From Achatina immaculata (Eukaryota > Mollusca > Gastropoda > Stylommatophora > Achatinidae): a stretch of DNA of 64,000 bases. Position 1 is the first letter of the stretch. Each line of letters starts with the position of its first letter. Of the stretch, positions 1 through 64,000 are shown piece by piece. Where the stretch lies: the NCBI GenBank assembly GCA_009760885.1, contig CM019696.1, positions 46,942,017 through 47,006,016 on the forward strand, in the 5' to 3' direction. Position numbers and translations under genes: made by a program. Below the pieces are notes generated by a model. That model was not told the origin of the DNA. It saw only the letters and a program-made list of their open reading frames with translations, and did no database searches.

Positions 1-454
1 CGTGACGTCACGAAGTACGTTCCTTTCATTTCTCTGTGACTCGACAGAGATCTCCACTTTCTTGGTGCTGTCTGCTTACTTTCGCTGGCGTGTTGCTGCT
101 AATGGTAGGTCCCGCTGGGCCTGTCTGACAAGATTCGGGGGGTCCTCGTGGAGGATGCTTGCTGGTGCCCGAGATGACGATTATACGGCCCCAGGCGGTC
201 GTAGAAATCTCCCCTCCCGCGCAAAATAATAAAAGATTATTTCCGAATAAGTGAGGGAAAATATGGGACGACCCGAGCAGCACAAACACTGTCTAAAAGA
301 TGAAAAACTCAAGAGAATAAAATCATGAAAAAAAAAACCCGAAAACATGAACAGTTTTTCAGTAAGCCTATGAGTTCGCTACCTAAACCCAACTCGCATT
401 ATACCCACAATAAATGTGTATCCATGCATTCCCTGCCTTTTCTATCTCCATGGA
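1..454. other. Unassigned sequence
   Basis: No gene, RNA or repeat recognised. The first 230 bases are CpG-containing and of mixed composition, then the sequence becomes AT-rich. The short open frames on both strands show no recognisable domain. Confidence 0.5.
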
Positions 455-838
455 AACGTGAGTGTTATGTTCTTTGCAGCTGATGCCGTGGAGGGAGGGG
501 GGGGGGGGTTGTTCAGCAAAACATTGTATCGGACTAGGAGTGGGTTACCTCGGCTATTTTATTCAGTCTCTACGTGGAGCTAAATAGCATGGGTGTGAAA
601 TACCTCTTTAGCAGACTCCACTGCCACGGGGATTATGGGGTTTCCTGCCCTGTTAACCAGGTACCAATGGAGAGGTGGGACAGGGTCGTATGATTCACTA
701 AGCCAGTTGCCAGCCGTCCCTGACTGCCAAATCAGACAGAATTCTCATATTTATATGATTTTTCTCCCTAGCCTGCCACGAGATCCCTACGAAATCCCAT
801 ATTCCAAAGATGCCCCTTCGTACCAAAGTCTGCTTTAA
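455..838 (+). repeat. Dispersed repeat R1, copy a (compact form)
   Basis: This is the compact copy of a family seen at least five times in the window. It has a head motif near 470 (TTCTTTGCAGCTGATGCCGTG), a G-rich run, one copy of a GTGGAGCTAA unit near 574, and a tail starting at about 613 (AGACTCCACTGCCACGGGG). The tail continues with blocks shared with 22.6 kb and 20.8 kb, such as CCTGCC-TTAACCAGG and GGGACAGGGTC. It has no coding capacity. I do not recognise it as a named family; a SINE or a short DNA-transposon derivative are both possible, and I see no clear terminal repeats or pol III boxes. Confidence 0.65.
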
Positions 839-1564
839 CGTAGTGGAATGATCCAGAAAAATCCATGATCATCATGTAGCGTGTCCCTCACATAGCATTT
901 CTGACTCTGATAGCCAATAGGAGAATTTCGCGTTATCTAATCAGGATACACACTTCATTGAGAGCAGAAATTTAGAATATCAGCGATCTCCATGTCCTGT
1001 CGTTTCCTTCCTTTCCTCCCTTCCTCGTTTCTCATGAACTCTATTTTCTTTTGTCCATATTGTTTCTAGCACAAAACGGCACAAAGAATGTTTTTTTGTT
1101 TTGTTTTTGGTGAAGCGAGGAAGCAGTTTTTCAGCCATATCCAATTCTTACAAGATGGTTTTATTTCTTCTCTTATCCTTCCAGAATACAACGAACGGAG
1201 ACTAACAGAAGGCAAATGTCTGCAAATGTAATGGTCCTCGTTCTGTAGCTTATTTCTGTAAGGAAAAAACCACTCAATGGGGTATGGGTGAGAAGTAAGA
1301 TGAAAGTATCCTTTGCGAGAAGCTGTGGCGGGGAGCTTGAAGGCCAGATTTTATTTCGGACAAAACGAGTTCGAATCCCACGAAGATCTGGACGAGTTTT
1401 GTTCAACTCAGCCTGTCCAAGCTCCGGCGACTGCTCTAACAAACATGGTTTAGTGTCTGGGTTTAAAGTTAACCAGTCCTCCGTTCCGTTACACCCCCTC
1501 CCCCTCCAATCCCTTCCAGTGATATTATTTTTGTTCTTTTCTCCACCCCCTCCGCCCCCAGAAC
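839..1564. other. Unassigned sequence
   Basis: AT-rich with short T runs. Open frames of about 90-100 codons lie on both strands at 1173-1599 with no recognisable domain. I see no repeat or gene. Confidence 0.5.
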
Positions 1565-1619
1565 GAGGAGTAGAATGTTCTATGGAACCGATGCTGTGAA
1601 AATGTTAACATGCTGCATC
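1565..1619 (+). repeat. Dispersed repeat R1, copy b, head
   Basis: The R1 head is present as GATGCTGTGAAAATGTT near 1590. It lies directly before the minisatellite. The matching R1 tail lies at 7850-8040, so this copy appears to have been split by internal expansion and by a large insertion. Confidence 0.55.
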
Positions 1620-2422
1620 TTCTTAAGGGGCGAAAGAAGTTACACCACTCTCAGAGTGAAGCTAATGTGGGGTGAGGGTGGGGGTGGGAAGAAGAGTTAC
1701 ATCACTCTCCGAGTGAAATTAATATTGGAGGAGGGGGGAAATGGGGAAGAAGAGTTACACCACTCTCCGAGTGAAACTAAAATGGCGGATGGGTGGGGGG
1801 AAGAGTTACACCACTCTCTTGAGTTTAGCTAATATGAGGGGGGGGAGGGTGGAGGGAAAGAGTTACACCGCTCTCTGAGTGGAGTTAATATGGGGTGGAT
1901 AGGGTGGAGGATAAGTTACACCACTCTCTGAGTGGAGCTAACATCTGGGAATAGGGTGGGTGGAAAGAGTTACACCACTCTCTGAGTGCAGCTAATATGG
2001 GGGAGAGGGTGGAAGGAAATAGTTATACAACTCTCTGAGTGGAGTAAATATCTGGGGAGAGGGTGGGGGAAAGAGCTACACCACTCTCTGAGTGGAGCTA
2101 ATATCTGGGAATAGGGTGGGTAAAAAGAGTTACACCACTCTCTGAGTGGAGCTAATATTCTGGGGATAGGGTGGGTAAAAAGAGTTACACCACTCTCTGA
2201 GTGGAGCTAATATTCTGGGGAGGGGTGGGAGGTGAAAAAGGTACACAACTCTCCGAGAGAAGCTAATATATGGGGAGGGGAGGGAAGAGTTACACCACTC
2301 TCTGAGTGGAGCTAATATCTGGGAGGGGGTGAGGGGAAAGAGTTAACCACGCTCTGAGTGTAGCTAATATTTGTAGAGGGGGTGGGAGGGGAAAGAGTTA
2401 ACCACTCTCTGAGTGTAGCTAT
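1620..2422 (+). repeat. Hairpin-containing minisatellite, left block
   Basis: About 16 units of variable length (roughly 45-52 bp). The core is AGAGTTACACCACTCTC followed by TGAGTGGAGCTAATAT and a G-rich spacer. Each core contains CCACTC-TCT-GAGTGG, a perfect 6-bp stem with a 3-nt loop. The compact R1 copy at 455-838 has one recognisable unit (GTGGAGCTAA), so the array probably grew inside R1. The same array resumes at 7623, on the other side of the inserted element. Confidence 0.85.
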
Positions 2423-3799
2423 TGTGGAAGGTATTTCCTTTGCGGAAAATATATTACTAATCAGGAGCACCAACTATAACGTGCTCTCGCCGTGAAAGAT
2501 AGTGCCAGTCATGTGCACCACGGTAAAAGTATTTTCCGAGAATGATATATTACTAACTGTGCCAACACGGCATCAACTATAGACGTATGCCTCTGAGGCA
2601 GTACACGGAGCGTCAGAGATATTGATCTTTTTGTGGACTTTAACTGTATTAGAAAGTCTTACATGTTGTTGTTGCCTGTAAGAGTTGGTAACACTACTTT
2701 ATCAAAAAGGCAAACTTTTCACTATCGTATACCCCGACTGACACAGCAGCAATGTCAGGTTCTCAACTGCCACAACAAAAACAACAGTGTTACGTAATAA
2801 AAACCTGTACAGGACTTCATACTCATTCAACAGGACTAACAGATAAGAACTCCATGTAGATAATGAATAGACTAAGTTCAAAGATACAGATCAAACATTT
2901 ATTGAATGAAAAAAATAAGCGGTGGAAGATGGAGATGAGGAAGGGAAAAAAACTGCCAACATGGCAGGGTGATTTAATAAGCAATACGAGAGCTTCCCGG
3001 GCAAGTAGTCGACGCCATGGGGAAGAACAGCCTGACAATAATAAGCAAATAAAAACAACTACTTACAGTATAGTGACCTTCTAACACATTTCCCAAACAC
3101 GCAACTCTGTCCTGACAAGGACAACACTCCTAACATCTACATCTCAGTACAAGATAGAACAACACTGTCCTAAAGGAGAATATTCTGAGTTAAAACAATT
3201 TCATTACTAAAACTGACTAGCAACTACTCCATTGGGAAAATGACTACTCAGCTAAACATTCTACACAAAATCCGATCTATAACAAAAGTTGCTCAAACTG
3301 AAATATTCCCTATAATTTTATCTTGAACATTCTCAAAATGTATCTTACGTGACGTCTGTCTAATGACCTTGGGTAATAAAGTGTGAAAGTTAGCCTCGAG
3401 TAAAAAAAAATCCGAAGTTTAAATACACTGTTACTAAAAAAGAGAAAAACTACTCTAGACAGCTCAACAAATATAATAATAATTTTTAGAAGTTAACGTG
3501 TCATAGCTGATCTTGAGTAAAAAAAAAAAAACATTCCAAGACCTAAATTTTCTGCTACTCCTTTCTTCTGGTTATGTCGACACAGACATTACACTTTTTT
3601 TACCCTTCAAGAATTTTCCTAACCATCACGTGAGATTTACCAGACGTCAAGGCCATGTAATCTGAGTACTATATAATTTGTTTTTAACATTACGTGAAGA
3701 TGTGAATTAAAAAAGGACTTAACTCTGCCTATCTTAACTAATCTACTAATTATATCCCTTCATCTATAACTAATTGCTAAGAAACGATATAATATTACG
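2423..3799. repeat. Left long direct repeat (LTR-like)
   Basis: Clear identity with the right copy starts at CTAATCAGGAGCACC (2457) and ends at ATAATATTAC (3798). Before 2457 the two copies are only weakly similar. The copies differ by scattered substitutions and small indels, so they are old. A 71-codon open frame on the minus strand (2823-3038) has a counterpart in the other copy (6660-6875), but it has no recognisable domain and I do not treat it as a gene. Confidence 0.75.
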
Positions 3800-4019
3800 T
3801 ACTTCCCCCTCTTTTTTGAAGAGATTTGCCCGTCAAATCTCTCCCACCAAAAAAATATACAACTTAACTCTCACAAGAACTAAACTACTGTTACCAAAAT
3901 GTACTCATAATGCTATACTCCAAATCTTTTTGTAAAATAATAGTTCTCTCCAACAGAACACACGCGTTGTCGTTATTGGACACTTCTCTGAAATTGATGC
4001 ATCTTCATTCTCTTTTTGT

Positions 4020-4650
4020 AAACATCTATTCTCATCATATGCAGGTACAAGCTGTACAAGTGTGGTATAGGTTGTCTCAAGTAGAATATATTATTATCTA
4101 TTCATATCATACGCAACTATACGTTACACGTATGTAGAATAGGCACAACTTTGGGTATAACATGTAATCATCTATCCTAAACATATGCAACTATCCGTTA
4201 GACATATGTGGAACAGGCATAATTTTATGCATAGTATGTAATCATCCACTATAATCACATGCGACTATACGTTATTTATATGTAGAACAGGTAAACCTTG
4301 GTATTATGTGTAATCATCCATTCTAACCATATGCACTATACGCTATGCATATGTAGAACAGGTAAACTCTGGTATATATGTAATCATCCATTCTAATCAC
4401 ATGCAACTATACGTTATACATACACAGAACAGGTAAAGTCTGGTATTATATGTAATCATCCATTCTAATCATACGCAACTATACGTTATACATGCATAGA
4501 ACAGGTAAACTCTGGTATTATATGTAATCATCCATTCTAATCATACGCAACTAAACGTTATACATACACAGAACAGGTAAACTCTGGTATTATATGTAAT
4601 CATCCATTCTAATCATACGCAACTATACGTTATACATGCATAGAACAGGT
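4020..4650. repeat. 72-bp minisatellite
   Basis: About eight diverged units. Key words are AATCATCCATTCTAATCA, ACGCAACTATACGTTA and GAACAGGTAAACTCTGG. The leftmost units are the most diverged and the right ones nearly uniform, which fits growth from the right side. Confidence 0.85.
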
Positions 4651-5848
4651 ACCAGTATCAGGCTGAACCGCCTTCCATTCATCCCTCCCGAGGATTGTGC
4701 TCCGTACCGCTTGTACGGGCCAAATAAAAAAAAAAATGTAAAACTGGTCTAACAAGACCCCTGTATGGAACATCACCTCGTAGATATTACCGCCACGTCC
4801 AAGATAATAATTCATATCATGAATATCTCTAACACTAAAGTCCGGCCTAACCCAATTGCGAACCGAGATTGGACATCACAACCATAGCTCCAATAGCAGG
4901 AAACCTCAATGGGATGCTTCGACTCTGGGATATGCTATGTTGTATTGGGAACTTCGTATTCATAACTTCACTCGAACTATTATTTCTGTTGACGACGAGC
5001 TTTCATTATAATCAAATCATGAACTATATCTAATTAGCTGAAAGAAAAAAATTCAAAATCGAAATATTATGCTGTCAATATCCTCTTGCGGATTAATTCC
5101 CAATTCATCACAAGTATGGTAAATCTGAAACTTCAAATCATATGGTTGATCTGGAAACAATCAATATCACAGGGTAACAACATCCAGGGATGGAAGAATC
5201 TTTTTGTAATCTATCGATGCATAAAGCAATACAATAACAATCAATTTTACGTAACCACTAAATTTCTAACTAATGTAGATGAAAAATTTTCAACAACTAA
5301 TAATGTCCACAATAATGGAATTCACCACAGTCGATATTTGATAATTTGCGATTTCTGCAGGCTAAAGCACAAACTATTACCGTCCAAGTTCTTAATGTTC
5401 ATAAATTCACAAGTGTTGAAGATGCTAATGTTTACATAATCCAGGTTGATTATTCTGGTGACAATGTCTTTCGGAAATGATTGTCCCTGGCTGGAACTAG
5501 AAGAACTGTTTATCATAAACAGCAAGTGATACTGTCCTTTTCTGCGATGACTAAAGATACAAAGGATTTCTCAAGTATGTGATGCTCTTCTAACGCAGCA
5601 GATTCGGGATCATCTGAACCAAGCTGGATCTACAGACAAGGCCAGGCTGGATAGACTCACTGCACTGGGAAAAGATTGGAAGTGCCTCAAATTTCAGGAT
5701 GGTAAAGTCTTTTTCGCTGTCTTGACAACTCCAGACAACACCCATGAATTGACACCCCCACTATTTATGTACCCATTGGACTAACATTTTCCGCCAAATC
5801 TGTGTTGGGGACCCTGACGTAAAGTTGCCAGCCGAGATGAGATCGCTA

Positions 5849-5983
5849 ACTAATCTAACCGTCGAGTATATTGACGGCCCTATCTAGCTAAAACATATCA
5901 ACTCCTAAACTAATCTAACCGTCGAGTATATTGACTGCCCTATCTAGCTAAAACCTATCAACTCCTAAACTAAGCTACATACA
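5849..5983. repeat. 60-bp duplicated unit
   Basis: Two nearly identical 60-bp units begin ACTAATCTAACCGTCGAGTA, with the start of a third at about 5969. The first two differ at only a couple of positions. Confidence 0.85.
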
Positions 5984-6262
5984 CACTGGTGAACCTATTC
6001 TAACTAACTTACTCTATCTCAAATAACATCACTTCCTACTGCTAAATATCCACTTCTTAACTCCACCGTTACATAAATACGTAGTAACTGACTACAACAG
6101 ATAAACAGCTAATATAGAAAGTGACAGTGGATATGACAGATGACACTGTTTTGAACGTCAGTGTAAAGAAAATATAAAGAAAAACTTGTCATGACTGCAA
6201 AGCAAGCAAGAAAAACGAGTTGAGTTATATCATACAAGAAATATTTTCAATGAGATATCAAC

Positions 6263-7622
6263 TGATGAAAGTGGTTGATCTATAAGAAGGCTCTAATCAG
6301 GAGCACCAACTATAACGTGCTCTCGCCGTGAAAGATAATGCCAGTCATGTGCACCACGGTAAAAGTATTTTTTCGAGGATGATGTATTATTAATTGTGCC
6401 AACATGGCATCAACTATAGACGTATGCCTCCGTGACAGTACACAGAGCGTCAGAGATATTGATCTTTTTGTGGACTTTAACTGTATTAGAAAGACTTACA
6501 TGTTGTTGTTGCCTGTAAGAGTTGGTAACACTACTTTACCAAAAAGGCAAACTTTTCACTATTGTATACCGCGACTGACACAACACCAATGCCAGGTCCT
6601 CAACTGCCACAACAAAAACAACAGCGTTACGTAATGAAAACCTGTACAGGACTTCATACTCATTCAACAGGGCTAACAGATAAGACCTCCATGTAGGTAA
6701 TGAATAGACTAACTTCCAAGATACAGATCAAACATTTACTGAATGAAAAAAAAGTGGTGGAAGATGAAGATGAGGAAGGAAAACGAACTGCCAACATGCA
6801 GAGTGATTTAACAAGCAATACAAGAACTTCCCGGGGGCATTGTCGGCGCCATGGGGGAGAATAGCCTGACGACAATAAGCAGGTAAAAACAACTACTTAC
6901 AGTATAGTGACCTTCCAACACATCTCCCGAACACACAACTCTGTCCTGACAAGGACAACACTCCTAACATCTACATCTCAGTACAAGGTAAAACAACACT
7001 GTCCTAAAGGACAATATGCTGAGTTAAAACTTTTCCATTACTAAAACCGACTTGCAACTACTCCACTGGGAAAATGACTACTCAGCTAAACATTCTACAC
7101 AAAATCCGATCCATAACACAAATTGCTCAAGCTGAAATATCCCCTACAATTTTCTCTTAAACTTTCTCAAAATTTATTTCACGCAACGTCTGTCTACAGA
7201 CCCTTGGTAATAAAGTGTCAAAATTAACCTTGATTTTAAAAATTCTAAGGTTTAAATTTTCTGTTACTAAAAGTAACTAGTCTATACAGCTCAGCAAAAT
7301 GTATTAATAATTCTAGTGAAGTTAACGTGTCATACCTAACCTTGAGTAAAAAAAAAACATTCAAGGCCTAAATTTTCTGCTACTCCTTTCGTCTGGTTAT
7401 GTCGATCCAGACATTACACTTTTTAACACTTCACGACTGTTCCTAACCATCACTTGAGATCTACCAAACGTCTAGGCCAAGTGGGCTGAGTACTATCTAT
7501 TTTTTTTTAACATTACGTAAAGAGGTGAATTAAAACGGGACTTAACTCTGCCTATCTTAACTAATCTACTAATTATATCCCTTCATCTGTAACTAATTGC
7601 TAACAAACGATATAATATTACA
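6263..7622. repeat. Right long direct repeat (LTR-like)
   Basis: This is the partner of the left repeat, with clear identity over 6293-7621. It is followed directly by the resumed minisatellite (CTAATATGAGG). A possible TG start is at 6263, where similarity to the left copy is weak. Confidence 0.75.
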
Positions 7623-7835
7623 CTAATATGAGGGGTGGAGTGGGTGGGAGGGAGGCGAGGGGAAGAGTTACACCACTCTCAGAGTGAAGCTAACATGGGG
7701 GAGGGGTGAGGGGAAGAGTTACACCACTCTCCGAGTGAAGCTGATATGGGGGAAGGGTTGAGGGGAAGAGGTACGTCATTCCGAGTGAAGCTAATATTGG
7801 GGGAGGGGGAGTTGGGGGAAGAGGAAGGGGGAGAA
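7623..7835 (+). repeat. Hairpin minisatellite, right block
   Basis: About four units of the array seen at 1620-2422 (AGAGTTACACCACTCTC, GAGTGAAGCTAATAT and G-rich spacers). These units resemble the first units of the left block (GAGTGAAGCTAAT) more than the later ones. Confidence 0.85.
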
Positions 7836-7849
7836 ATGCAATACTAATT

Positions 7850-8040
7850 TAACAGACTCCGCCTCCATGAGAACTATCAGAGATCTCTGCTTTAGGTTGG
7901 AGGTCATTTAACTGGTGGGGGGGGGGGTGGAGGGGGTAGTGGGTGAATAGCAACAGAGAGGTTTGAAAAAGGGTCTTGATCGTCTGTAGGTTCGTCAACC
8001 CTGGCGCTAACACGTGAGTTACGGATCGCTAGCTCCCGCG
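7850..8040 (+). repeat. Dispersed repeat R1, copy b, tail
   Basis: It begins TTAACAGACTCCGCCTCCATG and continues with GGGTCTTGATCGTC, GGTTCGTCAACCCTGG and GAGTTACGGATCGC. The tail at 22615-22775 has equivalents of each in the same order (GGGTCTTGGTCAGC, GGTTCGCTAACCCTGAGG, GAGTCGCGGATTGCC). This places the 1.6-8.0 kb stretch inside one expanded and interrupted R1 copy. Confidence 0.65.
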
Positions 8041-8231
8041 TCAGACAGCTGTTTCATAACCCCCCCCCCCTTAAAATACCCCAACCCCCGACCTTCCACC
8101 CCTCCCAATAACAACGTACCACTGCTAACAAATTATAAATGTACCTATAGGTTCCGTAACGTTTGCATTCCGTAGTGGCGTCACGTGTTAGTGCATTCGC
8201 ATTTCCAGGTCACTACAACATTTGTAGATAT

Positions 8232-8545
8232 ATATCCATATTGCATATATCAATACAAAAAGAACTTAATACTGAAGATGGTTGGCTAGTAAAGAGGATT
8301 AAACAGAGAAAACGTAAATATTTTGGACACATTAAACGTCATGATAATCTGGAGAATACCGTCTTGGAAGGCTACATAATAGGAAAAAGAAAGAGAGGAA
8401 GGCCAAGGCGAAGATGGCTGCAAGACATCGTTGATGATCTGCAAATGGAGGAGATCTTGCTTACAACCGAGAGGCCTACAGGAGAGCTGTTAGGGAGGCA
8501 AATTTCCCCAAGGGACATGCAAATGACTGAATGACTGACTGAAAG
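8232..8545 (+). pseudogene. L-B LINE, C-terminal end of reverse transcriptase ORF
   Basis: A 5'-truncated 3' end of a non-LTR retrotransposon. The frame reads ...YFGHIKRHDNLE, then GKRKRGRPRRRWLQDIVDD. This basic GRPRRRW tail is typical of the C-terminus of RTE-like and related endonuclease/reverse transcriptase ORFs, after the RT domain. The last part is garbled by a small deletion compared with the copy at 52.5 kb. The 3' tail is a degenerate (TGAA)/(TGAC) repeat, as expected for target-primed insertion. Two other copies lie at 22.88-23.17 kb (minus) and 52.48-52.62 kb. It is not a host gene. Confidence 0.8.
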
Positions 8546-8975
8546 TAAATGAGGTAGGGGTGCCAGCACCTTGCCTCGCTGACCCTGTTTTCCTAGATAA
8601 ACCCCAGGTACCCACTTTTTTAAGGCTGGGTTTATGACCCCAGTTTTATTCATACAAAAAAGCCATTTTCTCCTGTTAAATTAAAAACCCACTGGAAAGC
8701 ACTGATAAACATTTTGGTTTTCATTTTCTTTGTTTACGTGTCACACTCATTTTACGGCCTTTCCAGTATACAAATATCTCATCCATGTTATTTTCGTTTC
8801 ATATTTCTGCTTGTTCATTAATGTCTACATTTTATTCTCACTGCTTTGCGCAGTTCCCTTGGGATTACAACTGTACTGTTAATACGTTGTCATGGTAATG
8901 TATGGTACTCCGCTATGCACATATTTATAAAAAATACAGACTATAATAGTGTGGCTGCATGCTGGAGGTAATTTG
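8546..8975. other. Unassigned sequence
   Basis: AT-rich. The part at 8550-8640 faintly resembles SINE tail sequence (GGTACCCACTTTTTTAAGG) but is too diverged to assign. I see nothing else. Confidence 0.4.
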
Positions 8976-9292
8976 AAGGCAAGAGAGAGAGAAAGAGAGA
9001 GAGAGGAAGGAGAGGAGAGATGGAGGGTGGCGGAGAGATTGGAGGGCGAGCGAGGAGGAGGAGAGAGAAATGAGGAAAGCGAGAGGGAGAGAGAGGGAAG
9101 GTGAAAGAGGGGAGGTGAGAAAGAGAGGGAGAGAGAAGAGGAGAGGTGGTGAGAGAGGCGGGGAAGGAGAGAGAAGAGAAGGTAGAGAGGTAGGGGGAGA
9201 GAGAGGGGAGAGGAAAAAGAGTGGGAGACGGAAGAGAGAGATGAGGGAAGGGAGGGAGGGAGAGAAGGGAGAGGGTGAGAGAGTGAGAAAAA
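8976..9292 (+). repeat. (GA)n/(GGA)n purine tract
   Basis: About 315 bases almost wholly purine on the plus strand. It adjoins the 3' end of an L-A LINE fragment that starts at 9293. The long open frames on both strands (RER-rich and SLS-rich) are compositional artefacts. Confidence 0.9.
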
Positions 9293-9412
9293 CAGATTTA
9301 TATTTTCAGAGTCCATATTTGGGGCACGGGGCCCCATTTGACATTCTGCCCTTTATCTGTCAGCTTTCATTCTTACATAATCATACCTGTACAACATCAG
9401 TTTAGAGCAAGT
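9293..9412 (-). mobile_element. L-A LINE, 3' UTR fragment
   Basis: The plus strand shows GGGGCCCCATTTGACATTCTGCCCTTTATC, shortened here to its landmark CATTCTGCCCTTTATC. It matches the 3' UTR of the L-A copies at 11.0, 23.5 and 25.4 kb. It is non-coding and 5'-truncated. Confidence 0.65.
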
Positions 9413-9786
9413 ATTACAAGCATATTTTTTTTTTAAAAACCAACACTAATAATTAAACGAACAACTTTTACACATAACCCTTCATTCATATGTTCAAATT
9501 ATATAAATAGAATATAGAGTTACTTTACATTTTCACACATTCATTATAGACAAATTGTTAAACAAATTGATTCAAATGTTCGAATTACCTCAGTCATTCT
9601 GTCCACAGACAGTTACTGCTGAGAGATTACAGCTATGATGAAAGTAGATCTTTGAAATGTAAAGTCCAGAAAGTATGCTTTGAAAAAGAAGTCTGAAATC
9701 AGTAAACAGAATATCACTGATGAGCTGTAGGTGGGATGAAGGGGTCTTCCAGAGTTAAGAGGCAGAGCAAGAGAGGCTTCTCTTGT
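9413..9786. other. Unassigned AT-rich sequence
   Basis: No gene or repeat seen. Confidence 0.45.
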
Positions 9787-10445
<659 letters not shown>

Positions 10446-10450
10446 GTTGC

Positions 10451-10483
<33 letters not shown>

Positions 10484-10507
10484 CGCTTTTGTTGTTTTTG
10501 TTGTTGT
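10446..10507. repeat. (GTT)n microsatellite
   Basis: About 20 units of GTT with a few interruptions. Confidence 0.95.
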
Positions 10508-10709
10508 TTCGAAATATGTTGAAACAGTCCAGTCTGGCTGTTGTTCTTCCGATTATGGCGTTGATGAGAATGGATAGCGCCGTCAGTAAGGTTACTTGGC
10601 TACCTTTATCAGTAGCATTAGGGTAACTGTTATGAAGTACATTAAGGGGAAGAAGAAGAATAGGGATGAAATAATCATAAAAAGAGGAAGAAAAGGCAAA
10701 ATATGTAGA

Positions 10710-11027
10710 AAAATAATTAGACACAGAAAACAGAGAGAAGAGTGGCTAGATATGGAAAACTGAAAGAAAGAAGACAGGAACAGAAAACAGAGAGAAGAGT
10801 GGCTAGATATGGAAAACTGAAAGAAAGAAGGCTAGTAACAGAAAACAGAAAGAAGAGTGGCTAGATATGGAAAACTGAAAGAAAGAAGGCTAGGAACAGA
10901 AAACAGAGAGAAGAGTGGCTAGATATGGAAAACTGAAAGAAAGAAGGCTAGAAACAGCAAACAGAAAGAAGAGTGGCTAGATATGGAAAACTGAAAGAAA
11001 AAAGGCTAGGAACAGAAAACAGAAAGA
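10710..11027 (+). repeat. 58-bp minisatellite, left part
   Basis: About five units of 58 bp (GAGTGGCTAGATATGGAAAA, GAAAGAAGGCTAGGAACAG). Related but more diverged GATGGCTAG units resume at about 12040, after an L-A insertion, so one array was split. Confidence 0.85.
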
Positions 11028-12035
11028 TTGATTGATTGAATGACTAACAGATTGTTTGATCGATCGATTGATTAATCCAAAGGGTTGAGAATTGGGCAAA
11101 CAGGCCCGTTTGACGTTCTGCCCTTAATCACACAACGTCTGTGTTCCAGACATCCGTGAAACATGCCATGCATGTAACAAACATAATCAGTATTGACAAA
11201 GCTGAGAAACATAAAATAAAATCAAACATTTGCTTTTCACTCTTATCCATTTACTCAATACATATTTTAAATGCATATATGTTGCCGTCTCACACTAATG
11301 AATATCCACCAAAGTACTATTCAGAAAAAAAATCAATTAAATTCAGTGCCGGAGCAAAGAGTCTGAAATATATAGATTTTATGAATCATGGAGACATGTG
11401 GTAGACATCAATTAAATACTAGAAAAGTATGTAGTTGTAGGAAGTAACAGAGTCTTTAGGTTCTTAGCTGAGAAAGGAGGGTATTCCAAAAATGAGCAGC
11501 AGAATAAGCAAAGTTTTTTTTTAAACACATCGAGTCTAGATTTTTTAAAGACAAATATTGGTTAAACGTTGACTAAACTTCGGGTAAGATTTTAAACAGT
11601 TTCCATAGATAAGATAGAACATTTTGTGATAGAATTCTATGGACTAACTTGGCTTTGTTGAGTAGGAACCTGTTCTAAGAGATAGTATTTTTATTTAATT
11701 GTGTTGTTCTGTGGTCTCTGTGTGATTTTGATCACTAATAAGGTTTACCGCTCCCTTTAACACCGAGCAACCATCACAGATTGTTCAGCAACAGTCTAAT
11801 TGTGTATGTGCATGTGATATGTAGCATGCCTTTCTTGTGTCTTAATCAGTGAGGTGCTTAATTTTTGGCTAACTGGTGCAATGAGTTCCGTTAGACTGTG
11901 CACATGAGAGTTACAGATCAGATATTGATCAATAGTGAGACCTACGGTTTTATGGTCGCTAACGTTTTTCCAACTCTGATGTTTTCGGTCGGTATAGAGC
12001 TGTATTATTGTTTTTGTAGAGTTTAGTGGAAAGAT
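11028..12035 (-). mobile_element. L-A LINE, 5'-truncated copy inserted in a minisatellite
   Basis: It reads on the minus strand. At 11796-12030 the frame gives NVSDHKTVGLTIDQYLICNS and SLIKTQERHATYHMHI, close to the translated C-terminal part of the L-A ORF near 16.1-16.3 kb. This region lies after the RT catalytic motifs. The 3' UTR runs down to 11028 and ends in a (TGAT)n-like tail. GAAAGAT lies at both edges (11021-11033 and near 12033) and may be a short target duplication. The copy is defective. Confidence 0.75.
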
Positions 12036-12340
12036 GGCTTGACACGGCAAATAAAAAGAAAGATGGCTAGATTACGGAAAACAAAAAGAAATATGGCTAG
12101 GGAAAAAAAAAACAGAAGGAAGGATGGCTCGACACTGAAAAAAGAAAGATGGCTAGTCACAGAAGAAATTAAGAAAGATGGCTATAGATAGAAAACAGAA
12201 AGAAATATGGCTAGAGACAGAAAACAGAAAGAACGATGGCCAGAAACGGAAAACAGAAACAAAAAAAGATAGCTAGTCACGGAAAACAGAAGGAAAGGTG
12301 ACTAGACACAGAAAACAGAAACAAACTAGTCCATGTGATA
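12036..12340 (+). repeat. 58-bp minisatellite, right part (diverged)
   Basis: Loose repeats of GAAAACAGAAAGAAAGATGGCTAG. They continue the array of 10.71-11.03 kb beyond the LINE insertion. Confidence 0.7.
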
Positions 12341-12667
12341 TGAAACAAAAAAAAGGAAAAAAAAGAGAAAGTTAACTAATAATAAAATGAAAATAATTTC
12401 TCTCACAAATAATGGCGGCGAAGAAGTATTGGAGAAACAAATTATGTGAATAAAGAAATATTGAAATATTAACAAAACTTTCATCACCTGTGTTTATTTT
12501 TTTAATATTTTACATTATTTCTAGTCAAAGGGACATAAAAGATCACATTGCCTTTTTTTCTGTAATTCTCTTTTATACTTTTTTTTTTTTTTGCAATGGT
12601 TAGGTTAATTAATGATCGCGTCTGGTCCATCAGTATGAAGAAAATATTGGTTCTATATTAAGGGAGG
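12341..12667. other. Unassigned AT-rich sequence
   Basis: A and T runs, no recognisable feature. Confidence 0.4.
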
Positions 12668-13139
12668 TCAGTTTGATCTTCTTTATTTCTCTCTTTCTCC
12701 CTCTCTCTCTCTCTTCTATCTCCCTGTCTTGTTCCTTTCTTTCGTCCTTCTTTCTTTCTTTCTTTCCTGTCTCGATTTCTTTGTTCCTTTCTTTCTTTCT
12801 GTTTTCCCTATCTCTTTTTTCTTTTTTTTCTTTCTTTCTTTCTTTCTTTTTTCTCTCACTTTCTTACTTTCTCTAGCTTTATTTTCTCTGTCTCTACTTC
12901 TCTTTCTCTCTCCTTCTCTTACTTTATCTCTATTTCTTATCTCTCTTTTTTTCTTTCTATTTCTTCTTTCTCTGTTACATCTCTCCTCTTCTTTCACCCT
13001 TTCTTTTTTTCTTCCCTTCTTTCTCTCTCTCTCTCTCTCTCTCTCACTCTCTCTCTCTCTCTGTTTCTTCTCTCCTCTTCTTTTACTCTTTCCTTTTTCT
13101 TCCTTTCTTTCTCTCTCTATTTCTTCTCTCTCTTCTATC
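12668..13139. repeat. Polypyrimidine (TTTC)n/(TC)n tract
   Basis: About 470 bases almost purely C and T on the plus strand, directly before the L-A-derived 33-bp array. The 240-codon frame at 12729-13451 is an artefact. Confidence 0.95.
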
Positions 13140-13590
13140 TTATATATCTATGTAGTTACTTTCTGTAGTAATTTATGTATGTACGTAGTTACTTTCTGTT
13201 GTCATTTACATATGTATGTAGTAACTTTCCGTAGTCATTTATATATGTATGTAGTTACTTTCTGTAGTCATTTATATATGTATGTAGTTACTTTCTGTAG
13301 TCATTTATATATGTATGTAGTAACTTTCCGTAGTCATTTATATATGTATGTAGTAACTTTCTGTAGTCATTTATATATGTACGTAGTTACTTTCTGTAGT
13401 CATTTATATATGTATGTAGTTATTTCTGTAGTCATTTATATATGTATGTAGTTACTTTCTGTAGTCATTTATATATGTATGTAGTTACTTTCTGTAGTCA
13501 TTTATATATGCATGTAGTTACTTTCTGTAGTCATATATACATGTATGTAGTTACTTTAGGTAGTCATATATGTACGTAGTTAGTTTCTGT
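13140..13590 (+). repeat. 33-bp minisatellite derived from the L-A 3' UTR
   Basis: About 13 units of 33 bp (TATGTATGTAGTTACTTTCTG, TAGTCATTTATA). The same words occur once in the L-A 3' UTR at 16963-16985 and, on the minus strand, near 23710-23740. Sequence after the array continues as the L-A 3' UTR, so the array grew inside a LINE. Since 33 is divisible by three the frame stays open (repeated HLYMYVVTFCS); this is not evidence for a protein. Confidence 0.85.
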
Positions 13591-13872
13591 ACTGAGTGCA
13601 TGGATAAGAGTGAAATGTGAATGTTATACTTTAATTTTATTTTATGTCTCTCAGCTTTCCAATGTTAGTTATGCTGGTTATATGAGCAGAATGTTTGTAG
13701 AATGTCTGGAACAGAGTGAAAGTATGTTAGTTATGCTGGTTATATGAGCAGAATGTTTGTAGAATGTCTGGAACAGAGTGAAAGTTGTATGATCAAGGGT
13801 AGGATGTTAGACGAGCCTACGCGCCCAATTCTTAACCATTTTGAAATAAAGATCAAGCAATCAATAAATCAA
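13591..13872 (+). mobile_element. L-A LINE 3' UTR with 63-bp duplication
   Basis: This is the terminal part of L-A: a region with ATGTTAGTTATGCTGGTTAT present twice (about 13663 and 13726), then CCCAATTCTTAACCATTTTG and AAATAAAGATCAAGCAATCA. The end is a degenerate (ATCA)n tail, followed at once by a pyrimidine tract. Confidence 0.8.
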
Positions 13873-14505
13873 TCTCTATTTCTTCTCTCCTTTTCTTTCA
13901 CTCTTTCTTTTATCCTCCTTTGTTTCTTTCTGTCCGTCTGTTTTTCATTCCTTTTCTCTTTCTTTCTTCCTTTCTTTCTTCTTTCCTTATTTTTTACTCC
14001 ACTTTCTTTCTTTCTCTGTCGTTATTTTCCCTCTCTTTCTCTTACTTTCTCTGTTTCTTCTCTCTCTTTCGTTCTCCCTATTTCTTCTTTCTCTCTCCTT
14101 TTCTTTCTTTCTTTCTTTTTTTCTTTCTTTCTTTTTGCGACTTTTATTCTCCCTCTTTCTCGTTTTCTTTAATTTTTTTCTCTCTTTTTGTCTCTCTCTC
14201 TTTCTCTCCCTCTTTGTTTCTTCTTCTCTCTGTTTCCTCACTCTCTCTTTCTTATTCTTTCTTTCTCCTTTTCTTTTTTTTCTACCTCTTTCATTTTCTT
14301 TCTCTTTTTTTTCTTTCTGTCTTTCTCTCTCTTTATTTCTTTCTTTCCATTTTTTCTCTCTCTTTCCCTCTGTCTCGTACTTTCTCCCTCCTTTTCTTTA
14401 TTACTCTATCTCCCTCTCTCTCTCTCTTTTTCTTTCTCTCTACCTCTTTTTATTTCTCCCTCACCTTCTCTCTCTCTCTCATTCTCTCTCTCTTTCTCTC
14501 TAATT
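13873..14505. repeat. Polypyrimidine (TTTC)n/(TC)n tract
   Basis: About 630 bases of C/T on the plus strand starting exactly at the L-A tail. The multiple long SLS/FLS frames are artefacts. Confidence 0.95.
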
Positions 14506-14867
14506 TCAGTTTTGATATTTCAATTTTAATTACACATGTTTCACGTATCACTTATATACACCAACGAAAGTAATACGTCTGGAATGGAATGACAGACAGG
14601 CCTGCGTTTCTGTCTGTCTGTCTGTCTTTTTTTTACACTACATTAAACCTGTCTTGCAAGCACTGAATGTAAATGATATGATTTTACGCTGAATTCTAAG
14701 ATATTCATTAATGTGTAAGATTTGGGGGAGTAAAATTGTTACTTGTAAGCAGGTATTTCCTGTATTGAGCGAAGTTTAACAGCCTTTGTATTTCAACTTT
14801 GTTATTTCAGTTTTTTTTCATTTCAATTCAAAGTAGACATGAAGAAGAACAACAGATGACCAGCCAC
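14506..14867. other. Unassigned sequence
   Basis: AT-rich, with a short (TGTC)n at about 14608-14626. Nothing else is seen. Confidence 0.4.
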
Positions 14868-14958
14868 GGAAGAAAGAAAGAAAGAGAGAAAGAAAGAGAG
14901 AAAGAAAGAAAGAAGAAAGAAAGAAGAAAGAGAGAAGGAAAGAAAGAAAGATAGATGG
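14868..14958. repeat. (GAAA)n tract
   Basis: About 90 bases of GAAA and GA repeats. Confidence 0.95.
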
Positions 14959-14959
14959 T

Positions 14960-15080
14960 TAGAGAGGGCTCACCTGGGCAAGAGTGGATAAAAGGCAAAA
15001 TACAGGTGTTTTTGGCAAACCCTTCCGGAAGCCCAGTGTGATTTGGGCACTTAAGCCTCAGAGAAAGACAGAGAGAGAAT
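14960..15080 (+). pseudogene. L-D LINE, 3' terminal fragment
   Basis: It translates as GLTWARVDKRQNTGVFGKPF, then RKPSVIWALKPQRK. This matches the C-terminus of the L-D ORF at 30.3-30.4 kb (GLTWARAEKKGKGQAFVENP, then GHLRFRERE). It ends in a purine-rich (GA) tail, as the larger copy does. Only the last 40 or so codons survive. Confidence 0.75.
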
Positions 15081-15196
15081 TTGATCTTAATTATATCTGT
15101 TATAGGCACAACATATTTGTACTGTCTGATGAGGATGTCTGGACTAGAGAGGAAGTTGTATGATAAAGGGCAGAATGTCAGACAGGGCTGCGCCAA
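15081..15196 (+). mobile_element. L-A LINE, 3' UTR fragment
   Basis: Contains GATAAAGGGCAGAATGTCAG and AGGGCTGCGCCAATCAC, matching the L-A 3' UTR. It stops directly at a (CT)n tract. Confidence 0.6.
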
Positions 15197-15560
15197 TCAC
15201 TCTCTCCCTCTCTCTTGGTCTTTCTCATTCTTTATCTCTGTCTCACGCTTACTCTCTCTCTCTCTATTTCTATCTCCCGCTAACTCTTTCTCAATCTCCC
15301 GTTCACTCTCTCTATCTCCCGCTCTCTCTATCTCCTGCTCTCTCTATCTCACTCACTTTATCTCCCGCTAACTCTATCTCCCGCTCACTCTCTCTCCTGC
15401 TCTCCCTTGCTCTGTATCCCTGGCTCTTTCGCTCTCTCCCTCTCTCTCTCTCTTGCTCTTTCTCTCTCTCTGTCTTTCATTATCTCTCCAACGCTGTCTC
15501 TTTCTCTATCTCTCTCGCTCTTCCTATCTCTCTCCCCCTGTCCCTCTCGTTACCTCTCTG
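15197..15560. repeat. (CT)n/(TCTCCCGC) pyrimidine tract
   Basis: C/T-rich with recurrent CTCTATCTCCCGCT words. Open frames here are compositional. Confidence 0.9.
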
Positions 15561-15579
15561 TGATAACGTTATCTCTCTA

Positions 15580-16478
15580 CAGACTGTGCGATGCCATCTT
15601 TGTCGACTTTAAAATGGCATTTGATATGATTGATCATGGTATTCTTGTACAAAAATAGAGACTTATAGACTGCACTCTGACTTAACAAAAAGAATTGCAT
15701 CATTTCTTTAAGACAGACAGCAGGCAGTATTCTTCAACAATTCTCTATCAAATTCTGCTATAGCTGGCACTGGTGTTCATCAAGGTTCTTTTCTATGCCA
15801 GTTGCTCTTTGCTATCTATATAAATGATCTTTCACTTCATCTTAAACGCTCTTCTTGTGACCTTTTTGCTGATGATTGCACAGTCTACACCAGGGACTAC
15901 GACTGTAGTAACCTAGAATCAACTTTTCAGGTCGAGTTAAACAATCTAATTAGATGGAGTATCAACAAAGGTTTGATTATAACTACTGATAAAACAAAAT
16001 CAATTCTCATAACAACAAGACAGAAACTACAAAACGGGGGGGGGGGGGGTGGGGGGGGGGGGGGGGGGGGGGCGGACAACACTTCGGCTCTGAACGGAAA
16101 CATCACAGACAGAAAACGTTAGCGAGCACAAAACACTAGGTTATATTATTGACCAACATCTGACCTGGAACTCTCATATTCAAGATCTAACAAAACTCAT
16201 CGCATAAAAAGTATACCAGTTAACCAGAATTAGGCATTCATCGATCAAGACACAAGGAAGACATGCTGCATATCACATATGCAAACACATTTAGACTATT
16301 GCTCAACACTCTGGGATGGTTGCTCAGTGTCAAATAGAAGAGGTTTTACTCACTTCAAAAGCGAGCAGTAAAGCTTATTAGCGACAAAGATCAAGCACAA
16401 ACAACCAACTAGCACAAACGATTAAAAATACTGCCTCTTAAGAGCAGGTTCCTCTTCAACAAAGCCAAGTTGATACAT
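15580..16478 (+). pseudogene. L-A LINE, reverse transcriptase region
   Basis: Remnant of the RT domain of a jockey/CR1-like non-LTR retrotransposon (clade not certain). DFKMAFDMIDHGIL near 15607-15648 is the block with the first catalytic Asp. After a frame change, 15802-16030 gives LFAIYINDLSLHL, the catalytic FADD box (FADDCTVYTRD) and TTDKTKSILI. A G homopolymer of about 35 bases (16036-16072) then disrupts the frame. Further on, decayed pieces match the C-terminal region seen intact at 24.2 kb (QTHLDYCSTVWDGCSVS). It is dead: frame changes, stops and an insertion at 16479. Confidence 0.85.
16036..16072. repeat. G homopolymer
   Basis: About 35 G with one T and then a C at the edge, inside the L-A coding region. 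The exact length is likely to be unreliable in any assembly. Confidence 0.9.
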
Positions 16479-16785
16479 GGTTTTCCACAAATGCCTGCCC
16501 TTTGTTTAGGTTCCAGGAGGTCTGCAGTCGGGCTGGGGACTTCCAGTGGCTGGCTCATCCACAACCTTCATGGGCTCTGTTTCCTGATAAGCATTTCTCC
16601 ATCCACCTGCATTTGTTTTTCCCTTGCTTCTGTTTCTGTAGTAGTCTGATAGTTCTTTTTTTTTTTTACTAGATAGGGTTGCTGGCCCCATGCCGAACCC
16701 TCCTTAGTCGCCTTTAACGATCATGCGTAGTAGGGTACAGTGGTCCTATTCTTTGCAGATCCCGGGTACCACACCATCCGTATAG
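16479..16785 (-). mobile_element. RTE-like non-autonomous insert within L-A
   Basis: It interrupts L-A and replaces about 200 bases of it. On the minus strand it starts near GGTGTGGTACCCGGGATC, contains GGGGCCAGCAACCCTATC (similar in style to the 5' part of L-C), and ends with GGCAGGCATTTGTGGAAAAC, matching the L-D 3' end near 30.37 kb. It may be a LINE 5'-to-3' deletion derivative like the one at 63 kb, but its middle is unidentified. Confidence 0.5.
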
Positions 16786-17145
16786 AAAATATAAACTGCT
16801 CTTTCCTACAGCTACAAACTTTTCCAATATCTATTTGATGTCGACTACATGCCTCCCTGAATCATAAAACTTAAAAGTTACTTTAGACTGCTCTTATAGA
16901 CACCGAATTCTGTTAATTGTTTATTCTGAATTGTACCCAAATTTTGGTTTGGTAGTTAGTCATTTATATGTGTATGTAGTTACTTTAATGTTAGTTATGT
17001 TTGTTATATGAGCAGCATATTTGTAGAATGTTTGGAACAGAGTGAAATTTGTACGATAAAGGGCAGAATGTCAGACGGGCCTGCATGCCCAATTCTTAAC
17101 CATTTTGAAATAAAGATCAGTCAATCAATCATTCAATCAGTCTAT
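16786..17145 (+). mobile_element. L-A LINE, 3' end after the insertion
   Basis: Resumes L-A: FQYLFDVDYMP-like coding end, then the 3' UTR with AGTCATTTATATGTGTATGT, AAAGGGCAGAATGTCAGACG and ATAAAGATCAGTCAATCAAT. It ends in an (ATCA)-type tail followed by pyrimidine-rich sequence. Confidence 0.8.
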
Positions 17146-17222
17146 CTCTCCTGCTTTCTCTGTCTCTATTTCTCGCTTTTTCTTTCTCTCTTTCCCTCTG
17201 TGTGTGTGTGTGTGTCTCGCAG
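17146..17222. repeat. (CT)n then (GT)n tract
   Basis: Pyrimidine-rich sequence following the L-A tail, ending with about eight GT units just before the mariner. Confidence 0.85.
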
Positions 17223-17228
17223 ATTATA

Positions 17229-18547
17229 CAAGGTCCGACAATTAAGTAATGAGACTAATTCCATTTAAAAAAACAAAATAAACAACAGTTGAAGATGTAA
17301 CCCGTATTTTATTCAAAGTAAGTTCCTTGTGCATTGATACAGTTATTGGCACGATCTAACAAACACTGGAACGACCTCTGCAGTTCTGTTGTTGGTATGG
17401 CCCTTAAACTCGATATTATGGCCCGTTTGATGTCATCAGTATCGTCAAAGAAGCGTTCTTTCAATGGTAACTTTAATTTTGGGAATAGAAAATAATCTCA
17501 GAGAGATAAATCTAGGGAATAGGGTGGATGGTTGAGAACACATTCTTGTTTTTGGGCCAAAATTTCCTGTACGACTACCACTCGGTGACCCGGTGCATTA
17601 TCACGAGGAAGGAAAAAAATTGCCAGGTGTTGAATACTCAGGTCAGACTCGGAGAATCCTTTTCAATAGGCGTTTCAAAATACTTAAATAAACTTTCGCA
17701 GTGACAGCCTGTCCCTCTGGAATACACTCTTTGTGAATAACTCCTTTGCTGTTGTAGAAGCACACCAACATTGTCTTCACTTTCGATTTTTGAAGACGAA
17801 TTTTTTTGCCTTTTGATGATGATGATGATGACTTCTACTGAGTACTTTGGCGTTTAGTAATGGGATCATAGCAGAAAATCCATGTTTCATCCTCTGCAAT
17901 AGTCAGTTTTAAGAAATGTTTATTTCTGTGACACGTTTTGATGATGTCTTTTTCGTACTCAACACGCTGATGTTTTTGGTTATCAGACAACGTATGTGGT
18001 AGAAACCGGCAAGCAACTTTTTTCTTGCCCAAATCTTCCGCTAACATTTTACAAATGGTCTCTTGGTTAACACCATATTTATCTGCAGTCATTCTCACAG
18101 TCAAAGAACGATCATCTTGTGTCTGCTCTCTGACTTTTGCAATGAGTTCTTCATTACGAACAGAAATTGGGCGTTCATGTTTAGTTGCATTTATAATCGT
18201 TTCCACACCACTTTTGAATTGTGAATACCACCTGACTATATGTGCATGAGATAAACAATTATCCACATAAACATGTCGCATCAATTCAACTGTCTCAGTC
18301 GCACTTTTTCTGAATTTTAAACAGGATTTAATGTTAGCTTTTTGCTCCATGGTGATTATGTGACAGTGCACTTCTAACTAGGTCAACAAAATGGCGGATT
18401 GTTTGTCGTCTGCTTATCTGCCGGCGATGAAAAGTTGTCAGATCGTAGATGAAGGTTGCTTCTTTGGATTCCATGCTTTGCTCCACAGATTACATTTTTG
18501 TCTTGGCCATAATAAAATCAGTCTCATTACTTAATTGTCGGATCTTG
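17229..18547 (-). mobile_element. Mariner-family DNA transposon, complete ends
   Basis: 1319 bp. The left terminal inverted repeat starts CAAGGTCCGACAATTAAGTA and the right one (reverse complement) CAAGATCCGACAATTAAGTA. About 28 bp match with one difference, and both are flanked by TA (17227-17228 and 18548-18549), the canonical Tc1/mariner target duplication. It carries a decayed mariner transposase on the minus strand. Ends this well kept suggest insertion more recent than the LINEs nearby. Confidence 0.93.
17290..18350 (-). pseudogene. Mariner transposase pseudogene
   Basis: The likely start is the ATG at 18350 (MEQKANIKSC); an upstream in-frame ATG exists at 18371. The N-terminal half is open to 17838: a helix-turn-helix region (LSHAHIVRWYSQFKSG, then YGVNQETICKM) and the first catalytic motif, EDETWIF. 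A GAT-repeat expansion at about 17813-17833 lies near a stop and frame change. Later frames retain SKGVIHKE, the second motif RDNAPGH near 17590-17610 and a third-motif Asp (DYFLFPKLK) near 17480 that directly follows a UGA. So the D,D34D-type residues are all present, but no single protein can be made. Confidence 0.88.
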
Positions 18548-18549
18548 TA

Positions 18550-19677
18550 TTTACTTGATTCCATTCATCTATTCCCATTACTTGGAAATGAATTTCTATT
18601 TTCGCCTCACTCTTTTTAAACTGAACACTAAATCTGTTCTGAAGCTCAAACTGCAGAATTCGGTTGCCAGTCATCAAATATTTATATTGATGCATCATCT
18701 GCACCGGAAAAATCAGCTTCGGGACTCGGTAATAAGGCAAGAAACATTAACAGTGATTTCTGGCCCTATTGTTGGTGGGTTTTGTTTTCTACATTCTTCA
18801 GACCAGACAGTTACTGATTGTCTGTCTGGAAATGTCTTCATTTGATGGGGGGTGGGAAGGGGAGCGAGAGAATATAACTGATTTCCTGAAAAACTTTGAC
18901 CATAATAAATGAACTTTAATGAAGAATATCTTAAATAAAATCTCTGTTCTCGTACATGAAAAACAAGAAGATTAATTTTCTTTTCTTTTTTTTTTTTTGG
19001 CATTGTTATAATCCTTCTAGGAAATGAAAAAGGATTACACTTTTGCAGAGAACAGTGGTGCTTCTTAAAGTACATACATCCTACGAAATGAGAAGTGTAT
19101 TTACGATGAGTTTTCCAAGCTCGGGAGAGGTGACCCATAGAAGCAATCCTTTCGGCAAAATCCACAGGAATCACTTCGAGCCCTGTCTGTCTAGGGTGGC
19201 ACGTCAGCTCGTGACTAGCAGCAGGGAAGACACGGAGAAGCTTTATAGGGCCTCTGCCAGGCTCTAACCCGCTCCTTTAGATAACATGGAGTTGTGACCG
19301 CAGCACTGAAGTCTCACGTGTTGTAGAATCCTTCAGACTCCTCGTGTAGCTCGCAAGCAAGATATCCTAAGCTACTCAGTATCCGATATCGAAATACGAC
19401 GACTGATTCACATTATTTCGCAAAAACGTACACATTTATACAATCTTATAAGCATTGGTTCTTATAGTATTAAAAACAACCTGTCAGTTTTCGAAGTGAA
19501 CTACCAGAACATTAGCTACAGATAATAAAGTTCTTAATTTTGTGTTTCTTCTCACCTGTAATGTTAGTAAAATGTTCTTTGCGGCCCATGCATCGATGAT
19601 GTTGAAGCAGAAGATTCCTGTCCTCAGAAGAGTGGGTTACTACCGCTCTTACAGACCCGTGGTGAGGGACTAGTTGA
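18550..19677. other. Unassigned sequence with an R1 head-like motif
   Basis: No gene recognised. The open frames (69-153 codons, both strands) lack domains. At about 19570-19600, ATGTTCTTTGCGGCCCATGC resembles the R1 head but no R1 tail follows. Confidence 0.45.
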
Positions 19678-19796
19678 TTATTTAGTTGGTTGGTTGGTTG
19701 GTTGGTTGGTTGGTTGGTTGTTGGTTGGTTGGTTGGTTGGTTGCTTGATTACTTGGTTGGTTACTTGGTTGGTTGCTTGGTTGCTTGGTAGCTAGC

Positions 19797-19841
<45 letters not shown>

Positions 19842-19842
19842 G

Positions 19843-19889
<47 letters not shown>

Positions 19890-19926
19890 GGTTGGTTGGT
19901 TGGTTGGTTGGTTGGTTGGTTGGTTG

Positions 19927-20016
<90 letters not shown>
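19678..20016. repeat. (GGTT)n/(AGTT)n microsatellite
   Basis: About 340 bases in alternating blocks of GGTT and AGTT. Confidence 0.98.
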
Positions 20017-20164
20017 AAGGACCACCATCCATGCACTCCTGACATACCCATAGATTCTCCAATCTCCTCTTCAGTGCTTCCTTCAGTGCATCGTAATTAA
20101 TTGCACCTGTTCTTTGATGGATGATCATCCGCTTGGAGCCAGACGAAGATGTAATCCGTGAGGT

Positions 20165-20795
20165 ATCCCTCCAGAGAATATAGATCCTAGACAGGAAGAT
20201 AAAAATGGAGAATACAGATCCAAGATAGGAAGATAAAAGCGCAGAATATATAGATCCTATACAGGACGATAAAAGCAGAGAATATAGATCTTAGACAGGA
20301 AGATAAAAGCGAGAGTATAGATCCTAGAGAGGAAAATAAAAGCGGGGAATATAGATCCTAGACCGAAAGATAAAAGCAGAAAATACAGACACTGGACAAG
20401 AAGACAAAAGCAGAGAATCTAGATTCTAAACAGAAATATCACAGCGGTGAATATACATCCTAGACAGGAAGATAAAAGCAGAGAACACAGACCACAGACA
20501 TAAAGATAAAAGCAGAAAATATAGACCCTAGACAGGAAGATAAAAGCTGAGAATATAAATCCTAGACATAAATATAAAACCAGAGACTATATAGTTCATA
20601 GACAGGAAAATAAAAGCGGAGAACATAGATCCTAGACAGGAAGATAAAAGCAGAAAATATAGATCCTAGACAAAAAGATAAAAGCGTAGAATATAGACCC
20701 TAGGCAGGAAGATAAAAGCAGGGAATATAGACCCTACAAAGGAAGATAAAAGCAGAGAATATAGATCCTAGACAGGAAGATAAAAACAGAGAATG
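20165..20795. repeat. 34-bp minisatellite
   Basis: About 18 diverged units of AGAATATAGATCCTAGACAG + GAAGATAAAAGCAG. It abuts the R1 tail at 20796. Confidence 0.9.
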
Positions 20796-20945
20796 ATGCA
20801 ATGCTTCTCGACAGACTCCACCGCCAAGGGAGGAAGATATCGATTCCTGCCCCGTTGGCTAAGCTCTGCCCCTTGCTGGAAGTATCAAGGGAGAGGCTGA
20901 ATGGTCTTGGTCGACTAAGACTCTCTGGCCCTGATAAGTTATGTC
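20796..20945 (+). repeat. Dispersed repeat R1, copy c (tail only)
   Basis: Contains CAGACTCCACCGCCAAGGGA, ATTCCTGCCCCGTTGGCTAAG and GGTCTTGGTCGACTAAGAC, in the same order as the tails of the other R1 copies. The head is missing; a minisatellite lies in its place. Confidence 0.65.
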
Positions 20946-21058
20946 CTCGCTTTAACCCAGTTATCTTTACTGTCCTCTGTCTAACCCAGTTATCTTTACT
21001 GTCCTCTGCCTAACTCAGTTACCTTCACCGTCCTCGATCTAACCCAGTTGTCTGACTC
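20946..21058. repeat. 29-bp minisatellite
   Basis: Four units of TAACCCAGTTATCTTTACTG + TCCTCTGTC with decay. Confidence 0.85.
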
Positions 21059-21764
21059 TATTTTAATGATAAGCAGACTTGGACGCAGTTGCTTAAAACG
21101 GGGATAAGCATTCCCCTACTCCCCAGTCTCCAAAAAAGAAAAAGAAGGATACAGTATTAAACAAAGCTGTGACCTCTTCTCTCTTTCCTTCGTCTCACGT
21201 GTGTGATCTCCCTCCACTAAATATTATTCCTAAACTCATATATTGGATATTTACAACAACGAAAACAAGAGCCTGGGAATGGCTCGACCACGTAAGCGAT
21301 AATGTGGAAATAATAATGATAAATGTATGCATCCAGACAGAAGGGATATGCCAGGTCTCTGGGCGCAGGGAGAAGATAAATTGCGTTAAGGAAGTCCTGG
21401 GAGAATCTAGAAGCTGAAAGACCAATAAAATCTGACTTACACAACAAGGAGCGGGACAAATACTATAACCGCTGTAGAAAATCTCGGGGGGAAAAGAGCT
21501 ATTGAGCAGCGAGATCTGCCACAACTATTGCCGATTTTTGAGACATCAAGTACTCGAGATTGCAGGTTGTTTTGCCGTATCTCGTGAACTTCCTGGGTAG
21601 GGGGAGCTTTATAATAATACCAGAGTATGCAGTGTGCAGGGAGGGATAAATTATATTTTATTTTTATTTTGTTTTGGTTTAATTCGCCTGTTTTCACATT
21701 TAACTTAGGCCACCACATTGTTAGAATGATGTTTACGTGAAAATACTTGTCCCTTAAAATACTA
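21059..21764. other. Unassigned sequence
   Basis: Overlapping short open frames on both strands (21169-21718) without recognisable motifs. Nothing supported. Confidence 0.4.
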
Positions 21765-22085
21765 ACAGCCAGGTGTACAGTGTACTTTATCAGGTGTACA
21801 GAGTACTTTACCTGGTGTCCAGTGTACTTTATCAGGTGTACAGAGTACTTTACCAGGTTCCAGTGTACTTTACCAGGCTCCAGTGTACTTTACCAGGCTA
21901 CAGTGTACTTTACCAGGTTCCAGTGTACTTTACCAGGTTCCAGTGTACTTTATCAGGTGTACAGTGTACTTTATCAGGTGTACAGACTACTTTACCTGGT
22001 GTCCAGTGTACTTTACCAGGTTCCAGTATACTTTACCAGGTTCCAGTGTACTTTATCAGGTGTACAGTGTACTTTCCCAGATACG
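21765..22085. repeat. 20/21-bp minisatellite
   Basis: About 15 units mixing two types: CCAGTGTACTTTACCAGGTT and TGTACAGTGTACTTTATCAG. Confidence 0.93.
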
Positions 22086-22165
22086 TGAAATACTGTTGAC
22101 CAGAGTGTTTATTTTAAAGAGGTATTATATACTGCACAATACTTCAACTATGTCCTTGTACTGAA

Positions 22166-22462
22166 TCATTTGTCTTGCCTTTTATTTCTCTTGCCTTTTA
22201 TTTGTCTTGTCTTTTATTTGTCTTGCCTTTTATTTGTATTGTCTTTTATTTGTCTTGTCTTTTATTTGTCTTGCCTTTTATTTATCTTGCCTTTTATTTG
22301 TCTTGTCTTTTATTTGTCTTGTCTTTTATTTGTCTTGTCTTTTATTTATCTTGCCTTTTATTTGTCTTGTCCTTTATTTGTCTTGCCTTTTATTTGTCTT
22401 GCCTTTTATTTGTCTTGCCTTTTATTGTCTTGTCTTGTGTCTTGTCTTGTTTCCTGTCTCCC
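22166..22462. repeat. 16-bp minisatellite
   Basis: About 18 units of CTTTTATTTGTCTTGC with C/T variation. It abuts the R1 head at 22463. Confidence 0.93.
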
Positions 22463-22775
22463 TTGAACTGCGAGCTGGTGTCTTTGCCGCCGATGCTGTG
22501 AAAGTTTTGAGGCACAGTATCGTGTCTGGGTGGGGGTGGATCGCGGAAGTTTTTTTTTCCGTCCCGGAGTCCAGCTAGGAAAGCAGAGGATGTCCAACAC
22601 TTCTTTAATAGACTCCGCCACCATGGGGGACTATGGCGATCCCTGCCACGTTGACCAGGCTAGGCCTATTACTGGGGGTACCAAAGGAGAGCTGAGACAG
22701 GGTCTTGGTCAGCTATGGTTCGCTAACCCTGAGGCTAGCATGTTAGCTGTGAGTCGCGGATTGCCAAAATGGACA
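22463..22775 (+). repeat. Dispersed repeat R1, copy d (head and tail)
   Basis: The head GAACTGCGAGCTGGTGTC with GCCGATGCTGTGAAAG is followed by G-rich sequence. The tail starts with AGACTCCGCCACCATGGGGG, then GATCCCTGCCACGTTGACCA, GACAGGGTCTTGGTCAGC and GGTTCGCTAACCCTGAGG. With copy a it defines the family at about 310-380 bp when no internal array has grown. Confidence 0.7.
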
Positions 22776-22882
22776 TCGTCATTGCACCCGTTAATCATTT
22801 AGGTTTAAAAATATGCACACAAAAAAAGTAATTGCTACTATACGGTTTAAATCCATCTTCTTTTACGAGATTCAAATTGTTA

Positions 22883-23168
22883 TTCATTCATTCATTTGCA
22901 TGTTACTTGAGGAACTTTGCCTCTCCAACAGCTCTCCTGTAGGCCTCTCTGTTGTGAGCAAGATGGGCTGATGCATCCATTTGCAGATCGTCAACGATGT
23001 CTTGCAGCCATCTTCGTTTTGGTCTTCCTCTCTTTCTTTTTCCCATTGTGTATCCTTCCAATACGGTCTTCTCTAAATTATCTTGACGTTTAATGTGTCC
23101 AAAATATTTAAGTTTTCTCTCTTTAATCAAATTGTGAACTACTGATAAATTATATAAAACATACACAA
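22883..23168 (-). pseudogene. L-B LINE, C-terminal end
   Basis: The minus strand reads ERKLKYFGHIKRQDNLEK, GKRKRGRPKRRWLQDIVDD, QMDASAHLAHNREAYRRA. It is the end of an L-B reverse transcriptase ORF, 5'-truncated just after the GHIKR motif. The 3' end has an (AATG)n tail at about 22883-22895. Confidence 0.82.
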
Positions 23169-23204
23169 TATAATATTAAACACACGAAGAGGTCCTCGTA
23201 GAAG

Positions 23205-23495
23205 TTTCTGAATAATAGAAACTAGATAAATTTCTTGGACATGTCATGGGAAGACAGAGAACTTGGACATGTCATAAGAAGACAGAAGGTGGAGAACTTG
23301 GACATGTCATGGGAAGACAGAAGTTAGAGAACTTGGACATGTCATTGGAAGACAGAAGTTAGAGAACTTGGACATGTCATGGGAAGACAGAGAACTTGGA
23401 CATGTCATGGGAAGACAGATGTTAGAGAACTTGGACATGTCATGGGAAGACAGAAGTTAGAGAACTTGGCAGTGACCGGAAAATTCATGAGGATG
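23205..23495 (+). repeat. 35-bp minisatellite built from a LINE coding segment
   Basis: About eight units of CTTGGACATGTCATGGGAAG + ACAGAAGTTAGAGAA, some lacking a few bases. The unit translates as LGHVMGRQKLEN and the last unit runs on as RQKLENLAVTGKF. That is the GHVMR/ENLAVTGK region found near the C-terminus of many LINE ORFs. So the array appears to come from a LINE fragment. The 35-bp unit breaks the frame, so nothing is encoded. Confidence 0.75.
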
Positions 23496-24311
23496 ATTGA
23501 TTGATTGATTGATCTTTATTTCAAAAGGGTTAAGAATTGGGCACGCAGGCCCGTCTGACATTCTGCCCTTTATCATACATCTTTCACTCTACTCCAGACA
23601 TTCTACAAATATGCTGTTCATATAACAAACATAACTAACATTGAAGCTGAGAGACATAAAATAAAATATAACATTTACGTTTCGCTCTTAAACATTCACT
23701 CAGTACAGAAGTAACTACATACATTATAAATGACTATCTACTAAACAAAATTTTCGGGACTATTCAGAAAACATTTAATTGTATTCGATGTCTGTAAGAG
23801 CAGCTTAAGGTAACTTTTAAGTTTTATAATTCATGAAGGCATGTAGTCGACATCAAATAGATATTGGGAAAGCTTGTAGTTGTAGGAAGGAGTATACTTT
23901 ATATTTTTTATATAGGATAGGAGGGTATTCCAAAGATGAGCAGCAGAATAACTAAAGCTTTTCTTGTAAAGATCAAGTCTAGGTTTTGGAAGACATATGT
24001 TGTTCAAGCGTTGGCTGCACTTTGGGTTAAATTTAAACAAGTTCCATAGATAAGGCGGGGCATGCCGTGAAAGAATCTGATGTACTAACTTGGCTTTGTT
24101 GAAGAGGAACCTGTTCTTAAGGGGTAGTATTTTGATACGTTTGTGATGATTAGTTGTTTGTGCTTGATCTTTGTCACTAATAAGCTTTACTGCTCGCTTT
24201 TGGAGAGAGCAAAGCCTCTTTGTATTTGACACTGAGCAACCATCCCAAACTGTTGAGCAATAGTCTAAATGTGTTTGTATATGAGCTATGTAGTATGTCT
24301 TCCTAGTGTCT
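23496..24311 (-). pseudogene. L-A LINE, C-terminal ORF and 3' UTR
   Basis: Best preserved C-terminal L-A piece. The minus-strand frame (24311 to 23834) reads YIAHIQTHLDYCSTVWDGCS, KRLCSLQKRAVKLISDKDQA and ends VDYMPS. This is the region after the RT catalytic core in jockey/CR1-like ORFs, and no stop interrupts it. The 3' UTR follows, with CATTCTGCCCTTTATCATAC (plus strand), and ends in a (GATT)n tail near 23500. The 51 codons upstream of TRKTYY in the same frame do not belong to L-A. Confidence 0.85.
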
Positions 24312-24475
24312 AGAAAGAGAGGAAGGCCAAAATTTAAAAAAACAAATCTCAGTGGACTGACCAGGTGACATGAAAGAAAAGAAAATGACTGAAAACAACA
24401 AGGATCGCAGAACGTGTAGTTACATGTTCGCCAAAAGCTAGTCACCAAGGCTAATAGTAATAATAATAATATATG
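24312..24475 (+). pseudogene. L-J LINE, 3' terminal fragment
   Basis: Starts with ERGRPKFKKTNLSG and, in another frame, MKEKKMTENNKDRRT. This resembles the RGRPK...DRRTW end of LINE ORFs. It ends with an (ATA)n-like tail (AATAATAATAATAAT). Short and frameshifted. Confidence 0.5.
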
Positions 24476-24539
24476 AGCATCATGTTATTTCCTGACATAA
24501 ACATGGAAGGTGCGTTTATTATACACTTGTTTGTGTGGG

Positions 24540-24935
24540 GTCTAGACTTTGGTCTGCTGGTATAAGAACTAAAACTGGACTTTGATCTGTTAGTAAAGGA
24601 GCTAAAACTAGATTTGGTCTGCTGGTATAAGAGCTAAAACTGGACTTTGGTCTGCTGGTATAAGAGCTAAAACTGGACTTTGGTCTGCTGGTATAAGAGC
24701 TAAAACTAAATTTTGGTCTGCTGGTATAAGAGCTAAAACTATACTTTAGTCTGTTAGTATGAGAGCTAAAACTAGACTTTGGTCTGTTAGTATAAGAGCT
24801 AAAACTATATTTTGGTCTGTTAGTAAAGGAGCTAAAACTAGATTTTGGTCTGCTGGTATAATAGCTAAAACTAGACTTTTGTCGTTAGTATAAGAGCTAA
24901 AACTAGACTTTGGTCTGTTAGAATAAGAGCTAAGT
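24540..24935. repeat. 33-bp minisatellite
   Basis: About 12 units of GGACTTTGGTCTGCTGGTAT + AAGAGCTAAAACT. Confidence 0.93.
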
Positions 24936-24949
24936 AAGCGAGGAAGTTA

Positions 24950-25310
24950 AAATCAGAGTACAGATAGGAATAAAATACACTTTGCCTTGCAACACCTGTT
25001 AAAATCCAAACTCTTGTCCCAAAAGACCAAAATAACAATCTACAAAACTATAATAAGACAAGCCGCCATGTATGGATCAGAAACATGGAGTACGACAAAG
25101 AAAGATGAACAACAATTGTAGATCTTTGAGAACAAGATCCTAAGAAGAATCCTTGGGCCGATAAAGGATAACAACAGTGGAGAATAGAGAGCTAGAAAGA
25201 ACACTGAACTGAACAGCTTATTTAAATCCCAACGAATTATAAATGTCTTGAAACTGAACAGACTACGCTGGCTGGGGCATGTAGACATAAGGAGACATTT
25301 TTTATGAGGA
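24950..25310 (+). pseudogene. L-F LINE, C-terminal RT-ORF fragment
   Basis: The plus strand reads SQKTKITIYKTIIRQAAMYG, then SETWSTTKKDEQQL, a stop, FENKILRRILGPIKDN, and VLKLNRLRWLGHVDIRR. This order (YGSETW, FENKILR, RLRWLGHV) is typical of the thumb and C-terminal part of LINE reverse transcriptases. Both ends are missing and it has stops. Confidence 0.78.
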
Positions 25311-25434
25311 AGCAGCTTCGATTCCCTGCGCTACACTTTGCTCTCTAAGTAGGCTACAAGAGGTTTCAAACGGTAAGTGCTTCAAAACTGGACACACATA
25401 ATCTTGTAGGCCTTTAGAAGATGAAAGTAAATAA

Positions 25435-25515
25435 AGAAAAGAAAACAAGTTTATTTTCGAAGAGTGAAGAATTGGATACCCAGGCCCGTCTAACATTCTG
25501 TCCTTCACGACTCAA
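25435..25515 (-). mobile_element. L-A LINE, 3' UTR fragment
   Basis: Plus strand: AAGAATTGGATACCCAGGCC and TAACATTCTGTCCTTCACGA, matching the L-A 3' end; about 80 bases. Confidence 0.6.
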
Positions 25516-25564
25516 CGTTCATTCGAACTCAGTCGTTCAACATTAATTTAGTACTAACATCACG

Positions 25565-28500
25565 TATTAGTACTGACACACATCAGTCTTCCGGTGTGAC
25601 GTGAAAAATGGCGGACGTTTATTTAACTCGCTCGCCGGCATGCAGAAATCAGCGGAATTCCGCTTGATCTGTTACACATCCTGCAACGGGAGTTGAGCAT
25701 AAGGCTAGCAACCTTATCCTGGGACCTATCTAGAGGTGACTCTAGATGGGAAAAAAACTTCGTTATGGAAACTCTCAAAGAAACCAACCGAGCATCGGGG
25801 ATGCCAACTCCGAGGAGCTCATTCGTCGGCCCTAAACATATGACAAAGATTGGATTTTGGAATGTGAGAACGATGGAAGCGCCAACAAAAACTACTTAGG
25901 TCATCAAAGAAATGGAGAGATACCACCTAGACATACTGGGCATTAGTGAAATGCAATGGCCAGAAGCAGGTAAAAGATCGGCGGAAAACGGTAAGTTAAT
26001 AATACATTCAGGCAGAGACGACGGGAAACTTAAAAAAGGGGTAGGTATAATTATGTCAAACGTAGCAGCAAAGAGCCTTATAGAAATAGAACCAGTGAAC
26101 AGTCGTATAATAAGATCACGATACAACCTAAGACACGGAAGAATGACAATAATACAGTGTTATGCACCAAGGAACGGCGCAAATGATTAGGTGAAAGACG
26201 ATTTATATCACCAACTACAACAAATCATTAACAAGGTCCCTAAACACGACATCCTAATTGCTATGGGGGACTTCAATGCTAAGGTAGGGAAAGATAACAC
26301 CGACGTTTAAAAAGTAATGGGAAAAGAAGGAACTGACATGGTAAATCAGAACGATGAAAGATTAATTGAAATATGTCTAACAGAGGGCATGGTCATTGGA
26401 GGCACAATATTTCCACACAAAGAGAATCATAAAACAACGTGGTTGTCTCCAGATGATAGAACTAGAAACCAGCTAGATCATTTTTGTATTAGAAAGCAAT
26501 ACAGAACATCCCTGATAGATGTAAGAGCATATAGGGGTGCAGATGTCAACTGTGATCACAATTTGTGGATAAGGAAAATAAAACTAAAACTGAAAAGCCA
26601 ACACAAGAAATCAATATACAGAAAGATAAACAGCCACAGCCTACAAGAAGAGAATACTAACAGTAATTTCAATCAGGAACTTGCCAATCATTCCACAACA
26701 CTCAGTGAAGTAGAGGAGACAGGTATAGATGAATTATGGAATTCTTATAGCACAGCCATAACCACAGCAGCAAAAGCAAGCGCTGGACTGAAAAAAACCA
26801 AATAGCAAAGAATAGATATCAGAAAACACATGGAAATACATACATGAAAGACTAGCAGCCAAATTAGACATGATGAATGTAAAAATAGACCTTGGAAAAG
26901 ATCTGGCGAAAGCAACATACAAAGAAATAGACAAGAAAGTAAAAAGTTCAGCTAGAAGGGATAAAAGAGAATACATAGACAATATGGCGAAAGAGGCAGA
27001 GAAAGCAGTAAAAACAGGAGACAAGGAAACTTTATATAACATACAAAAGAGGCTAACAGGTACTATTACATCTAAAGAAAGATCAATCCTTAGCAAAACT
27101 GGAACCCTATTAACATCAAGTAAAGACCAAAAGCAAAGATGGGCTGAACACTTCCAAGAAACATTTAATCCACCACACCCAAAAGAATTGTTAAACCTTG
27201 AAACCGACTTACCAGCCACACAACTAAATGTCAACCTAGATGAAATTACATTGCATGAAATTGAAACAGCAGTGAATTTAATGGTTAACAACAAAGTTGC
27301 TGGTGAAAATGAAATAACACCCGAAATGTTAAAAGCTATCAATAGTTACAACATGAGACAACTACAGAGAATGTTTAATAATATTTGGAAAGAAGAAAAG
27401 GTCCCTTCCAAAAGTAAAAAAAGGAATCATTGTTAAAATACCTAAAAAGGCAACCTTAGTGACTGTAACAATTGGAGAGGAATAACCTTAGTACTAGTTG
27501 TGTCAAAAGTATTTTCCAAGGTCATTTTGATTAGATTTAAAGATATAGTGGATACAGCAATGAGAGAAGAACAAGCAGAATTTCGAAAAGGGAGAAGCTG
27601 TCTCGACCAGATCTTTATTCTAAGAATAATACTTGTAGAACGTATTGAAAAGCAAAAACCATTAACTGAACTTCATAGACTTTAAAAAGCCATTTGATAG
27701 CATACACAGAGATTCATTGTGGAGAATTTTAAATATATATGGAATACTATCTAAAACTGTCAACATCATTAAGGATCTCTATAATGGATATGTTTGTGCA
27801 GTCAAAACAGAAGAAAGGATGAGCGAATGGTTCCAGATTGAAACAGGCGTGAAACAATGATGTATACTGTCTCCTTTCCTTTTTGGAATTACAATAGACT
27901 TCATAATGAAAAAATGCTGCACAAGTAACACAGGTATTGACTGGGTACATGAGACCCAACTAGAAGATCTTAATTTTGATGATGTCATAACTCTTATCAT
28001 TATCAATGTGAATTCCATGCAAGAAAAAACAAATATCCTGTCTTCACCGGCTAGCAAAATAGGACTTGAAATTAACAAGGACACAACAAAAATAATGAAA
28101 CTTCCCATTAATCAAAATGGAAAAATACGAGTAGAAGGGACAGATATTGAAGAAGTCAATCAATTTGCATACCTTGGCAGCTACATAGACCAGGATGGTG
28201 ACACTAGAAAGGAAGTTAGGATCAGAATTGCAAAAGCAGCATCAATCTTCAAGAATCTTGAGAACATATGGAATTCAAAAGTTATAAGCACAAAAACCAA
28301 GTTAAGACTATTCAATTCAAATGTAATATCCACCCTCATTTATGCATGTGAAAGCTGGAAAACAACTAAAGAAATAGAAAAGAAATTAGACTCTTTTGAA
28401 AAAATTTACCTAAGGAAAATACTCGGCAACAAGTGGAACGAATTCAAGAACAATGCAGAGATAAAACAGATAATTGAACAACAACCAGTCTCATGGGTGA

Positions 28501-28764
28501 TCAGGAAAAGGAGATGGACATATGTTGGTCACGTGATGAGAAGAAACGATCAGAGAATTCAAAAACAAGCTATCAAGTAGAACACAACAGGCCGAAGAAA
28601 AAGAAGCAGACCGCGTGAAACTCTAAAGAGGACATTGTTAAGAGAGGTCCAAATAACAGGCATAAAATCCCTTGATGAGGTTGAAAAGATCGTCGAAAAC
28701 AGGAAAAATTGACGAACTACCTTGCGAGTCTATGTGATGTTTAACGGCACGGGAAGGATATAAG
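25565..28764 (+). mobile_element. L-C LINE (RTE type), probably full length
   Basis: AACATCACG occurs at 25556-25564 and again at 28765-28773, a candidate 9-bp target duplication. It would make the element 3200 bp, a normal RTE length. Order: 5' UTR, apurinic-type endonuclease, RT, C-terminal region, short 3' UTR ending GGAAGGATATAAG. Other copies of the family: 43.4-44.0 kb (minus, truncated) and 63.15-63.55 kb (minus, internally deleted). Multiple stops make it inactive. Confidence 0.75.
25693..28722 (+). pseudogene. L-C endonuclease/reverse transcriptase ORF, decayed
   Basis: The endonuclease part (25840-26560) shows KIGFWNVRTM, ILGISEMQW (catalytic-site region), GVGIIMS, GDFNAKVG, and the region RTRNQLDHFCI with AYRGADVNCDHN. 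RT part: VAGENEITPEML, NNWRGITL, EEQAEFRKGRSCLDQIF, the block FIDFKK-FDSI with the first Asp, KQ-stop-CILSPFLFG, and the active-site region LNFDDV. There the usual F-A-D-D has lost its Ala codon and reads F-D-D. The C-terminal part is open for about 220 codons (27906-28580) with YACESW, LRKILGNKW, RRWTYVGHVMRR. At least two frame changes and seven stops. It would have copied its own RNA at a nicked target. Confidence 0.88.
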
Positions 28765-28974
28765 AACATCACGCCAATATTAAAGGTCCCTTAATGAAGC
28801 TGCGTAATACAATGGAAAAGTGTGCTACGGAAGAGACTCTATTACACTGTTCAACACAAGAAACGCAACACTACTGTAGTCGTAACTGGCACCAAATTTC
28901 TAACTTGTATCAACTTTTTATTTTAGGACATTAATGTTTCAATGAAGAAACTTTAAGACTTTAACAATGAAATG

Positions 28975-29324
28975 TTAAAGTAAGAGAACAAATATTGTAG
29001 GATTAAACCTCGAAAAAATCGTAGACAAAGCACTTTAGTGAGACGTAAGAGAAAGAAAAATCACAAGAGAATTACCTGGGATTCGAACACGGACTCCGGT
29101 AGGACGAGCAGCCGTTTAGTTGTTCTCTCGTGGCTAGACGGCTGCTCGTCCTACCGGAGTCCGTGTTCGAATCCCAGGTAATTCTCTTGTGATTTTTCTT
29201 TCTCTTACGTCTCACTAAAGTGCTTTGTCCACGATTTTTTCGAGGTTTAATCCTACAATATTTGTTCTCTTACTTTACCGTACCAAAACCTCGTAGTTTC
29301 CTATTTATAAAAAATTGTTCCTTA
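28975..29324. mobile_element. Palindromic tRNA-derived SINE dimer, copy 1
   Basis: Two inverted arms of about 140 bases (28975-29115 and 29138-29278) are nearly identical; I see only a couple of differences. A short unmatched centre lies near 29116-29137. Each arm read outward contains a pol III A-box-like TGGCTAGACGG (right arm, 29131) and a B-box-like TGTTCGAATCC about 33 bases further on. The arms then end CTCTTACTTTAC. The right side runs on with CGTACCAAAACCTCG. The flanks carry a perfect 13-bp duplication, TAACAATGAAATG (28962-28974 and 29325-29337), which points to target-primed retrotransposition. It sits in the 3' region of the Tc1 element. Confidence 0.85.
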
Positions 29325-30284
29325 TAACAATGAAATGGTGTTCATTAAATTTGGTTTGGACTTTTATTATTTGCTACTGAACCTCCGTTTCAGTAAGATT
29401 TATGGCCTCCTCTGGCCTGTATCAGAGAACGACATCTCCTTGACATGGATCCGATTAGCCGTTGGATCTGTTTTTGTGGGATGGCTGCCCACTCTTCCCG
29501 CAGTGCAAGAGAAAATTGTTGGAGATTGGTTGGCGCCACGTCTATCTGGCGGACTTGTCTGATGAGTTCATCCCATAAGTGTTCTATTGGGTTCATGCCT
29601 AATGACATGGATGGCCACGGAATGGTCTGGACGATGTTGTCAGCGAGAACTGGGTGGTGAGTTGTGCCACATGAGGTCGAGCATTATCCTGCTGAGAAAT
29701 CGACCCTGGTGCAGCCAGAAGTGGAAGGACGTGAGGACGAAGAATTTCAGCAATGTATCGTTGGGCATTCAGGCGGCCTTCTTTTTTGCACCAGGTCACT
29801 TTTTCCCATGAAGGTGATCGTTCCCCACACCCATACACTTCCACCACCATGTGGAGGAGCCTCATCCACGCAGTTCTGGGCGTAGCGCTCATGCGGTAAA
29901 CTCTTCTATAGTGTTGCTGGAACAGAAAGAATGATTCATTACTAAACCAAACCCTTCTCCAATCATTCACAATGGTCCATTGACGATGCTGGTTCGCCCG
30001 CTGCAGTCGGTTCTGGCGATGCCGGTCCGTAAGAACAGGACCTCTGTAGGGTCTTCTAGCCCAAAGACCAGCGTCGTGCAACCAGTTCCTGGCCATTTGA
30101 TCTGAAATTCGACGAGCTGCTGTCATTGACTGGACTGTTGATGACGCAGATGCAAGTCGATTCCTGAGGTGACGCAGCCGTATAATGCGGTCTTCGGCAG
30201 CAGTTGTGACTATGGGTCATCCACTGCGCGACCGGTCTGCAACTGAGCCAGTTTCTTGAAATCGTCTCCAAAGGCGACTAATGG

Positions 30285-30291
<7 letters not shown>

Positions 30292-30328
<37 letters not shown>

Positions 30329-32925
30329 CCTTAAGTGCCCAGGGCACATGGGGCTTCCGCAAGGGTTTTCCACAAATGCCTGTCCTTTGCCTTTTTTTTC
30401 TGCTCTTGCCCAGGTGAGCCCTCTGTTGCTCAACATCCTCTCTGTTGTTCTTCTCCATGTCTCTTTTTGTCTACCCTTACTTTTATTCCCCTGTGGTGTC
30501 CATCTTAGTGCTGTTTTTGGTAGTGAGTTATCAGTCATTCGGAGCACATGTCCCAGCCATCGCCAGCGTCTTTCCTCAATAACTGCTGTCAGTGGCTTCA
30601 TCTGCATCTCTGCCAACAAGATGTTATTTCTTATGGTGTTTGGCCAAAATATTGTTCTAATTCTTCGTAAACATTTAGTCTGGAAAGAATTTAACTTGTT
30701 TTCTATGGTTTTGGTGATTTTCCAGCATTCACTTCCATAGAGTATTACACTTAGAACATTACTCTTAAATATCCTGATTTTCGTATTCATGCTTAGTTTT
30801 TTAGATTTCCATATAGTCTGCAGCACTGGAAAAGCCTGGTTTGCTCTAGTAAGTCTGCTGTTGATGTCCTCTGTACTGTCTCCATTTTCTACTACTTTAC
30901 TGCCAAGGTATACAAATTCATTGATTTCCTCCACTAACTTGCTATCTACTCTGAGTACATTTCTGTTGTTCACATTTTGCTTCACTAACTTTGTCTTTCC
31001 TACGTTGATCTTTAGACCTATGTTGTTTGCATTCTGAGTTAGCTTGTTTATTTTATCTTGCATTTCTTTGTGGCTGCTTGACAGTAGACAAACGTCGTCC
31101 GCAAAGTCAAGGTCCTCCAGCACTGTGTTGAGGGTCCATTGTAATCCTCTGCGATTGTCTGATGTAGCCTCCTTCATTAACCAGTCTACTGGCAAGATAA
31201 ATAATGTTGGTGATAGTACACATTCCTGTTTCACTCCTGTTTGTACCCTAAAGCTGCTGGAGGTATGTTCTCCACAGATAAATTTGCACTGAAAACCCTC
31301 GTATTACATTCACTATCTTATGGGGGAGGCCATGCCATCTTAGTATTTTCCACAGTGCATCTCTGTTGACACTGTCAAAGGCTTTCTCAAAATCTATAAA
31401 CAATGCATATGTTGTGCTATGCCACTCATTTGCCTGTTCTAATATTTGTCTAAGTACAAATATGTGGTCTATGCATGATCTTCCTTTCCTAAATCCTGCC
31501 AGCTCTTTTCAAAGTTTTTCCTCAAGTGCTGGTACAATTCTGTTGATGATTATTCTGCAAAATACTTTGCTGGTGAGTGGCAGGAGGGTAATGCCTCTCC
31601 AGTTCCCGCAATCTCTGAGTTCACCCTTCTTTGGTAGTTTTACTATAAGACCAGTTTTCCACTCCTCTGGAGCTTTTTCTAGATCCCAAATTTGTTGTAG
31701 TATCCGGCAAAGTTGTTTTGGTGTTTCTGTTTCATCTGCTTTCAAGATCTCAGCAGTCACTTCATCTTCACCTGGTGCCCTATCTAATTTTAGCTTCTTT
31801 ATTGCCTCCTTTACTTCACTTATTGTTATTGGTCCTGTATTGATGTTTAGTTCCCTGTTTGCTTCAGGTATGTCTATTGTTTGTGCTGCTTGTGTTCTGT
31901 TTAGTAGGGTGTTAAAGTATTCCTTCTATCTTTCAATTTTTTCTCTTTCTCCACTGACCAGTTGTCCCTTTAGTGTCCTTACTGCACTCTCACATCTTGT
32001 GCTGAAGTTACCTGTCATCTGCTTTGTGATTTTGTATATGGTTTTCATGTCATTTGCATATGCTGCTTTCTCTGCTGCTTCTGCTAAGTTGTCATAGTAT
32101 TGAAGTTTATCTTGACGGCATGATTCCTTCACTTCTTTGTCTTTTTGTGCATAATTACTCAAAGCTTGTTCTTTTAGCCTTTGTGATTTGGTGTTCAGTA
32201 ATTTTTTCTTGATTTCTTTTCTTTGCTCTATCTTTTCCCATGTGGTCTTGCTTATCCATTCCTCTTTTCTCCGTTTCCGATATCCTAGCACCTCTTTTGC
32301 TGTTTCCTGTAGCGTTTTATTGAACTCTAGTATGGACATTTCTGCTTCGTTTTGTAAGACACTGAAGCGGTTCTTAAGTGCTATTGAGAATTCGTTCCTT
32401 GTTTGCTGGTCTTTCAGTTTTCCTGTATCAAAATGTATCTTTCTGTGTTCTCTGATTTTGGCTTTCCTTAATGTTAGTTTTATTTTTGCTGCCAGAAGGT
32501 TGTGATCACTTCCTACATCTGCTCCTTTCCTTGCTCGCACATCTTGTAGTGACCGTTTCCACTTGTTATTTATTAGTATATGATCGATTGATTTGGTTTT
32601 CTGTGGTTTTATCTTGGGACCTCCAAGTCACTTTATGGATGTTTTTATGTTGGAAAATTGTCCCTCCAATGGTCATCATATTTTCTTCACAGAAACTGCA
32701 GTTTTTCTTCATTTTCATTTATTTCTCCGATTCCTTCTTTTCCCATGATTCTTCTTCTATCTTCATTTCCCTCACCTACTTTTGCATTGAAGTCGCCCAA
32801 GATGAGTAGCATATCATGCTTGGGTATTGTTTCTACTGTGGCTTGGAGGCTGTTGTAAAAATCTTCTTTTAATTCCTCTTCAGCTGCTTGTGTTGGTGCA
32901 TAACAAACTATAATAGACAGCTTCG
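30292..32925 (-). mobile_element. L-D LINE (RTE type), 5'-truncated, inside the Tc1 transposase
   Basis: AATGGTGCATCT is at both edges (30280-30291 and 32926-32937), a perfect 12-bp target duplication. The 3' end is at the left with a (GA)n tail, visible as (TC)n at 30288-30325 on the plus strand. The 5' end is truncated inside the endonuclease domain. A 3' fragment of the same family lies at 14.96-15.08 kb. Confidence 0.9.
30327..32925 (-). pseudogene. L-D endonuclease/reverse transcriptase ORF, decayed
   Basis: It begins within the endonuclease: KLSIIVCYAPT, LLILGDFNAKVG (catalytic Asp-Asn motif), RKGADVGSDHNLL. A charged linker follows (32540-31926). RT: LPKKGELRDCGNWRGITLLP, an FDSVNRDAL-type block after a frame change, KQECVLSP, and an intact active-site box LDFADDVCLL at 31093-31123. 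Then YLGSKV, ILYGSECWKI, KCLRRI, ERRWRWLGHVLRM and a basic end. The last 318 codons (31234-30278) are open; the start of this frame is simply the first Met after a frameshift. More intact than L-C, but still broken at about 31240-31510 and 31760-31930. Confidence 0.88.
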
Positions 32926-33341
32926 AATGGTGCATCTAACCACATTAAATTGCCTGGTCACTACACTTTGTGACTGTCCAGTCTGTAAACGTCAAGTGAT
33001 GATGAGTCGTTCTGTAGTGAGATGAGACATACTTGCGCATTGAATTTTCAAATGAATTGATTCAAGGAGCGTCAGTCTTTTATAGGCATTCAATAACATG
33101 GTCAGTGAGCTTTGTGTTCAGTAAGTTTCACGGGATTCTGGTGAATCTGTCATGAGTTATTGTCAAAAATGCTGTTTTGACTAGTGTCGCTTTTCTGTGC
33201 TCATGAATCATCTGCTGAGTACAATTCAGGTCAGCACGTGAAGTTGATATCCAAGTGAAAGTTTCAGGCAATTTGCCCTTGTCTGATCAGCAAACTTCAG
33301 ATTAAATCGCAACATTATATTTGTTGCGTTTTTTTAACACT

Positions 33342-33549
33342 ATATTTCCCAGAAGAAACATCAGAAGCAGACTGCTTATGAAGCTCCACTACCACGTGGA
33401 ACGCTTCGATGCAGAAAAGAAAATGTCTGTACAAACAAAAGAAACGAGTGTAGATTGATTATTGTTGTGGATAGCTTATTTGGCTAATACTGGTCTCAGC
33501 CATGCTTCAGTCAGAAATTAGCTGTCAGCGAGAGGTATATATAGCATAA
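33342..33549. other. Unassigned sequence
   Basis: Short stretch between the Tc1 end and a minisatellite. Nothing seen. Confidence 0.4.
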
Positions 33550-34480
33550 GTTATTAGAAAATATGTATAGAGTGTAAAGGGTTAGGAAGTTATTAGAAAA
33601 TATGTATAGACTAAAGGATCAAGAAGTTATTAGACACTACTTACAGAGTGAAAAAGTTGTTAGAAAATATTTAGAAAGTGAGGAATTTTTTTATCAGAAT
33701 ACATACAGAGTGAAGACGTTTTTGGAAAATACAGAGTGGGGAAGTCTTTTTAGAAAGTACAGAGTGAGGAAGTCTTTTTAGAAAGTACAGAGTGAGGAAG
33801 TCTTTTTAGAAAGTACAGAGTGAGGAAGTGTTTTTAGAAAGTACAGAGTGAGGAAGTCTTTTTAGAAAGTACAGAGTGAGGAAGTCTTTTTAGAAAGTAC
33901 AGAGTGAGGAAGTCTTTTTAGAAAGTACAGAGTGAGGAAGTGTTTTTAGAAAGTACAGAGTGAGGAAGTGTTTTTAGAAAGTACAGAGTGAGGAAGTCTT
34001 TTTAGAAAGTACAGAGTGAGGAAGTTTTTTTTTTAAACAAAGTACAAAATGAGGGAGTTTTTTAGAAAGTATAGAGGGAGGTAGTTATTACAAAATATTT
34101 ACAGTGTGAGGAAGTCTTTTTAGAATGTACAGAGTGAGGAAGTCTTTTTAGAAAGTACAGAGTGAGGAAGTGTTTTTAGAAAGTACAGAGTGAGGAAGTC
34201 TTTTTAGAAAGTACAGAGTGAGGAAGTCTTTTTAGAAAGTACAGAGTGAGGAAGTTTTTTTTTTAAACAAAGTACAAAATGAGGGAGTTTTTTTAGAAAG
34301 TATAGAGGGAGGTAGTTATTACAAAATATTTACAGTGTGAGGAAGTCTTTTTAGAATGTACAGAGTGAGGAAGTCTTTTTAGAATGTACAGAGTGAGGAA
34401 GTCTTTTTAGAAAGTACAGAGTGAGGAAGTCTTTTTAGAAAGTACAGAGTGAGGTAGTTTTTACAAAATATTTACAGAGT
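33550..34480. repeat. 28-bp minisatellite with higher-order structure
   Basis: About 30 units of TTTTTAGAAAGTACAGAGTG + AGGAAGTC. A longer block containing TTTTTTTTTAAACAAAGTAC and GAGGGAGGTAGTTATTAC occurs at about 34010-34130 and again at 34240-34370, so several units were duplicated together. Confidence 0.93.
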
Positions 34481-35399
34481 TGTGGGAGACAAAATCTTAT
34501 TAGAAAATTCTTAGAAAGCAAAAGTCATCGAGAAAAGGAGAAAGACAATAACTGATATAAAAAAAAGATTTATGTTGACATCTTATTCTTCACATTCACT
34601 ATGCCGCTGTTCATTGAGTTTAAAGTGAATATAAATTTCCTGCAATCCGACGGAGGACTAGAAGTAGCGGACACTTCTGTGGCCAGACGTGAACATGCTC
34701 GCGCGTGTGCGCGCGCGCCGAAGAGGCAGCAAGCAAGAGGTGGGCAACCAGACCAGAGAGCTTGCTAGAGGTGTGCGGCAGTGAAGCGGGGAAGTAAGAC
34801 AGCCGAATAGCGAAGCGCACTCTAGTGCTCCGCTGTCACATTCGAAGTAACGGCCCCGCGGTAGCAGAAAACAAAACTGCCGATCTGTGGCGCCCGTTAA
34901 GTGAAACGTCTGTTGGTCAAATCTAGGACACAGTATATCGGTGCATGCCAATGTTCGGATGAGATTACCCCCCAGATCCAGTTGGAATTTCTTATTTCAG
35001 GTTCGACTGTATTTACTTTTCATGTATTCAGTTTCAAAAAAGTGAAATGTCATTTTCAGTTCGGCGTTATAATAAAGAATGTTTTGTTTTGTTATTTTGT
35101 TACAGATACATTATGTATGTTTCCTAAAGTCATTGTTACATTATGTTATCATTATTATTATTGTTATTATTACTATTATTATTGACATTCACGTGTCCAC
35201 TCCCTGTTCACATGTTTATTGTACTAGGCTACTTTTCGTGTCAATAAGAATTAACATTTTGATTATTTCTATACAAGTATCACTTGCTAGTCTCTTTTCT
35301 TTCCTCTGACAGGATTATTCTCCCTCATTGCGTCTGTTTATTGAATTGTTTTTTCTCTTTGAAGTAATATCCCTTTGGCTGAAATATTGACTGTTTTCG
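34481..35399. other. Unassigned sequence with a CpG-rich patch
   Basis: 34670-34890 is strikingly GC- and CpG-rich (a run of CGCGCGTGTGCGCGCGCGCC at about 34700) in an AT-rich region. No ORF with a recognisable domain. An (ATT)n/(TTA)n patch lies at 35145-35182. Confidence 0.45.
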
Positions 35400-35411
35400 T
35401 TGCCTTTTTTT

Positions 35412-35640
35412 AAGACGACGAAAACAACAGGCCGTGACCCGGTGGTACTGCAAACCGGGTCCACCCGTAACCAGATGTGGACCATACCCTCCGGCTTTCA
35501 ATGAGCAGGGCAGGGCTCATGCATCTCCTTTAGTTAAAAAATAACGAGGCTTTTGTTTAACCAAAGGGCATGTTGATCAGGGTACCTGCCAAGAGGACAC
35601 ATTGACCTCAGCCACTTTGGTCTTAGCCAAAAGGCCATGA
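35412..35640 (-). mobile_element. U2-snRNA-derived SINE, complete
   Basis: The minus strand begins TCATGGCCTTTTGGCTAAGA-CCAAAGTG. U2 snRNA begins (from memory of this universally conserved RNA) with CGGCCTTTTGGCTAAGATCA after a short leader, so about 22 of 25 bases match. The body is unrelated to U2 and includes the inverted pair ACCCGGT/ACCGGGT near 35437-35462. The element ends CGTCGTCTT. AAAAAAGGCAA (minus strand) flanks both ends (plus strand TTGCCTTTTTT at 35400-35410 and 35641-35651), an 11-bp target duplication. So this is a 229-bp retroposed element with a U2-like 5' end, not a working U2 gene. Confidence 0.8.
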
Positions 35641-35651
35641 TTGCCTTTTTT

Positions 35652-36399
35652 CCTTACCTTTCGTCCTTAATCGTGCTGCCTTCCATGAAACTGTCCAATT
35701 CAATATCTAGGATTTATTTCATTCATTGTACACGATTCAGTAATGTTTTCTGACTACATTTTCCCTTTAATCCAATTCTTCCATAATTGCCATTTCAAAT
35801 CCGTGTTCTTCTCCACTTTGTGCCAGCACGTGCCTGCTTGTAGCAGCATTGCCAAAGTATAACAGCAAGTCAAGGGACTCTTCCACTGAAAAGTATATGA
35901 CAAGACCGAATGGCTGGAGTTTCTTTACCCCAGATATTTTTAACGGTTACGTCCCTTCTGTCCGCCTTCGTACCGTAGTTTCTATTACTACCACCAAAAT
36001 TGTCTGCATTGCTGTTATGTTTAGCAATGCTACTTTCATAATTACTACCACTCCAGCTACCAAAGTTCTACTAGAAGAGTTCTGAAAGAGTTAATAAAAA
36101 CCGCTCTAATACAGCTACAAGTATCACTGCTGTAACTGTTAATTATTGTCTGGAAATATTGAACACGATATAAAGATCTACTTCATATTGATCATAGTGA
36201 TATGACGACTGCACGGGAATATTTTATGTTATTTTATTTAGTTATCTTCTTTGCCTTCTTCTTCTACTTCTTCTTGATCACTCTAAACATTGCTGTGAAA
36301 ACTGCTTCTATAACTAGACATTTTCTCGTGTTTCTCTCATTTGTTATTCACTTTGTTGTAGCTCTTTCTTGCTGCTCTTCATGCTGAATTAGTTCGTGT
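35652..36399. other. Unassigned sequence
   Basis: AT-rich; no gene or repeat recognised. Frames at 35849-36085 and 36202-36387 lack domains. Confidence 0.4.
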
Positions 36400-36600
36400 C
36401 GAAGTAGTTCCTATTTGCTGTTCTGCATGTCGAAGTAGTTCTTTGCAAATATTCATGTCGAGGTAGTTCTCCTTTGCTGTTATTCATGTCTAGGTAGTTC
36501 TCATTTGCTGTTATTCATGTCGAGGTAGTTCTCCTTTGCTGTTATTCATGTCGAGGTAGTTCTCATTTGCTGTTATTCATGTCGAGGTAGTTCTTTAAAT
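36400..36600. repeat. 31-bp minisatellite
   Basis: About five units of TCATGTCGAGGTAGTTCTCA + TTTGCTGTTAT, with diverged copies extending to about 36760. Confidence 0.85.
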
Positions 36601-36789
36601 TCTTTATGTTGAAGAAGTTCTTTGAAATTCGTCATGGCAAAGTAGTTCTTATCTGTTATTATTCATGCTGAATTAGTTCTTCTTTGCAATTCTTCATGCT
36701 GCAGTATTTTTTGTGCTATTGTTCGTGTCGAAATAGTTCCTCTTTGCTACTGATCATGTTTTGTAGTTTTTGGCGGTTACTACTGATGC

Positions 36790-37195
36790 TACTATAGCTT
36801 CTTCCTCTACATACTGTAGCTTCTTCCTCTACATACTGTAGCTTCTTCCTCTACATACTGTAGCTTCTTCCTCTACATACTATAGCTTCTTCCTCTACAT
36901 ACTATAGCTTCTTCCTCTACATACTATAGCTTCTTCCACTACATACTGTAGCTTCTTCCTCTACATACTGTAGCTTCTTCCTCTACATACTATAGCTTCT
37001 TCCTCTACATACTATAGCTTCTTCCTCTACATACTGTAGCTTCTTCCTCTACATACTATAGCTTCTTCCTCTACATACTATAGCTTCTTCCTCTACATAC
37101 TGTAGCTTCTTCCTCTACATACTATAGCTTCTTCCTCTACATACTATAGCTTCTTCCTCTACATACTATAGCTTCTTCCTCTACATACTATAGCT
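36790..37195. repeat. 22-bp minisatellite
   Basis: About 18 units of TAGCTTCTTCCTCTACATAC + T(G/A), nearly uniform. Confidence 0.97.
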
Positions 37196-37934
37196 TTTCA
37201 TGTTGTTGCATTTTCATGTGGCTGCTTCTCACGTTGTGTAGCTTCTACGTGTTATAGTTTTATCCACGTTGCTATTATTGTTATTGTATTTCATAAACGT
37301 TGTTGCAAACCAGGACTCCTTGCGGGTGTTGCGATGGCAACATAATAGTGTTATCGAAACGGACGGGGTGGGTGTAACTGTAGTCCTTTTTTCACCCTGG
37401 AAGACTAACTTTAGAACCAGGTTTCTCTTAGGCCTCACCACCATGGAGAACACGCCAATGCTCATCTAGTGAGCTGACGAGATTATAATGTCGTGAAATC
37501 CACTTTAACCCGGATAGTTACTTCCTGCCATGATTTTGAAACTCACCAGCTTTACCTCATTGTTTGTGTTGGCAACCCTCTGTCGGGCGGTCGTTAGCCT
37601 TTGTTTCCTTTTCCCAGGAAGAACACAGTCATTAATAACTAGAGAACTATTGATCACTTATCTAAGATTGTTGTGAGATTTACAACTTTTGGCAGAGGTT
37701 CTTAAACTCTTGAAAGTAGGATGCCCCTTTGAAAGAATCTGTGTTTTTTTTAAATGCATTTCCTGTTACATGGTGTTAAATTTTAAATACAAAAAACGAA
37801 CGCTCATGTCTGGTACTTCAAAAGGGGAAAAATGTCTAGAACTGCTAGATGGCTGCCATTTAATATCTTCCTATCTCCACTGGCCTCCATATTGGTAACT
37901 TATGGGTAATGAGACTGAAAAGATTCTAACCACT
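37196..37934. other. Unassigned sequence
   Basis: No recognisable gene. Frames of 66-78 codons on both strands at 37229-37469 show no domain. Confidence 0.4.
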
Positions 37935-38225
37935 TAAAGATAAAAGATAAAAATCCCCGTTTCCATGCCATCAAGGGTATACGGTGTTAGGCCCCTTTTT
38001 TCCACGACCATCAGCACTTGGAAGTGTGATGTGGTCAGTATCACGCCCTGGCCGCATCTATCTTCCCATATTTCTCGGGTACCCGTGTTTTAGAGGCCGG
38101 GTGGACGCCGGGGCTTTTGCAGTGTGTCGTACCAGAAAACTGCTGGAACTTGAACTCAGTGCCACCGGATCAGTAGGCCGAGTGTCTAACCACTCAGGGC
38201 AGCCAGGCCGCCAACCACGTACTAA
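37935..38225 (-). mobile_element. tRNA-derived SINE, head type 2
   Basis: On the minus strand the head is CCCTGAGTGGTTAGACACTC and B-box-like GAGTTCAAGTTCC. The shared body reads GGCCAGGGCGTGATACTGAC, CACATCACACTT and CCTAACACCGTATA, with a (TTTTATC)n tail near 37940. The body matches the SINEs of 44-48 kb. It is non-coding; internal pol III promoters drive such elements when active. Confidence 0.75.
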
Positions 38226-38699
38226 CCATTTCTAAATAACGACAATTTCCTGAGGATCCAAGTTTATTCACAAAATAATTTCTCTCTTGGTTTTTATTTA
38301 GATCTTATATTTTGGAATTACTGTGTTTTCTCTATCTATATACTGTAGCTTCTTTATCAACATACTTCACATAAAGATTGTCTTTGTTTTGTTTGCATTT
38401 TCTTTGGCCACGTTTTGGGCTACAGTAACAGCCGTGGCAGCGATGTCTTAAATACGGAATTTATCAAATATAAGACATTACCTGTATGAAAGTTTACTAA
38501 AGAAATCGTATGGGGTCATTACATTTTTTGCTGTTGATATTATGCATAATTTGTTATACAATATAAGGACATGTTTATATGCTTACTGCGCAAATATCAT
38601 TATACATGGAAGGATAATTGGCGTATACAAATTATTTTTCTACATATAATTCATAATATAAGTGTTCTATAAATATCTCACTTCCATAACAAGGGTGGG
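38226..38699. other. Unassigned sequence with a shared 60-bp motif
   Basis: At about 38388-38450, CTACAGTAACAGCCGTGGCA + GCGATGTCTT recurs at 42920-42952, with related flanks (ATTTTCTTTGG). Otherwise AT-rich with nothing recognised. Confidence 0.45.
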
Positions 38700-40605
38700 G
38701 GTTGGGGGGGCTGGGGGAGAGACGTTGTTCGACTTAGCAGTCAATGACCCAAATCTGATATAGTAACGTCATGATCTTCTCCCCCCCCCCCCCAACGTCA
38801 AGACCTTGTTCTCTCCCCCCTCTCTAACCTCAGAGTTGGCTAGGCAAAACCTTGTTCCTCCCCCCCCCCCTCTTCTAACCTCAGAGTTGGCTAGGCAAAA
38901 ACTTGTTCTTCCCCCCTCCCTCTTCTAACCTCAGAGTTGGCTAGGCAAAAACTTGCTCTTCCCCCCTCCCTCTTCTAACCTCAGAGTTGGCTAGGCAAAA
39001 CCTTGTTCTTCCCCCCTCCCTCTTCTAACCTCAGAGTTGGCTAGGCAAAAACTTGTTCTTCCCCCCTCCCTCTTCTAACCTCAGAGTTGGCTAGGCAAAA
39101 CCTTGTTCTTCCCCCCCCCCCCTCTTCTAACCTCAGAGTTGGCTAAGCAAAACCTTGTTCTTCCCCCCTCCCTCTTCTAACCTCAGAGTTGGCTAGGCAA
39201 AACCGTGTTCTTCCCCCCCCCCCCTCTCTAACCTCAGAGTTGGCTAGGCAAAACCTTGTTCTCCCCCCCCCCCTCTTCTAACCTCGGAGTTGAGTAGGCA
39301 AAACCTTGTTCTTCCCCCCCCCCCTCTAACCTCAGAGTTGGCTAGGCAAAACCTTGTTCTTCCCCCCTCCCTCTTCTAACCTCAGAGTTGGCTAAGCAAA
39401 ACCTTGTTCTTCCCCCCTCCCTCTTCTAACCTCAGAGTTGGCTAGGCAAAACCGTGTTCTTCCCCCCCCCCCTCTTCTAACCTCAGAGTTGGCTAGGCAA
39501 AACCTTGTTCTCCCCCCCCCCCTCTTCTAACCTCGGAGTTGAGTAGGCAAAACCTTGTTCTTCCCCCCCCCCCTCTAACCTCAGAGTTGGCTAGGCAAAA
39601 CCTTGTTCTTCCCCCCTCCCTCTTCTAACCTCAGAGTTGGCTAGGCAAAACCTTGTTCTTCCCCCCCCCCCTCTTCTAACCTCAGAGTTGGCTAGGCAAA
39701 ACCTTGTTCTTCCCCCCCCCCCTCTTCTAACCTCAGAGTTGGCTAGGCAAAACCTTGTTCTTCCCCCCTCCCTCTTCTAACCTCAGAGTTGGCTAGGCAA
39801 AACCTTGTTCTTCCCCCCCCCTCTTCTAACCTCAGAGATGGCTAGGCAAAACCTTGTTTCCCCCCGCCCTTTTCTAACTTCAGAGTTGGCTAGGCAAGAC
39901 CTTAATCCCCCTCCCCTAACCTCAGAGTTGGCTAGGCAAGACTTTGCCCTCCCCCCCCCCCTTTTTTTTTAACTTCAGAGTTGGCTAGGCAAGACCTTAA
40001 TCCCCCTCCCGTAACCTCAGAGTTGGCTAGGTAAGACCTTGTTCCCCCCCCCCCCCCAACGTCAGAGTTGGATAAGCAAGACCTTAATTCCCGCCCCCCC
40101 CCCAAACTTCAGAGTTGGCTAGGCAAGACCTTAATTTCCCCTCACCCCCACCCCCAAACGTCAGAGTTGGCTAGGCAAGACCTTAATTTCCCCTCACCCC
40201 CACCCCCAAACGTCAGAGTTGGCTAGGCAAGAGCTTAATTTCCCCTCACCCCCACCCCCAAACGTCAGAGTTGGCTAGGCAAGAGCTTAATTTCCCCTCC
40301 CCCACCCCCAAACGTCAGAGTTGGCTAGGCAAGAGCTTAATTTCCCCCCCCCACCCCCAAACTTCAGAGTTGCTAGGCAAGACCTTAATTTCTCCCCACC
40401 CCCACCCCCTAACTTCAGAGTTAGTCTGGCTAACGGGGAAAGGGTGGTGGAGTTTGTTAAAACAGTACTACACGCCACCTGTATTTTGACTCCAATCATG
40501 CACTGAAAAAAAAATAGTCGCCGTAACCCATTACCGGTCTGGCACGATGATGTACATCTTCACAGCATCGGCTGCAAAGAACATCAGCTCACAGTTCTAG
40601 GGAGG
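38700..40605 (-). repeat. Dispersed repeat R1, copy e, with a giant internal array
   Basis: The minus-strand head GAACTGTGAGCTGATGTTCT + TTGCAGCCGATGCTGTGAAG lies at 40555-40598. Then AACAAACTCCACCACCC at about 40450, the 50-bp array, and beyond it TCATTGACTGCTAAGTCGAA at about 38730-38750, like the end of copy a (CCCTGACTGCCAAATCAGAC). So the array appears to be an expansion within R1. Head match is strong; the far end is weak. Confidence 0.5.
38785..40440. repeat. 50-bp C-tract minisatellite
   Basis: About 33 units of CCTCAGAGTTGGCTAGGCAA + AACCTTGTTC followed by a variable C-tract (7-15 C) and TCTTCTAA. Groups of units recur in the same order (for example 39230-39330 and 39470-39570), so there is higher-order duplication. 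Units to the right of about 39860 change to CAAGACCTTAAT(T)CCCC and CACCCCCACCCCC. Confidence 0.95.
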
Positions 40606-40839
40606 TAGAAGAAGAAGAAGAATTGCTCATTCCTTGGTTAAAATTCGTTTTCCGTAATCTTTGAACGCGGTGAAGAGAAGATCCTATTAACGATTGTGTC
40701 GCGTACGCATACAGATACGTCAAGGTAGTGAGTGAGTACTTAGTGTGAGTGATTGCGAGCATACTGACACAGCAGAACTTCTCTTATCCAAGTTCCGTTA
40801 ATTCGACAGTTCTCAGTCATATGCAGGTTCACTATGCTC
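40606..40839. other. Unassigned sequence
   Basis: Contains a short (GAA)n at 40608-40621. Nothing else seen. Confidence 0.4.
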
Positions 40840-41070
40840 GGCGCCTGTCTTTGCTCTTCTTGACGCGTTCCACAGCTGCGTCACAAGAGCACCCGGGCGC
40901 CTTTCTTTGCTCTGTTTGACGCGTTCCACAGCTGTGTCACAAGAGCACCCGGGCGCCTTTCTTTGCTCTGCTTGAAGCGTTCCACAGCTGCGTCACAAGA
41001 GCACCCGGGCGCCATTCTTCGCTCTGCTTAACGTGTTCCACAGCTGCGTCACAAGAGCGTCCGGGCGCCA
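40840..41070. repeat. 56-bp GC-rich minisatellite
   Basis: Four units of CACAAGAGCACCCGGGCGCC + TTTCTTTGCTCTGCTTGACG + CGTTCCACAGCTGCGT. Confidence 0.93.
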
Positions 41071-41559
41071 TATTGCTGTCAGTCCTGAAATCTAACCGTT
41101 GTCCACGAAATATATGGTAATGGAAACAATTTATCCGGCTTTTATAGCTAATATGAAATTAAAAAGCCGGTATATTTGTCCGGCTTTTAAATGTATTTAG
41201 AAAAAAAAAGTGGAGGGAAAAGCCGTGTTGGCGATTTTAACTGCCCGGTAGATTTCGGTACCGGCTCTGCCGCGTGGTCCACTGCTAGCAGCTATAACGC
41301 CAGGGTTGCTTTATAAAGTGCCCTATGTCTCTTTCAAAGATTTATATGTCTTTAATGAGTGTCTTACAGCTACATTTGATTGGTCGATTGACTGGTTTAT
41401 GACCAACCTGTAACCAGGGATTTGTTACAGATCACTGAAGTCCTAGCGTCCTAGCTATAGTCTTGAAGCACAGGATCACGTAAAATGGAGAGTTGATTGT
41501 GATGGATATCCTAACTTCCAGCTTTTACATACGCTACGCTCCGCTGTCGTGGGGAAAAA
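41071..41559. other. Unassigned sequence with a hairpin
   Basis: A stem near 41160-41190: AAAAGCCGG, 9-nt loop, CCGGCTTTT; a related ATCCGGCTTTT lies just upstream. No gene recognised. Confidence 0.45.
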
Positions 41560-42660
41560 CTTTTTAAACAATGTTGTGTGGAAAAACACTTTTGACACTA
41601 TCGTGTGGAAAAACACTTTTGACACTATCGTGTGGAAAAACACATTTAAAACTGTCGTGTGGGAAGACACTTTTGACACTATCGTGTGGAAAAACACTTT
41701 TGACACTATCGTGTGGAAAAACACATTTAAAACTGTCGTGTGGAAAAACACATTTAAAACTGTCGTGTGGGAAGACACTTTTGACACTATCGTGTGGAAA
41801 AACACTTTTGACACTATCGTGTGGAAAAACACATTTAACACTGTCGTGTGGAAAAACACATTTAACACTGTCGTGTGGAAAAACACATTTAACACTGTCG
41901 TGTGGAAAAATACATTTAACACTGTCGTGTGGAAAAACACATTTAACACTGTCGTGTGGTAAAACACATCTAACACTGTCGTGTGGAAAAACACATCTAA
42001 CACTGTCGTGTGGAAAAACACATTTAAAACTATCGTGTGGAAAAACACATTTAACACTATCGTGTGGAAAAACACATTTAACACTATCGTGTGGAAAAAC
42101 ACATTTAACACTATCGTGTGGAAAAACACATTTAAAACTATCGTGTGGAAAAACACATTTAACACTATCGTGTGGAAAAACACATTTAACACTGTCGTGT
42201 GGAAAAACACATTTAACACTGTCGTGTGGAAAAACATATTTAACACTATCGTGTGGAAAAACACATTTAACACTGTCGTGTGGAAAAACACATTTAACAC
42301 TGTCGTGTGGAAAAACACATTTAACACTGTCGTGTGGAAAAACACATTTAACACTGTCGTGTGGAAAAACACATTTAACACTGTCGTGTGGAAAAACACA
42401 TTTAACACTGTCGTGTGGTAAAACACATTTAACACTGTCGTGTGGTAAAACACATTTAACACTGTCGTGTGGTAAAACATTTAACACTGTCGTGTGGTAA
42501 AACACATTTAACACTGTCGTGTGGTAAAGCATTTAACACTGTCGTGTGGAAAAACACATTTAACGCTGTCGTGTGGTAAAACACTTAACACTGTCGTGTG
42601 GAAAAACACTTAACACTGTCGTGTGGTAAAACACTTAACGCTGTCGTGGTATAAACACTT
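41560..42660. repeat. 27-bp minisatellite
   Basis: About 41 units of CGTGTGGAAAAACACATTTA + ACACTGT, with variants TTTGACACTAT and AAAACTGT in the left part. Since 27 is a multiple of three and most frames lack stops, ORFs above 300 codons appear on both strands (CGKTHLTLS and FHTTVLNVF repeats). I do not treat any as genes. Confidence 0.97.
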
Positions 42661-43049
42661 CAATACGTATAACGTTTGCCAGACTGAAGTAACGCAATAT
42701 CATGATGTAGGGTTCAGATATGGTCTTGACCAGTTCTGATTTACTATGCGTCTTCATAGTTGTCTGAACTACTGAATATTACGGTCACTCCCACAGTCGC
42801 GGACAATGGTCGCCCTCGGTGTCCCGTTGTCGTGCTTACGGGAATCCAAGAAATCGTACACATGAACGTTTCCTGGATTGCCTCTGTTTTATTTGTATTT
42901 TCTTTGGGCCATGTAAAGGGTTACAGTAACAGCCATGGCAGCGATGTCTTGAGTGAAGATTTATTGAGCTTTTTCTTAAGTAATTCATTTTCCAACTCTT
43001 GGGATCAAGCATTTATTTTTCATCTGAAATGACAGTTATCCAAATCTTC
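42661..43049. other. Unassigned sequence with the shared motif
   Basis: At 42894-42955: ATTTTCTTTGGGCCATG and GTTACAGTAACAGCCATGGC, matching 38.39-38.45 kb. No other feature. Confidence 0.45.
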
Positions 43050-43390
43050 ATCTTCCTTTTGCATCCATCCAGATATCAATGTCCTTGGTCGGTGATAGAC
43101 TAAGCAGTTAGAATACAGTCTTGCAGGGCAGCAACAGAATCTCTCCACCTCCCAACGGTGTGTGACCAGTCTTTGTATTATGCCCTAGCTGTCCTGTATG
43201 CTACACATTTCTGCTTCTACAGTTCTCCGCCAGGTAGTCTTGGGTCGTTCTCAATTTCCCTCGGGTGTCTATCTCATGGCTGTTTTAGGGGTCTTTTCAA
43301 ACCACATGACCAATCTATTTCCAGCGTTTTCTTTGTTTGTCTGTTACGGCATGCATATCTTCTAGTTCACTTTGGGCAAGCAGGTCACTA
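43050..43390 (-). pseudogene. L-I LINE-like 3' fragment
   Basis: The minus strand reads EIDWSCGLKRP, REIENDPRLPGGEL, and KDWSHTVGRWRDSVAALQ. The last is like the W...DR..WR..VAAL end of LINE ORFs. Several stops; short and uncertain. Confidence 0.45.
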
Positions 43391-43394
43391 TTAT

Positions 43395-44020
43395 TTATTG
43401 TCTTTTCTTCTTACATCTTACATCCTTCCCGTGCCGTTAAACATTACATAAAGCTCGCATGGTAGTTTCCCAGGTTTTCTTGTTTTATGGAAGCTTTTCA
43501 ACCTCATCAAAGAATTTTATGCCTATTAATTTGGACTCTCTTAACAATGTCCTCTTTAGAGTTTCACGTAGTGGACCAGATTTTATTTGGGCTGTTGTGT
43601 TCCACTTGATAGCTTGTTTTGGAGTTTTCTGACCGTTTCTTCTCATCACGTGCCCATCTTCTTTTCCTGATCACCCATGAGACAGGTTGTTGTTTGCTCA
43701 TCTGCCTTATCTCTGCGTTGTTCTTGAATTCGTTCCACTTTATACAGAGCATTTTCCTGAGGCATTTGTTTTCAAAAGAGTCTAATTTCTTGTCTATTTC
43801 TTTAGTTGTTTTCCAGCTTTTGCATGCATAAATGAGGGTGGATATTACATTTGAATTAAGTAATCTTAGCCTGATTTTGTGCTTGTAACTTCTGAGTGCC
43901 ATATGTTCTCAAGATTCTTGAAGGTCATTCCTGCTTTTATAATTCTGATTCTAACTTCCGTTCTGGTGTTACCATCCTGGTCTATGTAGCTGCCAAGGTA
44001 TGCAAGATGATTTAATTGTC
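43395..44020 (-). pseudogene. L-C LINE, truncated C-terminal copy
   Basis: The minus-strand frame at 43902-43567 gives KIRLRLLNSNVISTLIYACK, SWKTTKEIDKKLDSFENK, NEFKNNAEIRQMSKQQPVSW. It matches the full L-C copy at 28.3-28.5 kb nearly residue for residue. The 3' UTR ends at about 43395 in AACGGCACGGGAAGGATGT (minus strand). Upstream, frameshifted sequence extends the match to YLGSYIDQDG near 43975. Confidence 0.85.
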
Positions 44021-44087
44021 TCTGGCCAGTAAACATTTAAAATCTTCTGGGGCAGGTTGCGTGGATAGTTTGCCAGTTTCCTCTTCA

Positions 44088-44350
44088 GTCGTCTGAGTGG
44101 CGAAGTGGTTAGTGCACTGGTCTCTCATGGCGAAGGTCGGGGGTTCGAATCCGGCCGGGGGCGCCCCAGTCACCCAGGCTGTAGAAATGGGTACCCGACT
44201 TCTTCTAGAGTTGGGGAAGAAAAGGCGGTCAGGCGTGATATTGACCATATCACCCTCTAGTGTGCTGACAGGTCAAGGAAAATATGGGCACTAACACCAT
44301 ATCCCTGTATGCCTCTAAAGCATGACAGGACTACCTTTACCTTTGCCTTT
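44088..44350 (+). mobile_element. tRNA-derived SINE, head type 1
   Basis: The head has an A box TGGCGAAGTGG at 44098, TTAGTGCACTGGTCTCTCAT, and a perfect B box GGTTCGAATCC at about 44143. Body: GCCCCAGTCACCCAGGCTGT, AGAAATGGGTACCCGACTTC, GCGTGATATTGACCATATCA, CCTCTAGTGTGCTGACAGG. The tail is (CCTTTA)n-like. It is a typical pol III SINE; no duplication found. Confidence 0.88.
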
Positions 44351-44354
44351 TTTA

Positions 44355-44425
44355 CCTATTCTCCAGCATTCTGCTCCATAGAGAAGTATGAATAACACAG
44401 AGCTTTGTCCTCTCTACCTCTCTGC
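44355..44425 (-). pseudogene. LINE remnant between two SINEs
   Basis: The minus strand gives ILHTSLWSRMLENR, which resembles the ILLYGAECWRI motif of LINE RT ORFs. Only about 70 bases, so weak. Confidence 0.35.
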
Positions 44426-44429
44426 TTAT

Positions 44430-44825
44430 TATTATTAAAGGTAAGAGGTATAATCCTCGTCTCCAAACCACTAAGGCATACTAGGGATATAGTGTAAGGT
44501 TCGTATCTCCCATGACCTTCGGCACATGAAAGTCTGATGTGGTCAGTATCACGCCTGGCACATGAAAGTCTGATGTGGTCAGTATCACGCCGGCCACATG
44601 AAAGTCTGATGTGGCCAGTATCACGCCTGGCACATGAAAGTCTGATGTGGTCAGTATCACGCCTGGCCGCATTCACCTTCCCAGATTTCTCTTGTACTCA
44701 TTTTTAGAGGCTGGGTCAAACCCGGGGGCTTTCTGGTGTGTACCAGAAAAAAAAATCCCACAGCTGGGACTTGAACCCGGCACCACTGGATTAGTAAACC
44801 GAGCACCTAACCATTCTAACTATTC
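44430..44825 (-). mobile_element. tRNA-derived SINE, head type 2, with internal 36-bp expansion
   Basis: Minus-strand head: GAATGGTTAGGTGCTCGG, then B-box-like GGTTCAAGTCC at about 44775. The body matches the copy at 37.94-38.22 kb. The segment GGCACATGAAAGTCTGATGT + GGTCAGTATCACGCCT is repeated four times (44521-44664), whereas other copies have it once. Confidence 0.8.
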
Positions 44826-44935
44826 GCTTATTAATAGTGTCTGTGCGATGTGTTTGTTTTTTTTTAAATCACAAACGAATATGTTTGGCAAAGCAGAATT
44901 AAGACTCCATGACATATACTCTAGGAGTCTAAATA

Positions 44936-45190
44936 GAGAGCTGGCCAGTGCACTCGTCTCCAACGACAATGGTCCATGGTTGGAGTCCAGTTGAGAGAGC
45001 TTGAGTCACCCAGATGTAAAAATGGGCATCATGGTTACTGTTGGAACTCGGGAAGGAAGACCTTCGGGCGTGTTATAATGGTCAGCATCATTGTCCAGTT
45101 GCCTACAGGTCCAGGAAAATGTGGGCATTAACGTCATATCCGTCCAGGTGTCTCTATGGTATGATGGTGCTGCCTTGACCTTTATCTAAC
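44936..45190 (+). mobile_element. tRNA-derived SINE, old copy
   Basis: Diverged head (GAGAGCTGGCCAGTGCACTC, GGTTGGAGTCC in B-box position) followed by a recognisable body (GAGTCACCCAGATGTAAAAA, TGGGCAT, GTGTTATAATGGTCAGCATC, GTGGGCATTAACGTCATATC). Confidence 0.7.
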
Positions 45191-45664
45191 ACGTGCTTAT
45201 GGTAAGTCTGGTGTACACGATCTACGCACCAAAAGAGAGCGGGTGGGACTTGATTTTGCACAAAAGCTACGGGGGAAGAAGAAGGCATATTTTGGACCTT
45301 GGTCTGACGGCATGATGACCTACTTAGCCTGGCCTGAGAATGTTTAGGGCAGAATTATGGGTTATTTTTCTGTATTTCATCATGTAGTCTGATATTAAGT
45401 ACACAACATTTAGCGCGGAATTTATTATCTCCTTGTAAAAACGATTATCATTATCGCTGTCATCACGGACATTTCCAGAATGAATTGAGTTGAGGAGAAT
45501 ATCTAGCTACGTCCGTCTCTTGCCAGGGCGTTGGTAGGCCAGATCTTGGCCCTGAGATCAGTTACTATCTGGCCCCCTGTACAACCAAGGAAAGTAACTT
45601 TTTTTGAAGTGCATACTTATAAGTTATTTGTTATGTAATTATTCTTTAGTAATTTTATACACAT
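45191..45664. other. Unassigned sequence
   Basis: No gene or repeat recognised. Confidence 0.4.
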
Positions 45665-47010
45665 AAATGAGTGTATAAAAATAAATCAGGTGCAAAGGAA
45701 TGTGATGACCACCGGACTATCAGCCTCTCATATCACGTAACGAAGCTACTTCTGAGAATCATTATGACAAGAACAAGGAAAAAGATAAAAATGGAAATAG
45801 CAGATGAACAGTTTGGATTTGTTGAAGGAAAGGGACTACACAATGCCATTTATGCTATACGAACACTAACAGAAAGAGCTTTAGAAGTACAGAAATATCT
45901 CTACTTATGCTTCATTGATTACATCAAGGCATTCGACAAGGTGAAACAATGAAATTATTAAAATGCTTAAAGACATCAATATAGACGGCAAAGACCTGAA
46001 GATTGTAAAACATCTATACTGGCAGCAAGAAGCAGCAGTTCGAGTTGAAAATAGAAATAGAAAATATCAACCTATAAAACAAGGAGTGTGACAAGGATGT
46101 GTACCATCTCCAGACCTTTTTTCTACAACGAGAATATTCTAAGAACAATCATCACAGAACCAGGCATAAAAATTGGAGAATACAATACTAACAACCTTCG
46201 GTATGCTGACGACACAGTACTGATAGCTGAGAACCAACAAGACCTGCAAAATCTCTTGGATAAAGTCGACAAAGAAAGTGAAAAGAAAGGTCTTACTTTG
46301 AACATCAAAAAGACAGAGACTATGTTTATATCTAAGAAACAGAATCCACCGACATGCAGTATAAAATTAAACGGAACTATTCTAAAGCAGGTGCAGCAAC
46401 TCAAATACCTTGGAGCAGTAATAACTTCAGATGGGAAATGCAGAACAGAAATTAGGAACAGAATAGGCCAAGCAAAGATTGCATTTCAGAGAATGAGAAA
46501 CATATTATCCAACACATCCTTATCAATGAATGTTAAAAAACGAGTCCTAAAATGCTATATTAAATCTATCTTGTTATATGGAAGTGAATCATGGACAATA
46601 GGCAGGTCTGCGAAAAAATCATTGGAAGCAGCAGAAATGTGGTTTATTAGAAGAATGTTGCGAATTACCTGGACAGCAAAAATAACTAATGAAGAATGTA
46701 TGAGAAGAGCTGGAGAGACAAAAAACCTTGTCAAAAAGATAAGAGAGAGACAATGTACTTTCACAGGACATGCAATGAGAAGAGGCGACATTGAAAATAT
46801 TATAATAACAGGAAAAATAGAAGGAAAAAGAACAAGAGGAAGACCAAGAGAAATGATACTGGAAGTCTGACGGGATGGTGTGAGAGGAGATCACCAACTG
46901 AGCTGATGGCCTGCATGAAGGATCGTGTACTCTGGAGAAGCATAATAGCCAACGCCAGTCGGCACTGCACCTGATGATGATGATGATGATGACGATGATG
47001 ATGATGATGA
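45665..47010 (+). mobile_element. L-E LINE, 5'-truncated, (GAT)n tail
   Basis: Carries RT and C-terminal region; ends SRHCT-stop followed at once by about ten GAT units (46973-47010). 3' ends of the same family lie at 61.16-61.51 kb (minus) and, decayed, at 59.96-60.31 kb. Confidence 0.85.
45671..46966 (+). pseudogene. L-E reverse transcriptase ORF, decayed
   Basis: The truncated start lies in RT: DDHRTISLSYHVTKLL, ADEQFGFVEGKGLHNAIYAI, and CFIDYIKAFDKV with the first catalytic Asp. A frame change covers about 45950-46090 (DLKIVKHLYWQQEAAVRV, KQGV-stop-QGCVPSPDLF). Then 260 codons are open (46088-46870): catalytic box LRYADDTVLIA, KKGLTLNIKKTETM, LKYLGAVITSDGKC, ILLYGSESWTI, EMWFIRRMLRITW, GHAMRRG, KRTRGRPREMIL. 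A last frame change leads to PTELMACMKDRVLWRSIIAN. The YADD box is intact, but frameshifts disable it. I do not assign the clade firmly. Confidence 0.88.
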
Positions 47011-47389
47011 AATGCGTGTCAGAAATTTGTCTCTAATAAGAAAAGAGAGAGGGGAAAAAACAAGGCCTCGAGGTACGCTCATCAGCTTAGAGCCCTATAC
47101 ATACAACCCGATACCTTCTCTCCCAACTCAACGTGCGTGCCTCTTACCATGATTATTTCCCTTATCAGGCTCATTTCTTTCTTGTCAAGATTCAGATGCA
47201 TGTGTTATCGTCATCTCTTTGCACATTAATCCTGAATTCTCTTAAGTTAATGCTGTTTCGGTAAACTGTTACATTTCTCACAGATTTCTGAGCACTTTAG
47301 AAACTGCCTGACTTAACAATTCTTCTCGCTGAAAATCTTTACTTCTTCCACATTTTCCTTTTATTTTCCTTCTTATCTTGTCGTTTCTG
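47011..47389. other. Unassigned sequence
   Basis: A further short GAT/GAC block, then no recognised feature. Confidence 0.4.
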
Positions 47390-47510
47390 CTTGCAGACAT
47401 GACATATAAGCTTTTACTAAGTATTCTTCTGTACAGCCAAACTTTAGAATGCACTTTCCTCAAGTGTAGCAATCGTATAAACATTTCTTCACTTGCAAAT
47501 CCTGGCAGAA
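47390..47510 (+). repeat. Dispersed segment shared with 54.24-54.37 kb
   Basis: ATTCTTCTGTACAGCCAAAC, AATGCACTTTCCTCA, and GCAATCGTATAAACATTTC match the 54.2 kb copy. There a 12-bp array sits between CTTTCCTCACGTG and GTAATCGTATAAAC. Confidence 0.6.
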
Positions 47511-48312
47511 CTCGGCAGAACTTGGCAGTTAGAGGACGTCAAGACACAAGTGGATGATTTTAAAAAAAATATGGCGACAAGTGAACATAGAAACGTTGGA
47601 GATGAAGCGAGAAAGAGAGAAATGGAGTTGAGTTTTTTCTTCCCCCTTTTTCTTTCCAAGAGAAGAAATATATTTGAAGGAAATGGAATTTCAGTTGAGA
47701 GACGTTACATACAAGGAGGAAGGGGTGGGGTTGGAGACGATTTGTCCGAGTTAGAGATTTGAAAAGCCGTGTTTCAGCTATTGAAAGGTAAAACGATTAC
47801 ATTCAGTTCTGTTGGCGCCCCCCCCCCTTTTTTTTTTTGTTAACTTTTTTCTGAATCTTTCTCCCACTTTTTATTTCTCATTTCTCTTTAATATTTTATT
47901 TCGTGACCCTATTTCTTCCTTCTTTTCGTTTTTCATTTCTTTCCTTCTTAGACTCTGGTTTAAGGCTCTGTTTATTTCTTTCTTCCATTGTCTTTTCTTT
48001 GTTTTCTTTCTTTTCGTTTCTTTTTTTCATTAATTCTTCCATTCTCTTTTTTCTTTTATTCTTTTTCTGGTTATATTTCCTAATATGTGCCTACAATCTA
48101 TATATCTGTTTTTGATGTGTAATTTTGAAATCTTATACTAGTTTGAATTTTTTACCTTTATTTTCTTTCATTATTTCTTTCTTTCAGAGCTATTTAATTT
48201 CTTTTTTTTTCCCGGATATTTTTGGGCGCAGTTTTTATGTGTTCAAGTCTCCACTTCAGAAAATGTCTCCCAGTCCGCACGAATTATTTGTCCCGTATCT
48301 TTCAAGCATTTG
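47511..48312. other. Unassigned sequence with a T/C-rich part
   Basis: A C-run and T-run at 47818-47838, then a T/C-rich stretch at about 47860-48210. No gene recognised. Confidence 0.45.
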
Positions 48313-48324
48313 TACCCCGTCAGA

Positions 48325-48585
48325 GTGGCGAAGTGGTTAGTGCAATGGTCTCTTATGGCGAAGGTCGGGGGTTCGAATCCTGCCGGAGGCGCCCCAGTCA
48401 CCCAGGCTGTAGAAATGGGTACCTGACTTCTTCTGGAGTTGGGGAAGGAAAGGCGGGCCAGGCGTGATACTGGCCATATCACCCTCTAGTGTGCTGACAG
48501 GTCAAGGAAAATATGGGCACTAACATGATATCCCTATGTGCCTCTAAGGCATGACAGGATTATCTTTACCTTTACCTTTACCTTT
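48325..48585 (+). mobile_element. tRNA-derived SINE, head type 1, with target duplication
   Basis: Begins GTGGCGAAGTGGTTAGTGCA (A box) with B box GGTTCGAATCC at about 48374; the body is as at 44.1 kb and the tail (CTTTAC)n. TACCCCGTCAGA lies at 48313-48324 and again at 48586-48597, a perfect 12-bp target duplication. It inserted into the left flank of an older SINE. Confidence 0.92.
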
Positions 48586-48597
48586 TACCCCGTCAGA

Positions 48598-48828
48598 ACA
48601 GTGGTACCGGGTTTAGCCCCAGAAACCGGATTTTTTTCTGGTACACTCTAAAAAGGGCCCTGGGGTTCACCCAGTCTCTAAAAAATAGGTACCACAGAAA
48701 TCTGGGAAAGTAAATGCGGCCAGGCGTGATACTGACCATATCACACTTTCATGTGCCCAAGGTCATGGAAAATACGGGCCTAACACCTTATTCTTCAATA
48801 TGCCTTAAAGGTGTGGAAACGGGAATTT
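48598..48828 (+). mobile_element. tRNA-derived SINE, head-degenerate older copy
   Basis: Body words GGGTTCACCCAGTCTCTAAA, GCGGCCAGGCGTGATACTGA, CCATATCACACTTTCATGTG. CCCGTCAGAA follows at 48829-48838, matching CCCGTCAGAA at 48589-48598 and the left flank at 48315. So the older element has its own duplication of about 15 bases, in which the younger SINE then landed. Confidence 0.78.
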
Positions 48829-48838
48829 GTCCCGTCAG

Positions 48839-49182
48839 AATTCCCAGTCGATTATTTAATTATTTATTGTTTGTTCAACCCTTTCCCACGTCATGTTACG
48901 ATTATGTTCTTCTTTATTTAATGTGCACACCTGTATAATTACTATTTTTTTAAAATGATGTTGGTTGCTCTTTAGCGTGCGTCGTCACCTGTCACCTCCT
49001 GCAGGTATTGATGAAATAATAAAAATATGTTACTACTCCGGCTTCTGGGTTTGTGGCTCGTGAAATAGATTTGTTAGTCAGCCCTCGTGAAAGTTTGTAT
49101 GTGGTGCACAGCTTGCTGATAGTGTGGTTGGGGCCGCTTGCTTGGGGTCTCGTGTATGTGAGAGATACAGCAATGAGAGGCT
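48839..49182. other. Unassigned sequence
   Basis: No recognised feature. Confidence 0.4.
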
Positions 49183-49675
49183 GTTTTCTGGGAGAGAGAG
49201 ACAGAGAGAGAGAGAGACAGGGGAGAAGGAATTGGGAGAGAGAGAGAGATGGGGGAGAGAGAGATGGGGGAGAGAGAGATGGGGGAGAGAGAGAAAGAGA
49301 GAGAGAAAGAGAGAGAAAGATGGGGGAGAGAGAGAAAGAGATGGGGAGAGATAGAGAAAGAGAGAGAGAAAGAGATGGGGGAGAGAGAGAGAGAGAAAGA
49401 GATGGGGGAGAGAAAGAGAGAGAGAGAGAGAAAGAGATGGGGGAGAGAGAGAAAGAGAGAGAGAGAGAAAGAGATGGGGGAACGAGAGAGAGAGAAAGAG
49501 ATGGGGGAGAGAGAAAGAGATGGGGGAGAGAGAGAGAAAGAGAGAGAGGAGAAAGAGAGAGAGAGAAAGGATGGGGGAGAGAGAGAAAGAGAGAGAGAGA
49601 AAGAGATGGGGGAGAGAGAGAGAGAAAAAGAGAGAGAGAGAAAGAGATGGGGGAGAGAGAGAGAGAAAGAGAGAT
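49183..49675 (+). repeat. (GA)n tract with GATGGGGGA units
   Basis: About 490 purine-only bases with a recurring GAGATGGGGGAGAG unit. The following bases (GAAGAATTGGGTCC at about 49698) faintly match the L-A 3' end. The 210-codon frames are artefacts. Confidence 0.95.
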
Positions 49676-49859
49676 CCACTTATAGCTTTTAAATGTGAAG
49701 AATTGGGTCCTTAATTCCTTCTGTATATTCTGCTTACTTTATTTACTTTACTTTTACTTTAATTTACTTTTACTTCATCCTTCCTCTTGAACCGTGAAGT
49801 GTCGAGGGAAGATGCATTTAGATGGCCCCAGGGACCGGCATGTCATAAATAGCGAATGT

Positions 49860-50640
49860 TTCTCTGATACCATCTATCCACCTCTTGATCTGTGTCCTGT
49901 AGTTCTTTGATTGAAGGCCCTAGTGGCTGTCCGTGAGTATGTCGCACTAAGTGGCCGAACCACTTGATTCTTTGCTTCTCTATGTGGTGTGGTTCCTACC
50001 ATCTGTCTCATTGTGTCACTTCTTATCTTGTCAAACCTGGTGATGTTTGCTGCTTTCCTATGACATCTCATTTCACGTGTGCTTATTTTATTCCGTCGTT
50101 TCTTAGTGCGAGCCCATGTCTGGCAGTGGCAGCACAGCCTTGGTATGAAGATGCTATTAATTAGTTGTCTCTTAGTTGCAAGTAGGATGCTGCAATGTGT
50201 AAGCAGCGGGGATAGTTGATATGTGACAGCATTGGGTTTTTGTGTTCTAACGTCAGTTTCTTTATCAAGCTTCCCATCTTCTGTCAACATGTATCCAAGA
50301 TACTTGAGTTCTTCTTCTTGCTGTATTTTGCTGTCTTCGATACATTCATTCAATGCACTTGGCATTCTGCTAACTTTCATGATCTCTGTTTTGGCAATGT
50401 TGATTTTCGTATCATAATGTTTACAGCTCTGATAGAGGCTGCTCTTATGATCTTGTAAACAATTCGTGTTCTTGTGTGGTATATACTGGTCGTCTGTCGT
50501 TCAGTTTTAGGGGATTTGGGTTTGCTTCTTTCGTTATTCTGTACATATAGATTATAAATAGCAGAGGTGATAATACGTATATTCTACTGTAGATTTTAAA
50601 ACTTTCTCGCCCGTAAATTATTTCACAATCATTTATCTGC
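49860..50640 (-). pseudogene. L-G LINE, decayed RT fragment
   Basis: The minus-strand frame at 50380-49874 reads KVSRMPSALNECIEDSKIQQ, EEELKYLGYMLTEDGK (RT-thumb motif), LINSIFIPRLCCHCQTWART, MRCHRKAANITRFDKIRSDT and MRQMVGTTPHREAKNQVVR. The YLG...DGK and following tyrosine/tryptophan region are typical of LINE RTs. Upstream (50400-50640) is stop-ridden but matches in style. Both ends missing. Confidence 0.7.
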
Positions 50641-50652
50641 AGTAGGGTACAA

Positions 50653-50654
<2 letters not shown>

Positions 50655-50699
<45 letters not shown>
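50655..50699. repeat. (AT)n microsatellite
   Basis: About 20 units of AT. Confidence 0.98.
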
Positions 50700-50703
<4 letters not shown>

Positions 50704-50944
50704 AGACAAGATGTCTGTATAGATCTTGGACAGTATTATTTTATACATCAATTTATACATCACATACAAGATGACGGTACTGTACATAGCATAGTAAGAG
50801 GGTCAAACATAAAACGATTGGCACATGTTTTTTCACATACATGTGACATACAAACATGTTTGACCTTATGGTATGTGTTTTTTTATTCCATATTTTTTTC
50901 TTTTGTTCTCTCTATCCCTTGCTCCATAGTAAAGTAAGTTATGA

Positions 50945-51635
50945 AAATTAAGCAGAGAGAGAGAGTAAGAGAAAGAGAGTGAAGATAGAGAGAGTGAGAG
51001 AGAGTGTAAGCGAGGGAGTAACATAGAGTAAGAGAGAGAGATAAAGAAAGTAAGTGACAGTAGGGGAGAGAGTAAGAGAGAAAGTAAGAAAGAGAGGATA
51101 AGAGAGAGAGAAGAGGTAAGAGAGAGTAAGAGAGTCAGAGAGAGACTGGGAGAGAATGAGAAAGTAAGAAAGAGTTTAAGAAAGAGAGAGAGAGTACGAG
51201 AGACAGGGAGTAAGAGATAATGTAAGACGGAGAGCAAGAGAGAAAGGAGAGAGAGCGTAAGAGAGAGAAAGAACGGGAGTATAAGAGAGAAAGGAGAGAG
51301 AGAGAGTAAGACAGAGTAAAAGAGGAGAGAGTGATCGAGAGAGAAAGTAAGAGAAAGTGTAAGAAAAAAAAGAGGGAATAAAAGAGATCGAGTAAGAGAG
51401 AGCGACAGAGAGGGTAAGAGAGAGAGAGGGGGGGGGGGAATACGAGAAAATGTAAGAGGGAAGGCAAGACAGAAAGTAAGAATGAGGGTGAATAAGACAG
51501 ATAAAAAAACAGTGAAAGGGAGAGAGTAAAAGAGAGAGTGAAAGAATGAGAGTAAGAGAGAGAGCGCGAGAAATAACGCGAGTAAGAGAGAATACGAGAG
51601 AGAGCGTAAGAGTAAGAGAGAGAGAGAGAGAGTAC
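50945..51635 (+). repeat. (GA)n/(GTAAGAGA)n purine-rich tract
   Basis: About 690 bases, mainly GAGAGAGTAAGA words. The minus-strand 261-codon SLS-rich frame is an artefact. Confidence 0.95.
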
Positions 51636-52482
51636 ACCAAAGAAATATCACTCTGGACTAGAGCACAGTATTTCTGATCTAAAAATGAGATTCACTTAAA
51701 AACAGCCTATCTACTTTCCTTCTGTAACTGTACTAAAACATTGATAAAAGCAAATGAATCTTTGACAAGTGCCAGACATTTATCCTCCAATTCAGTGTTT
51801 CTCAACATATGGTTCCCAGGTTGGCCACAAGATAATTGGAAGGTGGGGGCGAGGGGGGGGGCGCAGGTGACAACTTGAAACTGGGGAGGCAATGCCACGT
51901 AACTTCCTGAAGGGGGCCACAGTAAATACTGTCCTGCTGACGTCAGAGGCTGTACCCGGTACCCTCAGCTCTCCACATCCGAAACAGATAACCCCACCGT
52001 CGTCGCTAGTCTGTTTGACGTCAACACTTTTTTTTTCTTTTAACCGCCAAAGGTATCTGTGGACCTTTCTTCCTGGCCGGCATCGTTTTTCCTCTTCGTG
52101 CTTCTAGCGGTGTTCCGACATCTGTGGGGGAGGGGGTGGGGGTGGGTTCATTTAAACTCCATTTCCAGTGTTTGACCCCGAGCAACTGGAACTGTACAGG
52201 TCGGGCTCGTCACTTCACTCTGCAGACCACACAGAGAGGTCTCTCACAGAGGATCTCATATAGTTGCGTCATCGTTATCGCCACTAAAACATTGGTAAGA
52301 TGAGTCACGTGTATGCAGTTACTCGGTAAATTAACTTGGTTAATTAAGAGAAATAAAGTAGACCTTTGCCAAAAAACTAAGTGTGTTTGTATACGGGTCC
52401 TTAATCCCCTATAGTGTCTTAAAATAACCTGTATTTCTGCGATACGAAAGGTTATATTAAATATAATTGTATAATGGCAAGA

Positions 52483-52622
52483 AGGCGAAGATGGCTGCAA
52501 GACATCGTTGATAATCTGCAAATGGACGCATCAGCAGCAGGGCATCTTGCTTACAACCGAGAGGCCTACAGGAGAGCTGTTAGGGAGGCAAAGTTCCGCA
52601 AGGGACACGCAAATGTCTGACA
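52483..52622 (+). pseudogene. L-B LINE, short 3' end
   Basis: Reads RRRRWLQDIVDNLQMDASAA, GHLAYNREAYRRAVREAKF, RKGHANV-stop. This is the best preserved L-B C-terminus, truncated just before the RRWLQDI motif. Confidence 0.82.
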
Positions 52623-53634
52623 GTAGCAAGGACTCACTAATTAAAAATACTGTGTGTTGCTTTCTTGTCAGATCAGCCAGGACTAGCTCGGCCAAAGAAT
52701 ACGTCTCATCATTTCCCTGGTTCAGCTTGCAAAGAGACTGTTATAGCAATTTCTTGGAAAACTGAAAATGTCCACACATAATTACTCTAGAATCAGTCCA
52801 GTTTTCTTCTTTGGCGGGCATTAAGTTCTGAATGACAAATTCCTGTATGTGGAGCCTTTCAAGCAGCTAAATTATGATATAGACGTTCGTTTCTGCGTCT
52901 GGTGGATATGGATATTCCGGAGTGGATAGAGTGTGGTGCATGTTGTTTGTGTTGAATGGTGCTGACCATCTAACAACGGGGCGATATAGGAAGCCCAAGA
53001 AAGTTCTAAACGAGAGAAAAAAAACACACACACATCATTGTTTGGTAAGTACTGTAGTTTTCACAAAGTTTCCAAAACTTTGGGAGAATGGAAAATTGTT
53101 TTTCGTAGCAATTCCCGCTTTCATATTTGGTAGAATCAGGTTTAGTGTGAGTTAAGTTATTTGTTCACAAAAGTCGGGGCACAGAGAGCAGAGGTGATCG
53201 TCGCTATCACTTATCTCACAGGAGCCTAAAAAAAAATAAAAATACTTAAATCACTTCACCAAGCTCAAGGGTCACATTGACCAAATAACTTCACCAAGCT
53301 CTAGGGTCACATTGACCAAATAATAAATTACACTAACAGTAACATTATGTATGTAACTAGTGCTGTAAACTGTATTATTTAAGTATAAATTGATATGTAT
53401 TGTGTGCAGTAAACCGTATTAAATTAGTATAAACAGAAACATATTGTGTGCAGTAAACTGTTTTAAATTAGTATAAAGAGAAACGTATAGATTGTTTTCA
53501 AGGCAGGTGTATCGTTAAGTGGTTATATTTTTTACCAGTAATGGAACCTGATGATTGGCGGGGGTGGGGGTTGTTTTTGGGTTGGGGGGGGGGGCACAGA
53601 AAAAAAGTCAGAAGGGGGAAACGGATGAAACAAG
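52623..53634. other. Unassigned interior of the hAT candidate
   Basis: AT-rich; a 40-bp phrase (TTCACCAAGCTC...GGGTCACATTGACC) occurs twice at about 53255-53320, and short tandem-like GTGTGCAGTAAACTG phrases at 53400-53465. No gene. Confidence 0.4.
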
Positions 53635-53934
53635 GTTGAGAAACACTATGTCGCTCAAGCAGAAAAATATTAATCATTTCCGGATGGGTGATTTCTAATA
53701 TTCATTTCCTCCAAGGAAATGAATTTTCTTTCTCATTTTTATCTCCAAATAATATCAGAGAAAGAAAAATGGTCGCAATATGTCCCCTGCGTATATTATA
53801 AAATAATTGAACTGCGAGTTCCCTGGTATGAAACGATTAAAGGCAATTATTGAAAACAAAACCACATGCATTTTTTTTCATACAAATAACAGCATAACTT
53901 TTTCTTCAAAGCAGTGTATAAAGTAAACGGTAGA

Positions 53935-54165
53935 TACAATCTTCTTCAAAGCAGTGTATAAAGTAGATGGGAGATACAATCTTCTTCAAAGCAGTGTATA
54001 AAGTAGATGGGAGATATAATCTTCTTAAAAGCAGTGAATAAAGTACATGGGAGATACAATCTTCTTAAAAGCAGTGTATAAAGTAGATGGTAGATACAAT
54101 CTTCTTCAAAGCAGTGTATAAAGTAGATGGTAGATACAATCTTCTTAAAAGCAGTGTAGAAAGTA
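53935..54165. repeat. 40-bp minisatellite
   Basis: About six units of TTCTTCAAAGCAGTGTATAA + AGTAGATGGGAGATACAATC. Confidence 0.93.
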
Positions 54166-54235
54166 CATGGTGTGTACAGCTTTCTTCATAGTGTACACGC
54201 TTTTGGTTTCTGGTTCTAAGAGTGACATTCGTTCT

Positions 54236-54370
54236 ATTCTTCTGTACACCCAAAACTTAGAAAGCACTTTCCTCACGTGTTCCCTCACATGTTCCCTCAC
54301 ATGTTCCCTCACATGTTCCCTCATATGTTCCCTCACACGTGGTAATCGTATAAACTTCCATATATTTGCA
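54236..54370 (+). repeat. Dispersed segment (see 47.39 kb) with 12-bp array
   Basis: TTCTTCTGTACACCCAAAAC and GGTAATCGTATAAACTTCC bracket about six units of TTCCCTCACATG (54276-54345). The 47.4 kb copy has no array. Confidence 0.75.
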
Positions 54371-54543
54371 AACTCCTTGCCCCTCCCCCTGTTTCAAGTT
54401 CGTGATGACACAAAACACTTTTTGAAGTAACTTTTTAACAAGGAGACACCAAGTTTTTATAATCTGAGGTTGCCCCGCACATTGTAGATAAGTGTATGCA
54501 CGATGGCTCATGTTGTAAGTAGTGACAGCCCAACATACAACGA

Positions 54544-54920
54544 GGCTTTGGTATAGTAAAGTAAGAGAACAAATTTTGTATGATTAGACCTCGAAAAAAT
54601 CGTAGACAAAGCACTTTAGTGAGACGTGAGAGAAAGAAAAATCACAAGAGAATTACCTGGGATTCGAACACGGACTCCGGTAGGACGAGCAGCCGTCTAG
54701 CCACGAGAGAACAGCTTACTATCGACTTAGCACTAGGGGTGCTAGTTGGCTAAGTCGATAGTAAGCTGTTCTCTCGTGGCTAGACGGCTGCTCGTCCTAC
54801 CGGAGTCCGTGTTCGAATCCCAGGTAATTCTCTTGTGATTTTTCTTTCTCTCACGTCTCACTAAAGTGCTTTGTCTACGATTTTTTCGAGGTCTAATCAT
54901 ACAAAATTTGTTCTCTTACT
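54544..54920. mobile_element. Palindromic tRNA-derived SINE dimer, copy 2
   Basis: Arms 54562-54732 and 54752-54920 are inverted copies; by eye I see no mismatch over about 170 bases. The centre, ACTAGGGGTGCTAGTTG, is short. The right arm contains A-box-like TGGCTAAGTCG and TGGCTAGACGG, B-box-like TGTTCGAATCC, and ends TTTGTTCTCTTACT. The left outer end extends further (GGCTTTGGTATAGTAAAG). CAACATACAACGA flanks both sides (54531-54543 and 54921-54933), a perfect 13-bp target duplication. It differs from copy 1 at several positions, each shared by both arms of one copy. Confidence 0.88.
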
Positions 54921-54933
54921 CAACATACAACGA

Positions 54934-55386
54934 CATCTAAACAAGCCAATACGTCGACGATGATTTTGAAAACAACTCAGGATCGAGCTTTACATTGAAG
55001 AACAGCTCCAAGCACAAGTCCAGCACCAAGATTTCACATTCATGCCGTGTTCAATCACTTTCTCAGTACTCGTGCAGACAGATAAAGACCCTCACATATC
55101 GATACTCTAGCTTCCACACAGGTGTTTTCTTTCCCAACAGCGCCCCCCTCCCTCGTGACTAAGTTCGATAACAACTCAGTCACATGACCAAATGACCAAC
55201 TGTAGTAAAGTTTGACCAGCCGGGACACACCTAGTAAGCCATATACCGCTATGCTTGTGGGGGTTTTGTTTTCATTATCTCTCTTGTTATTTGTTTCGGT
55301 ATTTATGTTCTGTTTTGCGTGAGTCTTCAGTCTGCTAAAGTCCAAAATGTTGCCCAAAATGGTGTGGTACAACAGGACTTGTTCCA
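54934..55386. other. Unassigned sequence
   Basis: No gene recognised. Confidence 0.4.
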
Positions 55387-55387
55387 G

Positions 55388-55558
55388 ACATCTAGTACAA
55401 CATCTAGTACAACATCTAGTACAACACCTAGTACAACACTTAGTACAACATCTAGTACAACACCTAGTACAACATCTAGTACAACATCTAGTACAACATC
55501 TAGTACAACACCTAGTACAACATCTAGTACAACATCTAGTACAACATCTAGTACAACA
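55388..55558. repeat. 12-bp minisatellite
   Basis: About 14 units of TAGTACAACATC / TAGTACAACACC. Being a multiple of three, it creates Cys-rich (CCTR) and Ser/Thr-rich frames, which are artefacts. Confidence 0.97.
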
Positions 55559-56284
55559 AAGCATGATCGCGGCAGTCTCTGCCCGGTTTTAGCACATTAA
55601 TGATTGTACTTTCTTGCCTACCGTCCCAGTTTGTACATCAAATCGATCACGATTTCGTTATTATTGTACTTTTCGCTAGCCCCATGTCTGTTGCATTGTC
55701 TTCACCTCTTCCTCCATACATGCCTGGCTCTCAACCAATATCACATAATAAAAACACGCGCCGGTAAATAATAGAATGCATCTTGTTCTCCTACCATTTA
55801 AAAAAAAAAGAAGTAATTTTTAGTTCTTATACTAACATTTTACAGAGAACAAAAAAGAAAGAGTTCTATGGAACATCTGCACCGTTGTTCTTGATCCGCA
55901 TTGATTGACATCCTGGGTGGCAAAATTAAGGGCGGTAATTATGAAAGAGCGCAATAATTGATTGCTCTCCCTTCTCAGCGCAAATTAGACATTTTTATAT
56001 AGAAATGTTATTCAGTTTGTACTGGTGACATTTGCATAACTTGTAGGGCGGTTGAAAAGGGTTGGGGGGAGGGGGGTGTTGTTGAAAGGAGAGGAAAGGT
56101 GAAAAAGGACCATGTCTTGTCCATTGGGCGGGCATTTGTGGATATTTTTAGCCAATAATTTCTTGAGCAATCTTACTTGTTAAATATTTTTATTACAAAT
56201 TTAAAAAAACAAGGGGGGGGGGGGGTTGAGATAATACCAGCCCGGTAGAAGCAGTTTCTCGCAAAGTATTCAGTTATCTGTGCA
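55559..56284. other. Unassigned sequence
   Basis: A- and G-runs at 55799-55810 and 56213-56226. Nothing recognised. Confidence 0.4.
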
Positions 56285-56565
56285 GTCATCATCATTATCA
56301 CCATCATCAGCCCTCTCTGCTGCCAAAGGAGCTTAAGGCGTCACCAAAGGTTCTCCAGCCAGCCCCGTCTTGAGCAACTCGGGGTAATTCAAACCATGTT
56401 TTTCCTGCTTTCTTTGGTTCTTCCTTTATTATGCGTCTCCGTGTCCCCCGCGCATCACTTCTGAGCAGTACGCCTCTGAGAAGAAAGGGAAATTTCTGCC
56501 TGCAGTGCCAGGCATACCGGATTGCATTGCACGCAACTGTGCTGGTGAATGAATGAAGGGGCACA
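56285..56565 (-). pseudogene. LINE-like 3' fragment with GAT-type tail
   Basis: The minus strand reads RRRIIKEEPKKAGKTWFELP and RVAQDGAGWRTFGDAL, like the W..L..VAQDRAGWR..V.AL end of LINE ORFs. It is followed by a GATGATGGTGATAATGATGA tail (minus strand, about 56303-56283). Family not determined. Confidence 0.5.
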
Positions 56566-56639
56566 AATATATAATGTAAAAAGGTTCAACCAGTGCAGAC
56601 GCTCCATCCGAATCTATTTCGTTGAATGCAGCCAGAATG

Positions 56640-57440
56640 ATAGCAAGTCTACAGTAAGAATGATAGCAAGTCTACAGTAAGAATGATAGCAAGTCTACAG
56701 TAAGAATGATAGCAAGTCTACAGTAAGAATGATAGCAAGTCTACAGTAAGAATGATAGCAAGTCTACAGTAAGAATGATAGCAAGTCTACAGTAAGAATG
56801 ATAGCAAGTCTACAATAAGAATGATAGCAAGTCTACAGTAAGAATGATAGCAAGTCTACAGTAAGAATGATAGCAAGTCTACAGTAAGAATGATAGCAAG
56901 TCTACAGTAAGAATGATAGCAAGTCTACAGTAAGAATGATAGCAAGTCTACAATAAGAATGATAGCAAGTCTACAGTAAAAATGAAAGCAAGTCTACAGT
57001 AAGAATTAAAGCAAGTCTACAGTAAGAATTAAAGCAAGTCTACAGTAAGAATTAAAGCAAGTCTACAGTAAGAATTAAAGCAAGTCTACAGTAAGAATGA
57101 TAGCAAGTCTACAGTAAGAATGATAGCAAGTCTACAGTAAGAATTAAAGCAAGTCTACAGTAAGAATTAAAGCAAGTCTACAGTAAGAATTAAAGCAAGT
57201 CTACAGTAAGAATGATAGCAAGTCTACAGTAAGAATGATAGCAAGTCTACAGTAAGAATGATAGCAAGTCTACAGTAAGAATGATAGCAAGTCTACAGTA
57301 AGAATGATAGCAAGTCTACAGTAAGAATTAAAGCAAGTCTACAGTAAGAATTAAAGCAAGTCTACAGTAAGAATGAAAGCAAGTCTACAGTAAGAATGAA
57401 AGCAGGTCTACAGTAAGAATGAAAGCAAGTCTACAGTAAG
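56640..57440. repeat. 23-bp minisatellite
   Basis: About 35 units of AAGAATGATAGCAAGTCTAC + AGT. A variant AAGAATTAAAGC occurs in two clusters (about 57000-57075 and 57140-57200, with two more at 57320-57355), which suggests block duplication. Confidence 0.97.
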
Positions 57441-58369
57441 AACATACTGAGCATTAACTACATCAGGAAAACTAGCGGCATTTAGTACTATTAATGGCGA
57501 CGGAGGTAGGTGGCTCGATTCAGCCCGGAGATGTCGCAGTTGTAAAAAAATTCTGAGGCTCGTTATGTTAAGTTAGTTCCAACAATCCCCAGGTTCTAAT
57601 TCTTCAACCTTTATCAGCCTGGTCACCTGGGAACTGTATCATCTACGCGTGCCCGAACAACAATTTAGCAATTATTGCAAGAGCGACAGTACTCAACAGA
57701 AATAACTACTCTGAACTCGTTACTTGTAATCCAAGAGTCAAAACCAGTTACTTATTACACAGTCACCACGAGAAACACTAGACGCCATCGCTAGACTAGA
57801 TTGCAACACCATAATACATAAAGCAATTAGCTGCATTTATCTCCATACATAATATTGGCTCAACATAGCACTAATCCAGTTAATTACTCATTTACCAAAT
57901 TCTGCCATCCAAATAATAACTAAAATATATCATCTCATGTGAGTCACCCAATCTTCAGAGCTATGTTCTGTATTGCTTACGGAACATTCATAGTTGCTAC
58001 ATATTATTCATGTCTATTCAACGGGACTATATCTGGTCTCCATGACTCGATACTTGAATTCTTGGTGCAAAACACAAAATATTTAGATGCACCAACACAT
58101 TGATGAACCACACATAATCAAATCAAATTGTGAGCTACAAAATCAATCCTCGCAACTACAACATGGTGACAACAATGATTCTTCAGTATGAATCATGAGC
58201 TCACTCTTGTGTTATGAGAGCAAGCACACCGCACGTAATTAACATTTATAAAACTCAGAATGATTGAACAAGATGAAGGAGATGATGAATTAATGCAATG
58301 CAATAGCACAAAATGCACAACTAAGGAAAACTGGCGTAATAATCAATGAAAATTGTGAAATACGAGAAC
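57441..58369. other. Unassigned AT-rich sequence
   Basis: No gene recognised. In base composition it resembles the interior of the LARD-like element at 3.8-6.2 kb, but I can point to no shared words. Confidence 0.4.
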
Positions 58370-58540
58370 TACACAAAATAAGAGTCATGGTGTTCAAACG
58401 AGAACTACACAAAATAAGAGTCATGGTGTTCAAACGATAACTACACAAAATAAGATTCACGGTATTCAAACGAGAACTACACAAAATAAGAATCATGGTG
58501 TTCAAACGAGAACTACACAAAATAAGAGTCATGGTGTTCA
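58370..58540. repeat. 36-bp minisatellite
   Basis: About five units of AACGAGAACTACACAAAATA + AGAGTCATGGTGTTCA. Confidence 0.93.
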
Positions 58541-58985
58541 CACCTTACTTCTACCCGACCCATATATCGAGGCTTCTACTTCATTCTAACGTCTTATACT
58601 TAATCTAAGCTACCTCAACAACTTAAACTCTCAGCATTTTCAACTCTGCTGCTGATTCTCACTTTATTGACTACACAGTTATTTTCATGCACCAAATATT
58701 TACACTCACAAAACTTCTGCGACATACAATACCTTACATCGGTGAGAGTGTCGCGGAAATAGATTCACAGCATAACGCGACATCACGAAACATAACAAAA
58801 CGTCCAGGACAACACAATCACATTTTTTTTCTATCCGGCCGTACCTCACAAGAACAAACGTAGACTGACTGTTGCCTCTCACTCTTGCACTACTCTTGCA
58901 CTACTCTTGCACTACTCTTACACAAATAGCCAGGCTCTGACCCTGACCCCTGCTGCCGGCCCTGACCTAGAAAGCCAAACTCCCA
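58541..58985. other. Unassigned sequence
   Basis: Contains four copies of an 11-bp word CTCTTGCACTA at 58882-58922. No gene. Confidence 0.45.
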
Positions 58986-58989
58986 ACCT

Positions 58990-59175
58990 CATCATCCCCA
59001 CACAGTCACCCAGTCGTAAAAATGTGCACCTGGTTTCTTCTGCAGCTAGAGAAAGAAAGACAGGTGGTCGCGATGATGCCCTCTAATGTGTCGACAGGAC
59101 AAGGAGTATATGAACACCAACGCCATATTCCCCTACATACCTTCCGTGGTATAACAGGGCAACCTTTACTTGGTT
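58990..59175 (+). mobile_element. tRNA-derived SINE, 5'-truncated
   Basis: Body only: CACAGTCACCCAGTCGTAAA, GATGATGCCCTCTAATGTGT, ACACCAACGCCATATTCCCC, with tail AACCTTTACTT. The tRNA head is missing. Confidence 0.75.
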
Positions 59176-59214
59176 TTTGTTTTGGTTTTTTTTTCAATGC
59201 TTCACTGAGCTTGC

Positions 59215-59515
59215 CTACATGTAATGTTAAAGTACAAGGAACAACTCTGAGACAAGTTCAAATATTTAAGTATTTAGGCACGCGAGTAAAATCAGATGCG
59301 ATTAGCATCTCTAAAATCAAGAATAGAATATATCAAGTCAGAGCAAGTGACGGGCATCTTGTGCAGTGTATCTCTGGCAACGAACACCAGAAAGAGAGTT
59401 CTGTTACTCCGAATCCTCTCTACTCTATGGAGGTGAGGTGAGGGGGCAATGATCAGGTCGATGCTAAGATCACTAGAGGCAACAGAGATGTGCTTCTTAG
59501 AAGAAACTTCTTCTT
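59215..59515 (+). pseudogene. LINE RT fragment (L-E-like), decayed
   Basis: CNVKVQGTTLRQVQIFKYLG and KSDAISISKIKNRIYQVRAS align in order with NGTILKQVQQLKYLG and IRNRIGQAKIAF of L-E. After frameshifts it continues to a SLEATEM-FLRR-like phrase near 59470-59505. Truncated on both sides. Confidence 0.65.
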
Positions 59516-59945
59516 CTGCTTTCGAGGTTGTTGGTCACATCGGATCCTGATCCCTGCCGACATGGCAAAGCCCTTAGTCCTCTCCAGATCCTGATAGGAA
59601 CCCCCAAAGCTTTTGCCCCAAAACTTGTGTCCTCTGGCCATGTCTCACTTCTCAGGTCCGCATGGCTTGCGCACTCTTGTTCTGGAGTCTGGACTCCACC
59701 GCCACATGGACACTTGACTGTGTGAGGCATTTTGAATCGATGTACGTGGCTCAGTAGTCTGCAGTGGCCTGTTCTTAGGCGAAAGAGGATGGTTTGTTGA
59801 TGTCTTTGTAATTAGTGTATTGAATCTGGTTCGTTGTTGCATTTCAGTTGGTTCTTCCATGGAGATCGGAAGTGGTTACGGATTATAGTTTTCACCTCTT
59901 GGTAGTTTACTGGATGATTTGTTTGATGTGGATTGCCCCAAGCTT
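59516..59945 (-). pseudogene. L-H LINE, C-terminal region after RNase H (candidate)
   Basis: The minus strand gives RPLQTTEPRTSIQNASHS in one frame and, in another, MPHTVKCPCGGGVQTPEQEC. The pattern LRTGHCRL...CPCG...TPEH is well known at the end of jockey/I-type LINE ORFs, following an RNase H domain. Then RSETWPEDTSFGAKALG. Frames are broken. Confidence 0.65.
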
Positions 59946-59959
59946 TTATTTAAAACTTT

Positions 59960-60310
59960 TTATTAGCTTTTATTAGACAAAACTGAGTATCATGAACAGT
60001 TAAGATGATAAAAGAACATCTAAGAAAAATAATTGGAGAAAAGAACCCAGTTAAATCTCTACGATAAAGACAGGCGTCATTCACTGGGCATATAATTAGA
60101 AGCTGATGGCTTGCAAACATCATAAAAAAGTGACAGATAAATAGAAAGAGAGGCAGTGGAGGACCAAGAGAAAACACAATCATAGGCATTCTAACGTGAT
60201 GGCACAATACAAAGTCGCTGACTAAACTGATGGAAAACCATCACCCACAGAGATCTATCAAGAAGCATGGCCGCCAACGCGTACCGGCACAGCACCTGTT
60301 GATTAAGATA
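59960..60310 (+). pseudogene. L-E LINE, heavily decayed 3' end
   Basis: Near the end it gives DLSRSMAANAYRHST in one frame, matching VLWRSIIANASRHCT of L-E. Upstream are AGAGAGGCAGTGGAGGACCA (RGSGGP, cf. RTRGRP) and a GHIIRS motif. Many stops. Confidence 0.65.
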
Positions 60311-60344
60311 ATGACTAGGTAATATATCCAAGCAACTTCGGGGA

Positions 60345-60545
60345 CTGTACAACTGCGCACAGAACCCACAGGACCGTACCACTGCGCGGAAAACACAGGA
60401 CCGTACCACTGCGCGGAAAACACAGGACCGTACCAGTGCGCAGAAAACACAAGACCGTACCACTGCGCAGACAACACAGGACCGTACCAGTGCGCAGAAA
60501 ACACAGGACCGTACAACTGCGCAGAAAACACAGGACCGTACCACT
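60345..60545. repeat. 27-bp minisatellite
   Basis: About seven units of GACCGTACCACTGCGCAGAA + AACACAG. Confidence 0.93.
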
Positions 60546-61084
60546 GCGTAGAGAACAATCAGAGTAATATGGTGCCCCTTTTATGATAGCACAACCAATA
60601 TTTACGTATACGGCGGTATGCTTAACCAGACTATGAGGGTAAAGCCTTCATGTAAACATGGTTTATTCACTCATTCGTTACATGTAACAGACTGCTACGG
60701 ATCAGATTTCTCCATTTTTGTGTGTATCTTTCATCTGATCTACTGCTTTTTTATACACAATAATTAAACTATATACAAAGCACTGCAATAAAACTGTGAT
60801 AACAAAATGTATAAACTAGTTAATACATTTTGCTTTTTTTAATGGAACGTTTCAGCTGTGTGAAATATACTTTCTTATGCCAGAGCTCCTTTCTTTCTTT
60901 TTGCTTTGGAGTTTTCCACTGCTTGTCTAACTTCTGGCTTCTAGTGTTCCGTCAAATTAATTATGACTGTGGTTTCCTTGTGTCTTCTTTTGTCAGTGAT
61001 GTTCCATACTTTCTCCTAGAACTTCTCTTGTTCCCTATAGTGTGTTTAGAAAATGACCTCCTTTTGTTTCTGTACTGTGTAGGT
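60546..61084. other. Unassigned sequence
   Basis: AT-rich; a 109-codon frame at 60830-61159 has no recognisable domain. Confidence 0.4.
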
Positions 61085-61162
61085 CAGAGGTTTTTAACTT
61101 GGGGTCCACTGACCCCCCAGCCGGTCCAGGTAAGAATTTGGGGGTCCATGAACCAGTAAATG

Positions 61163-61512
61163 TATTCATCATCATCATCATCAGGTGCCGTGCCGACTGG
61201 CGTTGGCTATTATGCTTCTCCAGAGTACCCGATCCTTCATGCAGGCCATCAGTTCAGTTGGTGATCTCCTCTCACACCATCCCGTCAGACTGTCCAGTAT
61301 CATTTCTCTTGGTCTTCCTCTTGTTCTTCTTCCTTCTATTTTTCCTGTTGTTATAATATTTTCAATGCCCCCTCTTCTCATTGCATGTCCTATGAAAGTA
61401 CATTGTCTCTCTCTTATCTTTCTGACAAGGTTTTTTTGTCTCTCCAGCTCTTCTCATACATTCTTCATTAGTTATTTTTGCTGTCCAGGGGACAATTTTA
61501 ACATCATCTGGG
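61163..61512 (-). pseudogene. L-E LINE, 3' end
   Basis: The minus strand reads MRRGGIENIITTGKIEGRRT, RGRPREMILDSLTGWCERRS and PTELMACMKDRVLWRSIIAN, ending ASRHGT-stop and a GAT-type tail at 61163-61180. TATTCAT occurs on both sides (about 61159 and 61516), a possible short target duplication. Better preserved at the C-terminus than the 46.9 kb copy. Confidence 0.85.
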
Positions 61513-61529
61513 TTTTATTCATTGCTTTT

Positions 61530-61760
61530 TTTCAATGAAAGGTCCACAGCTGTTCTCAGATCAGAAAAGGAGGTCCACGGCTGTTCTCAGATCAGAAAAG
61601 GAGGTCCACGGCTGTTCTCAGATCAGAAAAGGGGGTTCATGGTTGTTCTGAGACCAGAAAAGGGGGCCCGTGATTGTTCTCAGATCAGAAAAGGGGGCCC
61701 ACGGTTATTCTCACATCGGAAAGTAGGTCCACGGCTATTTTCAGGTCGGAAAGGAGATCC
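61530..61760. repeat. 31-bp minisatellite
   Basis: About seven units of GAGGTCCACGGCTGTTCTCA + GATCAGAAAAG. Confidence 0.92.
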
Positions 61761-61788
61761 ACGGCCGAGAAAGGTTTAAACCCATTGG

Positions 61789-62194
61789 TCCTGCTGTGTG
61801 ATGCATCAGTTTACGAAACCACATTCCGGTCACATATGTATCTTCCAGTCTCTCTCTTTCTCTCTCACTCTCTCTCTCTCTCTTTCTCTTTCTCCCTCTC
61901 TCCTTCTCTCTGTCTTTTTCCCATGGTTTCTTCTATGCATGTCAGATTTCGACGTTTATAACTTCTCTCCGTCTTCCAGCAATTTACAACCTAATTCACT
62001 AAATAATTAAAACATTTTTTTTTCAAAGTAAGCAAAAAACAACTTTGCTACAGTAATACAAACAACCAATGAATCCTGTAAATTGAAAGTTGGTTTTTTT
62101 TAAAAAACAGTGTTATATTTTTTTAAAAACAGGGGTTACTCCTCTAAATCACTACATTTTCCAACAAATAATTTTTTTTTCATTATAAACCCCA
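61789..62194. other. Unassigned sequence
   Basis: Contains a (CT)n tract at 61850-61920. Nothing else. Confidence 0.4.
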
Positions 62195-62415
62195 CTGGTC
62201 TCTCATGGCGAAAGTCGGGCGTTCGAATCCGGCCGGAGGCGCCACAGTCACCCAGGCTGTAGAAATGGGTACCCGACTTCTTCTGGAGTTGGGGAAGGAA
62301 AAGGCAGCCAGGCGTGATACTGACCATATCACCCTCTAGTGTGCTGACAGGTCAAGGAAAATATGGCCACTAACACCATATCCCTATGTGCCTCTAAGGC
62401 GTGGCAGGATTACCC
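62195..62415 (+). mobile_element. tRNA-derived SINE, head type 1, 5'-truncated
   Basis: Starts within the head (CACTGGTCTCTCATGGCGAA), retains the B box GTTCGAATCC at 62221, and has the full body (GCGCCACAGTCACCCAGGCT, GCGTGATACTGACCATATCA). The A box is absent. Confidence 0.85.
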
Positions 62416-62474
62416 ATTATAAACCCTTTTTGGACCAGCTGTATGTTTTTTCGTTCTGCCTTAGAACCAGCCAC

Positions 62475-62620
62475 GATACGGAGCCCTGGAGCCTATGTTA
62501 AGACTGCAGCCGCGATATGGAGCCTTGGAGCCTATGTTAAGACTGCAGCCGCGATATGGAGCCTTGGAGCCTATGTTAAGACTGCAGCCGCGATATGGAG
62601 CCTTGGAGCCTATGTTAAGA
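62475..62620. repeat. 39-bp minisatellite
   Basis: Four units of GCAGCCGCGATATGGAGCCT + TGGAGCCTATGTTAAGACT. Confidence 0.95.
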
Positions 62621-62849
62621 CTGTGTACGGAAATCTTTCCTTCTCAGGAATTCCTGCTTGCCAGTTCCTAGTTCTTCTCCTGATAACGTTACAGAATGCT
62701 TCTATCCAAGATTATAAACTCAACACATTTTTTTTTCTAAACACGAGATGGGGGGAGTGTAGAAATAAGAGTCTTGTTGTACATGAGCATGTTTTGAAGA
62801 ATCATGCTTGGAGCATATACTGTCCGAGCACCTTCCTCGAGCACCCTTC

Positions 62850-63151
62850 CTGACCGAAGCAAGCAGTCACATCTATGTCACTGACTAAAGCATGCAGTCA
62901 CATCTATGTCACTGACGGAAGCAAGTAGTCACATCTATGTCACTGACTGAAGCAAGCAGTGACATCTATGTCACTAAAAAAAGCAAGCAGTCACATCTAT
63001 GTCATTGACAGAAGCAAGTAGTCACATCTATGACACTGACCGAAGCAAGCAGTCACATCTATATCACTGACGGAAGCAAGCAGTCACATCTATATCACTG
63101 ACTTAAGCAGCCAAATCTATGTCACTGACCGAAGCAAGCAGTCAAATCTAT
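62850..63151. repeat. 31-bp minisatellite, left part
   Basis: About nine units of GAAGCAAGCAGTCACATCTA + TGTCACTGACC. The array resumes at 63554 after an inserted L-C derivative. Confidence 0.93.
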
Positions 63152-63553
63152 CTTATTTTATATCTTATATCCTTCCCGTGCCGTTAAACGTCACATAGGG
63201 CTCGCAAAGTAGTTCGCCAATTTTTCCTGTCTTCGGCGAGTCTTTCAACCTCATCAAAGGATTTTATGCCTGTTAATTTGGCCTCTCTTAACAATGTCCT
63301 CTTCAGGGTTTCACGTGGTCTGCTTCTTTTTTCTTTGGCCTGTTGTGTTCCACTTGATAGCTTGTTTTGGGATTCTCTGATCATTTCTTCTCATCAAGTG
63401 ACCAACATACGTCCATCTCCTTTTTTTTTTCTACTCGGAGTTGGCATCCCTGATGCTCGGTTGGTTTCTCTGCAGTTTCCGTAACGATATCTTTTTTTTC
63501 CCATCTGGAATCGCCTCTAGATAGGTCCCAGGATAAGGTTGTTAGCCTTATGC
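63152..63553 (-). mobile_element. Internally deleted L-C LINE, 402 bp, non-autonomous
   Basis: On the minus strand it starts GCATAAGGCTAACAACCTTA, matching L-C at 25697, and runs to CATCAGGGATGCCAACTCCG (25796 region). At about 63428 it jumps to GGAGATGGACGTATGTTGGT, matching L-C at 28513. From there it follows L-C to its 3' end (TTTAACGGCACGGGAAGGAT). So about 2.7 kb of coding sequence is missing. CAGTCAAATCTAT flanks it (63139-63151 and 63554-63566), a 13-bp target duplication. It keeps the short endonuclease-ORF 5' piece and the terminal 60 or so codons, but encodes nothing functional. Confidence 0.88.
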
Positions 63554-63640
63554 CAGTCAAATCTATGTCACTAAAAAAAAAAAGTAAGCAGTCACATCTA
63601 TGTCGCTGACTGAAGCAAGTTGTCACTTCTATATCACGTA
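63554..63640. repeat. 31-bp minisatellite, right part
   Basis: Three more units of the array at 62.85 kb. Confidence 0.9.
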
Positions 63641-63717
63641 TCGTTACTCCGAAGTCTGTGTTTGTGTAGGAAGGACAAATATTAGCCAGGAAGCACCTGG
63701 CATTTCACGGGAAGACA

Positions 63718-63840
63718 TGACAGGCGGGGAGACTTGACAGGCGGGGAGACTTGACAGGCGGGGAGACTTGACAGGCGGGGAGACTTGACAGGCGGGGAGA
63801 CTTGACAGGCGGGGAGACTTGACAGGCGGGGAGACTTGAT
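63718..63840. repeat. 17-bp minisatellite
   Basis: Seven units of GACAGGCGGGGAGACTT. Confidence 0.97.
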
Positions 63841-64000
63841 ATGCGATCACGATGAGACTGAGCCTTGCAGAACAGTTTCTTGTTTTTCTAGGCGATTAAA
63901 TTGGTTATTAATAGAACGAACCATCGACAAACTAATTAGCAGCTCTTATCAGCATCCAACATTCTCTTGCTTCTAAACATTCTTCACAGCCGAAAACAGT
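63841..64000. other. Unassigned sequence to window end
   Basis: Nothing recognised. Confidence 0.4.

Follow-up and report, generated by a model that had tools for sequence, protein, structure and literature searches.

Two palindromic insertions of a SINE-like element in Achatina immaculata and their possible origin by fold-back of the first cDNA

How does a short element come to lie in a genome as two nearly complete copies of itself, joined head to head within one target duplication? The question is raised by positions 54544-54920 of the window, the 64,000-nt stretch of Achatina immaculata DNA analysed here. A preliminary description of this segment had reported inverted arms of about 170 bases without a mismatch, a centre of 17 bases and a flanking duplication of 13 bp, and had presented the whole as a SINE dimer with tRNA-like promoter boxes. 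It had also inferred that the unit was inserted as a palindrome or became one during insertion.

Two palindromic insertions in the window

Analysis of the sequence bore out the reported geometry: the arms are 172 nt long and 100% complementary, the centre has the length described, and the flanking duplication is an exact repeat of CAACATACAACGA (Table 1). This segment (copy 1) is a single insertion enclosed by one exact 13-nt duplication pair, and CAACATACAACGA is absent from the rest of the window. In the following, arm A denotes the arm that extends further at its 3′ side, and arm B its partner. The left arm of copy 1 starts 16 nt inside the duplication, and the right arm directly adjoins the duplication, which it meets at ...CTCTTACT. 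A self-comparison of the window revealed that the family is represented by another, independent palindromic insertion (copy 2, 28975-29324), which the preliminary description had overlooked. Copy 2 is flanked by an exact repeat of TAACAATGAAATG, found nowhere else in the window, and its arm B terminates in ...CTCTTACTTTA, followed by one unmatched T.

Table 1. Coordinates of the two palindromic insertions and their parts in the window
Feature	Positions	Strand	Remarks
Left target duplication, copy 1 (CAACATACAACGA)	54531..54543	+	13 nt, exact repeat; two sites in window
Arm A tail, copy 1	54544..54559	-	16 nt outside palindrome
Arm A, copy 1	54560..54731	- (element sense)	172 nt, 100% complementary to arm B
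Centre, copy 1 (ACTAGGGGTGCTAGTTG)	54732..54748	.	17 nt, internal ACTAG/CTAGT stem
Arm B, copy 1, without tail	54749..54920	+ (element sense)	172 nt
Right target duplication, copy 1 (CAACATACAACGA)	54921..54933	+	13 nt, exact
Left target duplication, copy 2 (TAACAATGAAATG)	28962..28974	+	13 nt, exact repeat; two sites in window
Unmatched single T between duplication and arm B, copy 2	28975..28975	.	by eye
Arm B, copy 2, without tail	28976..29119	- (element sense)	144 nt, 142 complementary to arm A
Centre, copy 2 (TTGTTCTCTCGTGG)	29120..29133	.	14 nt
Arm A, copy 2	29134..29277	+ (element sense)	144 nt
Arm A tail, copy 2	29278..29324	+	47 nt outside palindrome
Right target duplication, copy 2 (TAACAATGAAATG)	29325..29337	+	13 nt, exact

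The chance of such duplications was estimated with pairs of real 60-nt segments, spaced 300-440 nt and drawn at random from the window outside tandem arrays. Only 2 of 8,000 pairs shared at least 13 nt, and in each case it was copy 2 itself that had been sampled. When the tandem arrays, which cover 15,174 of the 64,000 bases, were included, 189 and 191 of 4,000 real pairs shared at least 13 nt, indicating that array masking matters for this control. In control sequences from a first-order Markov model, 1 and 2 of 4,000 pairs reached this length.

A profile built from the four arms matched, at E 1, these four arms and nothing more in the window, where no single-arm copy (monomer) of the family was found by this search. 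Both palindromes account for all insertions of the family in the window (2/2). One of the two had been picked for its palindromy, leaving an unbiased sample of 1/1, and the one-sided 95% lower bound on the palindromic fraction that follows from 2/2, at least 22% with one copy preselected, compares with about 0.02% for germline Alu in excerpts of PMC12016303. Self-reverse BLAST (E 1e-3) gave as other self-palindromes in the window a 43-base AT run and one of 30 bases. The joined flanks (empty site) of either copy had no match in the window beyond short chance ones. No locus in either viral_contigs or genome_contigs carried a 32-base exact arm pattern, and a distant blastn of the element against phages and plasmids gave no match, results that are little informative because these collections are viral and prokaryotic.

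A different SINE-like family served as a control. Its three good copies (44090-44350, 48318-48579 and 62193-62412, the last 92% identical to the second) are monomeric and all on the plus strand; there are seven additional fragment matches (70-96%), among which the closest two in inverted orientation have 78% identity and are separated by 159 nt. These data suggest that palindromy is not common to every short element in the window. The units of a 36-nt tandem array at 44521-44667 resemble a segment of this control family, so that the array looks like a tandemly amplified part of it.

Promoter motifs and class of the element

The preliminary description had noted box-like motifs reading outward in each arm, and these were found as described in both arms of copy 1: an A-box-like TGGCTAGACGG is followed by GTTCGAATCC, which starts 34 nt further on. 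Arm A of copy 2 has the same arrangement, whereas its arm B shows the B-box motif only. An exact B-box motif is consequently present in all four arms, and in three of them a loose A-box-like motif precedes it by 34 nt; a strict A-box pattern matched in one of the four arms and at a different place, the end of copy 1's right arm that faces the centre. Eight sites in the window match the B-box motif GTTCGANNCC, where 0.70 would be expected: four lie in the palindrome arms, three in the control family, which also carries the A-box-like GAGTGGCGAAGTGG, and one, at 1369, in neither.

Both insertions have an exact 13-nt target duplication, within the variable range of about 5-20 nt seen with SINEs, and a single tailed 3′ end, the combination expected of a retroposon inserted by target-primed reverse transcription (TPRT). 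No tRNA was recognised by homology: ARAGORN found 0 genes, and Rfam returned no tRNA at gathering score for the whole window and, in a scan of 54500-54960 with E up to 10, only two sub-threshold miRNA matches, which lie on the hairpin. Runs of T5 and T6 are expected to stop Pol III, and both occur downstream of the boxes in all four arms, so that the body is not free of strong Pol III terminators. When arm B was folded as RNA together with its right flank, 197 shuffled sequences out of 200 proved at least as stable, implying that this arm alone is without RNA structure by the shuffle test. A protein search for contigs carrying the element, made with the reading frame that crosses arm A of copy 1, gave no candidate. 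Taken together, the short length, the box motifs and the 13-nt duplications fit a SINE, whereas the tRNA results, the T5/T6 runs and the tail, which outside the two copies has no more than chance matches in the window, go against the label; the element is SINE-like, and the label of a tRNA-derived SINE is only partly supported.

A MITE or foldback DNA transposon has fixed terminal inverted repeats at both ends and a short duplication typical of its superfamily. This candidate was rejected, given that the insertions have one variable tailed end (16 or 47 nt) and 13-nt duplications.

Formation of the palindromes

In the assembled sequence, the arms are more alike within an insertion (172/172 identical in copy 1 and 142/144 in copy 2) than between insertions. 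The 137-nt body common to the four arms has five variable columns, of which four split copy 1 from copy 2 identically in both arms and one sets arm A of copy 2 apart from the other three arms; one extra difference between the copies lies at the edge of the copy 2 centre. If arms changed independently, such an overlap of differences would have a probability of 3.6e-7, suggesting that each pair of arms was made from one template, or was equalised later. The centres of the two copies are different, and the arms of copy 1 extend further upstream than those of copy 2; with both centres and arm starts unlike, the two dimers look separately made. Arm B of copy 2 is contained within arm A at both ends.

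Only arm A carries a tail, in both insertions, and the two tails are related, with 29 matches in 33 aligned bases over a stretch that includes the arm end and 7 duplication bases. Searched against the window for the tail of a partner LINE, the copy 2 tail matched copy 1 and short chance matches only. The duplication bases beside the copy 1 tail (TCGT in element sense) are the same as the next bases of the copy 2 tail, a match that may represent 4 nt of pairing between primer and template. The ends of arm B in the two copies lie at most 3 nt apart in element coordinates, and no microhomology was seen by eye at either of the two arm B junctions.

How these features arose can be explained in several ways. 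The explanation to which we lean, though with slightly less than even confidence, is that both insertions belong to one SINE-like retroposon family and that each was a single event whose product was already palindromic through fold-back of the cDNA. We infer from the layout an RNA intermediate, the fold-back, the enzymes involved, the cause of the stop in arm B and the closing of the last junction. A staggered cut of the target would leave 13-nt overhangs that become the duplication, and one of the target 3′ ends would prime reverse transcription within the 3′ tail of a monomer RNA, generating arm A. The 3′ end of the cDNA, at or near the 5′ end of the RNA, would fold back via a few paired bases, corresponding to the centre, and the folded cDNA would copy its own strand toward the tail to generate arm B. 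Synthesis of arm B would halt just short of the tail, which we conjecture might still be covered by RNA or protein, and the new end would be joined to the other end of the target.

Fold-back accounts for a single duplication pair, the likeness of the arms, the difference between the centres and the restriction of the tail to arm A. The nesting of arm B of copy 2 within arm A supports it, since this is what self-copying requires, as do the arm B junctions, at which no microhomology was seen, and the ability of both centres to pair as a short stem and loop: given both arms, the copy 1 centre folds as ACTAG/CTAGT with a 5-nt loop and a 2-nt bulge, and the copy 2 centre folds as three pairs around a 14-nt loop, plus a mismatch. 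However, fold-back does not predict that arm B should stop within 3 nt of one element position despite tails of 16 and 47 nt. The priming pairing is also weak in copy 2, where three pairs are followed by the mismatch, and ambiguous in copy 1, whose 3′-truncated piece favours a different stem. Given that no monomer was seen in the window, the rate of fold-back would need to be very high, and a later equalising of arms could mimic copying from one template. The 12-nt near-repeat of copy 2, TAGTTGTTCTCT / TATTTGTTCTCT at 29117-29128 and 29259-29270 (11/12 identical), is shared by the 5′ part of the element, at the centre, and the region near the 3′ end of arm A; this similarity between 5′ part and 3′ end could affect where strands pair or stop.

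The near-constant outer end of arm B, which resembles a fixed 5′ end and whose junction lacks microhomology, would also be expected if the palindrome were itself the inherited mobile unit, with a hairpin RNA that runs from the outer end of arm B to the tail of arm A and is inserted whole. This reading, which we regard as unlikely, fits the finding that both insertions are palindromic with no monomer in the window, and takes the different centre of copy 2 as a later deletion: copy-1-like arms joined at a common AGC give the copy 2 centre, save two C-to-T differences. It accounts for the stop of arm B and the absence of monomers but leaves the different centres unexplained, and the body differences common to both arms mean that equalising of the arms must be added. 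Moreover, because the box motifs point outward, transcripts made from them would omit the other arm, and reverse transcription would have to pass a hairpin whose folding energy is about -340 kcal/mol. Alternatively, both target ends might prime on two RNAs, or on one RNA twice, and the two cDNA 3′ ends meet and cross-template. Each arm would then be primed at its own flank, matching the observed layout, and if the copy 1 centre is the element 5′ sequence of arm B, then neither arm was copied in its entirety from its partner. Although twin priming of this kind is the accepted account of inverted L1 (excerpts of PMC2912911 and PMC12016303), the inverted part of the window palindromes is not largely non-overlapping, the overlap being 144 and 172 nt compared with a median of 12 bp in inverted L1 with overlapping cDNAs (PMC12016303, in excerpt). 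Microhomology at the upstream junction, usual in 5′-inverted L1, where it is present in 577 of 605 cases and lacking in 28 (PMC2912911, in excerpt), was likewise not seen by eye at the arm B junctions of the window palindromes, which are two junctions only. Within each insertion the source variants of the two arms invariably agree, an argument of little power with two copies. Priming on two RNAs seems unlikely here.

That two monomers were inserted separately at one place in opposite orientation, or that the palindromes are inversion artefacts of assembly or reads, is very improbable. Perfect palindromes are difficult to sequence and clone, according to PMC4057610, which would favour an artefact, but an inversion artefact would also mirror the flanks and would make no 13-nt duplication, and at both loci the mirroring ceases within the element on the A side; as far as the assembled sequence can tell, an assembly artefact is unlikely. 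Had a second monomer been inserted, another duplication would be expected at the centre, and none was seen in either copy; the near-repeat of copy 2 is internal to the element, since the same letters occur inside the copy 1 arms. A nested double insertion was rejected on these grounds. The preliminary inference that the palindrome was formed before or during insertion is supported by one duplication pair enclosing both arms, with none seen at the centre, and by copy 2, which has the same layout with a different centre.

Known systems and genomic surroundings

Inverted germline Alu insertions in humans were counted as 1/5,554 (PMC2912911, excerpts) and 1/5,936, about 0.02%, with 1/130 quoted for somatic Alu (PMC12016303, excerpts); the view that a head-to-head inverted dimer is not a standard SINE form fits these germline figures. 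For L1, the inverted fraction is 30.9% in the former excerpts and 18.4 and 21.9% in the latter. The probability of observing two palindromes in two insertions would be 3e-8 at the Alu rate of 1/5,554 and 0.095 at the L1 rate of 30.9%, so that the contrast is striking against Alu and not against L1, in a sample that is small and partly self-selected. Among the results listed by searches of openly licensed PubMed Central papers, no title or opening of an abstract described palindromic or head-to-head inverted SINE insertions as a family trait.

The closest parallels differ in several respects. A precedent comes from R2 proteins in human cells, with which the 3′ end of the cDNA was described as priming synthesis on the strand to which it belongs, ahead of upstream junction formation (PMC11371274, excerpts); the upstream target junction then contains element sequence in antisense, as it would after fold-back in the window. 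Those were engineered transgene insertions and one category among several, whereas the window palindromes are natural and short, with a nearly complete arm B in 2/2. Insertions of 5′-inverted L1 and Alu share one duplication pair around an inverted part followed by a normal part and a 3′ tail, but, in the excerpts of PMC2912911 and PMC12016303, the inverted part is mostly a different or barely overlapping portion of the element, whereas in the window palindromes it repeats nearly the whole element. In chromosome fold-back, a free DNA end pairs with itself over 2-8 bp in 13 junctions and is copied, the loop staying as a spacer; these inverted duplications are, however, of megabase scale, start from a broken chromosome end and have no target duplication (PMC3907307, excerpts). 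The window palindromes resemble tRNA-derived SINEs, including Twin SINE, in being short and non-coding with box motifs and target duplications, but they are head-to-head and no tRNA was detected in them. The dimeric SINEs known to us, e.g. Twin SINE, are head-to-tail.

The findings suggest that the copying step by which this element is inserted can fold back on itself. To our knowledge, second-strand synthesis and closure of the upstream junction are the least understood step of TPRT, and a natural family with near-complete fold-back copies would record the second-strand step in the genome, many times if the family is abundant. It is doubtful, though conceivable, that the palindrome is the normal product of this family, with most insertions passing through a self-primed hairpin cDNA whose second strand ends at a defined point before the tail; head-to-head dimers would then be the rule and not a rare error. 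Insertions of this kind also create perfect hairpins, from which double-stranded RNA (with editing or small RNAs) and fragile DNA might arise.

Broken pieces of LINE reverse transcriptase lie at 27861-28580, 30278-31303, 46061-46870 and 15712-16122, three of the four with DUF6451 matches, one of them below cut-off; the pieces are possible helpers of the palindromic element. Transposase fragments at 17838-18377 and 29602-30216, with HTH_48 (Mos1-type) and HTH_Tnp_Tc3_2 matches, are of mariner and Tc type. A protein search with a LINE fragment gave 27 hits among 239 candidates. Together with the minisatellites, the LINE and transposase pieces are in keeping with an animal genome. Minisatellites are very dense across the window (112 overlapping TRF rows), for example a 23-nt unit present in 35 copies at 56634-57442 and a 27-nt unit present in 41 copies at 41544-42648.
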